From: Nostoc sp. UHCC 0302
GTDB lineage: Bacteria; Cyanobacteriota; Cyanobacteriia; Cyanobacteriales; Nostocaceae
Assembly: GCF_038096175.1 (NCBI RefSeq)
Contig: NZ_CP151099.1
Location: 126,501-190,500 of the forward strand
DNA: 64,000 nucleotides
Reading direction: 5' to 3'
The notes under the pieces are model-generated. The model did no database searches, had not been told where the DNA came from, and saw only the letters and a program-made list of their open reading frames with translations. Shown one piece after another: positions 1 through 64,000 of the stretch. The stretch's first letter is position 1, and every line of letters begins with the position of its first letter. Position numbers and translations under genes: made by a program.

Positions 1-436
1 TCCGTTGTTCAAATGCTGCTTTTAAAGAAATATGGGGATCTAAGCCAGAGCCAGAAGTATAAATTAAATCAGCGATCGGCTGAATATTTTCGTCTCGTAA
101 TTGATTGCCCTGCTCAACAATCCGCTTGAGTAACTCTGGATTACTAGCAGCGAGATTGCTAGCACCAGATATCCCAGTTGGCTTAGCTTTTTTTCCTTGG
201 CTGTATCTGACAGTACTAGGACGACTATGAAAATATTGGTCGGATGTAAATACTTGACCAATCAAAGCTGAACCAATTGGTTCATTTTTTAAATTTAGTG
301 TGACACTGCCGTTAGCTTGAAACGGAAAGAAAACTTGACCTACTACAAGGATTATCAGAGGATAGATGATTGCAGTAAGCAACCAAAGCATTAGAGGTAT
401 GAAAATTGCTCTGATAGTTTCTCGAATAAAAGCCAT
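1..436 (-). CDS. kdpC: KdpC, potassium-transporting ATPase subunit C (partial, C-terminus beyond window)
   Basis: Subunit C of the high-affinity Kdp K+-ATPase, a single-span membrane protein that stabilises the KdpA/KdpB complex. The reading frame begins MAFIRETIRAIF and has one hydrophobic segment at about residues 10-35 (IPLMLWLLTAVIYPLIILVV). It carries the family signatures GSALIGQ and FHSRPS, followed by SGSGLDPHIS, which is diagnostic of KdpC. About 145 codons are visible and the C-terminal end lies off the left edge. It is the last visible gene of the minus-strand operon kdpA-kdpB-small subunit-kdpC. In related Anabaena operons a truncated kdpD follows; that position is outside this window. 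Identity is very secure. Confidence 0.95.
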   Translation of the reverse strand, partial: MAFIRETIRAIFIPLMLWLLTAIIYPLIILVVGQVFFPFQANGSVTLNLKNEPIGSALIGQVFTSDQYFHSRPSTVRYSQGKKAKPTGISGASNLAASNPELLKRIVEQGNQLRDENIQPIADLIYTSGSGLDPHISLKAAFEQR

Positions 437-530
437 AATAAATTTTCCACTCTCTCCCAGTTTTGAATTTTGCGGAAACTCTGAGGAGAGTAAACCTCTA
501 ATCAGAACTTTCCAAGACGAATTCTTAATT

Positions 531-803
531 TTATAAGAAGCGTTCAGGTTTAAAAATGACAGCAAACAAGTAAATTACAATTGTTATAGTTATAAACCCT
601 AAGATTCCAATTTTCCAAGTATAACGAGGTTATAGCGTGCTGTTAGCAGCATAAAAAACTGGAGTAATTACCACATTCAAGCACAGCATTATAAAAATAG
701 CGAGTGGCAGGTGTTGTTTACGCCATTGTGACCAAATAAAGGAAATCGCCTGCATGACATCCATCGTGAAAAACTTCTCCCAAACATTGACTTTTTTGTT
801 CAT
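531..803 (-). pseudogene. small Kdp subunit (KdpF/KdpG-like) interrupted by an in-frame TAA
   Basis: This sits between kdpB and kdpC, where Anabaena-type operons carry a small extra subunit gene (called kdpG there; kdpF in E. coli). The frame starts MNKKVNVWEKFFTMD at 803, has a membrane segment (HLPLAIFIMLCLNVVITPVF) and runs 57 codons to ...AANSTL, then meets TAA at 630-632. The same frame continues for 32 codons (PRYTWKIGILGF, then IYLFAVIFKPERFL) to a second stop at 531-533. The second part, a hydrophobic helix ending in PERF, is the part that resembles KdpF. No ATG or GTG restarts it. I infer a nonsense mutation in a 90-codon gene. Two separate short peptides, readthrough, or a base error are alternatives. 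Confidence 0.65.
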
Positions 804-991
804 ATTCTTCTTCTTAATCGTTCTCTTAACAGGTAAAATTAAAAATAAAACTAGAGCAGTATACTACAAATAACTATGGAGTAAAAAGTAACGCAAAGGC
901 TAATATTCTTAATTTTCTTACCTTCTGCCTCTTTGAAGTTTTTCCACTTGTCAAAGCTCAAGAAAGCACTTGCCTCTGCCTTCTGCCTTCC

Positions 992-3088
992 TTAAGCTAA
1001 CCCCACATATGTAATTAACATATCTATTAACTTAATGGCGATAAATGGTGCTATTACTCCACCGAAGCCATAAATTAAGATATTCCGTTGTAGCAGCTGA
1101 TTAGCTGTCAGGGGTCTAAATCGCACACCCTTTAACGCTAAGGGAATCAAAGCAGGAATAATCAAAGCATTATAAATCAGTGCTGATAATACAGCAGAAT
1201 TAGGGCTAGTTAAACTCATAATATTCAGGTTTTGCAGATTAGCAGCCGCAAAGATTACTGGGATAATCGCAAAGTATTTAGCAATATCATTAGCAATGGA
1301 AAATGTAGTCAATGCCCCACGAGTAATCAGCAATTGTTTGCTGATGCTAACAATATCGATCAGTTTTGTCGGATCTGAGTCTAAATCCACTATGTTGGCA
1401 GCTTCTTTGGCAGCTTGTGTACCTGTATTCATGGCTACGGCGACGTTAGCTTGGGCTAATGCTGGAGCATCATTAGTTCCGTCTCCTGTCATGGCAACCA
1501 GTTTGCCTGCTTTTTGTTCTTTTTGAATGACTGTGATTTTGTCTTCTGGTGTGGCTTCGGCAATGAAGTCATCCACCCCAGCTTCTTTGGCAATTACAGA
1601 AGCTGTAATCCGATTGTCCCCAGTTAGCATGATTGTACGTACCCCCATCCGCCGCAGTTGATCAAAGCGATCGCGGATACCTGGTTTTACAATATCTTTG
1701 AGATAAATGACGCCGTAAATTTCATTATCTAAAGACACTGCTAGGGGTGTACCTCCCAATCGGGATACGCGTTCGTAAGCAGTATTGAGTTCCGGAGTTT
1801 CACGTCCATTACGAGAACGAACAAACGCTTCAATAGCTCCTACTGATCCTTTCCGCACCTCATGTCCACCAGGTAAATTTGTACCACTCATGCGTATTTT
1901 GTCGGAAAACTGTACTGCTTCTGCCTGATTAGCATCAAAATCGAACTTTGCGCCTAATTTTTCTGCCAGTCGGACAATTGATTTACCTTCTGGTGTATCA
2001 TCGAACACACTAGCAGCCCAAGCTACATTAGCAATTTCTGCTATTGAATGACCATTTATGGGAATAAACTCTTCTGCCAAGCGGTTACCCAGGGTAATCG
2101 TACCTGTCTTATCAAGAACTAGAATGTTGATATCTCCACAGATTTCTACTGCTCGTCCTGATTTAGCAATCACGTTATATTGGGCAACTCGATCCATACC
2201 AGCAATTTTAATGGCACTTAGTAACCCACTAATGGTTGTAGGAATCAGCGCTACTAATAAAGCTATCAAAATTGGCATACTGACTGGACTGTTGACATAG
2301 TAGGCAAGTGCAGGAAGAGTTGCTACGACAAACAAAAAGACTAAGCTGAGAACTGTCAGCAACACCGTCAGATCAATTTCATTCGGTGTTTTGCTGCGTT
2401 CTGCACCTTCCAGCAAGGCAATCATCCGGTCAATAAATCCTCTGCCTGGGTCAACGTTGACACGGATAATCAGTTCATCTGAGATAATGCGCGTACCGCC
2501 AGTAACAGAACTGGCGACGTCTGAGCCTGATTCCTTCAATACTGGTGCGGATTCCCCAGTAATTGCTGATTCATCTACTGAGGCGACACCCATAATTACT
2601 TCCCCATCAGCGGGAATGATATCACCAGCAACAACGTACACAGTATCACCCTGTCTGAGGTTGGTGGACGAGATTTCTGTAATTGCACCATCAGGAGCGA
2701 GCTTTTTCGCGATCGTTTCTGATTGAGTTGACCGCAAAGCATCGGCTTGGGCTTTACCTCGTCCTTCGGCTACTGCTTCGGCAAAGTTGGCAAACCATAC
2801 AGTAAAGAACAAAATCCCTGTCAACAAGCCGTTGAATAGTTGCGGGTTTTTCTGCGGAACTTGCCCAAATAAATCGGGATCAATCGTTACCGCTAGGGTG
2901 ATGATTGTCCCCACCCAAACCAAAAACATAACTGGGTTTTTGATAGTGTGTTTGGGATTGAGCTTGACAAAAGCATCCCTGGTTGCTCTCAGATACAGTC
3001 TTTTATTATTTACTCTGGCCTTTTTGCGTGCTTGACGGCGATCGCTAGGACGAGAACGTGAAGGTCTATTTTTGGAGGTACTTGCCAC
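992..3088 (-). CDS. kdpB: KdpB, potassium-transporting P-type ATPase subunit B
   Basis: Catalytic ATP-hydrolysing subunit of the Kdp K+ pump, 698 residues, an inner-membrane P-type ATPase. Visible motifs are TGES in the actuator domain (about 177-180, with the inhibitory-phosphorylation serine position present), the phosphorylation site DKTGT (D326), and the hinge MTGDGTNDAPALAQANVAVAM. The N-terminal 35 residues are strongly basic (RSRPSDRRQARKKARVNNKR). The start is ATG at 3088. Its upstream side is unusual: within about 15 bases begins a run of six octamer repeats, so no normal Shine-Dalgarno sequence is seen. It lies downstream of kdpA and upstream of the small subunit gene. Confidence 0.97.
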   Translation of the reverse strand: MASTSKNRPSRSRPSDRRQARKKARVNNKRLYLRATRDAFVKLNPKHTIKNPVMFLVWVGTIITLAVTIDPDLFGQVPQKNPQLFNGLLTGILFFTVWFANFAEAVAEGRGKAQADALRSTQSETIAKKLAPDGAITEISSTNLRQGDTVYVVAGDIIPADGEVIMGVASVDESAITGESAPVLKESGSDVASSVTGGTRIISDELIIRVNVDPGRGFIDRMIALLEGAERSKTPNEIDLTVLLTVLSLVFLFVVATLPALAYYVNSPVSMPILIALLVALIPTTISGLLSAIKIAGMDRVAQYNVIAKSGRAVEICGDINILVLDKTGTITLGNRLAEEFIPINGHSIAEIANVAWAASVFDDTPEGKSIVRLAEKLGAKFDFDANQAEAVQFSDKIRMSGTNLPGGHEVRKGSVGAIEAFVRSRNGRETPELNTAYERVSRLGGTPLAVSLDNEIYGVIYLKDIVKPGIRDRFDQLRRMGVRTIMLTGDNRITASVIAKEAGVDDFIAEATPEDKITVIQKEQKAGKLVAMTGDGTNDAPALAQANVAVAMNTGTQAAKEAANIVDLDSDPTKLIDIVSISKQLLITRGALTTFSIANDIAKYFAIIPVIFAAANLQNLNIMSLTSPNSAVLSALIYNALIIPALIPLALKGVRFRPLTANQLLQRNILIYGFGGVIAPFIAIKLIDMLITYVGLA

Positions 3089-3100
3089 TTGATTTAGGGA

Positions 3101-3148
3101 GTGGGGGAGTGGGGGAGTGGGGGAGTGGGGGAGTGGGGGAGTGGGGGA
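3101..3148. repeat. octamer tandem repeat GTGGGGGA x6 in the kdpA-kdpB spacer
   Basis: Six perfect head-to-tail copies of GTGGGGGA fill most of the spacer between kdpA and kdpB. They end about 12 bases before the kdpB start on the transcribed strand, where they read as C-rich (CCCCCACT) RNA. The same unit recurs just after the penicillin-binding-protein stop codon (about 53324-53354) and, in frame, inside priA (about 12640-12672). A second pyrimidine-rich stretch (CCCTATCTCC type) follows at 3173-3205. Copy number in such arrays usually varies between strains. Confidence 0.9.
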
Positions 3149-3210
3149 GGTAAATTAAATAATCATTCTTATTCCCCCCTCTCCCTATCTCCCTATCTCC
3201 CCCTCTTCTT

Positions 3211-4896
3211 CTAATTGCCAGATGCTAATTTAAAACCTTCGGCTATGGGGCCTAAAGCTAGAACAGGAAAGAAAGTCAGTACGCCTAAAATTAAAGTCAC
3301 TCCAGCTGTGATACCAGTAAATAGCACTGAATCCGTTTTCAGAGTACCAGGGGTTTCAGGGACTGGTTGTTTACGAGACATACTGTCAGCTAACAGTAGG
3401 ATGGCAATAATCGGTATGTAGCGTCCTCCTAGTAAGCTAACTAGAGTACTCAAGTTCCACCACAGGGTGTTATCCCTCAATCCCTCTAAACCTGAGCCAT
3501 TATTTGCTGCGGCTGAAGCATATTCATAAACTACTTGGGAAATACCGTGATAGCCAATGTTGCTAATTCCAGACAGAGAGATGGGGTAAGCTAATGCGAT
3601 CGCACTTGGAACCAAAATCAGAATTGGGTGAATTAACAACACTACGCTGGCAAGGATAATTTCCCGCTTTTCAATTTTGCGTCCTAAAAACTCTGGGGTG
3701 CGTCCTACCATTAGCCCAGTTAAGAACACGGTGATAATTAGATAAATGAACAGATAAGCTGTCCCAGTTCCCTGTCCTCCCCAAACAATCTGGACAAACA
3801 AGTTAAATAATGTCGAGAATATTCCTTGTGGCATTAAGGAATCGTGCATCCCGTTAACTGCGCCACACATGGTAGCGGTGGTCATAACTGCCCATAATGC
3901 TGTTTGCGCCCAGCCAAATCTGACTTCTTTACCTTCTAAATTGGGCTGTTCTAATCCAAAGGCGGCATTGACAATGGGGTTACCTTGCAGTTCTGCGATC
4001 GCTGTTACCCCAACCAGAATTACAAAAATCACAAACACCATCCAGAAAAGCAGCCAAGCTTGTTTGATGTTGTTGGCAAACAAACCGTAGGTGTAAATCA
4101 ATGCTGCGGGAATTGCAATCATGGCGATGGTTTCTATTAAGTTAGAAGCACCGTTGGGATTTTCAAAAGGATGGGCTGAGTTAACATCAAAAAAACCGCC
4201 ACCGTTGTCGCCTAACATTTTAATCATCTCAAAGGATGCTACTGGCCCTCTGGCAAGATACTGCGTTCCTCCTTCTAGAGTTCTCACAACCAAAGTTTTG
4301 GCTAATGTTTGTGGTACGCCTACTACAACTAAGGCGATCGCTCCAATAATCGATATTGGCAGCAATATTCGCGTCACCGCACGAGTCAAGTCAACGTAAA
4401 AGTTTCCTAGTCCTCTACCTGTCAACCCACGAATAAAGGCAATCCCTACCGATAAGCCAGTAGCGGCTGAGGTGAACATCAAAAAACCTAAAGCTGCTAC
4501 CTGGCTAAAATAGCTGAAAGTTGTCTCACCAGAGTAGTGTTGCTGGTCGGTATTGGTCAGAAAGGAAATAGTGGTGTGTAGCAAAATATCCCAAGTAGTA
4601 GCACCAAAGCTATTGGGATTCCAAGGTAGGCGTCTCTGAAAATACAGCAGCAAATACACTGAAACGCCCATGACTAGGTTGCTGTACAGTACCGCCCTGG
4701 CATACTGCCAACCGGTCATATCGTCTTTTCTACGAACCCAAGCTAATACGTAGATACTTCGCTCTATTGGGTTCATTAAGAAATCAAGCAGTGTTCTTTC
4801 TCCCAAGAAGACACGCGCCATGTATCTTCCTAATACCGGAGTTATTGCTACAACGATACACAGCGTTAAGCCAATTTGCAAAAAACCTTGTCCCAT
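3211..4896 (-). CDS. kdpA: KdpA, potassium-transporting ATPase subunit A
   Basis: K+-channel-like translocating subunit of the Kdp ATPase, 561 residues and strongly hydrophobic, in the cytoplasmic membrane. It begins [20 protein letters not shown]. Family signatures seen include [31 protein letters not shown] (the selectivity-filter region with N-G-G-G-F-F), [17 protein letters not shown] and [16 protein letters not shown]. It is the first gene of the minus-strand operon, with a 930-bp AT-rich promoter region upstream shared with the divergent histidine kinase. Transcription is expected under K+ limitation, as for the family; the sequence itself shows no identifiable operator. Confidence 0.97.
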
Positions 4897-5827
4897 GTAT
4901 TTCGCGCTCTATTAAATAAATTTATGTGCTACTAAGCCAAATTATTACAACTAACAGATTATCTGTAGGGTAATTGCATTTAGAGCAATTAGGGGATATC
5001 TCATATCACCTCAATTCTTCTATTCAATCTGGTTTTAGTATTTTCAGCTTTTAAATATTTGTCAGATGCTGATTAAAGTTTCTGTTAAGAATATTTAAAT
5101 TTTAGTTTAATTCCTTTATTTTGCCAGTTAATATTATTTTTTTTATACAATACATTTTTAAACTATGCTACTCACAAACATATAAATATCTAAAGCTGAT
5201 TTTATGATGAATTATATAAATAATAAGTATAAAATTACACTTGTATGAGTAACTAAATTAAATATAACTGCGCTAACAAACTATCCTACATATTTAACCT
5301 TTCTCTTAAGAAAAACTGATTCTAAAAAAGAGCTGTAAAATTTAGATATATAATTCATTTAGCTAATAAATAGTTAATCTAATTAATAATATTTATTAGA
5401 ATCCAACTAAGGGTTACTATACTCCTAATTTACAAAATTCACTTAAGTTTATTTAAGTTTTTATCCAACAGGTTAAAAATTACTTAAAACCTAATGTAAT
5501 AACTAAATATTCTTTTTGGAAAAAATTAAATTCTCCTTTTAGTTTAAAAAGGCAGTTATTGAATTAGACATAAAATATCGTTTTTACAAGAACATTATAT
5601 AGCAATTGCCAGGCATATGAAATACACCCCACCCGCGCTGTCGTGCACCCTCCCCTTACCAAGGGGAGGATTGGGAGGGATTATTTTGTAACTCACTGGA
5701 GTTGGAAACGCTATATTTGTAACTCACTGGAGTTGGAAACGCTATATATAAAATAAAGAGGTTACCAAAATTAAATCATACATATATAAATATAAGTGAA
5801 AGCAATTGTAACTTTTTAGAAATAAAA
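4897..5827. promoter_or_regulatory. AT-rich divergent intergenic region, kdpA / histidine kinase
   Basis: These 931 bp separate kdpA (minus) from the sensor kinase (plus) and must hold both promoters. The stretch 5000-5600 is very AT-rich with no credible open reading frame. From about 5620 the composition changes: a GC-richer repeat-like segment (CCTCCCCTTACCAAGGGGAGG palindrome at about 5649-5669) is followed by a 31-bp tandem duplication. No riboswitch consensus or clear -35/-10 pair stood out. Confidence 0.55.
5685..5746. repeat. perfect 31-bp tandem duplication upstream of the histidine kinase
   Basis: Two head-to-tail identical 31-bp units, 5685-5715 and 5716-5746, each containing AACTCACTGGAGTTGGAAACG. 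There is no spacer between them, so this is not CRISPR. Each unit contains an inverted pair (CTCACTGGAGT) that could be a paired protein-binding site. It ends about 80 bp before the kinase start. The function is unknown; recent slippage or duplication within a dispersed repeat is equally possible. Confidence 0.85.
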
Positions 5828-6919
5828 ATGTTAACTAGATTATTGGCTATTGAAGAGGCTTTAGATAAGCGTAAGGAAACATATTGGTTGATAGTGATCG
5901 CTTTTGCTGTAGTAATAGCTTTAGAATACTCAACACCACCTGAGTATGTATTTGGCTACCTTTACACAGGCACAATTTTATTAGCATCCCGATTAAATAG
6001 TAAAGCAGTATTAGCAATTACTCTTGCAGCTACAGCATTTACAGTCTTAAATATACTTGTTCCGGGAGAAAAAAATATTAATTCCGCAACAGTGGCAAAT
6101 AGGTTAATTGCAGTGTTGGCACTAATAGTAACAGGGTGGTTAAGCGACCGCAACCGCCGCAATGAAGAAGCGATCGCTTATACGCAGGCACAACTACGCT
6201 CTCAAGAACAACTAGCGACGATGCGTGAAGATTTTGTTTCTACCCTAACTCATGACTTGAAAACACCGCTTTTAGGAGCAATTGAAACGCTGAAATATTT
6301 TCAAAATGGGCAATTTGGAGAAATCACATCAATGCAAGCAAAAGTCTTGCAAACAATGACACGTAGCCATCGTAGTACATTGCAATTAGTGCAAACCCTT
6401 TTAGATGTTTACCGTAATGATGCCGAAGGATTAAAACTACAGATATCACCGATTAATTTGGTAACTGTGGCAGAAGAAGTAATTGCCACTCTAACTGAAC
6501 TAGCGAAAACACGTCAGATTTATATTTCTCTTCACTATGGCGAATCAGATTTTCGCAGCTTTTTCTGGGTAAATGGCGATCCTTTGCAGCTAGAGCGAGT
6601 CTTCACTAATCTCTTGAGCAACGGTATCAAGCACTCACCCCGTGGCGGTAAAGTGGAAGTAGTATTTGAAGGTTATTCTAGCGATCAAGTTGTAAAAATA
6701 CTCGATACTGGTTCCGGTATTACCGAAGAAGAGTTACCCCACTTATTTGAGCGATTTTATCAAGGACATAGCGATCGCCATGTTTCAGGCTCTGGACTTG
6801 GGCTTTATTTAACTAGGCAAATTATTACTGCTCATGGGGGTACAATTTGGGCAGAGAATCGCTCACCACGAGGCGCACTGTTTGGTTTTAGGCTACCAGC
6901 TTGTCCACCTCCGGGGTGA
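5828..6919 (+). CDS. membrane sensor histidine kinase
   Basis: Two-component sensor, 363 residues. The N-terminal 110 residues hold about four hydrophobic segments (20-34, 42-55, 60-78, 92-105) with short loops, a compact sensor resembling the four-helix membrane module of KdpD-type kinases. Then come the H-box STLTHDLKTP (H142), N-box FTNLLSNGIKHSP, G1 ILDTGSGI, F-box LFERFY and G2 GSGLGLYL, so the kinase looks complete. The partner is the response regulator 115 bp downstream. It is divergent from the kdp operon, so control of kdp is a reasonable inference but is not shown by the sequence. The start ATG has a weak ribosome-binding site. Confidence 0.9.
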   Translation: MLTRLLAIEEALDKRKETYWLIVIAFAVVIALEYSTPPEYVFGYLYTGTILLASRLNSKAVLAITLAATAFTVLNILVPGEKNINSATVANRLIAVLALIVTGWLSDRNRRNEEAIAYTQAQLRSQEQLATMREDFVSTLTHDLKTPLLGAIETLKYFQNGQFGEITSMQAKVLQTMTRSHRSTLQLVQTLLDVYRNDAEGLKLQISPINLVTVAEEVIATLTELAKTRQIYISLHYGESDFRSFFWVNGDPLQLERVFTNLLSNGIKHSPRGGKVEVVFEGYSSDQVVKILDTGSGITEEELPHLFERFYQGHSDRHVSGSGLGLYLTRQIITAHGGTIWAENRSPRGALFGFRLPACPPPG

Positions 6920-7034
6920 TGGGGGCAGAGGGGCAGGGGAGCAGGGAGCAGGGGGCAGGGGGCAGGGAAGACAAAGAAAATAACTAATGACAAATGACCA
7001 ATGACAAATGACCAATGACTAATGACAAGAACCA
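6918..7034. repeat. purine-rich GGGGCAG repeats and AATGACAAATGACC repeats
   Basis: The spacer between the kinase and regulator genes consists of two low-complexity blocks. The first is G-rich (GGGGCAG, GGGAGCA units, about 6920-6966), matching a similar block at 53168-53220. The second is an array of ATGAC(A/C)AATGACC-like units from about 6984 to 7034. The regulator start codon lies in the last unit of this second array. Confidence 0.8.
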
Positions 7035-7745
7035 ATGACTAAACAAGGTGCTGTACTGAGAATCTTACTTGTTGAAGATGATGAATTGTTTCGTCTTGGT
7101 TTGCGGATGCGGTTGCAACAAGAAACAAGCTTGGAGATTGTGGCAGAGGCAGAAGATGGGGAACAAGCTGTAGAGTTAGCCAATCGCTATCCTCTAGATT
7201 TGGTTTTGCTGGATATAGGTTTACCAGGGATTGGTGGGATTGAGGCTTGTCGTCAAATTAAGCAGCAACATCCAACTTTACCGATTCTAGTTTTAACGTC
7301 TCGTTCTGAAAAACCCGTGGTTTCACGCTTAATTGCTGCTGGGGCCCAAGGTTATTGCCTCAAAGGGATTCCAGCTGAATCCCTAATTTTGGCAGTGCGT
7401 TCAGTAGCAGCAGGCGCTTCTTGGTGGGATCAAACTGCAACAACGGAAATTAGGGCGGCTTTTGAGGGCAATTCCCCGACAGTGTTACCTGCAAAAACTA
7501 ACGAACCTACAGAAAATCCCTTAACGAAGCGGGAGCAAGAAATTTTGGCACTGGTGGCGGCTGGCAAAAGCAATCAAGAAATTGCTGAGATTCTCTACAT
7601 TGCGCCTGGCACAGTGCGGGTTCACGTCCATGCCATTTTACAAAAGTTAGAGGTACGCGATCGCACTCAAGCCGCAGTTTTAGCTATCCAAAAAGGATTG
7701 GTAGCACCGGAATTATTGATTAATTCAAGGGCATTAGGCATTTAA
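7035..7745 (+). CDS. NarL/LuxR-family response regulator
   Basis: DNA-binding response regulator of 236 residues, the likely partner of the upstream kinase. The receiver domain (about 9-125) has the acidic pair VEDD, the phospho-acceptor aspartate in LDLVLLDIGLPG (D60), the switch residues VLTS and the conserved lysine in YCLKG. A linker (130-165) leads to a C-terminal LuxR-type helix-turn-helix starting LTKREQEILALVAAGKSNQEIA. The chosen ATG lies inside a short-repeat array, so the first few residues may be recent; the domain proper starts at about LRILLVEDD. Pairing a HisKA-type kinase with a NarL-type regulator is common in cyanobacteria. Confidence 0.93.
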   Translation: MTKQGAVLRILLVEDDELFRLGLRMRLQQETSLEIVAEAEDGEQAVELANRYPLDLVLLDIGLPGIGGIEACRQIKQQHPTLPILVLTSRSEKPVVSRLIAAGAQGYCLKGIPAESLILAVRSVAAGASWWDQTATTEIRAAFEGNSPTVLPAKTNEPTENPLTKREQEILALVAAGKSNQEIAEILYIAPGTVRVHVHAILQKLEVRDRTQAAVLAIQKGLVAPELLINSRALGI

Positions 7746-7916
7746 TTACGAATTACGTTAGCGTTGGCGCAGCCTCTCGTAGAGAAGCGGGACGAAGTCC
7801 ATTACAAATTACGAATTATCAGATATCACTCTTGTTACATAAATTGCAACAATGCCAACTTTAAGTTTTTCTCTCAGCGATACTGGGGTTAACTTCATCT
7901 AGCTGAGGATAGATTT

Positions 7917-8840
7917 ATGTACGCCGCGACTCCATCATCACGTAAATTAACTTTATTATTAAGTGCGTTATTGGGCGGGGTAATTTTTACTAGTTGTGCT
8001 TCTGTTCCTCAACCGTCAAATCAGGCTTTACCTTTAAGACAAGCTGATCAAGCTGCGAATGAAACAGCATCAACTGTTGGCAATGTCTCACAAAAGGCTG
8101 AAGCTGCACCAGTACCTCGTGCGCGTCCCCAATTAATCAAAAAAGCAGCTATATCTCTGATTGTGAACTCTGTAGATCAGAGTATCAATGCTGTCTCTCA
8201 AATTATCAATAAACAGCAAGGGGACTTAATTGGATTAAAAGAACAACAGCCTACAAAGGAAAACGCACGTCATACTGCATCTATACAAATTCGAGTACCC
8301 CAGAATTTGCTAGAACCTACATTGAATGAGCTCGATAAATTAGGTACTTTAAAGGGACGTAATATCACTGCGGAAGATGTAGGCGATCGCTTGGTAGATT
8401 TTCAAGCCAGATTAACTAACCTACAGAAAACTGAAGCGAATTTACAAAAAATTATGGATCGAGCGGGTTCTGTTAGAGATGTACTAAGTGTTGCCCAAGA
8501 ACTTAGTAATGTCCGGGAATCCATAGAGCAAATTAATGCTCAATTGAAAAACTTACAAAATCAAGTTGCTTATTCTACTATCACATTGAATTTAGAAGCA
8601 GCAGTATCTAGTACTAGTCCACAGCGTGGTTTAGGGGAGCAAATTCAAGAAACCTGGAATAATTCCACTTACTCCTTTGGTACATTTACTGTTGGCTTAC
8701 TCAAATTAGGTATTTGGTTAATCGTTTACACCCCATATTGGTTGATTTTAGCTGCTGGTGTTTATGGCTTTATCCGTTGGCGACAAACTCATTCACCACG
8801 TTTAACACAAACATCAGAATCAGTTAATTCTGGGGAATAG
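7917..8840 (+). CDS. DUF4349 domain lipoprotein
   Basis: Predicted envelope lipoprotein of 307 residues and unknown function. The N-terminus is a signal peptide with a lipobox (GVIFTSC, cysteine at about residue 26). The body matches DUF4349: a conserved start LIKKAAISLIVNSVD, a segment of type IQIRVPQNLLEPTLNELDKLG, then a long coiled-coil (about 160-215, RLTNLQKTEANLQKIMD to EQINAQLKNLQNQV) and YSTITLNLE. Near the C-terminus one membrane helix (LLKLGIWLIVYTPYWLILAAG) is followed by a basic tail. Family members are membrane-anchored proteins with no established activity. The preceding spacer contains repeats only. Confidence 0.85.
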   Translation: MYAATPSSRKLTLLLSALLGGVIFTSCASVPQPSNQALPLRQADQAANETASTVGNVSQKAEAAPVPRARPQLIKKAAISLIVNSVDQSINAVSQIINKQQGDLIGLKEQQPTKENARHTASIQIRVPQNLLEPTLNELDKLGTLKGRNITAEDVGDRLVDFQARLTNLQKTEANLQKIMDRAGSVRDVLSVAQELSNVRESIEQINAQLKNLQNQVAYSTITLNLEAAVSSTSPQRGLGEQIQETWNNSTYSFGTFTVGLLKLGIWLIVYTPYWLILAAGVYGFIRWRQTHSPRLTQTSESVNSGE

Positions 8841-8927
8841 AGAATGAGGAATGGGGCATTGGGAATGGAAAAGATAGATTTAATTGCGTGATGATATACG
8901 CAATCCATTACGGCTTTCGTTTCTCTT

Positions 8928-9031
8928 ATACCAATTCAATTAATGATTGCAATACATCCCTGGTTTAAGACGCGATGAATCGCGTCTCTACAATATGGTC
9001 TATTTTTTACATTCTTTTTTCAAATTGATAT
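8928..9031. repeat. MITE-like element with GACGCGAT hairpin (copy 1)
   Basis: About 104 bp bounded by imperfect terminal inverted repeats (ATACCAATTCAATT at the left; CAAATTGATAT at the right) with a central hairpin AGACGCGATgaATCGCGTCT (8968-8987). The reverse complement matches 21625-21713 closely over most of its length, including the flanks of the hairpin. It encodes nothing. The adjoining 9032-9170 is further repeat-like sequence (CTCTGCGCCTCTGAGG and palindromic segments) without a gene. Confidence 0.8.
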
Positions 9032-9181
9032 TACTCTGAGTTCTCTGCGCCTCTGAGGTAGCCTGCGGCTTGCCCTCCGGGTTCAACAGTTCCCTACAGC
9101 GTGAAATCCTCCTACAGGACTGTTTCACCGCTACGCGTTTACGTTCAAAAATCCGGTATTCTTTTGTTAGAAAGTAAGTAA

Positions 9182-10495
9182 TTAGGAATTAGTATTATTC
9201 GACTTTTTTACTTTAGATATCCACCCTTTATATAAACTCAAAATTTCACTATAAGGGACTGTGCTTTCAGATATTAAATCAAATAACGATGGTGAAAAGC
9301 GTTGAGGAAATAAGTTATGCAGCGTTTTGGCAAATAGATTTCTCAAGAGAAACTCAATTAATAATCCCTTAGATGCCGGAAAAGCATAATCGCCCAGTTC
9401 AACTAAGGCGTGAGCATCTGGTAAGCGGCGAACTGTAAATTGTTCTAAAACTACAGCTAAATTATCAGAATATTCATCCAAAAGCTTGTTAAACAAAACT
9501 ACATCTTCAAGTGCTGCATTGCAACCTTGACCAATAGAGGATGATACAGCATGGGCAGCATCTCCAATTAATAACACGCTGTCATTTTGATGATAGCGGT
9601 TACAGCGAATTGTAGGAATTTGAGCGATCGCTCGATTCAGAAAAGCTTCGGCTTCTGATTCTGGCATCAATTGACCAACTTCCGGGAAATTCTCGCCAAA
9701 GAAGTTGAGTACTTCTTCTGTGCTGGAAAGCCCTACGACTTGGTTATTCTCGTGGGGGAAGTAAATCACACCACTAATAGTCCCGTCGCGTTGATGCAAT
9801 AGCAAAAACACCTTGCCATCATCTAGTGTCCAAGTGTGGACTTTATCAGGTTTCAGACTTATTTCTGATTTAGTATCAGGACGGGGTAGAAAAATCGATT
9901 TGTAGTCAGAGGGGATATATTTCTGCTCACACTCAAATTGTTCTGTAGAAAGAAAATACTTTCTAACTACAGAACGCGCTCCATCAGCACCAATTAATAA
10001 GTCATAATCAATAGAAAAATCTGCCGTTGATTCTGTGGGTATTGCTTCCCCAACTTTTTGAAATTTCGCCTTTCTCGCTACAAAATCTACTTCTGTGCAT
10101 TGGCAATTAAAGTGAATGTTAAGTCTTTGATTATTGGATTTTTCTGTTAGTTTTTCTAACAGCACAATTACTAATTTAGTGCGGTCAAGAGTAAACAGAG
10201 GTTGTTTTCTAGATGTTAGCCGCGTCTTACCATTTTTTTGGTGAAAAATCGCTCCTGTAATCTCTAAACTAATATCTTTAATTGCTTCCTCAAGTCCAGA
10301 AATCTGTCGTAAAGCACTCATTCCCCTTTCGCTGAGGGAAATGGGAAAGGTTCGGGATTTCGAGAATGAAACAGTCCGGGGATCGCTGCGGCGCTCATAA
10401 ATATCAATTTGGTATTTGTCGCCACGATGTAAAAGATAGTGAGCAAGCAGAACGCCGCTAGGGCCTGCACCAACGATCGCAACTTTTTTAACCAT
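9182..10495 (-). CDS. FAD-dependent monooxygenase (PHBH/kynurenine-monooxygenase type)
   Basis: Group A flavoprotein monooxygenase of 437 residues. The N-terminal Rossmann fingerprint VAIVGAGPSGVLLAHYLLHRG binds the FAD ADP moiety and is followed by IYERR. A DG-type motif LIGADGARSVVRKYF lies near residue 170. The second FAD motif, LLIGDAAHAVSSSIGQGCN, is at about 310, followed by ALEDVVLFNKLLDEY. These are the three fingerprints of aromatic or kynurenine hydroxylases. The length and layout resemble kynurenine 3-monooxygenase-like proteins, but no other kynurenine gene is nearby, so the substrate is unknown. It is 57 bp from priA on the same strand; co-transcription is possible but not demanded. 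Confidence 0.85.
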   Translation of the reverse strand: MVKKVAIVGAGPSGVLLAHYLLHRGDKYQIDIYERRSDPRTVSFSKSRTFPISLSERGMSALRQISGLEEAIKDISLEITGAIFHQKNGKTRLTSRKQPLFTLDRTKLVIVLLEKLTEKSNNQRLNIHFNCQCTEVDFVARKAKFQKVGEAIPTESTADFSIDYDLLIGADGARSVVRKYFLSTEQFECEQKYIPSDYKSIFLPRPDTKSEISLKPDKVHTWTLDDGKVFLLLHQRDGTISGVIYFPHENNQVVGLSSTEEVLNFFGENFPEVGQLMPESEAEAFLNRAIAQIPTIRCNRYHQNDSVLLIGDAAHAVSSSIGQGCNAALEDVVLFNKLLDEYSDNLAVVLEQFTVRRLPDAHALVELGDYAFPASKGLLIEFLLRNLFAKTLHNLFPQRFSPSLFDLISESTVPYSEILSLYKGWISKVKKSNNTNS

Positions 10496-10552
10496 GACTG
10501 GATAATTCGTAATTCGTAATTAATGAACTTTTTACTTGCTTTTAACTTATGG

Positions 10553-13183
10553 TTACATAATGTTTAACGGGTCTACGTCAATCGTCAGGCTAACAGACTG
10601 GGGACAAAGCGATCGCACTTCTTCCCAATCTGGCAATTGTGGCAATGTATCGGAAGCAAATTTAATTAATATCTGCCAGCGATAACGATTAGCTACCCGT
10701 AAAATGCTAGCTGGTGCTGGCCCTAATATCTCAAATCCTTCGTCTGCGCTCAAAGTTGTAGCAATTATTTGGGCTACATTCTGCACTTGAATGGGATCAA
10801 GACTACTCAAGCGCAACAATATTAATCGTCCGTAGGGAGGATAATTTAATGCTTGCCTTTGTTCTAGTTCCGTATTAGAGAAAGATTGATAATTGTGAGT
10901 TTGCACCGCTTCAATTACTGGATGTTCTGTGGTGTAAGTTTGCACAATCACCCGGCCGGGATCATCACCTCTGCCTGCGCGTCCAGCTACCTGAGTCAGG
11001 GTTTGAAATGCTCGTTCACTGGCACGATAATCTGATAAATGCAGCAATCCATCAGCGGCCACAACACCCACAAGCGTTACCTGCGGCAAATCCAAACCTT
11101 TGGTAAGCATTTGCGTACCTACTAATAAATCTGCTTCGCCGTTGGCAAACTGAGTGAGTAGAGTCCGGTGTGCGCCTTTGTTACGAGTGGTATCGCTATC
11201 AAAACGAATCAAGCGTAGCTGCGGAAACTCTCGTGCTAGTTCTTGGGTGACACGTTGAGTACCACTCCCGAAGAATTTCAAATAAGGAGAACAACAGTCA
11301 GGGCAGAATTTCGGGTGCGATCGCGTATAGTTACAGTAATGACAACGCAATAGTTGCGGCGCTCCCTCTTCGGTATGGTGATATGCCAGCGACACATCAC
11401 ACTGCGGGCATTCCAGCACATATCCACAACTGCGGCAAGATACAAAACTGCTATGTCCCCGCCGATGGATAAATAAGATTCCCTGTTGTCGTCTTTCTTG
11501 TAGCTGTTGCAAAGCCTCTTGCAACGACCTACTAAATATAGAACGATTTCCTTGCTGCAACTCTTGCCGCATATCGACTATTTCCACTGGCGGTAACGGC
11601 CGGGAGTGGATGCGTTGTGGTAATGACAGGTAATAGGAGAGGGGGGGAGGGGGAGAAGATTGGTATTCCTGACTTCTTACTGCTCCCTGTTCTCCTGCCT
11701 CCTTAACGCTTACCCAACTTTCCAACGAAGGTGTAGCAGAACCCAAGACTAAGGGACAGTCTTCTAGTTCTGCTCGCCACTGGGCGACGGTGCGGGCGTG
11801 GTAGGTGGGAGTGGGGGAATCTTGCTTAAAGCTGCTGTCGTGTTCTTCATCTAAGATAATCAAACCCAACTTGGGCAAAGGAGCGAAAACGGCGCTACGC
11901 GTACCGATGACAACTTGGGGTTCTCCTGTAAGCATTTGTCGCCAAGTGTCGTAACGTTCACCGTCTGAGAGGGCGCTGTGATAGACGCTAATTTTGTTGT
12001 CGCCAAATCGGGCGCGGAAACGGTCTGTTAGCTGGGGCGTGAGTCCAATTTCTGGTACTAAAACGAGGGCAGATTTACCTTGAGCGAGTAAAGGTGCGAT
12101 CGCTTGCAAATATACTTCTGTTTTTCCTGATCCTGTGACTCCATGCAACAATACTTGAGTAAATCTATCTAATTTCTGTATTTTTGCTAAAGCAGTCGCT
12201 TGGTCATTTGTTAACGATTTAGCACCATCGCCTGCTACTGCTGGCCCTTGTTCTGTTCGTAATACTTCTCGTTCTTCAATGACAATATAACCCTTTTGTG
12301 CCATCGTCTTTAGGGTAGAGGAGCTGGCGCTACAAATTTGCAATAATTCACTTTGCCATAACTCCCCCCCGTGTCGTCTTAGTACTTCTAAAATCTCTCT
12401 TTGACGAGTAGTTAAGTCACTGTTAGTTGCATCTATCAATGTGACTGCTTTTTGCAGCTTTGGCCGAGTTAATCTCGGTGGTTCTAAGTAGCTTTCTACT
12501 AAACCAAACCGCAATAACTCTCGAACTCCCCGATAAGCAGATTTAATTTTTTGTTGTATATAAACGTAACTGTAGTCGCCTGCTGGCTGCGCTTGTAAAA
12601 GCTCCAAAATTTGCCGCGCAGTTGGAGAGAGGAAGGAGTGGGGGAGTAGGGGAGTGGGGGAGTGGGGGAGTGAGGTAGCAAGAGTATTTTTCAATTTTGA
12701 ATTGTTTATTTCATCCTCTCCCTTTCCCCCCCTTTCCCTTTTCCCCCCTCCTCTTCTCACAAGGCGGATACGACGCTGCGATCGCCCCAGCAAACCAGGT
12801 GGCAAAGCAACCCGGATCACCTGAATTAAGGGTGTATAGTAATATGCGGCTACGCGATTGAGTAATTCCCAATAAGTACTTGGAAAAAACCCAACGCTGA
12901 CGATATCTTCTACTTCTCGGATTTTTTCCGGTGGTAAATCGACATTTGGTTGTGCTAGCAAACGAATGGCGATCGCTCCTATTTTTTGCGTCCCAAATGG
13001 CACGCTCAAAATATCCCCAGGTTTTATTTCTAACTGGTCTGGTAATCGGTAAGTAAATAATCCTGTGATTCCTGGACAGTCTACCAGAACTTCAATCCAT
13101 CGATTTAATGTTTTCTCTGACTGATACGATTCCCCTGGCTCAGCTACGAATAAAGGAGATAAATTTACGTCATTAATATACAT
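10553..13183 (-). CDS. priA: PriA, primosomal replication-restart helicase, with two low-complexity insertions
   Basis: Superfamily 2 DNA helicase (876 residues) that reloads the replisome at stalled forks. Walker A GVTGSGKTEVYLQAI, the DEEH box (LIILDEEHDSSFKQD) and helicase motifs (SATPSLESW, GTQMLTKGLDLPQ, QVAGRAGRG) are all present. A zinc-binding region has CRSCGYVLECPQC and CHYCN...CPDC. The N-terminal DNA-binding domain (about 25-140) is separated from the winged-helix part by an insertion at about residues 144-186 whose DNA includes the GTGGGGGA-type repeat and reads SLPHSPTPLLPHSF. A second insert after SLESW (AGEQGAVRSQEYQSSPPPP) is likewise repeat-encoded. Both keep the frame, so the enzyme is probably functional. 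Confidence 0.96.
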   Translation of the reverse strand: MYINDVNLSPLFVAEPGESYQSEKTLNRWIEVLVDCPGITGLFTYRLPDQLEIKPGDILSVPFGTQKIGAIAIRLLAQPNVDLPPEKIREVEDIVSVGFFPSTYWELLNRVAAYYYTPLIQVIRVALPPGLLGRSQRRIRLVRRGGGKRERGGKGEDEINNSKLKNTLATSLPHSPTPLLPHSFLSPTARQILELLQAQPAGDYSYVYIQQKIKSAYRGVRELLRFGLVESYLEPPRLTRPKLQKAVTLIDATNSDLTTRQREILEVLRRHGGELWQSELLQICSASSSTLKTMAQKGYIVIEEREVLRTEQGPAVAGDGAKSLTNDQATALAKIQKLDRFTQVLLHGVTGSGKTEVYLQAIAPLLAQGKSALVLVPEIGLTPQLTDRFRARFGDNKISVYHSALSDGERYDTWRQMLTGEPQVVIGTRSAVFAPLPKLGLIILDEEHDSSFKQDSPTPTYHARTVAQWRAELEDCPLVLGSATPSLESWVSVKEAGEQGAVRSQEYQSSPPPPLSYYLSLPQRIHSRPLPPVEIVDMRQELQQGNRSIFSRSLQEALQQLQERRQQGILFIHRRGHSSFVSCRSCGYVLECPQCDVSLAYHHTEEGAPQLLRCHYCNYTRSHPKFCPDCCSPYLKFFGSGTQRVTQELAREFPQLRLIRFDSDTTRNKGAHRTLLTQFANGEADLLVGTQMLTKGLDLPQVTLVGVVAADGLLHLSDYRASERAFQTLTQVAGRAGRGDDPGRVIVQTYTTEHPVIEAVQTHNYQSFSNTELEQRQALNYPPYGRLILLRLSSLDPIQVQNVAQIIATTLSADEGFEILGPAPASILRVANRYRWQILIKFASDTLPQLPDWEEVRSLCPQSVSLTIDVDPLNIM

Positions 13184-13922
13184 AGTTTCTGACTTGATCG
13201 ATAGATATTTTTCTTACCGAATTTACTCGAAATTAGCTGATATTTCCTCAAATATAACTTTTTGCTTTCATTAACGTAAACTGTATTTCGCAATACTTTT
13301 ATCCCCCATAATACTTGATAAGTTTCTTCTTATGTAATCTACTAGACAAATTCATCTCAACCCTACGTGCAATAAATATTTGGTGTACCCCTACAAATAA
13401 AATCACCTTGGCTATTTCCGCAGTTCTCTATTTACTAAATAGGGAGTAGTCCTTTTCCGCCTATCGATAGATATTTAACCCCTGATATATATGAGATGCT
13501 CTTATACAAATAAGAAGATCCGGAATTTAAGCTACCAAATTTGTAATTTGTTGTATTTAAGCAACTCGCTCTAAAAGACATAACCCCAGTATCAAAGTTT
13601 CGATTTATCCGATGAAAAATATCGCCTAAACATTAAAAATTTTTGGAAAAGTATAGGAAAGTTTAGAATATCGGTATTTTTTACTTAAATTTTTATATTT
13701 GTTAAGGTTGAGAAAGTTTGAGGGGATTTGACATATTTGGTAATTAAGAAAAAAATGAGGGATATATATGTTGTTGGGAGCCTGAGAATAAAGTTTTATT
13801 AGGTAGATAATCAGTATTAGTTATGGGTTGTATCGAACCACAACTCACAACAGGTAGGTAAATACTGATTTTCATTCCTAAATATAAATTAGCAGAAGCT
13901 TGTATTTTGCTATATAAAGTAG
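13184..13922. promoter_or_regulatory. long untranslated region upstream of the sigma factor
   Basis: These 739 bp lie between priA (minus) and the sigma gene (plus) and contain no supported gene. The right half should be promoter and leader of the sigma gene. A stem of ten base pairs joins AATCAGTATT (13809-13818) and AATACTGATT (13861-13870), with a smaller hairpin (GTTGT/ACAAC) inside, about 50 bp before the first possible start. The left half is AT-rich and unremarkable. Confidence 0.5.
13809..13870 (+). promoter_or_regulatory. stem-loop in the sigma-factor leader
   Basis: Perfect 10-bp inverted repeat AATCAGTATT / AATACTGATT enclosing a second small hairpin (GTTGT at 13827-13831, ACAAC at 13840-13844). 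It is not followed by a T-run, so a leader structure or operator is more likely than a terminator. It is 53 bp before the GTG start at 13923 and 146 bp before the ATG at 14016. Confidence 0.5.
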
Positions 13923-15167
13923 GTGCATTTATCCTTCAGGGAAAACTACCAAGCTTTAAACGAGCATCTGTCACTAAATTATGTACCAAACAAAGCAACC
14001 ATCCTCAAGGAAATTATGAACATTGCTGAATTGGGAAAAATGGAAATACTGGAGAATGCTGCTGATAATGAAGAAGAATTACTTGATAATTTAGATATAG
14101 TGGCAGATGAAGAACCCCCCATTGTAGAGATTATAGAGATTGCAGAGAATGTCGAATCAGAGGAACGGGATGGCGATGCGATGGCTGCCGCCCGTCCATC
14201 GGGATATAATAAAACCGAGCATGATGATGCTGTAGGTGCTTTTTTTAAAGAAATGGCGCGTTATCCGCTCTTAAAGCCTGATGAAGAGGTAGAGTTAGCG
14301 AGACGAGTCAGGTTTCTAGAAGAAGTAAGGGAAATCCAAGCTGCATTAGAGTTAGAGTTGGGACAACAAGCTAGCAAGCTACAAGTAGCTTCCCAGCTAG
14401 AAATGACCGAAAAACAATTAGAAAGTCGCTTGTATCAAGGTCGGGTAGCGAAACGTAAAATGATTCGCTCAAACTTGAGGTTAGTAGTATCCATTGCCAA
14501 GCGATATCTCAATAGAGGAGTGCCTTTTCTGGATTTAATTCAGGAAGGAGCAATGGGTTTAAACCGCGCTACAGAAAAATTTGATCCAGATAAAGGATAT
14601 AAGTTTTCTACCTACGCCTATTGGTGGATTCGACAAGCGATTACCAGAGCGATCGCTAATGATGCCAGAACTATTCGCTTGCCAATTCATATTGTTGAAA
14701 AACTCAACAAACTTAAAAAAGCGCAACGCGAACTCAAGCAGAAACTCTGCCGTAATCCTTCTGAAGCTGAAATGGCAGAAGTTTTAGAAATTAATGTCCA
14801 ACAGTTACGCCAACTACAACAACTACGGCGTCAAGCACTTTCTCTAAATCACCGTGTCGGTAAAGAAGAAGACACGGAATTAATGGATTTGCTAGAAGAT
14901 GAGGATAACCTGTCTCCTGAAGCAAAAATGAACGAAAATATGATGCGTCAGGAGATTTGGGAAGTACTAGGTGACGTGTTGACTCCACGAGAGAAAGATG
15001 TGATTTCTCTGCGTTATGGATTGACAACCAGCGAACCCTGTACATTAGAAGAAGTTGGCAATATGTTCAATCTTTCCCGTGAGCGAGTACGACAAATTCA
15101 AAGCAAAGCTATGCGGAAATTGCGGCGTCCACACATAGCCAAACGCTTAAAAGGTTGGTTAATTTAA
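13923..15167 (+). CDS. sigC: group 2 RNA polymerase sigma factor (SigC-like)
   Basis: Sigma-70 family factor, 414 residues from the GTG at 13923, or 383 from the ATG at 14016. The latter has a better ribosome-binding site (AAGGA four bases upstream) and may be the true start. Region 1.2 (DAVGAFFKEMARYPLLKPDEEVELARRV), region 2 (NLRLVVSIAKRYLNRG, FLDLIQEGAMGLNRA, FSTYAYWWIRQAITRAI), region 3 and region 4 (LTPREKDVISLRYGL, TLEEVGNMFNLSRERVRQIQ) are complete. The long region 1.1 of the primary sigma is absent, which makes it group 2. The YPLLKPDEEVELA form suggests SigC; I hold the exact class at moderate confidence. The usual LIQEG.GL motif has M in place of the common L/N. Confidence 0.9.
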   Translation: MHLSFRENYQALNEHLSLNYVPNKATILKEIMNIAELGKMEILENAADNEEELLDNLDIVADEEPPIVEIIEIAENVESEERDGDAMAAARPSGYNKTEHDDAVGAFFKEMARYPLLKPDEEVELARRVRFLEEVREIQAALELELGQQASKLQVASQLEMTEKQLESRLYQGRVAKRKMIRSNLRLVVSIAKRYLNRGVPFLDLIQEGAMGLNRATEKFDPDKGYKFSTYAYWWIRQAITRAIANDARTIRLPIHIVEKLNKLKKAQRELKQKLCRNPSEAEMAEVLEINVQQLRQLQQLRRQALSLNHRVGKEEDTELMDLLEDEDNLSPEAKMNENMMRQEIWEVLGDVLTPREKDVISLRYGLTTSEPCTLEEVGNMFNLSRERVRQIQSKAMRKLRRPHIAKRLKGWLI

Positions 15168-15460
15168 TCACATTTATCAAGCTTGAAGTGATGAACTTAG
15201 CTTGAGATAGAAATGCCACACTTGGTTTAATTGGCTCCACTGATTAACTTAGAGAGCTTGTATATAGATATTTTTTTATCCTGACCGACAATTTCTTGAT
15301 GGTACAAGCCCCAGGGTTTATCTGTAGAATCAATCCAAAATCCTAAATCGGATGGCCTCTGCGAATCTCCAAAAACAGGGTGTTTTTTACCTTTTTTTCA
15401 CTCCCTTGAGTCATTTAGTCAAAAAACATTGCACCGTTGCCTATAGACTATCCACTATAG

Positions 15461-15985
<525 letters not shown>

Positions 15986-16135
15986 GATTTTGTATTTTAC
16001 GATTCATCTCTTCTTGATTAAAAAGTAGCCTAATCTACATAAATTTACTTTCCAATCATAGATGATCGCTCTGTACTAAGAATTTTCCATCTAAAAACCT
16101 GGAAACTTAAAACTCCAAATTCTTAGAGCGAAGTT

Positions 16136-16154
16136 TGACAGCTTGTCTTTTGAC
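16136..16154. promoter_or_regulatory. operator-like 19-mer upstream of petJ (copy 1)
   Basis: TGACAGCTTGTCTTTTGAC, containing the palindrome GACAGCTTGTC (16137-16147; GACA-N3-TGTC, that is GAC-N5-GTC). The identical 19 bp recurs at 18746-18764 upstream of the TonB-dependent receptor. Here the palindrome ends 80 bp before the petJ ATG and overlaps a possible -35 (TTGACA, 16135-16140). Cytochrome c6 genes are repressed by copper through the BlaI-type regulator PetR in Synechocystis, whose site I recall as GAC-N5-GTC. The equivalence is an inference. Confidence 0.6.
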
Positions 16155-16227
16155 GAAGACTATTCCTCAATTGACAATTGTGGAGGAAATTGCACCGAAT
16201 GAGCCTTGGTTGCAGAGGAAACACGAA

Positions 16228-16563
16228 ATGAAAAAGATTATTTCAGTAATACTGTTAGGCATAGCAATCTTCACTTTTGCCTTCAGTACTCCGGCTTTCG
16301 CAGCAGATACTGCTAGTGGAGCCAAAGTATTTAGTGCAAATTGTGCTTCCTGTCATGCAGGTGGTAAAAATCTGGTTCAAGCGCCAAAGAACCTGAAGAA
16401 GGAAGCTTTGGAAAAGTATGGTTTGTATTCAGCGGAGGCAATTATCTCTCAAGTGACAAAAGGTAAAAATGCCATGCCTGCCTTTGGTGGTCGCTTAAAA
16501 CCTAACCAGATTGAAGATGTAGCTGCTTATGTCCTTGAACAAGCAGACAAGGATTGGAAGTAA
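16228..16563 (+). CDS. petJ: cytochrome c6 (PetJ)
   Basis: Soluble lumenal c-type cytochrome that carries electrons from cytochrome b6f to photosystem I (or to terminal oxidase) when plastocyanin is unavailable. The start is the ATG at 16228, chosen because it has AGAGGA eight bases upstream and opens a normal signal peptide ([20 protein letters not shown]...AFA). An upstream in-frame extension to 16135 would spoil this. The mature protein is about 86 residues: haem site CASCH (C14, C17, H18) and axial Met58 in [10 protein letters not shown], with the typical C-terminus [12 protein letters not shown]. Upstream is an operator-like palindrome; copper repression is expected from family knowledge. 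Confidence 0.97.
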
Positions 16564-16574
16564 ACTAACGTCCA

Positions 16575-16749
16575 ATACCAATTCGTAATTCGTGAGGTAG
16601 TACGGTCTTGGGGTCTCCCCAAGTGGAGTAACTGCCGTTAGCGTAGCGTTAGCGACGCAGGAGCGTCACCCGGAGGGTAATTAAGAGGCGTCAGATTTTA
16701 TCTGGGTTTCCCTTTTTAAATCTGTAGCCTTCTTTGAAAGAATTGGTAT
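16575..16749. repeat. MITE-like element with perfect ATACCAATTC termini
   Basis: About 175 bp bounded by ATACCAATTC (16575-16584) and its exact complement GAATTGGTAT (16740-16749). The right half (from TAATTAAGAGGC onward, with ATCTGGGTTTCC) resembles the smaller element at 21278-21359. The central part contains a different insert (GTTAGCGTAGCGTTAGCGAC) typical of Nostoc dispersed repeats. It is non-coding. Confidence 0.75.
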
Positions 16750-16770
16750 AACTTCAACAATTAATAATTT

Positions 16771-16789
16771 GCGGGGCTTTTTGTCCCGC
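16771..16789 (+). terminator. hairpin after petJ
   Basis: GCGGG-gctttttgt-CCCGC followed by TAATTTTATT. A compact GC stem between petJ and the TPR gene, acceptable as an intrinsic terminator for petJ, although it lies 208 bp downstream because a repeat element sits between them. Confidence 0.5.
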
Positions 16790-16922
16790 TAATTTTATTG
16801 CTGCCAAAATTGTCAAATAGGATGCTGATACCAACTTTTGATTTGGAATGTTGGATTAAAAGTCTTTAGCAAAAGACTGTTCTAGGAATATCAAACAACA
16901 CTAACAATTCAGGTTTGGTATT

Positions 16923-17846
16923 ATGGCTGATTTGTGGCGATTTTTTCTCAGTTTAATTATTGCTTTTCCTTTGACTTTTTTGCCAACTTCTGCACACTCA
17001 TCTCCCATGTTCATCACACCAATAACAGCGGGTGATTTCTTCAAGTTGGGTGTAGATAAAATGCAGCGTGGTGATTACCAGGAAGCAATAGAGAACTTTA
17101 ACCAAACCATTCAACTGCAAAAAGATTTTGCTATGGCTTACAGCGATCGCTGTCTTGCTTATCTCCAATTACAAGATTACCACCAAGCGATCGCAGACTG
17201 TACTCAAGCAATAAATTTTGCACCAGCTCACTTTGAGGCATATTTAAATCGCGGACTAGCACACTACAGAAAAGGGAATTATTCAGCTGCCATTGCTGAT
17301 TATAATCAAGCCCTTACACTTAAACCCTATGATTTCCGCACTTACTACAACCGAGGAGTAGCCCTAACTGAGCAAGGAAATTATTTAGAAGCTATTGTTG
17401 ATTACAACAGGGCATTAACTCAAATTCCCCAAGCAAGCAATTTATTGCTGGCAGATATCTATAATGACCGAGGTTTAGCGCGGTTGTTATTACAAGATAA
17501 CCAAACAGCTATGCTCGACTTTAATCTGGCAATTCGTTTCAATGCTCAAGATTATCGAGTTTACTTTAATCGTGGTTGTGCTTACGGACGAAACGGGGAC
17601 AACTTTGGCGCTGTAAATGATTTTTCTGAAGTCATAAGACTTAACCCCAGTAATGCCCTAGCTTATTTTAATCGCGGCATTGCTCACTATAACTTAGGGT
17701 ATCATCAAGGTGCGATCGCGGATCTTAAAAAGGCATCTGAGTACTTTGAATATGAAGGAAAAAAGATAGCTTACGAAAAAACTTTGGATTTACTTAAGGC
17801 TTTACGACGACAAATTTCTTTAGCAATGGAAATTGCTCTTTTATAA
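16923..17846 (+). CDS. tetratricopeptide-repeat protein, exported or membrane-anchored
   Basis: Protein of 307 residues with an N-terminal hydrophobic segment (WRFFLSLIIAFPLTFLPTSA) that looks like a signal peptide or anchor. The rest is about seven consecutive 34-residue TPR units: GDYQEAIENFNQTIQLQKDF, QDYHQAIADCTQAINFAPAH, GNYSAAIADYNQALTLKPYD, GNYLEAIVDYNRALTQIPQ, DNQTAMLDFNLAIRFNAQD, DNFGAVNDFSEVIRLNPSN, YHQGAIADLKKASEYFE. TPR arrays are protein-binding scaffolds, and nothing here identifies the partner. Cyanobacteria carry many such proteins linked to photosystem assembly or trafficking. It stands alone between petJ and a convergent Uma2 gene. Confidence 0.88.
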   Translation: MADLWRFFLSLIIAFPLTFLPTSAHSSPMFITPITAGDFFKLGVDKMQRGDYQEAIENFNQTIQLQKDFAMAYSDRCLAYLQLQDYHQAIADCTQAINFAPAHFEAYLNRGLAHYRKGNYSAAIADYNQALTLKPYDFRTYYNRGVALTEQGNYLEAIVDYNRALTQIPQASNLLLADIYNDRGLARLLLQDNQTAMLDFNLAIRFNAQDYRVYFNRGCAYGRNGDNFGAVNDFSEVIRLNPSNALAYFNRGIAHYNLGYHQGAIADLKKASEYFEYEGKKIAYEKTLDLLKALRRQISLAMEIALL

Positions 17847-17900
17847 CACCGTGAGGGTTGTAACAGCTAATACTGTTTAGCTTGATTACACCGATTGCGA

Positions 17901-18527
17901 CTATGCAGGGTATCCACCAGCTTGAAAAATCTGTTCGGCGGTTAAATTTAACTCTGGGAAAGTAGACGAGACGATGTGAGTGCTACCTCGAAACTGGCTG
18001 ACTTGATATTCTCCGTCAATTAAGGTGTAAATCGAGATAGTTGGCTGTTTGGGGTTGCCAATAAATCGCCTACCGCCTAAAGCAGCATAGTCTACAATCC
18101 AGTATTCTGGGATGCCTACAGCCTCATAATCAGCAGCTTTTTTTAAATAATCATCACGCCAATTGCTACTCACTACCTCAATTACTAAGGGTATTGATTC
18201 CGCTTGGCTTACAGTAGATTCTTTTTTCCACAGAGGTTCATTTACCAAATTAGGCAGATTTAATATCAACACATCTGGTGAGTAAGCCGATTCACTTTCA
18301 AGTGGTTTTACTAGTACTGTTTTCGGAATGCCATAGGGTAGGCTGATGCGATTATATTCTAGAATAAATTTCTGGACTAAAAATACGATAATCTGTTCAT
18401 GGTCGCCTGTGGGTTGCGGCATCTCGACTATTACTCCATCATGCAATTCATAATGTTTTCCTGTGTTGTCAGGATATTTAGCAATGAATTCATCGAATGT
18501 AAATAGTTTACGTAAGCTTTGAATCAT
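17901..18527 (-). CDS. Uma2-family (DUF820) PD-(D/E)XK protein
   Basis: Member (208 residues) of the Uma2/DUF820 family, a restriction-endonuclease-like fold greatly expanded in cyanobacteria and of unproven role. Signature positions are visible: LFTFDEFIAKY start, YELHDGVIVEM, the acidic SPDVLIL, PLVIEVVSSNW with the catalytic-type E, then the conserved DYLKKAADYEAVGIPEYWIVD, and the C-terminal EQIFQAGG. The active-site pattern D...E-x-V appears intact. A second family member lies at 22651. No partner gene is evident and it is convergent with the TPR gene. Confidence 0.9.
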   Translation of the reverse strand: MIQSLRKLFTFDEFIAKYPDNTGKHYELHDGVIVEMPQPTGDHEQIIVFLVQKFILEYNRISLPYGIPKTVLVKPLESESAYSPDVLILNLPNLVNEPLWKKESTVSQAESIPLVIEVVSSNWRDDYLKKAADYEAVGIPEYWIVDYAALGGRRFIGNPKQPTISIYTLIDGEYQVSQFRGSTHIVSSTFPELNLTAEQIFQAGGYPA

Positions 18528-18745
18528 AACTTATTGCTTTCTATTCTGTTTGGGAAGCGTTTATTTTTCTCAATAATAACGTAATTCGTAATTTCTCCGT
18601 AGCCAGCCAATTTGATAATTAAGTATTCTACTTTATTCATCTTTTTTAAGATTTGGAAAGAAGCCTAAACCGCAACCAAATTAATTTTCACAGAGCAGTT
18701 ATCTGCTTTACATGAGTAAGAGTCTCATCTGAATCTATGGAAATA

Positions 18746-18764
18746 TGACAGCTTGTCTTTTGAC
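18746..18764. promoter_or_regulatory. operator-like 19-mer upstream of the TonB-dependent receptor (copy 2)
   Basis: Identical 19 bp to the petJ upstream element, with palindrome GACAGCTTGTC at 18747-18757. It lies 71 bp before the preferred receptor start and just before TATAAT (18772-18777), a possible -10. Occupation here would overlap the promoter. The surrounding sequence is otherwise unlike that upstream of petJ, so the match is not part of a long duplication. Confidence 0.6.
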
Positions 18765-18828
18765 ACAATTTTATAATTGCAGCAACAATACCACCTAGTG
18801 ACTGTTTTGACCGGGTGTGAGTGAAATC

Positions 18829-20907
18829 GTGAAAAAGTATTTTTTATTGCTGCCAATTGCTTTACCAACTTTACTAATAGCATTTCCTGCTTTTGCTGAT
18901 GATATTGAAATTAAGCAGAAAAACATTGATAACTCAACCACAGCAACTTTAAATATTCCTAGTCTTAGTGAAATTCAGTTACCTACTACTAATGCTGAAT
19001 TATTAACTCAAAAATCTGCACCTGATGAACAGCCAGAAGCAGAGCCAACTTCTAGCGATGATGTAGATATTTCTATAGAAGCGATCGGAGAAAAAGATAG
19101 TCTCCCTCAGTCTACACCGACTTATGTAATTGAAAAAGAAGAAATTCAAAAACAGGGTGCTAATAGCCTAGCTGATATTTTAAAAAAAATGCCTGGGTTT
19201 GCTATTAATGATGCAGGTCATGGTGCAGATATTCACACAGGTACATATTACAGGGGAGCTTCAATTAATCAGTCTGTATTTCTGATTAATGGCAGACCAA
19301 TTAATAATAATGTCAATACTTATCATGGTGGAACTGATTTAAATAGCATTCCTATAGAGGCTATTGAACGAGTGGAATTATATAGCGGTACAGCCTCCGC
19401 TTTATATGGTTCTTCAGCCTTTGGAGGAGTTGTTAATATTATTACCAAGCAAGGTTATGGAAAACCTCAATTAACTGGTAGTGTGGAATTTGGCTCGTTG
19501 AATTTAAATAATCAACAAGTTACCTATGGAGGTTCATCGGGTGCTGTTAAGTATAACTTTAGCTTTGAAAGGTTCTTTACAGATAACCGTTATCGTGTGC
19601 CTGTAGGTGCGGCAAATCGCGATTCTGAAGGGTTTTTGTCGAATGCAGACACAGCTACAAGCACTTACTTTGGAAGTATTGCCGCGGATTTAGATAATAA
19701 AAACTCTTTAAATTTAGATGTTACTGCGCTTAGTAGTCGTCGTGGTTTAATTTATTTTGGGTTTCCTCTCCAGCAAGACCGATTAGACCACGATGGTTTG
19801 AACATTGGTTTATCTTGGAAAACTCGCCTGGGTAATGGAGAAAGTTCCAATTTGACAACCTCACTTGGTTATAACCGAGATTATTTCAGCACCTATGACC
19901 CTACAGGAAATTTTTACCGTACAGGTTCTTTAGATTCAGAACAACTGACAGCTAGAGTTGATAATGAATGGCAAGTTACTGCTAATAATAAATTACGTTG
20001 GGGATTAGATTTAAAAAACAGCGATATCAACGGTGATGTTTTGAGTACCAATCCAGAAAGGATTGCTGAAAACGAAACTGAAAATAAGAGTGTATTAAAT
20101 ACAGCTTTATTCGCTGTCAATACTTGGAATATTACTGATAATTTTCTTGTAGATTTAGGGTTAAGACAAAGCTTTGATGGTCAGTTTGGCAGTTATTTTA
20201 ACCCAAGTGTTGGATTTCGTTATGCCGTCACACCAAAAGTTGCTGTGCGTGGAAGTTGGGCGGGGGGACAACGCAATCCTGGGTTGGATCAATTGTATGT
20301 TTATGATACGGTTCATGGTTGGGAACCAAACCCTGATTTAAAACCAGAAAATGGCTCAACTTGGACTGCGGGAGTAGATATCAATTTTACTGATAATTTG
20401 ATTGGACAGTTTACTTACTTCGGCAGTAGTATCGATGACCGCCTGGGAGTAATCGCAGGAAGATGGGAAAACATTGGATTAGTAGATACCAATGGTTTAG
20501 AAGCCGCATTGCAATTTAAAATTGCTTCTGGCTGGTCAACTTTCCTTAACTATACTTATACAGATGCCCAAATAAAAACAGGTTCGGAGGAAGGTTTACA
20601 GTTAGGTTTGATTCCTTACTCTGTACTTCAAACTGGGGTAGGTTATGAAAATTCAGGATGGCAGGCTAATTTGTATGTTACCTATAACAGTGGTTCCCGC
20701 AGAGCGTTCTTTAATAATCCTGGTGATAAGACTACAGATTTTTCTCCATCTTTCGTAAATTTAGATTTCAGCGGTCGGATACCTGTGACCAGCAATATAG
20801 GACTGACGGTTTACTTAGAGAATTTACTAGACGAGCAATACGAACGAGTTAATCGGATTTATAGCCCAGGATTTACCTTCCGTCTGGGTTTAAGCGCAAC
20901 TTTGTAA
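18829..20907 (+). CDS. TonB-dependent outer-membrane receptor
   Basis: Energy-coupled outer-membrane importer of about 692 residues. I prefer the GTG at 18829 because it opens a clean signal peptide (MKKYFLLLPIALPTLLIAFPAFA); a GTG four codons upstream is possible. After an acidic linker comes the plug domain (TYVIEKEEIQKQGANSLADILKKMPG, LINGRPINNN, IERVELYSGTASALYGSSAFGGVVNIITK), then a 22-strand-type barrel ending in the aromatic terminus FTFRLGLSATL. The AMIN domain found on many cyanobacterial siderophore receptors is absent. The substrate is unknown. The shared element with petJ points to metal, possibly copper, limitation as the trigger. A vitamin B12 or siderophore role cannot be excluded. 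Confidence 0.92.
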   Translation: MKKYFLLLPIALPTLLIAFPAFADDIEIKQKNIDNSTTATLNIPSLSEIQLPTTNAELLTQKSAPDEQPEAEPTSSDDVDISIEAIGEKDSLPQSTPTYVIEKEEIQKQGANSLADILKKMPGFAINDAGHGADIHTGTYYRGASINQSVFLINGRPINNNVNTYHGGTDLNSIPIEAIERVELYSGTASALYGSSAFGGVVNIITKQGYGKPQLTGSVEFGSLNLNNQQVTYGGSSGAVKYNFSFERFFTDNRYRVPVGAANRDSEGFLSNADTATSTYFGSIAADLDNKNSLNLDVTALSSRRGLIYFGFPLQQDRLDHDGLNIGLSWKTRLGNGESSNLTTSLGYNRDYFSTYDPTGNFYRTGSLDSEQLTARVDNEWQVTANNKLRWGLDLKNSDINGDVLSTNPERIAENETENKSVLNTALFAVNTWNITDNFLVDLGLRQSFDGQFGSYFNPSVGFRYAVTPKVAVRGSWAGGQRNPGLDQLYVYDTVHGWEPNPDLKPENGSTWTAGVDINFTDNLIGQFTYFGSSIDDRLGVIAGRWENIGLVDTNGLEAALQFKIASGWSTFLNYTYTDAQIKTGSEEGLQLGLIPYSVLQTGVGYENSGWQANLYVTYNSGSRRAFFNNPGDKTTDFSPSFVNLDFSGRIPVTSNIGLTVYLENLLDEQYERVNRIYSPGFTFRLGLSATL

Positions 20908-20917
20908 CCATTGTGAT

Positions 20918-20942
20918 AGAGACGTTGCACGGCAACGTCTCT
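20918..20942. repeat. GAGACGTTGC hairpin repeat
   Basis: Perfect 11-bp stem AGAGACGTTGC / GCAACGTCTCT with a 3-base loop, ten bases after the receptor stop. It is one of several AGAGACG...CGTCTCT palindromes in the window (8968, 21668, 36631, 37812, 57259). There is no T-run, so it is not a classical terminator, though it may protect the mRNA end. Confidence 0.7.
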
Positions 20943-20949
20943 ACAATCC

Positions 20950-21273
20950 ATGCCCGAATCAATTAAAATGGCTGATATGAGAGCCAGAATTGAAAATCAA
21001 GTACTATTTCTGTGCCACGAGGATTTACCAGAGTTTAAAAAGGGTGGTTCTGTGGTCAGAAATTCTTATTTCTGGGCGCTGCGTTCAATTGCTGGTCGAG
21101 CTTCGCGTTATCGTGATTGGGAATATGAGCCGGAAGTTTGGCCAGCACTTTCGCGGATGCTTTTGTCGTTTGCTGAGTCTGGATATTTGGGTTATCGAGA
21201 AACCTTGCTGGAATTTCCTCAATCTCAAGAACAAATTCCTGAAGCGCTGCGAAATGCATCTACTTGGGAATAA
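20950..21273 (+). CDS. conserved-looking hypothetical protein, 107 residues
   Basis: I do not recognise this protein. It follows the receptor by 42 bp on the same strand, separated by a hairpin repeat. The likely start is either the ATG at 20950 or the ATG at 20968 (MADMRARIENQVLFLCHED). It is soluble, rich in aromatic and charged residues (NSYFWALRSIAGRASRYRDWEYEPEVWPALSRML, ESGYLGYRETLLEFPQSQEQIPEALRN), with no signal peptide or membrane helix. An overlapping frame begins at 20990, but its composition (Lys/Cys/Leu-rich, no domain look) is less protein-like, so this frame is preferred. Confidence 0.6.
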   Translation: MPESIKMADMRARIENQVLFLCHEDLPEFKKGGSVVRNSYFWALRSIAGRASRYRDWEYEPEVWPALSRMLLSFAESGYLGYRETLLEFPQSQEQIPEALRNASTWE

Positions 21274-21277
21274 GTTC

Positions 21278-21359
21278 TACCAATTCGCAATTAAGAAGCT
21301 TTAAATTTTACCTGGGTTTCCGGCTTTGCATCTGTCGCTTGATGAGAGGAAAATTGGTA
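21278..21359. repeat. short MITE-like element, TACCAATTC / ATTGGTA ends
   Basis: About 82 bp with inverted termini TACCAATT and AATTGGTA. Internal sequence AATTAAGAAG...TACCTGGGTTTCC...ATCTGTCGC is similar to the right half of 16575-16749, so both derive from one family. It is non-coding. Confidence 0.65.
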
Positions 21360-21624
21360 CTGTATCAAATCAGGTAGCATCTGAATGATTAAAAAACCGC
21401 AGAGACGCTGAGGGCGCAGAGGAAGAGGAAGAGAAATAATTCCGATAGAAACAGATTTGATATTAATCGTAGTTATAAATGTTGAAGCTGTTGTTAGAAC
21501 AGCTTGTGTTGTTATAAGAAAAACAAAAGCTGTTGTTAAAACAACTTAAGCTGTTGTTAGAAACGCAGTTTTTGTTTGGCTGATAATTTCATCCATTGTA
21601 GTAAACCACGACAGTTTTAACGCA
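21360..21624. repeat. repeat-filled intergenic stretch
   Basis: No gene is seen. It contains a CGCAGAGACGCTGAGGGCGCAGAGGAAGAG-type repeat (about 21403-21440) and three copies of AAGCTGTTGTTA(A/G)AA near 21485, 21527 and 21548. The cyanobacterial CGCAGAGG repeat recurs at 25965, 45416 and 45825. Confidence 0.6.
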
Positions 21625-21713
21625 ATACCAGTTTGAAAAAAGAATGTCACAAATAGACCATCTGTAGAGACGCGATTCATCGCGTCTTCATCCAAGGATA
21701 TGTTGCAATCATT
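21625..21713. repeat. MITE-like element with GACGCGAT hairpin (copy 2)
   Basis: Inverted copy of the element at 8928-9031: GTTTGAAAAAAGAATGT, AAATAGACCAT, the hairpin AGACGCGATtcATCGCGTCT (21668-21687) and TGTTGCAATCATT all match its reverse complement. It ends shortly before truB on the opposite strand's 3' side. Confidence 0.8.
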
Positions 21714-21731
21714 CGTCGAACTTATGTTATT

Positions 21732-22610
21732 TCACGAAATTGGTTCAAACACCATTTGAGGAATCAATACTTCGTCTTGTAATTGTCCAATACCTAAAAA
21801 GCGAGTCTCTTCTTCATAAACTCGCACTATTCCAGAGATATTGAGATTTAGAGAAACTCGCTGACCTTGACACCATTTTTGTGCAGGTGTTGCTGATAAA
21901 GTGACAGATGGCAAATGTTGCAAGGCGGCGTCAGGTGCAACAGGTTGAAATGTTCCAGCTTGCGTTTGTGTTTCTAAGTCAGTCAAGGTGAGACTGTTTG
22001 CTAAATGGAAACCGCTACTTTCAGTACGTATCAAAGCGGCGAGTGTGCCACTAGTTCCTAAAACCGTACCTAAGTCACGAGCGATCGCTCTTATATATGT
22101 ACCAGATCCGCAGGCGATCGCCACATCTAATTCGGGAAAATCTCCTTCCCGCCAATCTAAAATTTCTATATTAAAAATTTCTACTGTCCGCACTGGAACT
22201 TCCACTGCTTCACCTTTGCGTGCTAAATCATAAAGACGCTTTCCGTCCACTTGAATTGCACTGTAAATTGGTGGAATTTGCTCAATCTTCCCTTCAAATT
22301 GTGCCAGTGCTGTTTTAACCTCTGCCAAAGTTAAATGAGTACAAGGTTGTGAAGAGATAATCTCACCTTGTAAATCATCGGTTGTAGTCCGCACACCAAG
22401 ACGGATAGTGGCTTTATAAGCTTTTTCCCCTGGTAAATATTGTAATAGTCTTGTGGCTTTACCAAGTGCGATGGGTAACACTCCAGTAGCTGCGGGGTCT
22501 AAAGTTCCCGCGTGTCCCACACGTTTGAAGCGTAATAATTTTCGCACCCGCGCTACACAGTCGTGGGAAGTCCAGCCAAATGGTTTGTTTAAGTTAAGAA
22601 AACCTTGCAC
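21732..22610 (-). CDS. truB: TruB, tRNA pseudouridine-55 synthase
   Basis: Converts U55 to pseudouridine in the T-loop of nearly all tRNAs. 292 residues, normal for bacterial TruB. It starts [23 protein letters not shown]. The catalytic-loop signature [24 protein letters not shown] contains the essential aspartate. Further conserved blocks are [39 protein letters not shown] and [15 protein letters not shown]. The C-terminal PUA-like part ends [20 protein letters not shown]. It is 40 bp from the Uma2 gene upstream on the same strand, so they may share a transcript. Confidence 0.97.
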
Positions 22611-22650
22611 AGTAGAATTTCATAGAGGTAAGATTCAAAGTTTAAAACCT

Positions 22651-23208
22651 TTAGGGAATTCCTGCTTGTTGAAAAATTTGTTCGGCTGTAATTTGCAACC
22701 CTTCCAACAAAGAATCTTCTAAAATATCTGCACTAAATTTTGTCTGAGGACGCGCATCAGGATAGAAAATAGTTACTGTTTTAGCTTTTGCATCCACAAC
22801 CCAAACCCTAAGTACACCTGCATCTAAATAATCTGTTGCTTTTGCACTCATTTGTCCAAAAGTTTGGTCAGGAGAGATAATTTCAATCACCAAGTCCGGG
22901 GGTACAGGACAAGCTTCATTTTCTATTACCTCACTAGGAAGACGAGAGTAGGAAACATAAAGTAAATCTGGTACTGGAACCCAATCTCTACCGTTACGCT
23001 TTAAAGTAACTGCCCATTCAATACCAACTTCACCGCGATTTTGCAATCCTTGGCTTAGAAGTGTGTAAATTGTACCTGTGAGCCTGGAATGATATCTTTT
23101 TGGAGCCATTTTTGGTTTTGCTTCACCATCTACTAACTCGTAGGTAATATCTTCCTCTGGTAGTGCGAGGAATTCTTGTAGTGTAAGTTGAGATTTGACT
23201 GAAACCAT
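22651..23208 (-). CDS. Uma2-family (DUF820) PD-(D/E)XK protein
   Basis: Second Uma2/DUF820 protein in the window (185 residues). Conserved blocks: LTLQEFLALPEED, YELVDGEAKPKM, the active-site aspartate context VPDLLYV, PDLVIEIISPDQTFGQMSAKATDYLDAGVLRVWVVD, and the C-terminal EQIFQQAGIP. It differs from the 17901 copy over most of its length, so this is not a recent duplication. It lies directly upstream of truB on the same strand. The role is unproven. Confidence 0.92.
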   Translation of the reverse strand: MVSVKSQLTLQEFLALPEEDITYELVDGEAKPKMAPKRYHSRLTGTIYTLLSQGLQNRGEVGIEWAVTLKRNGRDWVPVPDLLYVSYSRLPSEVIENEACPVPPDLVIEIISPDQTFGQMSAKATDYLDAGVLRVWVVDAKAKTVTIFYPDARPQTKFSADILEDSLLEGLQITAEQIFQQAGIP

Positions 23209-23843
23209 AAAATATTGTCACTTACTAACTGAACTGTATTGCATTCATCTTGCCTCACAATAATTTTTGCATAACTGTTTTGTCCTTAAAGATATAGGAG
23301 ATTGAGCAAATCTTGCATCAAACGACTATAAGTCACAGCTATAGTTTCCTATGGTCTGTTATTGCGTCAGCGTAACGCACCCTTCTCCTATCGGAAAAGT
23401 ATACTAAAAACCCCTTTTCAAACCTCTCCCCGAAAGGGGGAAAGGCTTTGAAACATTAAATTCTCATCACTTTAATCCTAGACTTGTTACTGAACCAAAC
23501 CTCTTCCCGAAACGAAGAGAGGCTTTGAAACTCCCATTTCCTTGTAGGGAAGGGGGGCTAGGGGGGTTAGGTTTAGGAGATTTTGTGTTAGCAGTAATAC
23601 TTTTAAAACATCCTCTTAGAAGTTTGGAGAGGAGTTTTTAACCTCATTAAATATAAAAGGCTTTGAGGTTCGTAGTGTGGTATTATATATTCCTCGACTT
23701 GTCTATTCGAGTAATAAAAAGAAACGCGAAGCATTTGTAACGCCTGCAACTATCCAAAGGTAGAGCTTTAGTAGCAGATTTGACATAATAATTGGAAAGA
23801 CAAAAATCTGTAACCGTAGCATTGAAACGTCTATAAAATTTTT
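23209..23843. other. gene-free stretch upstream of the arginine dihydrolase
   Basis: 635 bp without a credible gene. Most of its centre is the repeat element at 23399-23618. The last 200 bp should contain the promoter of the arginine dihydrolase gene; I see no clear NtcA site (GTA-N8-TAC) there. Confidence 0.5.
23399..23618. repeat. MITE-like element, AAACCTCTCC...GGCTTTGAAAC family (copy 1)
   Basis: Contains two versions of an AAACCTCT...(A)GAGAGGCTTTGAAAC hairpin (about 23417-23453 and 23498-23533), then GTAGGGAAGGGGGGCTAGGGG and TTAGGTTT, ending TTTTAAAACATCCTCTTAGA. The second half is clearly homologous to 58383-58535 (same hairpin, same GGGAAGGGGGGCTAGGGG block, similar right end TTTTCAAACATCTATCTTAGA). 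It is non-coding. Confidence 0.75.
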
Positions 23844-25955
23844 ATGACTTCCCTGATTCGTTTTTTGATGTGTCCGCCTGACCACTACGATGTAGACTAT
23901 GTGATTAATCCCTGGATGGAAGGAAATATTCACAAGTCATCGCGCGATCGCGCCGTGGAACAATGGCAAGGACTATACCATATTCTCAAACAACACGCCA
24001 TTGTAGATTTAGTAACACCCCAAAAAGGTTGGCCTGACTTAGTTTTTACAGCTAACGCCGGGTTAGTACTGGGGGATAATGTCGTTCTCAGTCGCTTTTT
24101 ACACAAAGAGCGTCAAGGAGAAGAACCTTACTTTGACGAATGGTTTGAGGCTAATGGTTATACAGTACATAAACTTCCTAAAGACTTGCCTTTTGAGGGA
24201 GCAGGGGACGCACTGCTAGACCGAGAAGGACGTTGGTTATGGGCGGGATACGGTTTCCGCTCAGAATTAGATTCTCACCCCTATCTAGCGAAATGGCTGG
24301 ATATAGAAGTGCTGTCTTTGCGACTGATAGATGAGCGTTTCTATCACTTGGATACTTGCTTCTGTCCGCTAGCAAATGGCTATTTACTGTACTATCCTGG
24401 TGCTTTTGATTCCTACTCCAACCGCTTAATTGAAATGCGCGTTGCAGCAGAAAAGCGAATTGCAATTGAAGAAGCTGATGCAGTTAACTTCGCTTGTAAT
24501 GCGGTGAATGTGGATAGCATCGTCATTATGAACAAGGCGAGTGATGCTTTGAAAGCACGCCTTGCAGATGCAGGTTTTCAAGTACTGGAAACACAGCTTA
24601 CAGAATTTCTCAAAGCTGGTGGTGCGGCTAAATGCTTAACCTTGCGGGTGACGGAACCAGTTAGAGATGAAATTCATGCCAATGTCTCGGTAGAAAGCCG
24701 CGTCATTCGTATGGAAGGGCATTTGCTAGATGCAGGTTTAATTAACCGCGCCTTGGATTTGATTGTGGATGCTGGCGGAAGTTTCCAAGTTCTGAATTTC
24801 AACTTGGGAGAACAGCGCCAAAGTACCTCAGCCGCCGAGGTGAAGGTATCAGCACCATCCCATGAAGTGATGGAAGAAATCATCTCCCGGTTGATTGATT
24901 TAGGTGCAGTTGATTTACCGCAAGATGAGCGGGATGCCAAACTAGAGCCAGTTATCCAAGATGGTGTAGCTCCTGATGATTTCTACGTCAGTACTATTTA
25001 TCCCACAGAAGTGCGGATTAAGGGTCAGTGGGTAAAGGTAGAAAATCAACGGATGGATGGTGCGATCGCCATTACCCAAACACCTAATGGTATAGTAGCT
25101 AGGTGTAAAATCTTACGCGAAGTCAAAGTAGGCGACCAAGTAGTTGTAGACGTACTGGGTATCCGCACTATCCGCAAAACTGAATCACGGGAACTTCGCA
25201 ATACCCAAGAATTCAGCTTTATGTCGGCAGGAGTTTCCAGCGAACGACGGGTAGAATTAATTGTCGAACAAGTAGCTTGGGAATTGCGTAAAATTCGAGA
25301 TGCAGGCGGTAAAGTTGTTGTCACAGCTGGGCCTGTAGTTATTCACACTGGTGGCGGCGAACACTTGGCGCGGCTGATTCGGGAAGATTACGTGCAAGCG
25401 CTGTTGGGTGGGAATGCGATCGCTGTCCACGACATCGAGCAAAATATGATGGGGACTTCCCTCGGTGTGGACATGAAACGCGGCGTTGCTGTTCATGGAG
25501 GACATCGCCATCACCTGAAGGTGATTAATACAATTCGTCGTCATGGCAGCATTGCTAAAGCAGTTGAGGCGGGGATAATTAAGAGTGGCGTCATGTATGA
25601 GTGCGTCCATAATCATGTGCCTTTCGTGCTGGCTGGCTCGATTCGCGATGATGGGCCTTTACCTGATACCCAAATGGATTTGATTAAGGCACAAGAAGAA
25701 TATGCTAAACACCTCGAAGGTGCGGAGATGATTTTGATGCTGTCATCAATGCTGCACTCGATTGGGGTGGGGAATATGACTCCTGCGGGTGTAAAAATGG
25801 TCTGTGTGGATATTAATCCAGCTGTGGTGACTAAATTAAGCGATCGCGGTTCGATAGAATCGGTAGGTGTGGTTACAGATGTCGGATTGTTTTTGAGTCT
25901 ACTAATACAGCAGTTGGATAAGTTGACGAGTCCTTATGTTGCTAAGGTAGGTTAA
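23844..25955 (+). CDS. agrE: bifunctional arginine dihydrolase / ornithine cyclodeaminase (AgrE/ArgZ)
   Basis: 703 residues, the length of the Anabaena enzyme. The N-terminal amidinotransferase-type domain (about 1-285) converts arginine to ornithine, ammonia and CO2. The substrate site NPWMEGNIH, TANAGLV, GAGDALLDREGRWL, the catalytic histidine in FYHLDTCFCP (H168) and the nucleophile in GGAAKCLTLRV (C264) are all present. A linker leads to the C-terminal domain (about 290-703; GPVVIHTGGGEHLARLI, CVDINPAVVTKLSDRG), which carries ornithine cyclodeaminase (proline-forming) activity in the Anabaena homologue. It works in catabolism of cyanophycin-derived arginine, especially in diazotrophic filaments. 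It stands alone apart from the small DUF2085 gene downstream. Confidence 0.95.
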   Translation: MTSLIRFLMCPPDHYDVDYVINPWMEGNIHKSSRDRAVEQWQGLYHILKQHAIVDLVTPQKGWPDLVFTANAGLVLGDNVVLSRFLHKERQGEEPYFDEWFEANGYTVHKLPKDLPFEGAGDALLDREGRWLWAGYGFRSELDSHPYLAKWLDIEVLSLRLIDERFYHLDTCFCPLANGYLLYYPGAFDSYSNRLIEMRVAAEKRIAIEEADAVNFACNAVNVDSIVIMNKASDALKARLADAGFQVLETQLTEFLKAGGAAKCLTLRVTEPVRDEIHANVSVESRVIRMEGHLLDAGLINRALDLIVDAGGSFQVLNFNLGEQRQSTSAAEVKVSAPSHEVMEEIISRLIDLGAVDLPQDERDAKLEPVIQDGVAPDDFYVSTIYPTEVRIKGQWVKVENQRMDGAIAITQTPNGIVARCKILREVKVGDQVVVDVLGIRTIRKTESRELRNTQEFSFMSAGVSSERRVELIVEQVAWELRKIRDAGGKVVVTAGPVVIHTGGGEHLARLIREDYVQALLGGNAIAVHDIEQNMMGTSLGVDMKRGVAVHGGHRHHLKVINTIRRHGSIAKAVEAGIIKSGVMYECVHNHVPFVLAGSIRDDGPLPDTQMDLIKAQEEYAKHLEGAEMILMLSSMLHSIGVGNMTPAGVKMVCVDINPAVVTKLSDRGSIESVGVVTDVGLFLSLLIQQLDKLTSPYVAKVG

Positions 25956-25964
25956 GAAAGTTTC

Positions 25965-25990
25965 GCGCAAAGGCGCAAAGGCGCAGAGGA
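25965..25990. repeat. CGCAAAGGCGCAGAGGAAGAG repeat supplying a ribosome-binding site
   Basis: Intergenic repeat of the CGCAGAGG family, from just after the arginine-dihydrolase stop to five bases before the ATG of the DUF2085 gene. Its GAGGA (25986-25990) is the only plausible Shine-Dalgarno sequence for that gene. Confidence 0.65.
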
Positions 25991-25995
25991 AGAGA

Positions 25996-26508
25996 ATGAC
26001 GGGAGTTGCTATTAGAAAAGAGTTGCAAGTTAATTGGGTCAGTTGGATTGCTGATTTTCTGCTGGTGGGAATGGTTTTTGGCCCGCCTATTGCTCCTTTT
26101 CTGGCTGCGTCTGGTGTGTCTTTGCTTGGCGGTATTGCGGACATTATTTATTTCATGGGTAATCATGTATGTCCGCAACCTACTTTGGGATTAGATTTAG
26201 CTCCGCCGTTTGTTATGGCTGTGTGTATGCGCTGCTACGGCACTGTTACGGGTTTACTGATTACTCGTCTACTGTATGGCGTAACTGGTGGTAAAGGTTT
26301 TTACTGGTTGAACCAGTATGGTTTAGGTGGTGCAGCCCTGACTAGTGTGCTAATGATGGCTTATCCTTTAGAATTGGCAGCACAGGTTTTTGGTTGGTGG
26401 AATTTTAATAATTACGTAGTTACGCCGTTTGGGTTGATTACGGGTTTGGCATGGGGATTATTTACGATGCCAATTTTGCACGATTGGCAGCGAAGAACCA
26501 ATTCATAA
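25996..26508 (+). CDS. DUF2085 integral membrane protein
   Basis: Membrane protein of 170 residues with four to five hydrophobic segments (about 18-40, 45-60, 80-100, 112-130, 138-155). The DUF2085 signature is visible: GNHVCPQP and then VCMRCYGTVTGLLITRLLYG, with the conserved Cys-x-x-Cys and arginine. The family has no known function. It begins 40 bp after the arginine dihydrolase stop, with its ribosome-binding site supplied by a dispersed repeat, so coupling with the upstream gene is possible but may be recent. Confidence 0.82.
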   Translation: MTGVAIRKELQVNWVSWIADFLLVGMVFGPPIAPFLAASGVSLLGGIADIIYFMGNHVCPQPTLGLDLAPPFVMAVCMRCYGTVTGLLITRLLYGVTGGKGFYWLNQYGLGGAALTSVLMMAYPLELAAQVFGWWNFNNYVVTPFGLITGLAWGLFTMPILHDWQRRTNS

Positions 26509-26564
26509 AGAGTTTGGTGCATTAGACCAAGCAAATGCACCCCATAAATTCAATTTTGAGAATT

Positions 26565-27455
26565 TTATTTAGGAGATTTGGCATCATCTGGCAAAATAGC
26601 CCCTGCCAAGTCTGCATAATCTATGTTGGCATCAGATAAGTTAGTACCAGTCAAATCAGCACCACGCAGGTTAGCAGATTTTAAATTTGCGCCTTTGAGG
26701 TTAGCACCACGCAAGTTAGCTCCTTGCAAGTCGAATCCTCCACAACTAGTACTAAAACCACGCAGGTCTGCACCGCTGAGATTGGCACCGTTGAGACGAG
26801 GACAACCACGAGCGCCTCTCAGATTAGCACCTGTCAAATCACCCCGTTCTAAGTTTGCTGAACCCAAGTCAACGCCAACTAGATAACATTTTGAGCATTT
26901 CTTCGTTTTTGTTAAAGTTTCAAGATTCTTACTAGCATCATCAGGTGAACTATTAGTTGTATTTGTAGAAACTAATGGTGCAGAAGTTCTTTCAGGTTGC
27001 TTTGCAACAGATGAAGTTGCAGGTGAAGAGGCAATTGGTTTAACCTCTGGCACACCTGATGCTTTAAATCTTATTTGTCTAGTTGTGGTTTGTTCATTTT
27101 CTAAGTTAATTGTGAAGTTTTGAGTCGGGTAATTTTCTTTACTTAGAATAAGGTCAACATCACCTTTACTAGGAATTTGAACTTTAGCATAACCAGCATT
27201 ATTAGTCCATTGAATTTCAGGCGCACCTTGAGAAATGAACTGAATTCTTACTCCGTCTAAAGGTTCTCCTGTTTCTTTTAGTGTAATAAGTTGAACCACT
27301 GCTTTTGGAACTACACAAGTTTCTGCTTTTAGCCCGACAGAACACCTAAATTCTGGAACTGTTACTACAGTAGCGATAGCTCCAGCAATAGCAATTGGAG
27401 TTCCTAAAACAAAACCCCATTTAGTAAAATTAAACTTCTTTTTGTTTTGGGCCAT
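26565..27455 (-). CDS. pentapeptide-repeat protein with membrane anchor and carboxypeptidase-like domain
   Basis: 296 residues. One membrane helix near the N-terminus ([21 protein letters not shown]) is followed by a beta domain resembling PEGA or carboxypeptidase regulatory folds ([21 protein letters not shown] ... [22 protein letters not shown]). A Ser/Thr/Pro linker (140-180) leads to a CSKC motif and about 18 A(D/N)LxG pentapeptides ([49 protein letters not shown]) that fold as a right-handed quadrilateral helix. The function is unknown; cyanobacteria have many such proteins. An extra CPRL and CGGF interrupt the pentapeptide run, suggesting a disulfide. Confidence 0.85.
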
Positions 27456-27820
27456 GTTATGTTATTGCCTTTAGTTACAGTTTGACAATCTAAGAGTAAT
27501 CAGCTTTAGTTACAAGGCTGAGTATCGGTTTTCCCGATACTTAACCGTCAAAACTAGTGAGCTTGATGTTCTTGAGTTAGCCTTGACCTTTAAATGATTT
27601 TACTGAGAAGGCTTTTAATTTAAAAGTTTATTTTGTAGTATACAGTAATACTAAAACATTCGTGAAAAACAAGATTCCCGGCTTATTTAAATAAGTTGGG
27701 AATCTTGTTTTTATCTTTTCAGAAATAAAATAGGATTGCTATATGAACTGAATATTTTACTATTCAGACCAACTTTTAGCGGCTAGGTAAATCAAGTCAT
27801 AGAAAATGCTTTAAAGTATT
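27456..27820. other. spacer between pentapeptide and amidase genes
   Basis: 365 bp, no gene. It contains the strong palindrome at 27670-27707 and a GGATTGCTATA end (27733-27743) of the same repeat family as 31998-32178. Confidence 0.5.
27670..27707 (-). terminator. strong bidirectional hairpin downstream of the amidase gene
   Basis: CAAGATTCCC-GGCTTATTTAAATAAG-TTGGGAATCTTG, a stem of ten or more pairs extended by the inner CTTATT/AATAAG pair. On the minus strand it is followed by TTTTT, and on the plus strand by TTTTTAT, so it can end transcription in both directions. It lies 113 bp after the amidase stop. The same hairpin type occurs at about 32112-32150. Confidence 0.75.
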
Positions 27821-29656
27821 CTATTTTACACTTTTAAACCATTCAGTAATACCCTGAGCGATCGCTTTTGCAATTTTCTTTTGTTCTTCGGGGTTAACTA
27901 CCTGTTCAAATTCATCAGGATTGCTCATAAAACCTAATTCCAGCAACACCGATGGCGCATCTGCTGGACGTGTCAGCGCTAAATTATCCCAAAATACACC
28001 ATAAGAAGGTCTGCCGATTTTTTTAACGACATAGTTCTGTAAAAACACCGCTAAACCATGTGCTTGGGGCTGATACCAAAAAGCAGCAAATCCCTTGGTT
28101 TTTTCAGCATCACCATCATCAGGTAAAGAGTTATGATGAATCGAAAGAGCGATCGCAGGTTGTTCTCTACTAATAATTTTTTGACGTTCTACTAAAGAAA
28201 CCTCTTTATCATCCTCTCTCGTCATCACCACAGTTGCGCCTCGCTTCACCAACTCGTCACGCAGTGACTTAGATACTACCAAATTCACATCTTTTTCTAA
28301 GTATCCAGTTGGGCCGCTAGCACCAGATTCTTTACCGCCATGCCCTGGATCAAGTAAAATCTTGATACCAGCTAAAGGCTTGTGTTTGTTGTGGCTAATT
28401 GTCGGCGGATGACGCAAAGCTAAAACCAGGGACGTACCGTTGTATCTCAGCTTATATCCCCACTGTTGAGCTTTTTTGAGGTTAAAGGTGTATTGCACCT
28501 GACCAGGGGCTACTTGCTGCCAATCTAGGCGAGAAATTAGGGGGTTATCATCTAGACGAATAATGTCTGTTTGGGCAGTAGTATTGTAGAGAGTCAGGAT
28601 AAAATTGTTACTGCCTTGTTGCACACTTACAGGTACGGGAACCTGCAAAGGAAAAACTATCTCCGTTGCACCAGGAACTTGACGATATCCAACACTACGA
28701 ATTACAGTCTGTGGTGGAATCGCACCTGGAAGAATGCGAGTCTCCTTGCTATTAATCCAAGCGCCATAGTCTAGGCGCAACCACTCACCTTCCCTACCTG
28801 TAACTGTGGCGCGTGTTCCTTGAGGTAGTGGTGTCAGTCGAGAATTATCGGTACTTGCGCCAGTGCGAGCCACACCTGACTCTGCTATCACCTCAGCAAC
28901 TGGCAACTGTGCGGGCGAGAGGATTTCTATTTTACCAGATCCTAATTGAGTTATATTCTTGCCGTTGAGTGTTAGTTGAAATTCTGGTTTACCCAAATCT
29001 ACAGTTTTACCGGAATTCGGAACAACAGCACCGGAAATGATATTGTTACCGTAAATTAGAGAACTCTCAATTGGGGAACCAAGCTGTTGAATTGTAGTGC
29101 AACCTTCGTACTTGACTGCGATAGACTGGGCAGTAGTAGGCTGATTTCGTCCTGTGAGAGCTGCCAAATTACTTGGCAGTTGCGCCTGTTGGGGTTGAGC
29201 CGAAAGGACAACAGTTTGATTAGCCAGGGTGACGGAAACACTGGCGTTAGGGGGTGCTAACGCGCTAAAGCAAATTAGTTCCCCCGGTAGTCTGGCAATG
29301 TCAGCAGCGGGAGTGAGAGAATCTTTGGCAAAGGCTAACCCCTGGGGTAGTTCAGGCTGGGTGGCAAGCCTTGTTACCTTAATCTGAAGTTCTTGATTGC
29401 GGTTACGCACACTAAAAACATTCTCTCCCAACTGTAAAGGGAAGCTTGGAGCAAAATGACCAGCCTTGCTGCGGTTAATTGGCTTACCATTGATTAAAAC
29501 TTGCCCATCGGGTGGTGCAGTACCAAGAAAGAAGATGTTTTCCGCACTGGTTTGGTAATTAGTTCCGGGAAAAACTACTAAAAGAGATGGCTTTGCCAAT
29601 GCTACGGAGGAAGTGACAATACAGCCTAATATTACTAATCCTAAAAGGTTTTTCAC
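27821..29656 (-). CDS. N-acetylmuramoyl-L-alanine amidase (Amidase_3 with SH3 and AMIN-like domains)
   Basis: Cell-wall hydrolase that cleaves between muramic acid and the stem peptide; about 611 residues from the GTG at 29656, chosen because it opens a signal peptide (MKNLLGLVILGCIVTSSVALA). A start at 29698 would add 14 unlikely residues. After the signal comes a beta domain (VVFPGTNYQTSAENIFFLG), an SH3-like segment (TREGEWLR type: VTGREGEWLRLDYGAWINS), an AMIN-like region (VPGATEIVFPLQVPVPVSV), then the Zn amidase: LDPGHGGKESGASG, EKDVNL, MTREDDKEVSL, SIHHNSLPDDG, ...VLLELGFMSNPDE. It is divergent from pyrG with only about 85 bp between. It differs in domain layout from the septal-junction AmiC pair. 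Confidence 0.92.
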   Translation of the reverse strand: MKNLLGLVILGCIVTSSVALAKPSLLVVFPGTNYQTSAENIFFLGTAPPDGQVLINGKPINRSKAGHFAPSFPLQLGENVFSVRNRNQELQIKVTRLATQPELPQGLAFAKDSLTPAADIARLPGELICFSALAPPNASVSVTLANQTVVLSAQPQQAQLPSNLAALTGRNQPTTAQSIAVKYEGCTTIQQLGSPIESSLIYGNNIISGAVVPNSGKTVDLGKPEFQLTLNGKNITQLGSGKIEILSPAQLPVAEVIAESGVARTGASTDNSRLTPLPQGTRATVTGREGEWLRLDYGAWINSKETRILPGAIPPQTVIRSVGYRQVPGATEIVFPLQVPVPVSVQQGSNNFILTLYNTTAQTDIIRLDDNPLISRLDWQQVAPGQVQYTFNLKKAQQWGYKLRYNGTSLVLALRHPPTISHNKHKPLAGIKILLDPGHGGKESGASGPTGYLEKDVNLVVSKSLRDELVKRGATVVMTREDDKEVSLVERQKIISREQPAIALSIHHNSLPDDGDAEKTKGFAAFWYQPQAHGLAVFLQNYVVKKIGRPSYGVFWDNLALTRPADAPSVLLELGFMSNPDEFEQVVNPEEQKKIAKAIAQGITEWFKSVK

Positions 29657-29717
29657 AGCAGAATCACAGAAGATTTCACCACAGTTACTGTGGCACAATG
29701 ACGGGATGTATTTTTAG

Positions 29718-31379
<1,662 letters not shown>

Positions 31380-31435
31380 AAATTCAAAATTAGTTTTTTT
31401 GAATTTTGAATAGACGTGCAGCAACATTGACTTAG

Positions 31436-31467
31436 GACTTGAGCAGATTTTGACATACAGGGTGACA
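31436..31467. repeat. decayed copy of the following gene's 5' end
   Basis: GGACTTGAGCAGATTTTGACATACAGGGTGA (split here as GGACTTGAGCAGAT and ACATACAGGGTGA) aligns with GGACTTGAGGAGATGTTGTGACGTACTGGGTGA at 31483-31515, which spans the ribosome-binding site, start codon and first codons of the next gene, with small gaps. The two lie 49 bp apart. It looks like a relic of an extra upstream repeat unit. Confidence 0.6.
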
Positions 31468-31499
31468 TCATTCATAAATTTTGGACTTGAGGAGATGTT

Positions 31500-31922
31500 G
31501 TGACGTACTGGGTGAAAATCCTTTACGAGAGGAAAGAATATGTAGTAAATTTGGAGCGCGTTCATGCTTTTTGTTATGAAGGGAACGGCAGGGTAACTTT
31601 TTGGTTGCCCGATAGTGCTATCCCAATAGTTATTAATCCGCAAAGTAACTTAGAAGACTACCAGAAAGTTCTTGACTATCTAGGATGCGTTACAGGCTTG
31701 GAATTAGATCATGCTTATTGGGTGAAAATAGTTTATGAGAAAAATGAATATTTAATCAATCTCACCTGCATCAATTCTTTTTGTCAGGAACCAAATGGCA
31801 GAATAACATTTTGGTTGCCAGATGGTACTATTCCCATCATCATCAATCCTGTGAGTAATCCCGAATCATATCAGAAAGTTGTGCAATTCGTTGAGAAAGC
31901 AACAGGATATTCCTTATCATGA
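31500..31922 (+). CDS. two-unit duplicated small protein of unknown function
   Basis: 140 residues made of two homologous units of about 65 residues: unit 1 at about 4-68 (YWVKILYERKEYVVNLERV...) and unit 2 at about 73-137 (YWVKIVYEKNEYLINLTCI...). Shared anchors in both are NGR(V/I)TFWLPD, (I/A)IPI(V/I)INP and YQKV. The start is GTG at 31500 with GAGGAG 8 bases upstream. No signal peptide or membrane helix. I do not recognise the family; the beta-rich look with conserved Trp/Tyr suggests a small binding fold. It stands alone downstream of pyrG. Confidence 0.75.
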   Translation: MTYWVKILYERKEYVVNLERVHAFCYEGNGRVTFWLPDSAIPIVINPQSNLEDYQKVLDYLGCVTGLELDHAYWVKIVYEKNEYLINLTCINSFCQEPNGRITFWLPDGTIPIIINPVSNPESYQKVVQFVEKATGYSLS

Positions 31923-31997
31923 AATTCCTATTTATTATGAATGTATAGCAGGAGACATAGTTGATAACAGAATATTCTGCAAAGATAAATATATTTA

Positions 31998-32178
31998 TAT
32001 AGCAATCTTATAAATAGCGAGCATCCCAATTTGGAAAATATAGGGAAGAGAATAGCAATCTCAGGAGTTGACTCCGAACATACTTTTCTTTGGTATAAAT
32101 GAAAATCGCCAAGCTCATATTCCTGGCTTATTAGAGAAGTCGGGTATCTTGTTGTTTACAAATGATTTAGGATTGCTA
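31998..32178. repeat. MITE-like element, TATAGCAATC / GATTGCTA ends
   Basis: About 180 bp bounded by TAGCAATC and GATTGCTA, containing the AGTCGGGTATCTTGT hairpin half (32130-32150). The right half resembles 27665-27743: both have CCTGGCTTATT or CCCGGCTTATT, GGG(T/A)ATCTTGTT and TAGGATTGCTA. It is non-coding. Confidence 0.6.
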
Positions 32179-32350
32179 CAGTGTCCGGTGTACACGTTCT
32201 ATTTTGGACAGTCTACTACGCTACAAACCCCATTCTGACGTTGATAGTCGCGCCACTCAAGAGTTATTGTGAAGAGTTATCAATTGCTAAATACGTCCAT
32301 CTTGGCCCAATGCCAAATTAGGGATATTGTCGCCACTGCTGCCAAAAAAG

Positions 32351-32377
32351 CATCGAGGGTCAAGTTAACCCTCGATG
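32351..32377 (-). terminator. intrinsic terminator of the methyltransferase gene
   Basis: Perfect 10-bp stem CATCGAGGGT / ACCCTCGATG with a 7-base loop. On the minus strand it is followed at once by CTTTTTTGG, a classical Rho-independent terminator, 184 bp after the methyltransferase stop. Confidence 0.8.
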
Positions 32378-32560
32378 GTTATCACAACCAACTTTTCAAA
32401 TATCTTCTAAGAAGTGCGATCGCCTCATGCCCGTGTGGTTGGCGAAAACTCTGTAACTATTCTTTTAACTACATCCCACTAACCTTACTCATCCATTATT
32501 TTCTCCCATTTATGCTGACAATAGCCGCAAAAACCATCAAAACACTGTTCTGACAGTTGT

Positions 32561-33136
32561 TCATGAAGCGATCGCCAATGCACAAAAATCGCGATCCGTC
32601 TCCACTATGCACGCTTGAGTGAAACCAGCAGTCGTAAGTATCTGAGTCAATCCAGTACTTGATTGCCCTGAGTAAGAAGTAAAACCAAGTGCTATTCGAC
32701 TACCAACCTTCATAACTCGCCGCACTTCCCGCAGCCCAACTACGGCATCTGGCCAGACTTGCATAGAGTTAACCGCCAGCACTTTATCGAATTTGTTGTC
32801 TTCAAAGGGCAAACTTTCCACCGAACCTCGCCGTAAATCAACCAGACCCATCTCAATCTCCGCCATGTTTCTAGCTGTAGCTTGCTCAACCATTTCTTGA
32901 GAGTAATCGATGCCTGCGATATATCCTGTTGATGCTAAAGAGGATAAACGCTGAATACCCACTCCTGAGCCGAATCCAACTTCCAACACTTGGTCATTCG
33001 GCTGAATATCGAGTAGGTCGATCACCGAATAGGTAAACGCTTGGTTCATGGATGCCATAATTATGCCACCCAACCTACCTAGCATACCCTTCGGGCTACC
33101 AAACATCTGCATGAATATACTGTCTACAATGCTCAT
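32561..33136 (-). CDS. class I SAM-dependent methyltransferase
   Basis: Methyltransferase of 191 residues with the Methyltransf_11 layout. Motif I is VLEVGFGSGVGIQRLSSL, then the acidic residue in IAGIDYSQEMVEQA, motif II VDLRRGSVESLPFEDNKFDKVLAVNSMQVWPD, and LREVRRVMKVGSRIALGF. The substrate is unknown; the sequence type resembles small UbiE-like proteins but lacks features that would define quinone methylation. A strong terminator follows. It starts at the ATG at 33136, with a 720-bp spacer upstream. Confidence 0.88.
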   Translation of the reverse strand: MSIVDSIFMQMFGSPKGMLGRLGGIIMASMNQAFTYSVIDLLDIQPNDQVLEVGFGSGVGIQRLSSLASTGYIAGIDYSQEMVEQATARNMAEIEMGLVDLRRGSVESLPFEDNKFDKVLAVNSMQVWPDAVVGLREVRRVMKVGSRIALGFTSYSGQSSTGLTQILTTAGFTQACIVETDRDFCALAIAS

Positions 33137-33859
33137 CAGTGTTAATCGCCTCCCTACTGTGATGCCTCTATGCTATCTAGTATTGAGTTTTTAACACATT
33201 GTCATTCTGCCTAAAACTACAAACACAACCACAGTCACAAACATTACAAAAGTTACTACGGATTTATAACTAAGTAAAAAGGAACCAATAAGTTTGTATA
33301 TTTCTTGTCATGCTTAAACTTTGAAACCATTTCAGCTTTTATAGGATCGTATGGGGAGCAAAAGCCCAAATCCTGTAAAGAAATAGCTAATACCAGAGAA
33401 AGCTGCTATTCCTATCCCTATTGCAATATTTGCACGGATATCATCCCAGTCAATATTTTTTAACATCTAGTTATTATTTAATTACAAGTATATTTAATCA
33501 CATACATATTCCTTTGTCTACTGTCTTAGACATTGAACCACCCTCCTGGAGTAATCGCCAAAACGCACACTATGACAAACCCCGAAAACCTTAGTGATCG
33601 CCGAAGTGGGGAAATTGTTCATTAAGGCTGTAATTGGATTACAGTAATAGTTTCAGCAATGTATATCTGGGGTGATATTTTGTCAATTTGAGCGCGTAAC
33701 CGCCTCAAACCATAATTTGTCGTCACCAGTAGGTTGAGCGTTTAATAATGCTTATTTAGTTATAGTGGCTGGAACGTTTGTGATACCGTGCAATGATCAG
33801 TAATTATGATGTGCTGCTTCCCCGATCGCCTTCAGGAGGCGCTTGCTGTAATAATAAAT
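33137..33859. other. long spacer with a possible small membrane ORF
   Basis: 723 bp between the methyltransferase and the DHH/CBS/nucleotidyltransferase gene. Apart from the 44-codon frame at 33332-33466 (separate entry) I see no gene, RNA or clear repeat. Confidence 0.45.
33332..33466 (-). CDS. possible 44-residue membrane peptide
   Basis: Small open frame starting MLKNIDWDDIRANIAIGIGI, with one hydrophobic helix (ANIAIGIGIAAFSGISYFFTGFGL is its core region, about 13-36) and ending LLLPIRSYKS. The charged N-terminus followed by a single helix with GxGxxA/GxxY spacing looks like a small membrane peptide of the kind common in thylakoids. There is no good ribosome-binding site and I do not recognise it, so it could be chance. 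Confidence 0.3.
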   Translation of the reverse strand: MLKNIDWDDIRANIAIGIGIAAFSGISYFFTGFGLLLPIRSYKS

Positions 33860-36610
33860 CTATCCAAATGTAGGATAATTTTGTGCTAAAAATTCTTCAG
33901 CCTCAGCCTTATCTTTAATTACTCCATCCAAAGTAGCAGCAAGTAAATTATTTAGTATTTCTCGATACTGCGGCCCAGGTTTGTAACCCAGTTTCTTTAA
34001 ATCATTACCATTCAATAGGGGTTGCACATTCGCCCACACAGTTAAATATTGCCAAATCTGCCGCCTCAGCGTAGACGCGTAACCGCTTGCTGTTAGACAT
34101 CGCGGAATTTGCACAGCAATTAAAATCAGCGTATGTAAATCATATTTTCGCAGCAACTGTACTACCTGACTCGGACGTTTAAAAGTAGGTAATAACGTCA
34201 TAACCTCAGTTTGTACTTCAGCCAAGTTCATCAATCTGTCAATGCTATCCTCCTGCAATTGGAGGTTCTTTGCTACTTTTGCCCGATATGTTGGTGCTAA
34301 ATGGGCGATTAACGCTTCTAAGCGCATTTGCCAGTGGATAAGAGTTTGCTGGGAGTCAAATCGCCGCAAGCAGCGTTCTAGCAAACGTAATTGCCGCAAA
34401 AGTTCCTCATCTAACTTCAGACTAGGATGAATACATTGCAAAGCTCCCAAGTTGTCGAGTAACTGCAAAGCTTGTTTCCAGTAGGGAGCTTCTAGAATAT
34501 GTTTCAATTCTGTTTTTAGCCTAGTTTGCAGGGCAGGAGTTTTGCTATTTTCTTGAATAGTGCGATCGTAAACGCCGCTGTTAATGGCATAACGAATATA
34601 CTCTTCTGTTCGCGGTTCAATTTGAAATCCAAAGCGCACCGCAAAGCGCACGCCACGATAAATGCGGGTGGGATCTTCGATAAAGCTGTTAGCGTGTAAA
34701 ACCCGAATTTGTTGAGCTTGTAAATCTAGTAAGCCGCCGAAAAAATCGAGTAGGGGAACCCTAATACCAGCACGAGGGGAAGTAAGCCGCAACGCCATTG
34801 CATTAATGGTAAAATCTCGACGATACAAGTCTTGACGAATCGAACTCGCCTCAACTTCTGGATTCGCTGCTGGATAAGGATAAAATTCTGTTCTAGCCGT
34901 GGCAATATCCACCCATAAAGAATCCAATTCTGGGTCTTTGTGCCACAGCAAAGCAGCAGTTTGAAAAGCCCCATGAATTTCTAAACGAGCAGTAGGGTAA
35001 AGTTGCTGTAGTGCTTTTGCCAGTTCCACACCAGCACCAACATCTGCTGCTTTGTGAAAGCCATCAACTACGAGATCAATATCTTTAATCATCAAGCTGG
35101 TTGCTGCTTTGTCAGCTAACAGTAAGTCTCTCACCGCACCTCCAACAAGATAAAGATGCCAACCTCGTTTTTCAGCCTCTTGGGATGCTTTGATAAGCAA
35201 TTGCCACAGTTGAGGAGCAAGTTTATTTTCTAATTGGGAAAGATTAATATTACTTTCTCCCCCTCTTCCCCTCTCGCTCTCTTCCCCTCTTTCCTCTTCA
35301 TCCCTTTCTTGATGTAATTCCCGCAATACATCGGTGCGCGTAACAATGCCGACTAACTGCTCGTTCTCCAATACTGGTAAGCGCCCAATATCGTATGTCA
35401 CCATCAACGCCTCAATTTGTGGCAGCGTCGTATCTGGTGTAATCGTTTTTAGATTCATTGTCATGTAGCCTTTCACTGGTGCATGACTAAACCCGTGGTG
35501 CAAAGCGATATCAATATCCCGACGCGAAATAATCCCTACTAGTTGCCTTTGGGTATCGACTACAGATAAACCAGAGTGTCCATAGCGCAATAAAATGCGT
35601 TGTGCTTCCTCAATGGTGGTTTCAGGAAGAATAGTACGGACAGGAGAGGACATCAAATCCCTAGCTGTAGGAGGATGAGGAACAGTGGCTTTTAAGCCGT
35701 CTAGGAGTTGTTGTAAGATTGCTGCTGAGTCTACTTTACGGAGATTCAACGATGCTGCTTGCGAATGACCACCACCACCCAGCGGTTGGAATAACAAGTT
35801 AAGATTTGTCCTGGGAATTTGCGATCGCCCAATTATTGTTAAGCGTGAGTCACCTTCACCCAAGGGATACTCATTAGCCAACAGTATCGCATCAATTTCG
35901 GTTAATTCCACAAGTTGCGAAGCTAGACTGGATAACCCTGGGACAAAACTATCTGTTTCTAAATTAACCCAAGCAATAGTATATCCACGTAGACAAACAT
36001 ATTCTAAGCTTTCCAAAGCTTGAGTTAATAGCTGCTGCAATTGCGGAGACAAACCGGGATCGCGGTATGTGGAAATTACCGTTAAACTGGCTCCTTGCTG
36101 CATCAACCAAGCCAATGCTAAAGCATCTCGTGGTGTAGCTTGGTCATACGTCAGCGAGCCAGTGTCAACATGGATACCCAAAGCCATCACTGTTGCTTCG
36201 GCAGAAGTGAGGGAAATTTGCTGTTGTTGCAACTGCTCTACGATTAGAGTTGTAGCTGCTCCCACTGAGGAAATATGCGATCGCGTAGCCGGAATATCCT
36301 GTGCTTGCCCGATGTGATGGTCATAAACTATGATTTCTTTTATCTGGGGTAAATCTAACCACTCCGCAGCTTTACCCAAGCGATCGCGCTGTTGCGTATC
36401 CACCACAGTTAGGGAACGAATTGACTCAGGATTGACCGAACGCCGTTCAATCAGCGGATATTCATCCCGATGCAATGCCAAAAAATCCCGTACAGGAGGA
36501 TGAGATCCACCAGTTAGGACAATCTTGCTTCCCGGTAGTAGCCGCGTTAGCCCTACCGCTGCTCCTAGAGCATCAAAATCAGCTGTCGTGTGGCAAAGAA
36601 TTAAGTCCAT
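33860..36610 (-). CDS. DHH phosphoesterase-CBS-tRNA nucleotidyltransferase fusion
   Basis: 916-residue multidomain protein. Residues 1-310 form a DHH/DHHA1 phosphoesterase ([47 protein letters not shown]). Residues about 315-430 hold two CBS domains ([43 protein letters not shown]). After a charged low-complexity insert ([17 protein letters not shown]) comes a class II nucleotidyltransferase head ([63 protein letters not shown]) and an RNA-binding C-terminus. Proteins of this architecture act as A- or CC-adding tRNA enzymes in bacteria with split CCA synthesis; the exact specificity is not readable here. Confidence 0.93.
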
Positions 36611-36804
36611 AATTTAAGAGCCAAGAGTAGAGACGCAATTAGTTGCGTCTGTCAAGATTCGCACTTTAGACTGTTGACTTTAGACTTTAGACTTTTGACT
36701 AAAATGTAGCAATTTCTGCTAGCGTAAAAATAAGGAAAAACAGTCGGTGTCGACCCTTTAGGATATTCTATCTTTAGTATTTCGCTGTTTTGGGAGAAGC
36801 AAAA

Positions 36805-36993
36805 ATGACCATAATATTCCAATTCGCTTTATTAGCTCTAGTTCTGCTGTCTTTTGTTCTAGTTGTCGGCGTCCCTGTTGCTTACGCTACTCCCCAAAAT
36901 TGGGGTGAATCTAAAAAACTGCTCTGGGTTGGTTCTGGCGTCTGGATTGGTTTAGTATTTTTAGTTGGTCTGTTAAACTTTTTTGTCGTCTAG
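36805..36993 (+). CDS. psbZ: PsbZ, photosystem II protein Z (Ycf9)
   Basis: 62-residue photosystem II core subunit with two membrane helices ([20 protein letters not shown] and [19 protein letters not shown]) joined by the conserved loop [15 protein letters not shown]; both ends of PsbZ are typical. The start is the ATG at 36805, preceded by GGGAGAAG at a proper distance; a frame start five codons earlier is not needed. It helps stabilise PSII supercomplexes and the antenna contact. ribH follows on the same strand, an arrangement common in cyanobacteria. Confidence 0.97.
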
Positions 36994-37156
36994 ACGACGG
37001 CTTCGCCCTAGCGCAAGCACATAATATAAAACTCTAGATGGGCAGAAGAGCTAAGGTTAAAGGCTCGTTCCTTTTTCCTGAATATGCTTTCCTGCCCTTC
37101 TAAATTTAAAGAAGAAATGTATATTGGCAAGAAGTAAACTTGTTTAAGAGGCATTC

Positions 37157-37735
37157 ATGGCAGTTTTCGAGGGAAGTTTTACTCAAACAGAACCTTTGCG
37201 GTTTGCAGTGGTGATTGGTCGCTTCAATGACCTAGTTAGCGTTAAGCTCCTAGAGGGGTGTCAAGATTGCTTAAAACGTCACGGCGTAGATACTAACCCT
37301 AATGGTTCTCAAGTGGACTATGTTTGGGTTCCGGGAAGCTTTGAAGTTCCTGTGGTGGCTCACCAGTTGGCACTTTCTCATCGCTATGATGCTGTAATTT
37401 GCCTGGGTGCAGTCATTAGAGGGCAAACACCTCATTTTGATGTCGTCTCTTCTGAAGTAGCTAAGGGCGTTGCTGCTGCTGGTTTTCAGACAGGTGTACC
37501 CGTGATTTTTGGCATTTTGACAGCGGACACCATGCAACAAGCCTTAGAACGGGCAGGCATTAAAAGCAATCATGGCTGGGATTATGCCATGAGCGCTCTA
37601 GAAATGGCAAGCCTCATGCGGCAATTGCGTTCTAACTTGGCAGAGCCATATTCTCGTAATACCCAGTCTCTACCAGCATCTTTTCACAGTGCCAGTATAG
37701 GCAACCTAGTTCAGGAGCCAGAAGAACTAGGATAA
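37157..37735 (+). CDS. ribH: RibH, 6,7-dimethyl-8-ribityllumazine synthase
   Basis: Penultimate enzyme of riboflavin synthesis; 192 residues, with about 30 extra C-terminal residues compared with the compact bacterial enzyme (after QLRSNL). Substrate-site blocks: [70 protein letters not shown], and the catalytic histidine in GQTPHFD. The stop codon lies inside a 36-bp direct repeat, so the last codons (ELG) may derive from that duplication. It follows psbZ by 163 bp. Confidence 0.97.
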
Positions 37736-37805
37736 AAGAGTTATGAGTGCTGAGTGCTGAGTGCTGAGTTAGGATAAAAGAGTTATGAGTGCTGAGTGCT
37801 GAGTG
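37728..37805. repeat. 36-bp direct repeat spanning the ribH stop
   Basis: TAGGATAAAAGAGTTATGAG... occurs at 37728-37763 and again at 37770-37805 (36 identical bases, period 42), each with GAGTGCTGAGTGCT units. The first copy contains the ribH stop codon. It is a local duplication of a GAGTGCT low-complexity tract. Confidence 0.85.
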
Positions 37806-37906
37806 TCAAGAGTAGAGACGTTTCAAACAGCGCGTCTCTACAAGAGTCAAGGGTCAAAAGTTATTCTCCACTCCCCACTCACCTACTCAGCACTAACAAA
37901 AAAGGG

Positions 37907-37938
37907 TTGACAAACAGAGAGAAATTTGAGAATATAAT
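37907..37938 (+). promoter_or_regulatory. promoter of tRNA-Gly
   Basis: TTGACA (37907-37912) and TATAAT (37933-37938). Both hexamers are consensus but 20 bases apart. The -10 ends 15 bases before the tRNA 5' end. Confidence 0.6.
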
Positions 37939-37953
37939 ATTTACGTGGAAATT

Positions 37954-38025
37954 GCGGGTATAGCTCAGTGGTAGAGCGTCACCTTGCCAAGGTGAATGTC
38001 GCGCGTTCGAATCGCGTTACCCGCT
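37954..38025 (+). tRNA. tRNA-Gly (anticodon GCC)
   Basis: Complete cloverleaf by eye. Acceptor stem GCGGGTA / TACCCGC with discriminator T, D-arm GCTCAGTGGTAGAGC, anticodon arm ACCTT-GCC-AAGGT (32-38 loop TTGCCAA), T-arm CGCGC-GTTCGAATC-GCG. CCA is not encoded. It reads GGC and GGU. Confidence 0.97.
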
Positions 38026-38710
38026 TTAAAAAATGTTAAGTAATGCCTTTAAAGTAAAGGTTATCTTTACCAAAAGACTTATTAGGCGCAGTCCAGACGT
38101 TTGGTGTGTGGTGTACTACACTGGATGAAAGGCGTCTGGTTAAATTAGGAGTATTGTAAGGTGCAACACGTCTTTTGGCGGTGAAGTTAGCCTAAATTGA
38201 TTTAGAGGAAAGATTTACACATTGGCTGAGGTTTGGACTCTCCTCGCTCTTAACATACGCCTGTGATTAGTAAAAAACAACAAGTAGAAATGCTCGAAAA
38301 CACTCCTGTTGCTTGTAGATATAGGTTTTCCAAACAGGTTGTTTTAGGAGTTGCCGCCACGTAAACTTAAAATCGTATCAGATATGTCAACACAGTAAAG
38401 ACCTGTTAAAAGCAAATGCATTACTTTTGAAGCCACAGATGAAAAGAAGTAAATTCTTAAACAAGACTGCCAGCTACAGCAAAGGACAACAGATAGATAT
38501 TCTCTGGTCAGATAACCTCATCCCCAGATGGGAATCGCAACAGCCTGAGTTGGCTTCATCTGCCTTTCGGCATCATGGCAGTGTTTGCCTCGCCTGACAA
38601 CTATCTATATTAAAAGTTTTGATAAAAGGGAAACTAGCTCTTAAGGCATTTCCTAGCAGATCATAATTCTCGAAGTTTGTGAAAAACCCGCTCAAGTTAT
38701 TAGAACGCTT
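38026..38710. other. 685-bp gene-free, hairpin-containing region
   Basis: No protein frame is supported between tRNA-Gly and the zinc-ribbon protein gene. Palindromes seen: CCAGACG (38093-38099) with CGTCTGG (38133-38139), enclosing GTGTACTACAC; and the hairpin TCTGCC-TTTC-GGCA near 38568-38583 within an imperfect CTGCCA/TGGCAG pair. It could carry a small RNA or a leader of the downstream operon. None of the standard RNAs I know (tmRNA, RNase P RNA, SRP RNA, Yfr1) matches. Confidence 0.35.
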
Positions 38711-39118
38711 GTGCAATCTCAAAAACCTGAAAAAATAGACTTTAATACGGAATATCCTTGTCCTTGCCGTCGCAAAGGACGGTTAATTCCGATTACGTTG
38801 ACAGAAGCATTTGGTTGCGATCGCTGTCAGCAAATATTTGTACTCGAAGATAATGGTTATGTCCTGGAACAACTTTCGACAACTTACCCATACAAGCGGG
38901 CCTGGCGCTGGACGGGAAATAGTTGGCACGTTGTTCATCCTAAATTAGGAGAAAGCTATCTACCGATAGCGCTGGGCATTATTTTCGTGCTAGTGATTAT
39001 ATGGCTGCCATTAGCACTGCGATTGGCAAATGGTTCGAGCATTATTGCTTGGGCAATGGTGGCGGTGCTGTTGGCAATTCTGCCAGCACTAATGGTCTGG
39101 CTTACCTACAGACGTTAA
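38711..39118 (+). CDS. zinc-ribbon membrane protein upstream of proA
   Basis: 135 residues, unknown function. The N-terminal soluble part has a paired-cysteine knuckle (CPCRRKG ... GCDRCQQIF), typical of a small zinc ribbon, then WRWTGNSWHVVHPK. The second half has two membrane helices (LPIALGIIFVLVIIWLPLAL and IIAWAMVAVLLAILPALMVW) with a short basic end. It starts at a GTG (VQSQKPEKIDF). Four bases separate it from the ProA-family gene, so the two are co-transcribed. I know of no function for this cyanobacterial protein. Confidence 0.82.
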   Translation: MQSQKPEKIDFNTEYPCPCRRKGRLIPITLTEAFGCDRCQQIFVLEDNGYVLEQLSTTYPYKRAWRWTGNSWHVVHPKLGESYLPIALGIIFVLVIIWLPLALRLANGSSIIAWAMVAVLLAILPALMVWLTYRR

Positions 39119-39122
39119 CTCA

Positions 39123-40391
39123 ATGACTGTTGAAGTAGTTTTTAATGATTGCCCTGAACCAATTACTATTGCTCAACGCGCGTATCAAGCTTCCCTGAAG
39201 TTAGGGATCACAAAAGGCGCAGATCGGAGTCGTGCTGTGTTGGCGATGGCACAGGCATTGGAACGTTCATTTGATGACATTTTAGAAGCCAATACGTTGG
39301 ATCTAGAAGCCAGTAGGGAAATGGCAGTGCCAGAGTTGATCTTAGACTGGCTTAAGCTGACTCCTACAAGGCTAGAGACAACGGTAGACATTCTCCAGCG
39401 GTTGGGGGAATTATCAGATCCGCTACGGCGAGTCAGAAACGCAGACTACCAACTAGAAGACTCTCAGAGTTATTCTCAGTTAATGCCCTTGGGAGTGATT
39501 GGATTTATTTATGAAGCATTCCCTGATTTAGGCGCGATCGCTGCGGGTTTTTGTATCAAAACAGGCAATTGTATAATTCTCAAAGGTAGTACCGAAGCCA
39601 GCCATTCTAACGCGGTGCTTGCAGAGGTACTGCAAAATGCTATTGCAGAAGTCGGTCTACCGCCAGCCTGTCTAGAGCTGGTAACAGCAGAACATGGCGC
39701 TTCCATTCGGGATTTAGTCACCCAAGACCAATATGTGAATTTAGTGATTCCTTATGGGCGTACCAGCCTCATACAGCAAGTAGTACGGCAGTCAACTTGC
39801 CCAGTTTTAAAATCAGCTATGGGCAACTGTTACCTCTACTGGTCACTGAATGCCAGCTTAGAAATGGTGCGCGGGATGATTATTGATAGCCATCAAAGCG
39901 AACCAGATCCGGTGAATGCGATTGAAAAGGTACTAATTCATCGCCAAGCTTTGCCATCATCCTTGGCGGTTTTGTGGAACAGCTTAAAAGAAAAAGGCTT
40001 TGAAATTAAAGGCGATGCCGAACTAGTAGAAGCTTTTCCCCAGTTACATCTAGCCAAGGACGGAGAGTGGGGAAACCCATATTTAACTAGGACAGTTGCT
40101 TTTAAACTGGTGGATAGCTTAGAGGGAGCGATCGCTTGGATTAATCAATACAGTAGTGGTCATGCTGACTGCATTATGACTGAATCTTATCAGGAAAGTC
40201 GGCAGTTTGCTCTAGGAGTTAACAGCGCCTCTACCTACATCAATTGTTCTCCGCGTTTTTCCCGTAACCCCTCGCGGGGAGATTCGGTATTTTTAGGAAT
40301 GTCTAACCAAAAAGGTCATCGCCGAGGATTTATTAGTTTGGAAACTCTGACGACAGTTAAACACATTGTCCAGGGAAATGGAAGGTTTTAA
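39123..40391 (+). CDS. ProA-family (gamma-glutamyl phosphate reductase-like) protein lacking the catalytic Cys
   Basis: 422 residues, aldehyde-dehydrogenase fold, full-length match to ProA: PLGVIGFIYEAFPDL, CIKTGNCIILKGSTEASHSNA, VNLVIPYGR, and the C-terminal GFISLETLTTVKHI. In canonical ProA the nucleophile lies in P-S-T-C-N-x-x-E (E. coli RPSTCNTVETLLV). The aligned segment here is EPDPVNAIEKVLI with no gap, so cysteine is replaced by valine (V264). The STRF block is also altered (NCSPRFSRNPSRGD). Either this is a second, divergent ProA with another mechanism or role, or it is inactive as a reductase. It is in an operon with the zinc-ribbon protein. Automatic annotation would call it proA. 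Confidence 0.85.
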   Translation: MTVEVVFNDCPEPITIAQRAYQASLKLGITKGADRSRAVLAMAQALERSFDDILEANTLDLEASREMAVPELILDWLKLTPTRLETTVDILQRLGELSDPLRRVRNADYQLEDSQSYSQLMPLGVIGFIYEAFPDLGAIAAGFCIKTGNCIILKGSTEASHSNAVLAEVLQNAIAEVGLPPACLELVTAEHGASIRDLVTQDQYVNLVIPYGRTSLIQQVVRQSTCPVLKSAMGNCYLYWSLNASLEMVRGMIIDSHQSEPDPVNAIEKVLIHRQALPSSLAVLWNSLKEKGFEIKGDAELVEAFPQLHLAKDGEWGNPYLTRTVAFKLVDSLEGAIAWINQYSSGHADCIMTESYQESRQFALGVNSASTYINCSPRFSRNPSRGDSVFLGMSNQKGHRRGFISLETLTTVKHIVQGNGRF

Positions 40392-40457
40392 AAGTTGCGA
40401 GTTAGAAATTAAGAGTTATAAATTTTGAATTAACTCCTAACTCCTAACTCCTAACTC

Positions 40458-41531
40458 CTAACTTTTGATTTTGTTAGATGTATAGTAAACCTTACTCCCT
40501 GTATCCGGGACGAAATGACAACTGATGGCAGAACGCCATAACGACTTCCAAATTGGTTCTTCAGATTTGCGGAAGTATTCACCCATCACAGGTTTAATTG
40601 CCTTAGTCGCCTTCAGCAAATTGTAATGAGGAATGTTGAGGAATATGTGGTGAGCAACATGAGTACCGATATCGTGATGGATATGATTGATCAAACCATA
40701 GTCGCGGTCAATACTAGAAATTGCACCTTTTAAGAAAGTCCAATCTTCTCCACGATACCAAGGAATATCTTCCTCAGTGTGATGCAGAAATGTCACCAAA
40801 TCTAACCAAATAATGAACACAATGTAGGGTGCAGCGTAGTACTTCAGCAACCACATCCAACCCCATTCATAGGTGAGGAAACCCAGTAAACCTACCATAC
40901 AAGTACAGAGTACAGTGCTGGTAATGACATCCCATTTTTCTGAGGGTTTAAAAAGCGAGCTGCTAGGTAAAAAATGCGAACCTTCCTTATTAGGAGAACG
41001 CTTAAACAAATACACTGGATAAGCCAATAAGAAAACATAATATCGACCTATCTTTTGTGCTAAATCCATTTCCTGATACTGTGATTTTGTCACAGGATAC
41101 CAGCTTTCATCATTATCGATATTGCCAGTATTTTTGTGGTGGGTTCTGTGACTAATACGCCAACCGTGATAAGGCACAAGTATCGGTGTATGAGATAAAT
41201 GACCAATCAAATCATTGAGCCATTTATGCTTAGAAAAAGATTGGTGTCCGCAGTCATGTCCAACTACAAACAAAGCCCAAAACATTGTTCCTTGCATTAA
41301 CCAGAAAATCGGAAAGAAAGCCCAAGAATCCAGATGATAAGCGACTAAGTAAAGCAGACCAATGATCAGGATATCACGAAAGAAGTAAAACAGTGATTTG
41401 CTCACATCAGGCTGAAAGCATTCAGCGGGGATTGCAGCTTTTAAATCCTGAAGTGTAAAAGGCAGCTTGGTTGCTTCCTCAGACGGTTCACAGCCATGAG
41501 GATTGTTGAAATTTATGGTATTTGATTGCAC
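40458..41531 (-). CDS. desB: DesB, omega-3 (delta-15) acyl-lipid desaturase
   Basis: Membrane di-iron desaturase, 357 residues, that introduces the omega-3 double bond into acyl groups of glycerolipids in cyanobacterial membranes. The three histidine boxes are HDCGH, HRTHH and HVAHH (context GTHVAHHIFLNIPHY). DNDESWYPVTKSQY and PWYRGEDWTFLKGAISSIDRDYG support the omega-3 type over the delta-12 type. It is third in the minus-strand cluster desC-desA-desB. desB genes are classically cold-induced. A 113-bp imperfect palindrome lies about 110 bp upstream of the start. Confidence 0.92.
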   Translation of the reverse strand: MQSNTINFNNPHGCEPSEEATKLPFTLQDLKAAIPAECFQPDVSKSLFYFFRDILIIGLLYLVAYHLDSWAFFPIFWLMQGTMFWALFVVGHDCGHQSFSKHKWLNDLIGHLSHTPILVPYHGWRISHRTHHKNTGNIDNDESWYPVTKSQYQEMDLAQKIGRYYVFLLAYPVYLFKRSPNKEGSHFLPSSSLFKPSEKWDVITSTVLCTCMVGLLGFLTYEWGWMWLLKYYAAPYIVFIIWLDLVTFLHHTEEDIPWYRGEDWTFLKGAISSIDRDYGLINHIHHDIGTHVAHHIFLNIPHYNLLKATKAIKPVMGEYFRKSEEPIWKSLWRSAISCHFVPDTGSKVYYTSNKIKS

Positions 41532-41639
41532 TGAATTCTTTGATTGGATATAAATCGGAACTTTCTTTGAGGCAAAATAATCTTACCTCTGCGATGCTTA
41601 CGGCACTCAGCTTTTACGCAAATAATTTTGCAGACTAAC

Positions 41640-41752
41640 TCGTGAAGGTTGTTTTTATTGTTAGCCATTAGCTATTTGTCTTTACAAAGAGAGAAGTCTG
41701 AGCTAAGGCTTCCTTAGATAAGAACTTCAAAGACAAATGACAGCCTTCACGA
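41640..41752. repeat. imperfect long palindrome upstream of desB
   Basis: TCGTGAAGGTTGT (41640-41652) and ATTTGTCTTT (41674-41683) are mirrored by AAAGACAAAT (41729-41738) and ACAGCCTTCACGA (41740-41752). The total span is 113 bp, with a second pair inside (AGCTAAGGC/CTTAGAT type). It could be a MITE or the structured 5' leader of desB. Confidence 0.6.
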
Positions 41753-41886
41753 AAAGAAGTGCAATTAATTATGTTATGTATATTAGCTTTGTTATTGTTA
41801 ACACACAAGGATGATACATGGCAATTTATTTAACAATTTAAATGAGTAAAAAATTGCCAGAATCTATTTAATTTTCAGCATAATAA

Positions 41887-41909
41887 ACGCTCCTAAGCAA
41901 AAGGAGCGT
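41887..41909 (-). terminator. terminator after desA
   Basis: ACGCTCCT-aagcaaa-AGGAGCGT, a perfect 8-bp stem 36 bp after the desA stop on the minus strand, followed by TTTATTA in the direction of transcription. Together with the palindrome above it suggests desB has its own promoter. Confidence 0.6.
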
Positions 41910-41944
41910 GGGTTTGCTGCTAGCAAAACTAATTGCAGTGCTAT

Positions 41945-42997
41945 TTATCGATTTGTGTAATATTCGTTGAAAGTCTTATAGCCAACATCAGTTGTATACA
42001 GTTGACATTGGTCTACAATTTGCTTCATTAAAGGCCAAGAGAACTGACATTCATTATGCAGATAAGGCTCCCAATTTTCTTTGATGCTACTGTAAGCTAG
42101 CCGCAAATTATAAGAGGGGATGGCAGTAGAAATGTGATGCGGAACGTGGACATTGATATCGTGGCAAAGGACTTCTACCCAACGCGGATAATCGCAATGA
42201 ATTGTGCCAGATAGCTGAGCTAGAGCCTCATTCCACTTGTTCGCTGCTACAAAAGGAACATCTGAAGCAGTATGGTGAACAATAGTAAAAGTACTCATCC
42301 AGAAATGGTAAACCAACCAGGGTACTAGCCAAAACTTGACAAATCCCCAGATACCTGTTGTAGCGATGAGGATCGGGAATGCGATCGCTGCAAACAACAC
42401 TACCACAGCCACAGAAAGCTTGATGCTTGACTGGTCTTTAGTTTTGAAATTCCGCCAATCAAAATGCACAACTGCCCAATGTCCAATTGAACCCACCCAC
42501 CAAAAGCGTTTACGCATGAATAACTCAAAAGCGGACTGGCGAGTTTTATTCCAACTTTCAAAAACTTCTGGTGTGATTGGATGCCAAGCATTGTCCTCAT
42601 CCAGCTTATTGGTATGAGTATGGTGATAATTATGCTTAATCCGCCAACTGTGAAATGGGTAAATTAACGGCATCATGAAGAAATGCCCCACTAAATCATT
42701 TACCCAACGCCGTTTGGCAAATGAACGATGACCACAATCATGAGCAATGACAAAAAAACCTGTTAAAGCAGTACCTGTAAAAATCCAAGCCAGGGGCAAG
42801 AGAAACCAGGGTGTAATTGTCAAGCTATAGTAACCCAACCCAACCATAAAAACACTGAGCAGCGCTTGTGTCCAAGCTTTGCGGCGGTTCTGCTGAAAAC
42901 ATTCCCGTGGCAAACTTTTGATAATATCTTTTAGCCTTAGATCGGAATCACCAAGGTCATCACTTAGTTTCTGGCTGTTAATTATTGATGTAGTCAT
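41945..42997 (-). CDS. desA: DesA, delta-12 acyl-lipid desaturase
   Basis: Membrane di-iron enzyme making linoleic from oleic acyl groups; about 350 residues from the ATG at 42997 ([11 protein letters not shown]), the usual DesA length. An upstream in-frame ATG at 43030 would add 11 hydrophobic residues and is less likely. Histidine boxes are HDCGH (with [15 protein letters not shown]), HNYHH and HVPHH ([18 protein letters not shown]). Delta-12 features such as [17 protein letters not shown] are present. It lies between desC and desB, all on the minus strand, with a terminator after it. Confidence 0.93.
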
Positions 42998-43249
42998 GAA
43001 CACCTGAAAAACAAAAAACTCCTCCACCAAGTCACTAAAAAGTGGCTTGCCGTAAAATTTCTTAACATTAACGAACGTCAGCGTCTCGGATTATAGCAAG
43101 CTAATTGATCCCAGCGCACCCGTAAGTAGCTTTTAAAGGCCATTTGTAGAGTTGGCGAATGGACAGTTACATAGAAAGTCCTTCATCATCAATTTTTTGT
43201 CCTCTACTCAGGACAAAAGACAAATAACAAAGGACAAACCATAAATAAC

Positions 43250-44068
43250 TTACTGCTTTATTGGCGCTAGTTTCACATTAGTAGCTAGACCAAGTACTTG
43301 CAGCAACTGAATAGTCATCCAGGTAAAATCGATTTCCCACCATTGCAGCCCATGACGAGCTGAGTATTGAAAAGCATGGTGGTTATTATGCCAGCCTTCG
43401 CCGAATACTAGTACGGCTACCCACCAGCAATTAGTCGATCTATCACCAGAATCATGGCTTTGATAGCCAAACTTATGAGTAGCGCTGTTTACCAACCAAG
43501 TGCAGTGGTAAACCCAGACAATCCGAACAAAAATTCCCCAAATAACGAAAGGCCAGCCACCCAATAGCAGAAGTAATACACCCAGAGCAACCTGAATCAA
43601 AATGAAATATTTTTCTAAAAACTGATAAACTGGGTCTTCGGCAATATCTTTGGTGAAACGAGGAACGTCAGCGTGAGCGGGGCAATAATGAATCAGCCAA
43701 CCCATGTGGCTCCACCAGAAGCCTTTATTAGAATCATGGGGATCGGGATCAGTATCAGAATGTAAATGATGAATGCGATGTGTTCCTATCCACTCAATTG
43801 GGCCTCCTTGACAGGAGAGTGTCCCAAAGAAAACCAGGAGATACTCTAGCCACTTGGGAGTTTGAAAACTGCGGTGGGTGACAAGGCGATGAAATCCCAG
43901 AGTAACGCCTAAACCACCGGTCACCCAATACAGCAATAAACCCACACCAACTGCTGTCCAGCTAAAGTTACCAGGAACAAAGGCAAATAAAGCGCCGATG
44001 TGCAGTCCAATGAAAAACAGGGTATTAACCCAGTTAATTTGAGGTTTAGTTGAGGTAGCAATTGTCAT
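43250..44068 (-). CDS. desC: DesC, delta-9 acyl-lipid desaturase
   Basis: 272 residues from the ATG at 44068 (MTIATSTKPQINWVNTLFF). Longer in-frame extension to 44221 would overlap the divergent lyase gene and reads as non-conserved residues. It inserts the first double bond at delta-9 of stearoyl lipids. Histidine boxes: HRLVTHRSF, HRIHHLHSDTDPDPHD and HNNHHAFQYSARHGLQWWE, the HxxxxH, HxxHH, HxxHH set of the stearoyl-CoA/ACP-like class. It is the first gene of the desC-desA-desB cluster, with 252 bp before desA. Confidence 0.93.
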   Translation of the reverse strand: MTIATSTKPQINWVNTLFFIGLHIGALFAFVPGNFSWTAVGVGLLLYWVTGGLGVTLGFHRLVTHRSFQTPKWLEYLLVFFGTLSCQGGPIEWIGTHRIHHLHSDTDPDPHDSNKGFWWSHMGWLIHYCPAHADVPRFTKDIAEDPVYQFLEKYFILIQVALGVLLLLLGGWPFVIWGIFVRIVWVYHCTWLVNSATHKFGYQSHDSGDRSTNCWWVAVLVFGEGWHNNHHAFQYSARHGLQWWEIDFTWMTIQLLQVLGLATNVKLAPIKQ

Positions 44069-44153
44069 GCAGAAACCTGAAGTTGAATTTTCCAGCCTAG
44101 TCTGCGCGATTTTAAAATCCGCATATCTATAATTTTTTGTGAACGAGGAAGTA

Positions 44154-45383
44154 ATGAACAGCTTGGAACAGCTGCGGCAAGCAGAGCAGGCACTATTAGA
44201 AATTTTTTCTAAAATTGACACTCAGGTCAAGCATAATCTGAAACGAGTGTTGGATGCTTTTCGTAATCACCGTGTAGGCGCACACCATTTTGCTGGTGTA
44301 TCTGGTTACGGACATGATGATTTAGGACGAGAAACTTTAGATAAAGTTTTTGCCGAAGTGATGGGTGCTGAAGCTGCGGCTGTGCGGGTGCAGTTTGTTT
44401 CGGGAACTCATGCGATCGCTTGTGCTTTATTTGGTGTACTCCGTCCTGGAGATGAGATGTTAGCAGTGGTCGGTTCTCCCTACGATACGCTCGAAGAAGT
44501 CATTGGTTTACGGGGAAAAGGTCAAGGCTCCCTTATAGAGTTTGGCATAAATTACCGTCAATTAGAGCTAACCCCAGAAGGAAGCGTAAATTGGAAAACT
44601 TTAAGCGATGCAGTGCTTGACAAAACTCGTTTAGTTTTAATTCAACGTTCTTGTGGCTATTCTTGGCGTCCCAGTTTATCAATTGCCGATATTCAAAAGA
44701 TTGTTCATCTAGTTAAACAGCAAAACCCCAACACGATTTGTTTTGTAGATAACTGCTACGGTGAATTTATCGAAACCAGAGAACCTTCTAATGTAGGCGC
44801 TGACTTGATAGCGGGGTCATTGATTAAAAATCCTGGTGGTACGATTGTCAATGCTGGTGGTTATGTCGCTGGTCGTGCTGATTTAGTAGAAGCTGCCGCC
44901 TGTCGCCTGACTGCTCCCGGTATTGGTAGCTATGGTGGTGCTACTTTTGACCAAAATCGCCTCTTATTCCAAGGTTTATTTTTGGCTCCACAGATGGTAG
45001 GAGAGGCGATGAAGGGGACTTATCTTACTGGTTATGTATTTGACAAGCTTGGTTATCCAGTCAATCCTCCACCCCTAGCTCCTCGTGGGGATGTGATTCA
45101 GGCAATTAAACTCGGTTCTGCTAAGAAATTACTTGCGTTCTGTAAAGCGATACAACAGAATTCTCCCATCGGTTCTTATCTTGACCCTATTCCAGATGAA
45201 ATGCCGGGGTATGAGAGCCAAGTAGTCATGGCTGGGGGGACATTTATTGAAGGTAGTACTTTGGAATTTTCGGCAGATGGGCCTTTGCGTGAGCCTTATG
45301 TAGTTTATTGCCAAGGGGGAACTCATTGGACTCATGTGGCGATCGCTTTGGAGGCAGCGATCAAAGCAGTAGGCCCAGCTTAG
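44154..45383 (+). CDS. PLP-dependent lyase of the methionine gamma-lyase / COG4100 (aluminium resistance) family
   Basis: Fold-type I aminotransferase-like enzyme, about 409 residues. The ATG at 44154 is chosen because GAGGA lies four bases upstream (a GTG five codons earlier is possible). Visible blocks: HHFAGVSGYGHDDLGRETLDKVFA, QFVSGTHAIACALFGVLRPGD, SPYDTLEEVIG, VDNCYGEF and the PLP-lysine region DLIAGSLIKNPGGTIVNAGGYVAG, followed by RLTAPGIGSYGG. Homologues are annotated as cystathionine beta-lyase-like proteins linked to aluminium resistance; the true substrate is unknown. It is divergent from desC. Confidence 0.9.
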   Translation: MNSLEQLRQAEQALLEIFSKIDTQVKHNLKRVLDAFRNHRVGAHHFAGVSGYGHDDLGRETLDKVFAEVMGAEAAAVRVQFVSGTHAIACALFGVLRPGDEMLAVVGSPYDTLEEVIGLRGKGQGSLIEFGINYRQLELTPEGSVNWKTLSDAVLDKTRLVLIQRSCGYSWRPSLSIADIQKIVHLVKQQNPNTICFVDNCYGEFIETREPSNVGADLIAGSLIKNPGGTIVNAGGYVAGRADLVEAAACRLTAPGIGSYGGATFDQNRLLFQGLFLAPQMVGEAMKGTYLTGYVFDKLGYPVNPPPLAPRGDVIQAIKLGSAKKLLAFCKAIQQNSPIGSYLDPIPDEMPGYESQVVMAGGTFIEGSTLEFSADGPLREPYVVYCQGGTHWTHVAIALEAAIKAVGPA

Positions 45384-45415
45384 GGGTTATACAAGTTACA
45401 TGAGTTAGGATTGTC

Positions 45416-45443
45416 TCACGCAGAGACGCAGAGGCGCAGAGAG
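45416..45443. repeat. left arm of a 28-bp inverted repeat
   Basis: TCACGCAGAGACGCAGAGGC followed by GCAGAGAG. The reverse complement of 45825-45852 differs at one of 28 positions. The arm ends exactly at the ATG of the GxxExxY gene. Confidence 0.85.
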
Positions 45444-45821
45444 ATGATTGAGAATGAGGTTTCGGGTGTAGTTGTGGATGTTGCTTACAAGATTCACACG
45501 ACTTTAGGGCCTGGTTTATTGGAATCAGTTTATGAAACAGTTATGGATTTTGAGTTACGGAGGCAAAAGTTAAGAGTTAGAAGACAGGTAATAATTCCGG
45601 TGGTTTATGAAGGTGTAAATTTGGATGAAGGCTTTCGGGCTGATTTGATAGTCGAAGATCAGGTAATTGTCGAACTTAAATCAGTCGAAGCTGTTCATCC
45701 AGTACACAAAAAACAGCTATTAACCTACCTGCGCCTTGCTGATAAACGAGTTGGATTACTGATCAACTTTAACGTCTCATTAATCAAAGACGGTATCTCT
45801 CGCGTAGTCAACAATCTCTAA
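45444..45821 (+). CDS. GxxExxY family protein
   Basis: 125 residues from the ATG at 45444; upstream codons would translate the flanking repeat (SHAETQRRRE) and are disfavoured. The name motif is present in LGPGLLESVYETVM (G-x-x-E-x-x-Y). The active-site-like core is RADLIVEDQVIVELKSVEAV (D, E-x-K), consistent with a PD-(D/E)XK nuclease fold, then HKKQLLTYLRLADKRVGLLINFN. The family is widespread, patchy and of unknown function. The gene is enclosed by the near-perfect inverted repeat at 45416-45443 and 45825-45852. Confidence 0.88.
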   Translation: MIENEVSGVVVDVAYKIHTTLGPGLLESVYETVMDFELRRQKLRVRRQVIIPVVYEGVNLDEGFRADLIVEDQVIVELKSVEAVHPVHKKQLLTYLRLADKRVGLLINFNVSLIKDGISRVVNNL

Positions 45822-45824
45822 AAA

Positions 45825-45852
45825 CTCTCTGCGCCTCTGCGCCTCTGCGTGA
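45825..45852. repeat. right arm of the 28-bp inverted repeat
   Basis: CTCTCTGCGCCTCTGCGCCT followed by CTGCGTGA. It starts four bases after the GxxExxY stop and ends five bases before the bciB stop region. See the left arm at 45416. Confidence 0.85.
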
Positions 45853-45856
45853 GCAA

Positions 45857-47050
45857 TCACTTAGGTAACTTATACTGCCCCACAATCCGCTTAGCATACT
45901 CCGGTACGTGCGCCTCCAACTTCTCTGGATGATTCCGCTTCACATACAAATAATTACGGGTAAAGTGAGAATCAATCGAAAAACGGGCATATTCCAAACC
46001 CTTCGGCCCAACTCTTTCAATCACCACACCCATCAGTTTTGCTGCCCACATCGGCAGAGTAACGCCTTTATCATAAGCAGGAATGCTTTGCTGTACTGCT
46101 TCCTTCCTATTTCCCTTAGACATCACTGGTTGAGTGTCTAATTGGTCTTTTACCAAGTCCAGCATTTCCTTGCCTGTATCATTTCTGACTACAATCCACT
46201 GCCAGCCGAAGGGTGCGCCCATGTAGCCGACAACTAAATCTGCTAGAGAGTTGACGTAATCAAAGCAACTCATACAAGAAGGAGCAAAGACATCTTTGAG
46301 TTGATTTGTCTTCAAGCCAAAGAAAGGCACGGTTTCTGTTGAACCATCCTCATGTTTGAAGTGAACCCGGAAGTCTTGCATGAATTCGTAATGTACAACT
46401 GTATCAGGCGATCGGCTGGTAGTTTCTAAGAATTTTTGCAGCCCAGCGCGGTTGACATTATCTACACACGGCGTACCCAAAACATACAGCTTTTCTAAAC
46501 CCAGTTGTTTTTCTACAGATCGTAGTGCTTGGATTTGGCAACCAACACCAATTACCAATAGCCGCTTCATTCCCGATTGTTCTATCTGTTCCAATACAGA
46601 AAGGTTAGGCGAAAGTGTTGGTTTATTTACCCGCGCTGCTAGTATTTCTTCTGGAGTACGAGCAATGATAGGCATGGGCTGAAAGCGGTCTTCTTTGGTG
46701 TTCTGCACGCACACAACACCTTCAACTAAGCCACGATTGAGCATTTCAATAGCAATACTGCTAACAATACCAGTCCATTGTGCGCCTTCTATGGGCTGCT
46801 GTTTTCGCGCCGCCATCATATCTTGATGAACACCAAAGTACAGTTCATCGGGGTTGTCGAGATGACGCGATCGCGTGTGCGCTTCTTCTTCTAGTTCGCC
46901 TATTTGCTGATTGATAAAAGCGCAGGCTTCCTTGACATAGTGAATATAGTATGTATCGCACAGCCCGCACTCACTACAGAGTTCTTTCGCAGGGCGGCGG
47001 CTAGTAGGTTTTAAAGCTTTAGCTTTTTTGTGAGGAGAAACAGAAGTCAT
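45857..47050 (-). CDS. bciB: BciB-type divinyl chlorophyllide a 8-vinyl reductase (FrhB family)
   Basis: Ferredoxin-dependent iron-sulfur flavoprotein, 397 residues, of the coenzyme F420 hydrogenase beta-subunit family. In cyanobacteria this type (Slr1923) reduces the 8-vinyl group of divinyl chlorophyllide in chlorophyll synthesis. N-terminal cluster motif ELCSECGLCDTYY, then GAQWTGIVSSIAIEMLNRGL, VIGVGCQIQALRSVEKQLGLEKLYVLGTPCVDN, and the second Cys pair CMSCFDYVNSLADLVVGYMGAP. It is complete. The start is ATG at 47050; an unusually long frame upstream is not conserved-looking. Confidence 0.93.
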   Translation of the reverse strand: MTSVSPHKKAKALKPTSRRPAKELCSECGLCDTYYIHYVKEACAFINQQIGELEEEAHTRSRHLDNPDELYFGVHQDMMAARKQQPIEGAQWTGIVSSIAIEMLNRGLVEGVVCVQNTKEDRFQPMPIIARTPEEILAARVNKPTLSPNLSVLEQIEQSGMKRLLVIGVGCQIQALRSVEKQLGLEKLYVLGTPCVDNVNRAGLQKFLETTSRSPDTVVHYEFMQDFRVHFKHEDGSTETVPFFGLKTNQLKDVFAPSCMSCFDYVNSLADLVVGYMGAPFGWQWIVVRNDTGKEMLDLVKDQLDTQPVMSKGNRKEAVQQSIPAYDKGVTLPMWAAKLMGVVIERVGPKGLEYARFSIDSHFTRNYLYVKRNHPEKLEAHVPEYAKRIVGQYKLPK

Positions 47051-47103
47051 ATAAATTTTTTGTTTTATTCAGAATCGCTTTTATTACAATACCTTCAGAC
47101 GTT

Positions 47104-47311
47104 ATGAACTTTACGAGAAAAATTGAACAAGATGTGAGGATAAGCGCTTTTTGGCTGAAGTGATTAATTTTCCTGGCGTATCGACTTATGGGCAGACGAG
47201 AAAAGAAGCAGTGGCTAGAGTTCAAGCATTAGCCTTGCGTGTATAGCAAATAAGCTTGAATATGGGGAAGTAACGCAAGCAGCTAACACTAGTAAGTTTG
47301 ATATTTTTTAG
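47104..47311 (+). pseudogene. HicB-like antitoxin remnant with two frameshifts
   Basis: Translating in pieces gives MNFTRKIEQDV, then (shifted) RFLAEVINFPGVSTYGQTRKEAV...RVQALALRV, then (shifted) IANKLEYGEVTQ. Joined, these follow the small HicB-like (UPF0150) antitoxin pattern RxLAEVxxxPGVxxYGxTxxEAxxxVQALAL. Each uninterrupted frame ends in a stop within about 20-40 codons. No HicA partner is adjacent. I read it as a decayed antitoxin gene. Confidence 0.75.
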
Positions 47312-47376
47312 CAAATCGGCATCTTAATTGGTATTAACTTTATAATTTATATTAAGTACAAAATTCGGAAATACTA

Positions 47377-47610
47377 ATGTTGCAATCTATTGAAGGTGTG
47401 TATAAGAACGGTAATATACAACTTTCAGAATTACCATCTAATATATCAGAAAGCCGGGTTATTGTAACTTTTTTAGAGCATAAAAAAGATAAACATTCAA
47501 AGCAAATAATGCAGTTTGGTATGTTTTCTGGAAATAAACAATCAACATAAAAAGATTTCCAAGTTACTGAATTTCATGGAGATAGCGAAGACGGCTTAGA
47601 CTGGTCATAA
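47377..47610 (+). pseudogene. VapB-type antitoxin with in-frame stop
   Basis: Frame MLQSIEGVYKNGNIQLSELP ... SRVIVTFLEHKK ... MQFGMFSGNKQST, then TAA at 47548-47550, then the same frame continues KDFQVTEFHGDSEDGLDWS to a stop at 47608. The intact form is a common cyanobacterial antitoxin found before PIN-domain toxins. A single nonsense change removes the C-terminal toxin-binding part. The truncated VapC follows six bases later. Confidence 0.75.
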
Positions 47611-47616
47611 GTAAAT

Positions 47617-47712
47617 ATGAAATATGTGATTGATACTCATGCTCTCATATGGTTTCTTGAAGGTGATGAGTTTAAACACTTAAAAATTGCTGATAGTGAT
47701 TTAAATTTTTGA
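47617..47712 (+). pseudogene. VapC-type PIN toxin remnant
   Basis: MKYVIDTHALIWFLEGDEFK is the N-terminal signature of a PIN-domain RNase toxin (first catalytic aspartate in VIDTHALIWFL). The frame ends after 31 residues instead of about 130, and the remaining acidic motifs are not found downstream. It is non-functional as a toxin. With the interrupted antitoxin it forms a dead vapBC locus. Confidence 0.8.
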
Positions 47713-47850
47713 TAAACAACTTGGTAGATTTGAGGATTTCGGCTTTTTTCTGCTTTGCGGGGATTTCGGATGGCGTTGTAACTTTTGTTTCTTAAGCTTA
47801 GGTAACTAGCTTCAGTGACTTATCAATATTAGATTAAGAGACAAACTGCC

Positions 47851-48261
47851 ATGCAACGTATATTTCAGAATGCTAAAAGACTAATTTCAATTTGTTTAAT
47901 TACGCTGGTTATAATGACTGGCGCTCTGACAATTTCACCTGCTCCAGCTCATGCAGTAGGAGATGTAAATGTAGAAATTTTTAAGTGTGAGTCAGAATGT
48001 GGCAATATGACGGCATTTGCTGCGGGGGTAGCTTCGGGTAGTGCAGTAACGCTTGTTGCTACAGGAAGTGGTGGAAGCATAGCAGCAGCGGTTGCAACTA
48101 CAATTGGACACGCAGCTATAACAGCAGCAGCTCCATTAGCAGCACCAGCAATAGTAGCGGCTCCCGTAGTAGTTCCATTAGCGGTAACAGCAGCTGTTGG
48201 CTATGGTGGATATCGCTTGTGGAACGCCCATCATAACAGTCAGCCAAAATCTTCGATTTAA
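47851..48261 (+). CDS. small secreted Ala/Gly/Val-rich protein
   Basis: 136 residues, not recognised. A signal peptide (RLISICLITLVIMTGALTISPAPAHA) is followed by VGDVNVEIFKCESECGN with two cysteines four residues apart, then about 75 residues of small hydrophobic residues (AVTLVATGSGGSIAAAVATT, AAPLAAPAIVAAPVVVPLAV) that could form membrane helices, ending GYGGYRLWNAHHNSQPKSS. The make-up resembles hydrophobic bacteriocins or glycine-zipper proteins, but this is only a resemblance. No transporter or immunity gene is adjacent. A hairpin terminator follows. Confidence 0.7.
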   Translation: MQRIFQNAKRLISICLITLVIMTGALTISPAPAHAVGDVNVEIFKCESECGNMTAFAAGVASGSAVTLVATGSGGSIAAAVATTIGHAAITAAAPLAAPAIVAAPVVVPLAVTAAVGYGGYRLWNAHHNSQPKSSI

Positions 48262-48330
48262 TTGATTGCAACAGTTGTGCAAAATTAAATCTCAACTTTG
48301 CACAAGCTCTCCATAACAAATATTATTTTT

Positions 48331-48358
48331 AGCCCTTCGCTGAGCTTAGCAAAGGGCT
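48331..48358 (+). terminator. terminator after the Ala-rich protein gene
   Basis: AGCCCTTCGCT-gagctt-AGCAAAGGGCT, a long stem followed by TTCACTGTTTT. It lies 70 bp after the stop of the 136-residue protein gene. Confidence 0.7.
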
Positions 48359-49176
48359 TTCACTGTTTTAAAACTCACCTTGCACCTTTTTTTGCCTCCT
48401 CCGTATCTTCTCTGCGAGACGCTATGCGTTGGCGGAAGCCTCTCGTAGACAAGGCGGTTCGTTTCTCTTCAAGTTTCCATCGGGAAATGTGGAGAAAACG
48501 TTAAAATGCGATCGCTCATCATTACCCAATCCTTTCTATATTCTTGTAATGCAGACATTAGTGTAGATAGTTACAGTTATTTACATTTCAAGGCTAATTT
48601 TTGGCGAATTCCTAACATATACCCTCATATAATCTATCTCTGGTGTAAAATATATAGCTCTTTAGAAGTATTGACATCTTAAATTACTCAAGTTGCTTAT
48701 TGCATATTCTGAAAAAAGGTTATAAATTATTAAGTTATAGGGGAAAAATGAGAATTCTAGTCTCAAAAACTAAATCCTATTTAAGTAGATATACTGCGTG
48801 CAGTTTCAGCTTCACACAAACTTTAAACAGTATCGGTTATTAGTCTTTGTTTAATAAAGCAAAGATGCCGGAGATAAAAACGGAACAAGAAATAATCTCA
48901 AAATTTATTTTGTGTAACTGTTTTTAGTAACCATGTTATTGCTTGAAGTGAACAGTAATAACTGTAATTCACTCATAGGGTAACTGATTAAAACCTAATA
49001 AACAGTAAGTTAAGCTGCATAAAAATAAATAATTTAACTGTTGTAATTGGACTAACTTTTGACAGAATAATATTTGCTATTACCAAAAATGGTCATTGTT
49101 ATGATCAGAGTGGCAGCAATAAGAAAAGCGCATCTACTACCCTAAAATCCTTACCCCTAACGGAGTTATTCTAGCA
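48359..49176. other. 818-bp AT-rich region upstream of the invertase gene
   Basis: No gene seen. The first 150 bp include a dispersed repeat (TGCGTTGGCGGAAGCCTCTC near 48426, related to 7755-7790). The rest is AT-rich and presumably holds the invertase promoter; no clear regulatory palindrome was found. Confidence 0.45.
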
Positions 49177-50637
49177 ATGCAACTAAACGGAATAAAAACC
49201 AGTAAAGAAATAGAAGAAATAGAAGTACAAGAAGCGTGGCAAGCCCTAGAAAAGACAATTATTTATTATCAAGGACGCCCCGTTGGTACGGTAGCTGCCT
49301 ATGATTTATCAGTAGAGGCGCTCAATTATGATCAGTGCTTTGTTCGAGATTTTGTCTCTTCAGCTTTAATTTTTCTGATCAAAGGTAGAACAGATATTGT
49401 TCGCAATTTCCTAGTAGAAACGTTAAAGTTACAGCCGAAAGAAAGAGCATTAGACGCATATAAGCCGGGACGAGGGTTAATACCAGCTAGCTTCAAAGTT
49501 ATATCTACAAATGGGGAAGAATATTTAGAGGCAGACTTTGGTGAACACGCGATCGCCAGAGTAACACCAGTTGATTCCTGTCTTTGGTGGATTATTTTGT
49601 TGCGTGCTTATGTCGTTGCCACAAAAGATTATTCTCTTGCCTATCAACCTGAATTCCAACATGGTATCAGGTTAATCATGGAAATCTGCTTGGCCAATCG
49701 CTTCGATATGTACCCAACGCTTTTGGTTCCAGATGGTGCTTGTATGATTGACCGTCGGATGGGTATATATGGGCATCCTCTAGAGCTTCAAGTTCTATTT
49801 TATATGGCCTTGCGTGCAGCTCGTGAACTACTAATTTGTCAAGGAAATCAAGATGTTGTTGTAGCCATTGATAATCGGTTACCTCTTTTATGCGGTCATA
49901 TTCGCCAGCATTATTGGATAGATATTAATCGCTTAAATGCAATTTATCGCTTCAAAAGCGAAGAATATGGCAAGGCTGCTGTCAATTTATTCAATATATA
50001 TGTAGATTCTCTTCCCTATTATGAATTAGACAAATGGCTACCACGAAAAGGTGGTTATCTAGCAGGTAATGTTGGGCCATCCCAGCTAGATACTCGCTTT
50101 TTTGCACTGGGGAACTTGATGGCGATCGTCTCCGATCTTGCTACCGAACAGCAGTCACAAGCAATCATGACTCTCATTGAAAAACGATGGGAAGATTTAG
50201 TGGGAGATATGCCCATGAAAATCTGTTTCCCGGCTTTGGAAGATGAGGAATATAGAATTGTTACTGGGTGTGACCCCAAAAATATACCCTGGTCGTATCA
50301 TAACGCTGGTAGTTGGCCAGTCTTAATGTGGATGTTGGCAGCGGCGGCTTTAAAAACAAACAAAGCAAGTCTGGCTCAAAAAGCTATTGAAATTGCTCAA
50401 CCACGTATCTGTGAAGATGAATGGCCAGAGTATTACGACGGTAAAAAGGGGCGACTGATTGGTAAACAAGCCAGAAAATATCAAACTTGGACAATTACAG
50501 GCTTCTTATTAGCAAAAGAACTGATGGCAAACCCCAGTTATTTACCATTAGTGACTTTTGAGGAGTTACCACCAGAATCAGTTTCTAGAGCTTGTGAGTT
50601 TGAAATTGCTAGTGTAGACCCGTCTATGCCTCGATAG
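49177..50637 (+). CDS. alkaline/neutral invertase (glycoside hydrolase family 100)
   Basis: Cytoplasmic sucrose-splitting enzyme, 486 residues. Family blocks: [68 protein letters not shown], the catalytic region [62 protein letters not shown], and [17 protein letters not shown]. In Anabaena two paralogues exist; InvB, needed for growth on N2 in filaments, is close in length (about 480) and InvA is shorter, so InvB is the likelier equivalent. It stands alone and is followed by a terminator. Confidence 0.93.
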
Positions 50638-50736
50638 GCTTTGTTACTAGTAATAATTAATTACAATAGTCAAGAATATACCTAAGCTTAATCTTTTCTG
50701 AGATTTAGCTTGCTTACAGAAATTAGGCTGATTTTT

Positions 50737-50762
50737 AAGCCCCTTGTAGTTACAGGGGGCTT
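50737..50762 (+). terminator. terminator after the invertase gene
   Basis: AAGCCCCTTGTA-gt-TACAGGGGGCTT followed by TTATAATT. A strong GC stem with a T-rich tail, 100 bp after the invertase stop. Confidence 0.85.
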
Positions 50763-50899
50763 TTATAATTGTGAAAATTGTTGTTAGCCAATGAGTGCAA
50801 AAGATTGTCAAAATAGAGGTAAATTCTAATCACAATTAAAAATTTAATAGCTCATTTTCCCGACCAAAGGGTAGCTAAAATCCAAAACTTAATCTTTCC

Positions 50900-52255
50900 A
50901 TGATAAACCCCCGTCAACTAGCTTTTATTGCCCTACGAGATGTTCATAAGGGGGCTTATGCTGATGTTGCCCTAGACAGAGTGTTGCAAAAAGTTAATTT
51001 ACCAGATAATAATCGCCGTTTGGTGACAGAATTAATTTATGGCAGTGTCAGAAGGCAGCGCACCCTAGATACCCTCATTGACCAACTCGCCCAAAAAAAA
51101 TCTCATCAACAACCGAAAGACCTTCGTACTGTCTTACATCTAGGTTTATATCAACTGCGCTACCAAGAGCGTATTCCTGCATCGGCTGCTGTCAATACCG
51201 CCGTTCAATTAGCTAAAGAAAACGGCTTTGCTGGACTCACGGGATTTGTTAATGGTCTGTTACGGCAGTACATCCGTCTTGCAGAAGAGAGGGGGGGAGA
51301 TCCGTTACAACTTCCAGAAAACCCCGTGGAACGGCTGGGCATTGTACACAGCTTCCCTGACTGGATTATTCAAGTATGGTTAGAACAACTGGGTTTTGCC
51401 CAGACAGAACAACTGTGTGAATGGATGAACCAATCACCAACAATTGACCTGCGAATCAACCCGCTTCGTACTTCAATAGAGTCAGTTGAGGCGGCGTTCC
51501 AATCTACTGGTATTTTAGTGAAGCGTGTTGACCACTTGCCTCAAGCTTTACGATTGATTGGTAGCACTGGCCCAATTCAAAATCTACCTGGTTTTAATGA
51601 AGGTTGGTGGACTATTCAAGACAGTAGCGCTCAACTGGTAAGTCATTTGCTCGACCCTCAACCAGGTGAAGTGATAATTGATGCCTGTGCTGCACCAGGA
51701 GGTAAAACAACCCACATTGCTGAGTTGATGCAGGATAAAGGGAAGATTTTGGCTTGCGATCGCACTCCCTCTCGTCTTCGCAAACTCCAACAAAATTCTC
51801 AACGGCTAAATTTGCACTCTATTCAAATCTACACTGGCGACAGCCGCGACTTCACTCAATTTCAAAATACCGCAGACCGTGTATTACTTGATGCTCCCTG
51901 TTCTGGTTTAGGAACCATGCACCGTCACGCTGATGCTCGTTGGCGTCAGACACCAGAATCTGTACAGGAACTTTCCTTGCTACAACAAGAATTGCTATCA
52001 CATACTTCTAATTTCGTCAAGAAAAACGGTGTATTAGTTTATGCCACCTGTACATTGCATCCAGCAGAAAATGAAGAAGTGATTTTGGCATTTTTAGCTA
52101 ACCATCCTCATTGGCAAATTGAGTCTCCCCGCAGCATTGATTTGATTGACTCAGCTTATACCACGCCAGAAGGCTGGCTTAAAGTTTGGCCTCATCAGCA
52201 GGACATGGATGGCTTTTTTATGGTGCGCTTAAGAAAAACCAATGATTCCGAGTGA
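50900..52255 (+). CDS. rsmB: RsmB, 16S rRNA (cytosine-967-C5)-methyltransferase
   Basis: 451 residues. The N-terminal NusB-like RNA-binding domain (NPRQLAFIALRDVHKGAYADVALDRVL ... PASAAVNTAVQLAKENGFAGLTGFVNGLLRQ) is followed by the Rossmann methyltransferase. SAM motif IDACAAPGGKTTHIAEL; catalytic cysteines in LLDAPCSGLGTMHRHADARW and VYATCTLHPAENEEV; terminal DMDGFFMVRL. It is complete. Followed 58 bp later by the TerB-like gene on the same strand. Confidence 0.96.
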   Translation: MINPRQLAFIALRDVHKGAYADVALDRVLQKVNLPDNNRRLVTELIYGSVRRQRTLDTLIDQLAQKKSHQQPKDLRTVLHLGLYQLRYQERIPASAAVNTAVQLAKENGFAGLTGFVNGLLRQYIRLAEERGGDPLQLPENPVERLGIVHSFPDWIIQVWLEQLGFAQTEQLCEWMNQSPTIDLRINPLRTSIESVEAAFQSTGILVKRVDHLPQALRLIGSTGPIQNLPGFNEGWWTIQDSSAQLVSHLLDPQPGEVIIDACAAPGGKTTHIAELMQDKGKILACDRTPSRLRKLQQNSQRLNLHSIQIYTGDSRDFTQFQNTADRVLLDAPCSGLGTMHRHADARWRQTPESVQELSLLQQELLSHTSNFVKKNGVLVYATCTLHPAENEEVILAFLANHPHWQIESPRSIDLIDSAYTTPEGWLKVWPHQQDMDGFFMVRLRKTNDSE

Positions 52256-52312
52256 ATACTGTTTAGGATTGTACGATTTGATTGAGGCCTGAATCTACCA
52301 GAGGAGGCAGCA

Positions 52313-52735
52313 ATGGTTACCCATTCCAATGTAAAAAACTTAGTTAAAATCCTAATTGGAGCCGCCTGGCTTGATGGCAGAATCCAACCAGAAGAACGGC
52401 AGTATCTGCGCGAAATTGCTCAAGCAAAAGGTTTAGCTAGCGACCCAGAAATTAAGCCTTGGCTGTACGAATTAGTTCCTGTACAGCCGAAAGAGTGCCA
52501 TGACTGGTTGCGGGAGTATCTAGGTGATCGCCCCAGCCTTAAAGAGTGCGAAAACTTGATTGAAGCCATCAGTGGTTTAATTTACAGCGATGGTGAAGTA
52601 GCTATTGAAGAAGCAAGACTTTTAACAGAATTGCAAGACATAGCAAAACCGCATGAGCCAACAAAACCAGCTCATACTGCGCTTCTCAAACAAATTCAAA
52701 AGCTTTACCGCCGTTGGGTTGAAGTTCAAAATTAA
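52313..52735 (+). CDS. TerB-family (tellurite-resistance-like) protein
   Basis: 140-residue soluble all-helical protein. Two helical EF-like signatures typical of TerB: GAAWLDGRIQPEERQYLREIA and SGLIYSDGEVAIEEARLLTEL, with the conserved D-G-x-x-x-x-E pairs. TerB domains bind metal ions and are common in cyanobacteria; no actual role in tellurite resistance is implied. It begins 58 bp after rsmB and has GAGGAGG upstream, so co-transcription is likely. Confidence 0.85.
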   Translation: MVTHSNVKNLVKILIGAAWLDGRIQPEERQYLREIAQAKGLASDPEIKPWLYELVPVQPKECHDWLREYLGDRPSLKECENLIEAISGLIYSDGEVAIEEARLLTELQDIAKPHEPTKPAHTALLKQIQKLYRRWVEVQN

Positions 52736-52829
52736 TTATAGTTAACAGTCAAAAGTGCAAAGTCAAGAGTAAAAAGTCTAGGAAAGTCTAGCATTTATTG
52801 ACACTTGACCCTTGACTTTTGACTGCCTA

Positions 52830-53054
52830 CTACTTCGGTTCACCCAGACCCGGAGTTTCTTCTTTATCAACTTTAGGTACGAAGTCAGGACGCTCTTTGC
52901 TTTCCCAGCCAGCGGGACGTTTTGAGTTATACCAAGCGATAGAACCAATGGTTACAGCAGCAATAAAACCAACAACATAGACCAATGTGAAAGCAAAAGG
53001 AAAATGAGGAGCATTTGCAGCGGCGTCAGCTGCTGCTTGCATAAATAAATGCAT
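52830..53054 (-). CDS. small membrane protein, Psb35-like
   Basis: 74 residues: a short N-terminus, one membrane helix (FAFTLVYVVGFIAAVTIGSIAWYNSKRPAGWE as extended core, about 22-45), then a conserved-looking acidic tail ESKERPDFVPKVDKEETPGL. The combination helix-YNSKRPAGWE-RPDFVP is that of a cyanobacterial family which I recall as the photosystem II assembly factor Psb35 (Ssl2148 in Synechocystis). The family placement is moderately sure. Convergent with TerB-like gene, followed on the same strand by nothing else. Confidence 0.75.
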   Translation of the reverse strand: MHLFMQAAADAAANAPHFPFAFTLVYVVGFIAAVTIGSIAWYNSKRPAGWESKERPDFVPKVDKEETPGLGEPK

Positions 53055-53167
53055 GAGTATATTCTCCTAAGTTAAGTAACACTTGTTAAGACACTATAAA
53101 ACGAGAGTATCACTTAACATCCTCCCCAAGTTGAGTTTGAGCAACTTGAGATTGGATAAAAAGGAGG

Positions 53168-53354
53168 AAATGAACAGGCAGAGGGGCAGAGGGGCAGGGG
53201 GCAGGGGAGCAGGGAGCAGGAAAGTTGAGTTTTTATACTTATTCACGAGTATCAAAGGCTCGTCAACCGAGTTCTGAGGTGGATGAACAAGTAATCAAAC
53301 ACCAATTGTTGCATTCCAAAATATATCTCCCCCACTCCCCCACTCCCCCACTCC
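53168..53354. repeat. purine-rich repeats downstream of the PBP gene
   Basis: 53168-53220 is a GGGGCAG/GGGAGCAG block like 6918-6966. 53324-53354 is CCCCCACT repeated about three times, the complement of the kdpA-kdpB octamer, ending at the PBP stop codon. No gene lies between. Confidence 0.75.
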
Positions 53355-55808
53355 TCATTGTCCAGAAGGTCTGAGGCGATCGCGCCAAGAAGATGACGAT
53401 GAAGAACCAGAGGAGCCAGAACTATTTTCAGCAGAAGGCGATCGCCGCAACCGCCGAGGTGGCGAAGAGTCAGATTCTCCTCGTCTAGACTGCCGTTTTG
53501 AAGAGGACTCTGAGGAAGAATTACTAGAACTTGCTTCTTCGCTTCTATAACGCCGTCGTCTCCGTCTTGGTGTATCATCATCGTTAGATTGCTGCACTTC
53601 TTGAGAATCGCTCCTCCTACTTCTACGGCTTCTATAGGAGCCGCTATCATCAGAACTAACTTGTTGATTTCGCCGCCTCCTAGAATTGCCAGAATTTTCC
53701 TCATCTGATTCATCGTCATCAGAAGATAGAGAGCGATTAAGCACTTGGTTAGGCTTGATGCGCTGCGCTTTGATAGTGCCTTTACGACCTTCTAACTTGG
53801 GTCTTTGAGGAAACTTTTCTACAGGCATCCCCTCTACCGCTTTTTCCATGAATTCGTGCCACGTATAGGCGGCGCTACCACTGCTGCCATATGTGGGACG
53901 GTTATTATCATTGCCTAACCAAACCCCTGTGACCATTTGGGGAATGTAACCAATAAACCACAAATCGCGGGCTTCATCGGAAGTACCGGTCTTTCCGGCA
54001 ACAGGTCTATTATCTAATTGGGCAGCACCACCAGTCCCCGCTTCCACAACGTTGCGTAGCATCCAGGTCATAATCGCGGCACTATCGGCATCAATGGCTC
54101 GCTTGGGCTTGAAATCAGCTGACCAGATTACCTTACCTTGACGATTGAGGATGCGGCGAATTCCATGAGGGTCTGTATGTAATCCTTGAGTGGCAAAACT
54201 GCCGTAAGCACTGGTCAATTCTAAGAGATTCACTTCATTTGAGCCGAGAGCTAAGGAATATGTGGGTTTGAGTTCAGATTGAATGCCCATGTCATGAGCA
54301 AGTTTAATAGTTGGCGCAAATCCCACATCAATTAAGACCTTCACCGCAATTATATTGATGGAACGGGTAAGGGCATCTCGTAGACTCATCGAACCGTGGA
54401 AGGTTTCACCATAGTTTTTGGGTTCATAGCCATCTACTACAAAGGGTTGATCCTCATAAGTGTCGTAAGGGCTTTTACCGCTAGCTATAGCTGTTGCATA
54501 TACAAATCCTTTGAATGTCGAGCCTGGCTGACGCTGTGCCTGGGTAACACGATTAAATTGGTTCTTACCAAAATCGCTTCCTCCAACCATTGCCTGAACC
54601 TCACCATTCCGGGGGTCAATGGCTACCAAAGCTGCTTGCTTAAAGTTCTCCCAGCTACCTTGATTGCGTAGTGTTTTGGCAACTGCCTCTTCTGCTGCTT
54701 TTTGCCAAGTTGGGTTTAGGCTAGTTTCTACTATTAGACCGCCACTTGCCAGCAGTTCAGGTTTAACATACTTTGGTAATTCTTTTTGGATGTATGAGGT
54801 AAAGTAGGGCGATTCTACTTGCAATCGCTTAGGCAAACTACTTTTTAGGCTTAGCGGTTCATTAACAGCTGCCTGCCTTTGGGCTGCTGTAATCACTCCA
54901 TCTTCCTGCATCCGCTGCAATACCAGATTTCGCCGCTGTTTGGCAGCTTCTGGATTCTTGTCAGGGGCGTACAAGCTTGGGGCGGGAGCTAATCCCGCAA
55001 TTGTTGCCATTTCGGCTAAAGAAAGTTGATCTGGCGTTTTACTAAAGTACACCCATGCCGCATCTGCCACGCCGTAAGCTCCAGAACCCAAATAAACCAG
55101 ATTTAGGTAACGCTCTAAAATCTGGTCTTTGGTCAATTCTTGCTCCATTTTTTGCGCCAGCCGGACTTCTTTGAGTTTGCGCCAAATTGTCTTTTCTTGT
55201 TTTAAAAAGAGAATCCGTGCCAGTTGCTGGGTGATGGTGCTGCCACCTTCTACCACGCCCTGCGATCGCAAATTATTCAAAACCGCTCTGATAATACCTT
55301 GCGGATCAACTCCGTTGTGTTCCTGAAATCTTCTATCTTCGGAAGCGATAAAGGCTTTTTTCAGGTTATCTGGTATTTGCTCCAGCTTGAGCTGTTCTCT
55401 GGTCGCTTCTCCTTGTTGCTGTAATATAGTACCGTCGGCAGCTTTAATAGTCAGTGTTAGCTCTCGACTTATAACATTCAGTTCCGCTTTATCAGGCAGA
55501 GTGCGGTCTATTGAGCCAATACCATAGATTATTGCAACTATCCCACCACCTAAACCCAAACCTGCCCAAAACCAAATGCGACGATAAATCGGTTTATCGG
55601 CAACTGTCGTTCTGTCCTTTGTCCCAGATGATAAGCTTTTCATTTGGTTCAGTAACCGCCTTGCCTGCACCAGATGTGTTGATGGTAAGCTCTCATTACT
55701 GGATTCCCCTTGTATACGATGATTCCCAGGCTGCAATGACGGTTGCTCCTGGTCGGATTCACTCAAATTAGCTGGTCTTCGCTTGAACCAGGAGGTAAGC
55801 TTCCCCAC
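53355..55808 (-). CDS. class A penicillin-binding protein (PBP1a type) with Arg/Ser-rich tail
   Basis: Bifunctional peptidoglycan glycosyltransferase/transpeptidase, 817 residues. A short cytoplasmic part and one membrane helix (IWFWAGLGLGGGIVAIIYGIG) are followed by the GT51 domain (ASEDRRFQEHNGVDPQGIIRA, GGSTITQQLAR, LAGLAPAPSLY type) and the transpeptidase: STFK (RQPGSTFKGFVYA), SIN (LTRSINIIAV) and KTGT (VAGKTGTSDEARDLWFIGYIP). The last 110 residues are low-complexity Arg/Ser/Glu (RSRRSRRSDSQE, RRRRRRYRSEE, SGSSGSSSSSSWRDRL). That tail is periplasmic, not part of the fold. The cell-wall enzyme itself is complete. It stands alone on the minus strand, divergent from folK. Confidence 0.95.
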   Translation of the reverse strand: MGKLTSWFKRRPANLSESDQEQPSLQPGNHRIQGESSNESLPSTHLVQARRLLNQMKSLSSGTKDRTTVADKPIYRRIWFWAGLGLGGGIVAIIYGIGSIDRTLPDKAELNVISRELTLTIKAADGTILQQQGEATREQLKLEQIPDNLKKAFIASEDRRFQEHNGVDPQGIIRAVLNNLRSQGVVEGGSTITQQLARILFLKQEKTIWRKLKEVRLAQKMEQELTKDQILERYLNLVYLGSGAYGVADAAWVYFSKTPDQLSLAEMATIAGLAPAPSLYAPDKNPEAAKQRRNLVLQRMQEDGVITAAQRQAAVNEPLSLKSSLPKRLQVESPYFTSYIQKELPKYVKPELLASGGLIVETSLNPTWQKAAEEAVAKTLRNQGSWENFKQAALVAIDPRNGEVQAMVGGSDFGKNQFNRVTQAQRQPGSTFKGFVYATAIASGKSPYDTYEDQPFVVDGYEPKNYGETFHGSMSLRDALTRSINIIAVKVLIDVGFAPTIKLAHDMGIQSELKPTYSLALGSNEVNLLELTSAYGSFATQGLHTDPHGIRRILNRQGKVIWSADFKPKRAIDADSAAIMTWMLRNVVEAGTGGAAQLDNRPVAGKTGTSDEARDLWFIGYIPQMVTGVWLGNDNNRPTYGSSGSAAYTWHEFMEKAVEGMPVEKFPQRPKLEGRKGTIKAQRIKPNQVLNRSLSSDDDESDEENSGNSRRRRNQQVSSDDSGSYRSRRSRRSDSQEVQQSNDDDTPRRRRRRYRSEEASSSNSSSESSSKRQSRRGESDSSPPRRLRRSPSAENSSGSSGSSSSSSWRDRLRPSGQ

Positions 55809-56010
55809 GTCAGTCCCTCAATCAAAGTAGTAACGAGCTAACCTCATCAAAGAGATAAGTTTGGGGTTAGCGCACTACGTTTGTGTTAGTATACTATCCT
55901 ATAAATAACCAACTAAATTCATTATTAAATAATGTTTTTTCAGTTTCGGGAATTTAGTTATGTAAATAAAAATACTGCAATTTTTAAACCTGTTCAGAAG
56001 ATAAAAACTA

Positions 56011-56580
56011 TTGAAATTTTCTGCAATATATCTGAGGAAGTATCTGCAAAATCATCCTGTAAGTAGATTGCTGAAATCTGTTGATTCTAAGCAGTGTGCG
56101 CGTAGTGCGATCGCTTTGGGTAGTAATATCGGCGAATCGCAAGCAATTCTCGCAGCAGCTTTAGAGACTTTAGCCGAAACACCAGGTATCAGCTTAGAAG
56201 CTGTATCTAATTTTTATCTAACCAAAGCCGTAGGGCCACCTCAGCCAGATTACTTGAATGGTTGTGCCATATTGCAAGTAGAAATTGTACCGCAGCTATT
56301 ATTAGAAACTTTGTTGGCAATTGAACAAAAATTTGGGCGTGTTCGACAAGAACGTTGGGGGCCACGAACTCTAGATTTGGATTTGTTATTATTTGATGAC
56401 TTAATTTTAAATACACCAAATCTTCAAATTCCTCATCCTCGAATGCGGGATCGGGCTTTTGTATTAGTGCCACTAGCAGAAATTGCCCCAGATTGGGTAG
56501 AACCAGTATCTGGGTGTGCTATTAAAGAACTGCTCAAACAGGTAGACTGTTCTGAGGTACATTTATTGGTAGGCAATTAA
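56011..56580 (+). CDS. folK: FolK, 2-amino-4-hydroxy-6-hydroxymethyldihydropteridine pyrophosphokinase
   Basis: Folate pathway kinase. The core runs from SAIALGSNIGESQAILAAALETL through SNFYLTKAVGPPQPDYLNGCAILQVE, IEQKFGRVRQERWGPRTLDLDLLLFDDLIL, to IPHPRMRDRAFVLVPLAEIAPDW, with the paired aspartates D-L-D of the metal site. The start is uncertain: the frame opens at a TTG (56011), giving a 30-residue non-conserved extension; the next candidates are TTG near 56068. No ATG precedes the core. Followed by the Nudix gene 86 bp downstream. Confidence 0.93.
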   Translation: MKFSAIYLRKYLQNHPVSRLLKSVDSKQCARSAIALGSNIGESQAILAAALETLAETPGISLEAVSNFYLTKAVGPPQPDYLNGCAILQVEIVPQLLLETLLAIEQKFGRVRQERWGPRTLDLDLLLFDDLILNTPNLQIPHPRMRDRAFVLVPLAEIAPDWVEPVSGCAIKELLKQVDCSEVHLLVGN

Positions 56581-56666
56581 AATTACCACCATTAAATGCA
56601 TAAAAATGCTGATTTAACAATAATACCAGCGTATAACTCTGTATTTACAGCTAATCAGATTTTACT

Positions 56667-57215
56667 ATGCCATTAGGTAGAGAATTACCACAACTGCTAA
56701 AACAACGCTTGTTTTATAAGGGACGCAAGTTTGATTTTGAAGTTAATCGCTTGCGTTTACCTAATAAAGCGGAAGGAGAATGGGAGTGTATTCGCCACCC
56801 TGGTGGAGCCTTAGCTGTACCTGTGACGGCAGAGGGGAAACTTATACTCGTGCGCCAGTATCGTTTTGCAGTTCAGGGACGGATATTAGAGTTTCCCGCC
56901 GGAACTGTAGAACCCGGTGAAGATCCTTTAGAGACAGTGCAGCGGGAAATTCAAGAAGAAATTGGTCATAGCGCCCAAAAGTGGGACAAAATAGGTGAGT
57001 TTTTCCTAGCTCCTGGTTATTCTGATGAAATTCTCTATGCTTTTCTGGCAAGAGATTTGGAAAAGCTGGAGACACCGCCAGCACAAGATGGGGATGAGGA
57101 TATCGAGACGGTGTTTTTGACTCCCGACGAGTTGGAGAAAGCCATTCTTGAGGGAGAGCCAGTAGATGCTAAATCAATTTCTAGCTTTTTTCTGGCACGT
57201 CATTTGATAGTTTAA
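56667..57215 (+). CDS. Nudix hydrolase (ADP-ribose pyrophosphatase type)
   Basis: 182 residues. The Nudix box is complete: GTVEPGEDPLETVQREIQEEIGH (G-x5-E-x7-REUxEExGU). The N-terminal substrate-binding part KFDFEVNRLRLPNKAEGEWECIRHPGGALAVPV and ILVRQYRFAVQGRILEFPAG matches ADP-ribose pyrophosphatases. It probably hydrolyses ADP-ribose or related nucleotide sugars. It lies after folK and, notably, 165 bp before a broken ADP-ribosylglycohydrolase gene, so the neighbourhood may once have joined two ADP-ribose-handling activities. Confidence 0.92.
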   Translation: MPLGRELPQLLKQRLFYKGRKFDFEVNRLRLPNKAEGEWECIRHPGGALAVPVTAEGKLILVRQYRFAVQGRILEFPAGTVEPGEDPLETVQREIQEEIGHSAQKWDKIGEFFLAPGYSDEILYAFLARDLEKLETPPAQDGDEDIETVFLTPDELEKAILEGEPVDAKSISSFFLARHLIV

Positions 57216-57218
57216 AAA

Positions 57219-57284
57219 GTAGAGGCGCGATTAATCGTGTCTGTACAGCAGTTAAGAGTAGAGACGCGATTAATCGCGTCTCTA
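57219..57284. repeat. two tandem GACGCGATTAATCGCGTC hairpins
   Basis: Degenerate copy at 57219-57245 (GTAGAGGCGCGATTAATCGTGTCTGTAC-like) and a perfect one at 57259-57284 (TAGAGACGCGATT / AATCGCGTCTCTA, 13-bp stem). They follow the Nudix stop. Confidence 0.8.
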
Positions 57285-57380
57285 GAGGAGTTAGCATGAA
57301 TCTGTGTTCTGAATTCTGACTGCTTCTTTCAATCACCCAGTAATTGCATTCTGACTTCTGAATTATCATTACCACATATT

Positions 57381-58226
57381 ATGCTGCTAGAGTTGGCGAT
57401 CGCTGATGCTTACGGTGCAGGTTTTGAATACGCTAACGAAATGAGCGCTAACAACGATTTGAGTCAATACGTCGTGCATCCCCGTCATCGACTCATACCG
57501 GGTAACTATACCGACGACACGCAAATGAGCATTGCCATTGCCGAAGTTATAGTTTCCCAAGCACCGTGGACACCAGAAGTTTTAGCCAATAGCTTTGTTA
57601 CAGCCTTCAAACGCGACCCTAGAGAAGGTTACGCTGGCAGATTTTATGATTTTTTGGTAGAAATTCGGGATTAAGTTGAGTTTTTAGCCAAAATTCGCCC
57701 AGATAGCGACAAAAGCGGGGCAGCAATGCGTGCAGCGCCGATTGGTATCTATCCTACACCGGAAAAAGTTATTGAGGCAACAACAATTCAAGCGGCGATT
57801 ACCCACAATACACCCGATGGGATTAACGCTGCTGTTGCAGCTGCCCTAATGTCGCATTATTTTATCTATCGATTAGGAGAAAAACGCAAATTAGGCCAGT
57901 TTCTAGAAAGTTATGTATCTGGAGACTGGTCTCGACCTTGGGAAGGTCAAGTCAAGTCCAAAGGTTGGATGAGTGTTAAAGCAGCAATTACTGCTGTGAT
58001 GCGAAACGACAGTATGAGCGCACTTTTACAAGATTGTATAGCTTTTACTGGAGATGTAGATACAGTAGCAGCGATCGCACTAGCAGCTGCTTCATCTAGT
58101 GAAGAAATTACGCAAGACATTCCCAGCCATTTAGTCGCAGGCTTAGAGAATGGAGCTTACGGTAGAGAATATCTCATCGAACTAGATAAGCAGTTGATGA
58201 GTTTAGTGGAAAAAAAGAATAAATAA
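57381..58226 (+). pseudogene. ADP-ribosylglycohydrolase family gene interrupted by an in-frame TAA
   Basis: One continuous frame of 281 codons broken only by TAA at 57672-57674. The first part (97 codons) carries the metal-binding GNYTDDTQMS and the start MLLELAIADAYGAGFEYAN. Directly after the stop the same frame continues VEFLAKIRPDSDKSGAAMRAAPIGIY (interrupted here as VEFLAKIRPDSDKSG) to AFTGDVDTVAAIALAAAS, the second metal-binding block, and ends near ELDKQLMSL. Both halves are needed for the fold. A new start at 57726 would make only a fragment. It is a recent pseudogene, or a sequencing error, or readthrough. Confidence 0.85.
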
Positions 58227-58906
58227 ATGTTCTCTTAAAAACAAATCTTAACTTTTTACTACCATTATTTGATAGATTTATAGTAGTTTAAAAATACATA
58301 AAACTAATAACGCTTTTACTTTCCCTAATTTGGCTAGTGAACTGGTGATCAGTAGCTTTTCTTGACATCTATCTTAGAGGTTGTTTGAAAAATCGCAAAG
58401 TATACTATAAACCGCTCTCCAAACCTCTCCTCGAATCGGAGAGAGGCTTTAAAACCCCCATTCTCTCGTAGGGAAGGGGGGCTAGGGGAGTTAGGTTTGG
58501 GAAGCTTTGATGTTACCAAAAAGACTTTTCAAACATCTATCTTAGACGTGCCATAAACAAGCTTGGTCGTAAGGCACGGTCATAACGTACTTTAAGTTCG
58601 TTATTTTGAATTTTGTACCTCTATAAATTTACTGTATTTATACAATTTCACACAATAAGTGAAAAATCTATCTTGCTAAACAAGTTGCGTTCTGATTGAG
58701 GGATGATTTGTCAGATATTCCTAATTGTCTAAGTAGACGCGCAATACTTATCAGCAGACATTGAATTGATTGGCTTGTTTTTTATTCTAATGACAGACAC
58801 TGGATTATTTCTTCTAATTTAAGCTAGATAGAAATTAATTTGTAATTAAAGTTATAAAATTGCGATTATAAAATCAGACAACCTGCTTGTAAGGCAGAAC
58901 AAAAGC
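58227..58906. other. gene-free spacer with MITE-like element
   Basis: 680 bp without a gene. The left-centre is the repeat at 58383-58535. The remaining right part is AT-rich and contains the likely prohibitin-gene promoter. Confidence 0.5.
58383..58535. repeat. MITE-like element, GTTTGAAAA / TTTTCAAAC ends (copy 2)
   Basis: About 153 bp with inverted ends GTTTGAAAA and TTTTCAAAC, an AAACCTCTCCTC...GGAGAGAGGCTTT hairpin and the block GTAGGGAAGGGGGGCTAGGGG shared with 23399-23618. The flanks both show ATCTATCTTAGA (before and after), which could be a target-site duplication of about 12 bp. Confidence 0.75.
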
Positions 58907-59776
58907 ATGAATATGAAGAGTGCTTCTACCTCTACTCAGGACTGGTGGAATTTCAAGACAGCGATGACAAAAAATCAAACTCTTAACGGTGCTGGGAAAC
59001 TGACTGCACTTTTGTGCTTGATAACTCTCTTTCTCACACCTTTTGTGATTGTAAATGCTGGAGAACGCGGTGTATTGATGGAGTTCGGAAAAGTGCAAAA
59101 CATAATATTAGGAGAAGGAATTCACATAATTATCCCTGTAGTAAATACTGTTGAAAAACTGAGCGTCCGTGTACAAAATCAGGAAATTTCTGCCGAAGCT
59201 TCTTCTAAGGATTTGCAAGATGTTTTTACTGATGTAGCACTCAATTGGCATATTCTCCCTGAAGAAGCTAATGCTATTTTTCAAGAAATTGGCAACGAAA
59301 ACAACGTTATACAGCGAATTATTAACCCAGCAATTGAAGAAGTTCTCAAAGCAGTAATGGCTAAATATACTGCTGAAGAAATTGTCACTAAACGAGGAGA
59401 AGTAAAAAGTGCAGTAGACCAAGCATTGACTACTAGATTGCGTAGCTATCATCTTGCAGTAGATGATATTTCTTTAGTCCATGTCCACTTCTCAGAACAA
59501 TTTAGTGAAGCAGTAGAAGCAAAACAGATTGCTGAACAGGAAGCAAAACGGGCAGAGTTTTTGGCACTGAAGGCATCCAAAGAAGCAGAAGCAAAGGTGA
59601 ATCTCGCAAAAGGAGAAGCAGAGGCAAATAGTTTACTACGTGATGGGTTAACTCCAGAAATATTGCAAAGGCAAGCAATAGAAAAATGGAATGGCAATTT
59701 ACCATTAATTGTTGGTAATGAAGGCGTTCCAAAATTATTGAATTTAACGGAATTACTAAAAGCTAGTAAGAATTGA
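58907..59776 (+). CDS. prohibitin-like SPFH/Band 7 membrane protein
   Basis: 289 residues. A short N-terminus, one membrane helix (LTALLCLITLFLTPFVIVNAG) and a PHB domain: GERGVLMEFGKVQNIILGEGIHIIIPVVNTVEKLSVRVQNQEIS, DVFTDVALNWHIL, then the coiled-coil (about 185-245, VEAKQIAEQEAKRAEFLALKASKEAEAKV) and GNLPLIVGNEGVPKLLNLTELL. Prohibitins assemble into ring scaffolds around membrane proteases and photosystem components. Cyanobacterial members are dispensable thylakoid proteins. It stands alone with long spacers on both sides. Confidence 0.92.
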   Translation: MNMKSASTSTQDWWNFKTAMTKNQTLNGAGKLTALLCLITLFLTPFVIVNAGERGVLMEFGKVQNIILGEGIHIIIPVVNTVEKLSVRVQNQEISAEASSKDLQDVFTDVALNWHILPEEANAIFQEIGNENNVIQRIINPAIEEVLKAVMAKYTAEEIVTKRGEVKSAVDQALTTRLRSYHLAVDDISLVHVHFSEQFSEAVEAKQIAEQEAKRAEFLALKASKEAEAKVNLAKGEAEANSLLRDGLTPEILQRQAIEKWNGNLPLIVGNEGVPKLLNLTELLKASKN

Positions 59777-59830
59777 CAAGTAGATTTTAACAGGAGTAAG
59801 TTGCATGCATAAATTACTTTTGCACCTGTA

Positions 59831-59934
59831 ATACCATTTGATTTTAATAATGATACAAATACGCTGGTAGGAGCATGGCATTGCCATGCCTCTACGAGAA
59901 ATCTATATGTATCAAGATTTTCGTTAATTGGTAT
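59831..59934. repeat. MITE-like element with GCATGGCA hairpin
   Basis: 104 bp. Imperfect terminal inverted repeats ATACCATTTGATTTTAATAA...GATACA and TGTATCAAGATTTTCGTTAA...GGTAT surround the hairpin GCATGGCA-t-TGCCATGC (59873-59889). The same architecture (ATACCA ends, central short hairpin) as the elements at 8928 and 21625, but a different hairpin core. Confidence 0.7.
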
Positions 59935-60195
59935 AAGCTGGTGTTCATAATTATTGAATTAAGAAGTATAACAAGCTTTTTATTTGGTTTTGAGACCTAG
60001 TTTGTGTACTTAGCTTTTCTTGAAATCCCCTGTAATTAGAAAGACGTAACTAGATAGAAAATGGGGTGGGCTTTACGCCCAGCCACTACAAACTAGAGAT
60101 ATTTTACGTTTAATTATATTTGCATTTCCCAATGGCGATCGCACCAAGCGTGCAAGCAAAGCTAATTGCTATTGGGAAACAGTTATTTATCTCCA

Positions 60196-60657
60196 TTAAT
60201 TATTGGAGAATAAAACAGGAGCATCCAGAATCTTGAACTGGATTAATACTATAACTACAAGGGTAAAAACGGTTGAAGAAATTACACCTGTGAGTAATTC
60301 TTTTTTCAGGTTACGCTCTTGAGATTCCTTTTGAAAAACATCAGTAGAGCCAAGTTGCATTAAGAGAATGCCCACTATGTTAGTGAGCCAATATCCTATT
60401 ACTGAACAAGGTACAAGTAGTTTGGGAGAGAGTAGACTACATACATACCCAAAACCATAAGCAATGGGGAGATTGAATAATAAATCATTCCACCAACAGA
60501 GTGGTGACAACAAATATCCCAGTACTAGGAAGAATCCACCTCTGAGTTTTTTGAAAACGTCTTTTTTGAACTCTTCTGGAACAGTTGGTTCTAACTGCTC
60601 ATTAATTGTTTGTTCTACTAAACTCAACTTTGGACTTGCTTTTTGGACGCTTTCCAT
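60196..60657 (-). CDS. hypothetical membrane protein, 153 residues
   Basis: Not recognised. A soluble N-terminal half (SLVEQTINEQLEPTVPEEFKKDVFKKLRGG) precedes three or four membrane helices (GFFLVLGYLLSPLCWWNDLLF, LPIAYGFGYVCSLLS, VPCSVIGYWLTNIVGILLMQL and VISSTVFTLVVIVLIQF). There is no catalytic motif. It stands alone, 420 bp from the prohibitin-like gene on the opposite strand. Composition and codon use look coding. Confidence 0.7.
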   Translation of the reverse strand: MESVQKASPKLSLVEQTINEQLEPTVPEEFKKDVFKKLRGGFFLVLGYLLSPLCWWNDLLFNLPIAYGFGYVCSLLSPKLLVPCSVIGYWLTNIVGILLMQLGSTDVFQKESQERNLKKELLTGVISSTVFTLVVIVLIQFKILDAPVLFSNN

Positions 60658-61058
60658 AAAAACCCATTATACCTATCGGCTTAGTGTAGTTTAAACTCTA
60701 AACTAGGCAAAAGTCTAGTATCATACTGATACCATTGCGAATTTTTAATGTTGCAAGTCTCGCCAATGTGTAGTTTTGCCAAAAAATTAAGTCCCAAACT
60801 TCCACTAGAGAGGTTGTAATGCAACGTTTTGACTCAATAGATTGAGAAATGTAAATATATCTTTCTAAATGATAGCACTTGATGTGCTGCAACATCTTTA
60901 CTAGAATAGCTAAATACGTTTACTGAGTATTTATACTCACAAAATCTTTAGCTTTTTATTTAAAATTATTAAAATTAGAGTTTTTACAAAGAGCTATTAA
61001 AGAAATTAAAGCTAATAATAGTTACAATAAAAATAAAGAGTGATTATCATAAAAAAAA
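60658..61058. other. spacer, nothing supported
   Basis: 401 bp between divergent small membrane-protein genes. AT-rich; a minus-strand frame at 60698-60895 has no protein-like features. No repeat or RNA recognised. Confidence 0.4.
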
Positions 61059-61334
61059 ATGACAGATTTATCTTCAACAAATCCATTCTTAATAGCAGGG
61101 ATTGTTTTTACAGTAATTGCTGTTATAGGTAATTCTAAATTAGCTTTTATTGAAATTAATCCAGGGTTGTTTGGCAGATTTTTAGCTTTGTTTATTGGTG
61201 CTTTTAGCTTGTTATATGCTTTTGGATTATTCAATACTGTGTCAGCAGAAAATATTGACTCATTCAAAACTAATATTGCCAATCAAATTCAACAGAATCT
61301 CGACTTGATTAACAATATTTTACAGCGATCTTAA
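61059..61334 (+). CDS. small membrane protein, 91 residues
   Basis: MTDLSSTNPFLIAGIVFTVI... has two membrane helices (FLIAGIVFTVIAVIGNSKL and FLALFIGAFSLLYAFGLF) joined by the loop AFIEINPGLFGR, and a polar C-terminal helix (IDSFKTNIANQIQQNLDLIN). Not recognised. Preferred over the opposing frame on the minus strand because the hydrophobic helices and amphipathic tail make a coherent protein. The ribosome-binding site is poor (run of A before ATG). A terminator lies downstream at 61738. Confidence 0.6.
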   Translation: MTDLSSTNPFLIAGIVFTVIAVIGNSKLAFIEINPGLFGRFLALFIGAFSLLYAFGLFNTVSAENIDSFKTNIANQIQQNLDLINNILQRS

Positions 61335-61894
61335 ATAGTTTAAAATACAAAAAGATAAATTGTAGTGGCGTAGCACAGCTAATTTTGAGCATTAAATTTA
61401 TGTTTCTTGGGGCTAAAGCCCAACTATGAGTCTTTAGCTATTACACCACTTTAGATGTGTCAGTCTACTAGTTAATATTTACCATTTTATTATTGTAGGA
61501 GTACCAACAAGCTGAAATTTGATGATATTTACGCCACAGAATAGAAACTTAAGATTAAATAAATACAGCAGAATCAAGGTGTCACTATCTCAGATGCTCA
61601 AAGCACCTAATCCCATCAAAATATAGGGAATAAGAAAATCTGGTTAAAATAAGTCAGTATAGCAATCCGAATTGAATCGTGAGAAAGTAAAATTTTATTC
61701 AGCCCTGATGATTATAAATCGCGGCTTACAGAGATAAAACCCGCGCAGGCGGGTTATTTTATTAAGTCCACGTAGAGTTCTTGCTGAAATTTTGCTGTAT
61801 TTGATAAGTTGCCCTAAATTGGAGCCAATTATTGAAGACGAAAGGTTGTATCTAGTAAATTAAATTTATTGAGTAGAACTCAAAAGGAAAAACT
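61335..61894. other. spacer upstream of galE, repeats and a terminator
   Basis: 560 bp without a gene. It holds a GGGCTAAAGCCC palindrome (about 61411-61422) of a dispersed type within AGTGG...CCACT-like ends, and the terminator at 61738-61755. Confidence 0.45.
61738..61755 (+). terminator. intrinsic terminator AACCCGC / GCGGGTT
   Basis: AACCCGC-gcag-GCGGGTT-type stem followed by ATTTTATTAAG. It lies about 400 bp after the small membrane protein gene and 140 bp before galE; it could end an unannotated small RNA starting nearer. Confidence 0.7.
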
Positions 61895-62893
61895 ATGTCA
61901 TCTGGGAAACCTACCATTCTTGTCACGGGGGGAGCTGGATATATTGGTTCGCATACAGTGCTGGCTCTCAAGCAAGCCGGTTATGATGTCGTTATTCTTG
62001 ACAATTTAGTCTATGGACATCGCGACTTAGTAGAAAAGGTTTTACAAGTAGAACTTATAGTCGGTGATACAGGCGATCGCCCTCTGCTAGATAACCTATT
62101 TAAAACCCGCGATATTGCCGCTGTCATGCACTTTTCTGCCTATGCATACGTAGGAGAATCGGTTACTGACCCTGCTAAATACTACCGTAACAACGTCGTT
62201 GGGACTCTAACTCTGCTAGAAGCGATGCTGGCTGCGTCTGTGAAGAAATTTGTCTTTTCTTCCACTTGCGCTACCTATGGTGTGCCAGAATTCGTGCCGA
62301 TTCCAGAAAGCCATCCTCAAAATCCAATCAATCCTTATGGTGCTACAAAATTAATGGTAGAGCGGATTCTCTCCGATTTTGATGCAGCTTATGGTTTAAA
62401 ATCGGTGCGGTTCCGCTACTTTAATGCTGCTGGTGCAAATCCGAAGGGCTTATTGGGTGAAGATCACAACCCAGAAACTCATTTAATTCCCTTGGTGTTG
62501 CTAACAGCTTTAGGAAAACGAAAATCTATCTCAGTTTTCGGCACTGATTATCCGACACCTGATGGTACTTGTATTCGCGATTATATTCACGTAAACGACT
62601 TGGCAGATGCCCATGTTTTGGGCTTGGAATATCTATTAAAAGGTGGCGATAGCGAAATTTTTAATTTGGGTAATGGCAGCGGCTTCTCTGTTCGAGAGGT
62701 AATCGCAGCTGCCGAACACGTTACAGGAACTGTAATACCAGTCCAAGAAAGCGATCGCCGTCCTGGTGATCCCCCAATTCTGATTGGCAGTAGCGAAAAA
62801 GCTAGAACTATTCTCAACTGGCAGCCTCAGTACCCATCCATCCAAGATATTGTCGCTCATGCTTGGGAGTGGCATCAACAGCGACATAAGTAG
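61895..62893 (+). CDS. galE: GalE, UDP-glucose 4-epimerase
   Basis: Extended short-chain dehydrogenase, 332 residues. NAD-binding TGGAGYIGSHTVLALKQAGYDVVILDN, substrate region MHFSAYAYVGESVTDPAKYYRNNV, the catalytic S-T (FSSTCATYG) and YGATK, then RYFNAAGA, GTDYPTPDGTCIRDYIHVNDLADAH and the C-terminal SDRRPGDPPILIGSSEKA. It interconverts UDP-glucose and UDP-galactose for glycolipid and polysaccharide synthesis. It has a good ribosome-binding site (AAAAGGAAAAACT before ATG) and stands alone. Confidence 0.96.
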   Translation: MSSGKPTILVTGGAGYIGSHTVLALKQAGYDVVILDNLVYGHRDLVEKVLQVELIVGDTGDRPLLDNLFKTRDIAAVMHFSAYAYVGESVTDPAKYYRNNVVGTLTLLEAMLAASVKKFVFSSTCATYGVPEFVPIPESHPQNPINPYGATKLMVERILSDFDAAYGLKSVRFRYFNAAGANPKGLLGEDHNPETHLIPLVLLTALGKRKSISVFGTDYPTPDGTCIRDYIHVNDLADAHVLGLEYLLKGGDSEIFNLGNGSGFSVREVIAAAEHVTGTVIPVQESDRRPGDPPILIGSSEKARTILNWQPQYPSIQDIVAHAWEWHQQRHK

Positions 62894-63382
62894 CAGTGGC
62901 TAAGATGAGGGAGACAAGGAAGGGGGAGAAATAACTACTGCCCCTTTGTTTGCCTGTTTTACTTCTTGATATTAGGGAGATGGAGAATTATTTTTAGATG
63001 TAATATTCTCTTGGTAAATTACCAATTTCTCTTACCGAACTACTTTTCACTTTAACGCATCTACCAAACTATATCTAAATTTTAACTATATTAAAAAATA
63101 TCGGTTAACTCACTAGAAAATATTCAGATTACTTGGTTACATTATGGGGCTAGGACATAATTTAATAACCAGAAACTAATCCCAATAAGCTTTTTGAAAG
63201 GAAGATATTTAATATTGTTAAGTAGAAGTAGAAATTATAGATTAGTGTGTATTTTGTATTATCAAATACTATAGTATTACTAAAGTAGTATTTACAAATA
63301 TTGAACTTTTGTATTAATTATGATATTGACAGTACTGCTTAGATAGACATAAGCTGCAATTTGTAAAAATTTGGACAACAAT
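62894..63382. other. AT-rich spacer before the last gene
   Basis: 489 bp. The first 60 bases are purine-rich (AAGGAAGGGGGAGAAATA). The rest is AT-rich with no gene, and should hold the promoter of the following secreted protein. Confidence 0.4.
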
Positions 63383-64000
63383 ATGAAAGGATTAAAATAC
63401 ATTTTGATGGTGGCGGTATTATTAACAAGTCTTGTATTCGCTCAACCTTCACTAGCAGACCGCCCAGAATATACAGAAAACCCCGACTACATTACTCTGA
63501 CTAAAGAACTGAAGAGCTTACAAGCTGCCAAGAAAACACAAGGTCAATTAGAGGGTTACACATCAGAGCAAATTGAACAGAAAATTAATGAGTTAGAGTT
63601 TCAAAAATATGCCTTCGAGTCAGGAATCAATTGGGGACAATGTAGTAATCAAACAGGGAAGACTTTAGCTGTTTACGGCCCACCTGTGGTTGAAGATGAC
63701 GATGAAGAGTCTAACGCTACTGCACTGTACTTTTTGGCTGATGGCCAGACGACACAAGATCAATGGAATTGTAAAGGAGTTTATCTACCAAGTGATGTAG
63801 TAGCTGTTGCTGTAGATAAAGATGGACAAGGACAAGAATTATCAGGTGGCGTTGTAATCAAAGTTCCTAATGGAACAAATTTAGTCTTGAAGACAAATAC
63901 AGATGCTGGAGGAATTGTATTTAATCAAGCTGGCACTCAAATTGTTAAACCTGGAGAAGTAGATTGGTTCGTCCCGAATGTCTCGCAAGCAGTTGTAGAT
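63383..64000 (+). CDS. secreted hypothetical protein (partial, C-terminus beyond window)
   Basis: 206 codons visible from the ATG at 63383. Signal peptide MKGLKYILMVAVLLTSLVFA...SLA, then a mature start DRPEYTENPDYITLTKELKSL and a Gln/Glu-rich helix (AAKKTQGQLEGYTSEQIEQKINELEFQKYA). Two cysteines (WGQCSN and WNCKG) may pair. The rest is beta-rich (TALYFLADGQTTQDQWNCKGVY, VVIKVPNGTNLVLKTNTDAGG). Not recognised; looks like a periplasmic or extracellular protein. Confidence 0.7.
   Translation, partial: MKGLKYILMVAVLLTSLVFAQPSLADRPEYTENPDYITLTKELKSLQAAKKTQGQLEGYTSEQIEQKINELEFQKYAFESGINWGQCSNQTGKTLAVYGPPVVEDDDEESNATALYFLADGQTTQDQWNCKGVYLPSDVVAVAVDKDGQGQELSGGVVIKVPNGTNLVLKTNTDAGGIVFNQAGTQIVKPGEVDWFVPNVSQAVVD

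Follow-up and report, generated by a model that had tools for sequence, protein, structure and literature searches.

What does a TonB-dependent receptor share with cytochrome c6? In the window, the whole stretch of 64,000 nucleotides analysed here, petJ and a receptor gene are preceded by the same 19-bp element, which raises the question whether both belong to one regulon and what the receptor imports. Outer-membrane copper entry in cyanobacteria is hardly known, and the available text of a 2025 review on cyanobacterial copper speaks of passive porins and nowhere mentions TonB (PMC12292863). Our analysis names a candidate receptor family, regulator, site and partner genes. In heterocyst-forming cyanobacteria a conserved switch appears to put a presumed B12 receptor and an inner-membrane reductase-like protein under the copper control of cytochrome c6, which suggests an overlooked copper-uptake programme.

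The 19-bp element and its promoters

Exact copies of TGACAGCTTGTCTTTTGAC lie at 16136-16154 and 18746-18764 on the forward strand, where an earlier note on this DNA had placed them, and the core is indeed the palindrome GACA-N3-TGTC, i.e. of the GAC-N5-GTC form. The distance of 71-80 bp to the start codons given in that note was only roughly right, as the element ends 73 bp before petJ and 64 bp before the receptor gene. The window holds no further match with up to three mismatches (expected 0.03; two copies in 0 of 100 shuffles). Allowing two mismatches in the whole genome (9,587,056 bases, 9 contigs), we found the two exact copies and one place with two mismatches, while the reversed-pattern control gave none. 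With three places genome-wide, the possibility that the 19-mer is a common dispersed repeat, considered in the note, was rejected. The looser GAC-N5-GTCTTTTGAC occurs at 3 places versus 2 for its reversed control, so that this pattern alone is unspecific in one genome, and a degenerate pattern with three mismatches yielded noise (103 matches versus 154 in the reversed control).

By its composition the 19-mer is a candidate two-part element, in which the palindrome GACA-N3-TGTC, where the BlaI-family regulator PetR very probably binds, is followed by TTTTGAC, which holds the predicted -35 hexamer of the promoter (Table 1). The best -10-like hexamer follows at a spacer of 17 over 42 distinct petJ promoters and of 18 over 74 distinct receptor promoters, and these boxes are weak, with a mean of 3.2-3.9 of 6 matches. 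Two other petJ-like genes of the genome that were read (C1:4402911, C1:8336315) are both without the element. The gene after the receptor in the window encodes a 107-aa product without Pfam match.

Table 1. Features of the petJ and receptor loci, in window coordinates
Feature	Position	Strand	Basis
PetR-type palindrome GACAGCTTGTC (GACA-N3-TGTC), petJ promoter	16137..16147	+	sequence; 42/44 petJ promoters; PetR+/PetR- contrast
Predicted -35 TTGACG, petJ	16150..16155	+	inside TTTTGAC part of the 19-mer plus following base
Predicted -10 GACAAT, petJ, spacer 17	16173..16178	+	sequence; hexamer scan
petJ, cytochrome c6, ATG 16228	16228..16563	+	NF045930 equivalog, 167.9 bits, cut-off 135
PetR-type palindrome GACAGCTTGTC, receptor promoter	18747..18757	+	sequence; 79/80 orthologous loci
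Predicted -35 TTGACA, receptor gene	18760..18765	+	hexamer scan
Predicted -10 AACAAT, receptor gene, spacer 18	18784..18789	+	sequence; hexamer scan
TonB-dependent receptor, 692 aa, GTG start 18829, alternative in-frame GTG 18817	18829..20907	+	PF07715 and PF00593
Receptor plug region with His131, His136, His166	19219..19326	+	kept in 72, 81, 81 of 81 receptors
Codons of His131; His136; His166	19219-19221; 19234-19236; 19324-19326	+	
His321 codon, adjoining predicted extracellular loop	19789..19791	+	80/81; loop side inferred from model strand order
His496 codon (YDTVHGWEP), predicted extracellular loop	20314..20316	+	81/81; insertion versus BtuB in profile alignment

The third genomic copy precedes a gene for a DsbD_2/ferric-reductase-like membrane protein, which combines a ferric-reductase-like domain (PF01794) with PF13386, named for cytochrome c biogenesis, and for which no relative of solved structure was found by sequence. 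An overlapping reading frame encodes a secreted His/Cys protein. Within 700 bp of the DsbD_2 gene the strict element is present at 25 of 30 loci, our genome included, and three further loci carry TTAC in place of TGAC (28/30 in total); DsbD_2 genes without the element despite PetR include those of L151, L174, G013, G034, G157 and G167.

Conservation of the element and occurrence of PetR

The genome encodes a single BlaI-family protein (PF03965, 104.7 bits), and directly downstream of petR lies the gene for a 281-aa BlaR1/M48-like protein, a putative PetP-like protease, which scores above the cut-off for PF01435 (23.2 bits, cut-off 20.3) and below it for PF05569 (22.0 bits, cut-off 31). A PetR orthologue is present in all 60 genomes of the same family (Nostocaceae). 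At E <= 1e-100 the receptor was found in 23 of 146 genomes, every one of which encodes PetR, and in G064, a genome outside the family, petR, petJ and the receptor gene all lie within 4 kb.

Conservation upstream of orthologues, proposed earlier as a check, is deep: GAC-N5-GTC-N4-GAC precedes the receptor gene at 79 of 80 named loci, and GAC-N5-GTC-N-TTTGAC lies upstream of petJ in 42 of the 44 receptor loci containing it. The 60 family genomes hold 165 sites versus 37 for the reversed pattern, and 123 of the 153 sites examined precede the same few gene families. The receptor occurs in 48 genomes of the family, and the activator form in 41 of these; G030, G038 and G048 carry palindromes without TTTTGAC, G019 has another form and G057 none (2 of the 48 are not in this tally). 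Outside the family, the receptors kept the element in 3 of 3 cases, and petJ carries it in 24 of 31 genomes with PetR (PetR+) versus 0 of 15 without (PetR-), a contrast with a Fisher p of 3.3e-7, uncorrected for relatedness. The PetR+ exceptions are G067, G091, G155, G167 and G171, with no element at petJ, and G099 and G160, where petJ has the TTTTGAT variant only. Within one genus, the element precedes the DsbD_2 gene in G091 (PetR+) and is absent in G139 (PetR-).

The petE promoters show a second arrangement, in which GAC-N5-GTC is present at 30 of 30 loci (ours included) and N2-TTGAC follows the palindrome in none. These data bear on the alternative that the element binds another regulator co-occurring with PetR, or is a strong constitutive -35 region only. 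TTGACA is the general -35 consensus, and PetR presence follows phylogeny, so PetR+ and PetR- genomes are not independent. However, the palindrome itself is conserved beyond TTGAC, petE retains it without TTGAC, even the bare GAC-N5-GTC precedes petJ in 0 of the 15 PetR- genomes, and in G036, G059 and G043 copies of the element have BlaI paralogues in their vicinity, which makes this alternative highly improbable. The earlier proposal that genes with this element in common form one regulon gains support from the conservation upstream of orthologues and the PetR+/PetR- contrast, and the receptor is in all likelihood a member of a PetR copper-starvation regulon.

Predicted regulation by PetR

In Synechocystis sp. 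PCC 6803 the PetRP system, reportedly described by Garcia-Canas et al. in 2021, is said to have a GAC-N5-GTC site in both the petJ and the petE promoter. It comprises a BlaI-type regulator and a BlaR1-type protease, with petE and petJ regulated in opposite directions (PMC7896320, PMC12382314, PMC13421787), an arrangement predicted for the Nostoc genes as well. In the available texts its regulon consists of petE, petJ, slr0601 and slr0602, the latter two described merely as 'small protein' and of 'unknown function' (PMC7896320 among the sources), whereas Nostoc would add the TonB-dependent receptor, the DsbD_2/ferric-reductase-like protein and, in relatives, MbnP. PetR is published to activate petJ and to repress petE, and according to the available text of a commentary it is unknown how one regulator does both (PMC7896320). 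The view of petJ as copper-repressed via a BlaI-type regulator thus very probably holds as to the type of regulator, but not as to a simple copper repressor. Both the dual action of PetR and the role of PetP are taken here from the literature and not from our computation, which shows the site and how widely it is kept, that it goes together with PetR from genome to genome, and that two promoter layouts exist.

For Nostoc we infer the binding of PetR, its direction and mechanism as well as the -35 and -10 boxes. The promoter module would consist of a predicted PetR operator, GACA-N3-TGTC, separated by 2 bp from a downstream -35 hexamer of the sigma-70 type, TTGACN, and it would front petJ, the receptor gene and, as third copy, the DsbD_2/ferric-reductase-like gene. 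If copper is scarce, the PetP protease would be inactive and PetR would persist; its binding with the centre near -43 would then activate all three promoters, and the position of the element predicts such activation upon copper starvation. The petE palindrome, at -75 in our genome (L215), covers the -35 region, its distance to the best -10 being ~4-5 bp shorter, although a second candidate -10 is present; PetR bound there would repress. This different position of the bare palindrome could explain the opposite effects of PetR and offers a sequence-level answer to the puzzle of one regulator repressing petE and activating petJ. A promoter module with a PetR-activated set of three genes is, as we see it, quite likely the best explanation of the repeated 19-mer.

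All3310 (BtuB1) of Anabaena sp. PCC 7120 is apparently the orthologue of the window receptor, since the seven btuB1 primers compared that lie in the gene or immediately ahead of it all fit the receptor locus L094 of Nostoc parmelioides in order, with 0-3 mismatches; no match was obtained with the promoter-distal PGFP-fw, at 7 mismatches, or with the primers given for all3310 in 2009, at 6-10. In the available text of the 2009 RT-PCR study, all3310 was transcribed in almost all media, standard ones included (PMC2771747), so expression of the receptor cannot be strictly confined to copper-starved cells.

Candidate substrates of the receptor

The receptor comprises a plug (PF07715, 89.4 bits) and a beta-barrel (PF00593, 130.2 bits) and contains no Cys and one Met. 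In the set of 81 receptors 67 have no Cys and 14 have one, none of them conserved; Met121 is kept in 68, each of the five His in at least 72, and His136, His166 and His496 in every one. The AlphaFold2 model (mean pLDDT 70) falls below 50 at residues 127-147 and 160-168, and since it is weak at conserved His we make no claim that these form one site.

Annotation would make the receptor a cobalamin (B12) transporter that belongs to the PetR regulon only incidentally. TonB-B12 is its best NCBIfam match and BtuB gives the best structural matches (TMq 0.71; OprC first appears at rank 42), but the BtuB equivalog cut-offs are far from reached, with 156.6 bits versus 599.7 for TIGR01779 and 130.5 versus 836 for NF007926, and His496 lies within an insertion absent from BtuB. 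A cobalamin riboswitch upstream of btuB is typical, if not universal; scanned against Rfam at gathering scores, the window gives a tRNA and nothing else, and riboswitch control was rejected there. BtuB1 carries a cobalamin-receptor annotation and has been studied in that role, with no copper regulation reported in the available text, and its authors kept it as a constitutive cobalamin receptor, yet the drop in cobalamin uptake of the btuB1 mutant was not significant and btuB1 was uninduced by cobalt starvation (PMC10878165). We therefore consider cobalamin transport improbable.

A copper function had been thought unassigned to any cyanobacterial TonB-dependent receptor, which is wrong, as IacT (All4026) of Anabaena sp. 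PCC 7120 is assigned iron and copper transport in the texts available (PMC4284471, PMC10878165). While IacT resembles our receptor in being tied to copper and iron, it is classed as ViuA-like (PMC2771747), unlike the window receptor, and three IacT primers, the only part compared, have at best 5-6 mismatches to the orthologous receptor loci. OprC/NosA of Pseudomonas is likewise a TonB-dependent copper receptor, with a FoxB-like inner-membrane operon partner (PMC8610252), but uses a CxxxM-HxM site, which is ruled out for the Cys-free window receptor with its single Met. The copper-chelate receptor CrtA, described from Bordetella pertussis and P. aeruginosa, has conserved His and no conserved Cys or Met (PMC12914433), which the window receptor may resemble; it differs in gene neighbourhood, regulator (CruR) and length (707-911 versus 692 aa), and an inner-membrane PepSY_TM gene accompanies it at >75% of loci, whereas the gene following the window receptor is not of this type.

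The partner genes bear on the kind of metal. In G019 an MbnP gene (copper-binding protein family) beside a second receptor type bears the same element, as does another MbnP gene in G022. The second protein of the DsbD_2 operon, p233, has an invariant His immediately after its apparent signal peptide. Copper-binding CopC likewise has His right after the signal peptide.

The receptor might instead belong to the PetR regulon and import an iron or haem source, as replacing plastocyanin by haem-containing cytochrome c6 would raise the iron need, and the DsbD_2/ferric-reductase protein would then reduce iron or aid cytochrome c maturation. The haem required by the petJ product, the two domains of the third regulon protein and a petJ paralogue adjoining the DsbD_2 gene in the PetR- genome G089 all fit, but the element at MbnP genes and the CopC-like His of p233 do not. 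In the available text the btuB1 mutant was low in iron, but manganese and copper were lower as well, and likewise in the btuB2 mutant (PMC10878165). Published copper receptors, too, are paired with inner-membrane FoxB- or PepSY_TM-type proteins (PMC8610252, PMC12914433), and we regard import of iron or haem as rather unlikely.

TonB-driven uptake of a copper chelate under copper starvation is thus the function that we consider likeliest and somewhat favour, and at the inner membrane we would expect the metal to be taken over by the DsbD_2/ferric-reductase protein. Whether this extends to a whole Nostocales PetR programme for copper acquisition is about an even call; such a programme would comprise a His-site chelate receptor (misnamed BtuB1 in Anabaena), the DsbD_2/ferric-reductase protein, a secreted copper carrier with an N-terminal His as its partner and sometimes MbnP with a second receptor, the shift of ~4-5 bp setting activation or repression. 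The insertion mutant AFS-I-btuB1 of Anabaena already exists, which makes the question testable.

Several observations point to copper as such: MbnP genes with the element, conserved His and no Cys in the receptor, and the His of p233.

The shared element and its conservation in Nostocales

The earlier note had described an identical 19-mer, TGACAGCTTGTCTTTTGAC, upstream of petJ (cytochrome c6) and of a TonB-dependent receptor gene, and both copies were recovered; the receptor comprises 692 aa. No further match with up to three mismatches occurs in the window (0.03 expected), and the 9.59-Mb genome holds three matches at up to two mismatches, namely these copies and a third site, TGACAACTCGTCTTTTGAC. 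In the same genome, petE (plastocyanin) adjoins an element-free petJ paralogue.

Positions of element copies and genes (C1, contig of the own genome)
Feature	Position	Remark
Element copy	window 16136-16154	precedes petJ
petJ	window 16228..16563	cytochrome c6
Element copy	window 18746-18764	precedes receptor gene
Receptor gene	window 18829..20907	TonB-dependent receptor
Third site	C1:3721682	
petE and petJ paralogue	C1:8335634 and C1:8336315	paralogue without element

The element proved to be conserved upstream of orthologues of both genes. Among 80 named Nostocales loci, the best 80 of 112 encoding the receptor, GAC-N5-GTC-N4-GAC lies 77-174 bp 5' of the match start in 79, L115 being the sole locus without it. 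petJ is near the receptor in 44 of the 80, and 42 of these petJ promoters carry the element, at -90 to -95 with one exception at -190; the nearby petJ of L099 and L102 lacks it. At the 36 loci without detected petJ, the N-TTTGAC form precedes the receptor in 34; L104 carries a variant, and L115 again has no element.

In 60 genomes of the host's family the exact pattern GAC-N5-GTCTTTTGAC gave 165 matches, spread over 58 genomes, versus 37 for the reversed pattern. Our census covered 153 sites (150 listed and the three of the own genome; 12 further sites lie outside the listing), 41 of them before a gene for a DsbD_2/ferric-reductase-like membrane protein (DsbD_2 gene) and 36 before the receptor. 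For 50 of the other 76 the sequence was fetched, which assigned 28 to petJ, four to p233 (a 233-aa protein), two to a GLTT-repeat protein and one to MbnP, with 15 left unassigned. The last 26, comprising the window petJ site and sites in previously retrieved stretches, yielded 11 assignments (petJ 4, p233 2, GLTT 2, MbnP 1, AMIN-domain receptor 2), some made by reading the sequence alone. A gene family was thus assigned at 123 of 153 sites, and the 30 others number no more than the chance level given by the reversed control. The small GLTT-repeat protein follows the element in four genomes (L272, L284, L413, L433), with a Met/His-rich C-terminus in L272 and L284.

Association with PetR and two predicted promoter geometries

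GAC-N5-GTC is reportedly the PetR site published in the primary Synechocystis paper. The own genome encodes one BlaI-family protein; directly 3' of it lies the gene for a protein of 281 aa that matches BlaR1/M48 peptidases weakly. A PetR orthologue is present in 60/60 family genomes and, called at our own cut of at least 52% identity with weaker matches in other classes uncounted, in 53 of 146 sampled genomes of the phylum. Outside the family, 500 bp 5' of petJ-like genes were read in 31 genomes with PetR (47 promoters) and 15 without (23 promoters), and the element was found in 24/31 versus 0/15 (Fisher p 3.3e-7, relatedness ignored). This comparison took listed matches above ~110 bits and, for G146, G153 and G175, the top match; it excluded weaker paralogues, ten other-class genomes with only weak cytochrome c matches and G185, which has PetR and no petJ. 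Among the exceptions with PetR, G099 and G160 carry a TTTTGAT variant, and G067, G091, G155, G167 and G171 have no element in these 500 bp.

The DsbD_2 gene outside the family has the element within 900 bp in 4/6 genomes with PetR versus 0/3 without among those fetched; of the four, the G084 element is the petJ promoter further upstream and that of G064 lies at 676 bp. Two genomes from a single genus, G091 and G139, differ both in PetR and in the element before this gene. At E <= 1e-100 the receptor was detected in 23 of the 146 genomes, each of which has PetR. petR and petJ adjoin the receptor gene in G064 and the DsbD_2 gene in G084. Taken together, these genomic patterns argue strongly for a regulatory link between receptor and PetR.

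Near element copies at L270 and L278 (G036), L272 (G059) and L273 (G043) there is a second PetR-like BlaI gene, 59-63% identical to PetR except in G043, where it is a fragment with 54% identity. petJ or a DUF2231 gene is found in its vicinity, and it may represent a PetR module that has been duplicated or is mobile.

TTGACN starts 13 bases after the first base of the palindrome. With petJ (mean 3.2 of 6 over 42 distinct sequences) and the DsbD_2 gene (mean 3.9 over 27 distinct sequences; most frequently TAAAGT) the best -10 match falls at spacer 17, with the receptor (mean 3.4 over 74 distinct sequences) at 18. TTTTGAC therefore holds the predicted -35, which places the palindrome centre near -43. 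At petE, GAC-N5-GTC is present in 30/30 loci (28 as GACA-N3-TGTC), followed by AT or GT and in 0/30 by N2-TTGAC. The best -10, TAAAAT (mean 4.2 of 6), is 4-5 bases nearer the palindrome, which would therefore cover the -35 region; another candidate is nearer still. According to PMC7896320 and PMC13421787, PetR represses petE and activates petJ, which fits the two geometries. How it does both is called unknown in the commentary PMC7896320, and the predicted geometry offers a candidate mechanism. Receptor promoters of G030, G038, G048, G093 and G081 (L444, L445, L446, L480, L482) have GAC-N5-GTC followed by ATA, AAA or similar and no TTTTGAC; regulation there may be inverted or re-wired.

PetRP, that is PetR with its BlaR1-type protease PetP, and a four-protein regulon are described for Synechocystis in PMC7896320 and PMC12382314. 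No link of PetR to a TonB-dependent receptor was found in the accessible parts of the literature searched, which did not include the primary PetR paper. What appears new is the extension of a known regulator's regulon to a receptor family.

Receptor substrate and relation to known receptors

We infer that the receptor substrate is probably copper, to which PetR responds. Alternatively, the receptor might be co-regulated to supply iron to cytochrome c6, for which identical co-regulation would be expected. Copper is also suggested by analogy with the inner-membrane partners of published copper receptors: the OprC operon includes a FoxB-like protein (PMC8610252), and a PepSY_TM protein is encoded at >75% of CrtA loci (PMC12914433). 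The family gave no match to OprC, none to BtuB by cut-off, and none to IacT and CrtA as far as the comparison reached. CrtA requires one invariant His and lacks conserved Cys/Met (PMC12914433). Copper is also favoured by the residues of the window receptor, which contains five His, one Met and no Cys; each of the five His is conserved in 72/81 orthologues or more, and three are in 81/81. The plug holds His131, His136 and His166; the other two, His321 and His496, fall at loops predicted to be extracellular.

In further support of copper, an MbnP gene and a divergent AMIN-domain TonB-dependent receptor bear the element in G019 (L274), this MbnP scoring 307.7 bits against a cut-off of 140 for TIGR04052, 'MbnP family copper-binding protein'. 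The MbnP gene of G022 (L439) bears it as well, and in G033 (L277) an AMIN-domain receptor does, near an MbnP-like gene (by reading) with the CATTTGAC variant. In some species, MbnP and an AMIN-domain receptor would constitute a separate, second copper-uptake-like pair.

Seven btuB1 (all3310) primers (PMC10878165) match the receptor locus L094 of Nostoc parmelioides, where the element is present, with 0-3 mismatches and in correct order, compared to 8-9 for reversed controls; the promoter-distal eighth (7 mismatches) and the btuB2 and IacT primers do not match there. The family has therefore apparently been studied as BtuB1 already. According to PMC10878165, the btuB1 mutant took up less cobalamin, not significantly, btuB1 was not induced under cobalt starvation, and when cobalt was replete the iron, manganese and copper contents of both the btuB1 and the btuB2 mutant were lowered. 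RT-PCR from 2009 detected the all3310 transcript in almost all media (PMC2771747). Its primers labelled all3310 (Table 3) have 6-10 mismatches at L094, L084, L085 and L095, no match, so this result may or may not concern the receptor orthologue; one of the 2009 and 2024 labels may be wrong.

The genes at the third site

The third site lies ~170 bp 5' of a gene whose 423-aa product combines a DsbD_2 (PF13386) with a ferric-reductase-like (PF01794) domain. An M28 peptidase gene begins ~80 bp from the opposite side of the site, but among relatives it is the DsbD_2 gene with which the element keeps company. In 30 DsbD_2 loci including our own, the strict element is found within 700 bp in 25, a TTAC-for-TGAC form in three more and none in L151 and L174; at a few it is 430-650 bp away. 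The overlapping next frame encodes p233, without Pfam or NCBIfam match, in which His63, His76 and Cys110 are invariant among 34 sequences (31 distinct) and His63 directly follows an apparent signal peptide (A-S-A/H). At L279 (G020) and L288 (G044), a gene between element and DsbD_2 gene encodes a secreted, His-rich protein (~160 aa) that has no Pfam match.
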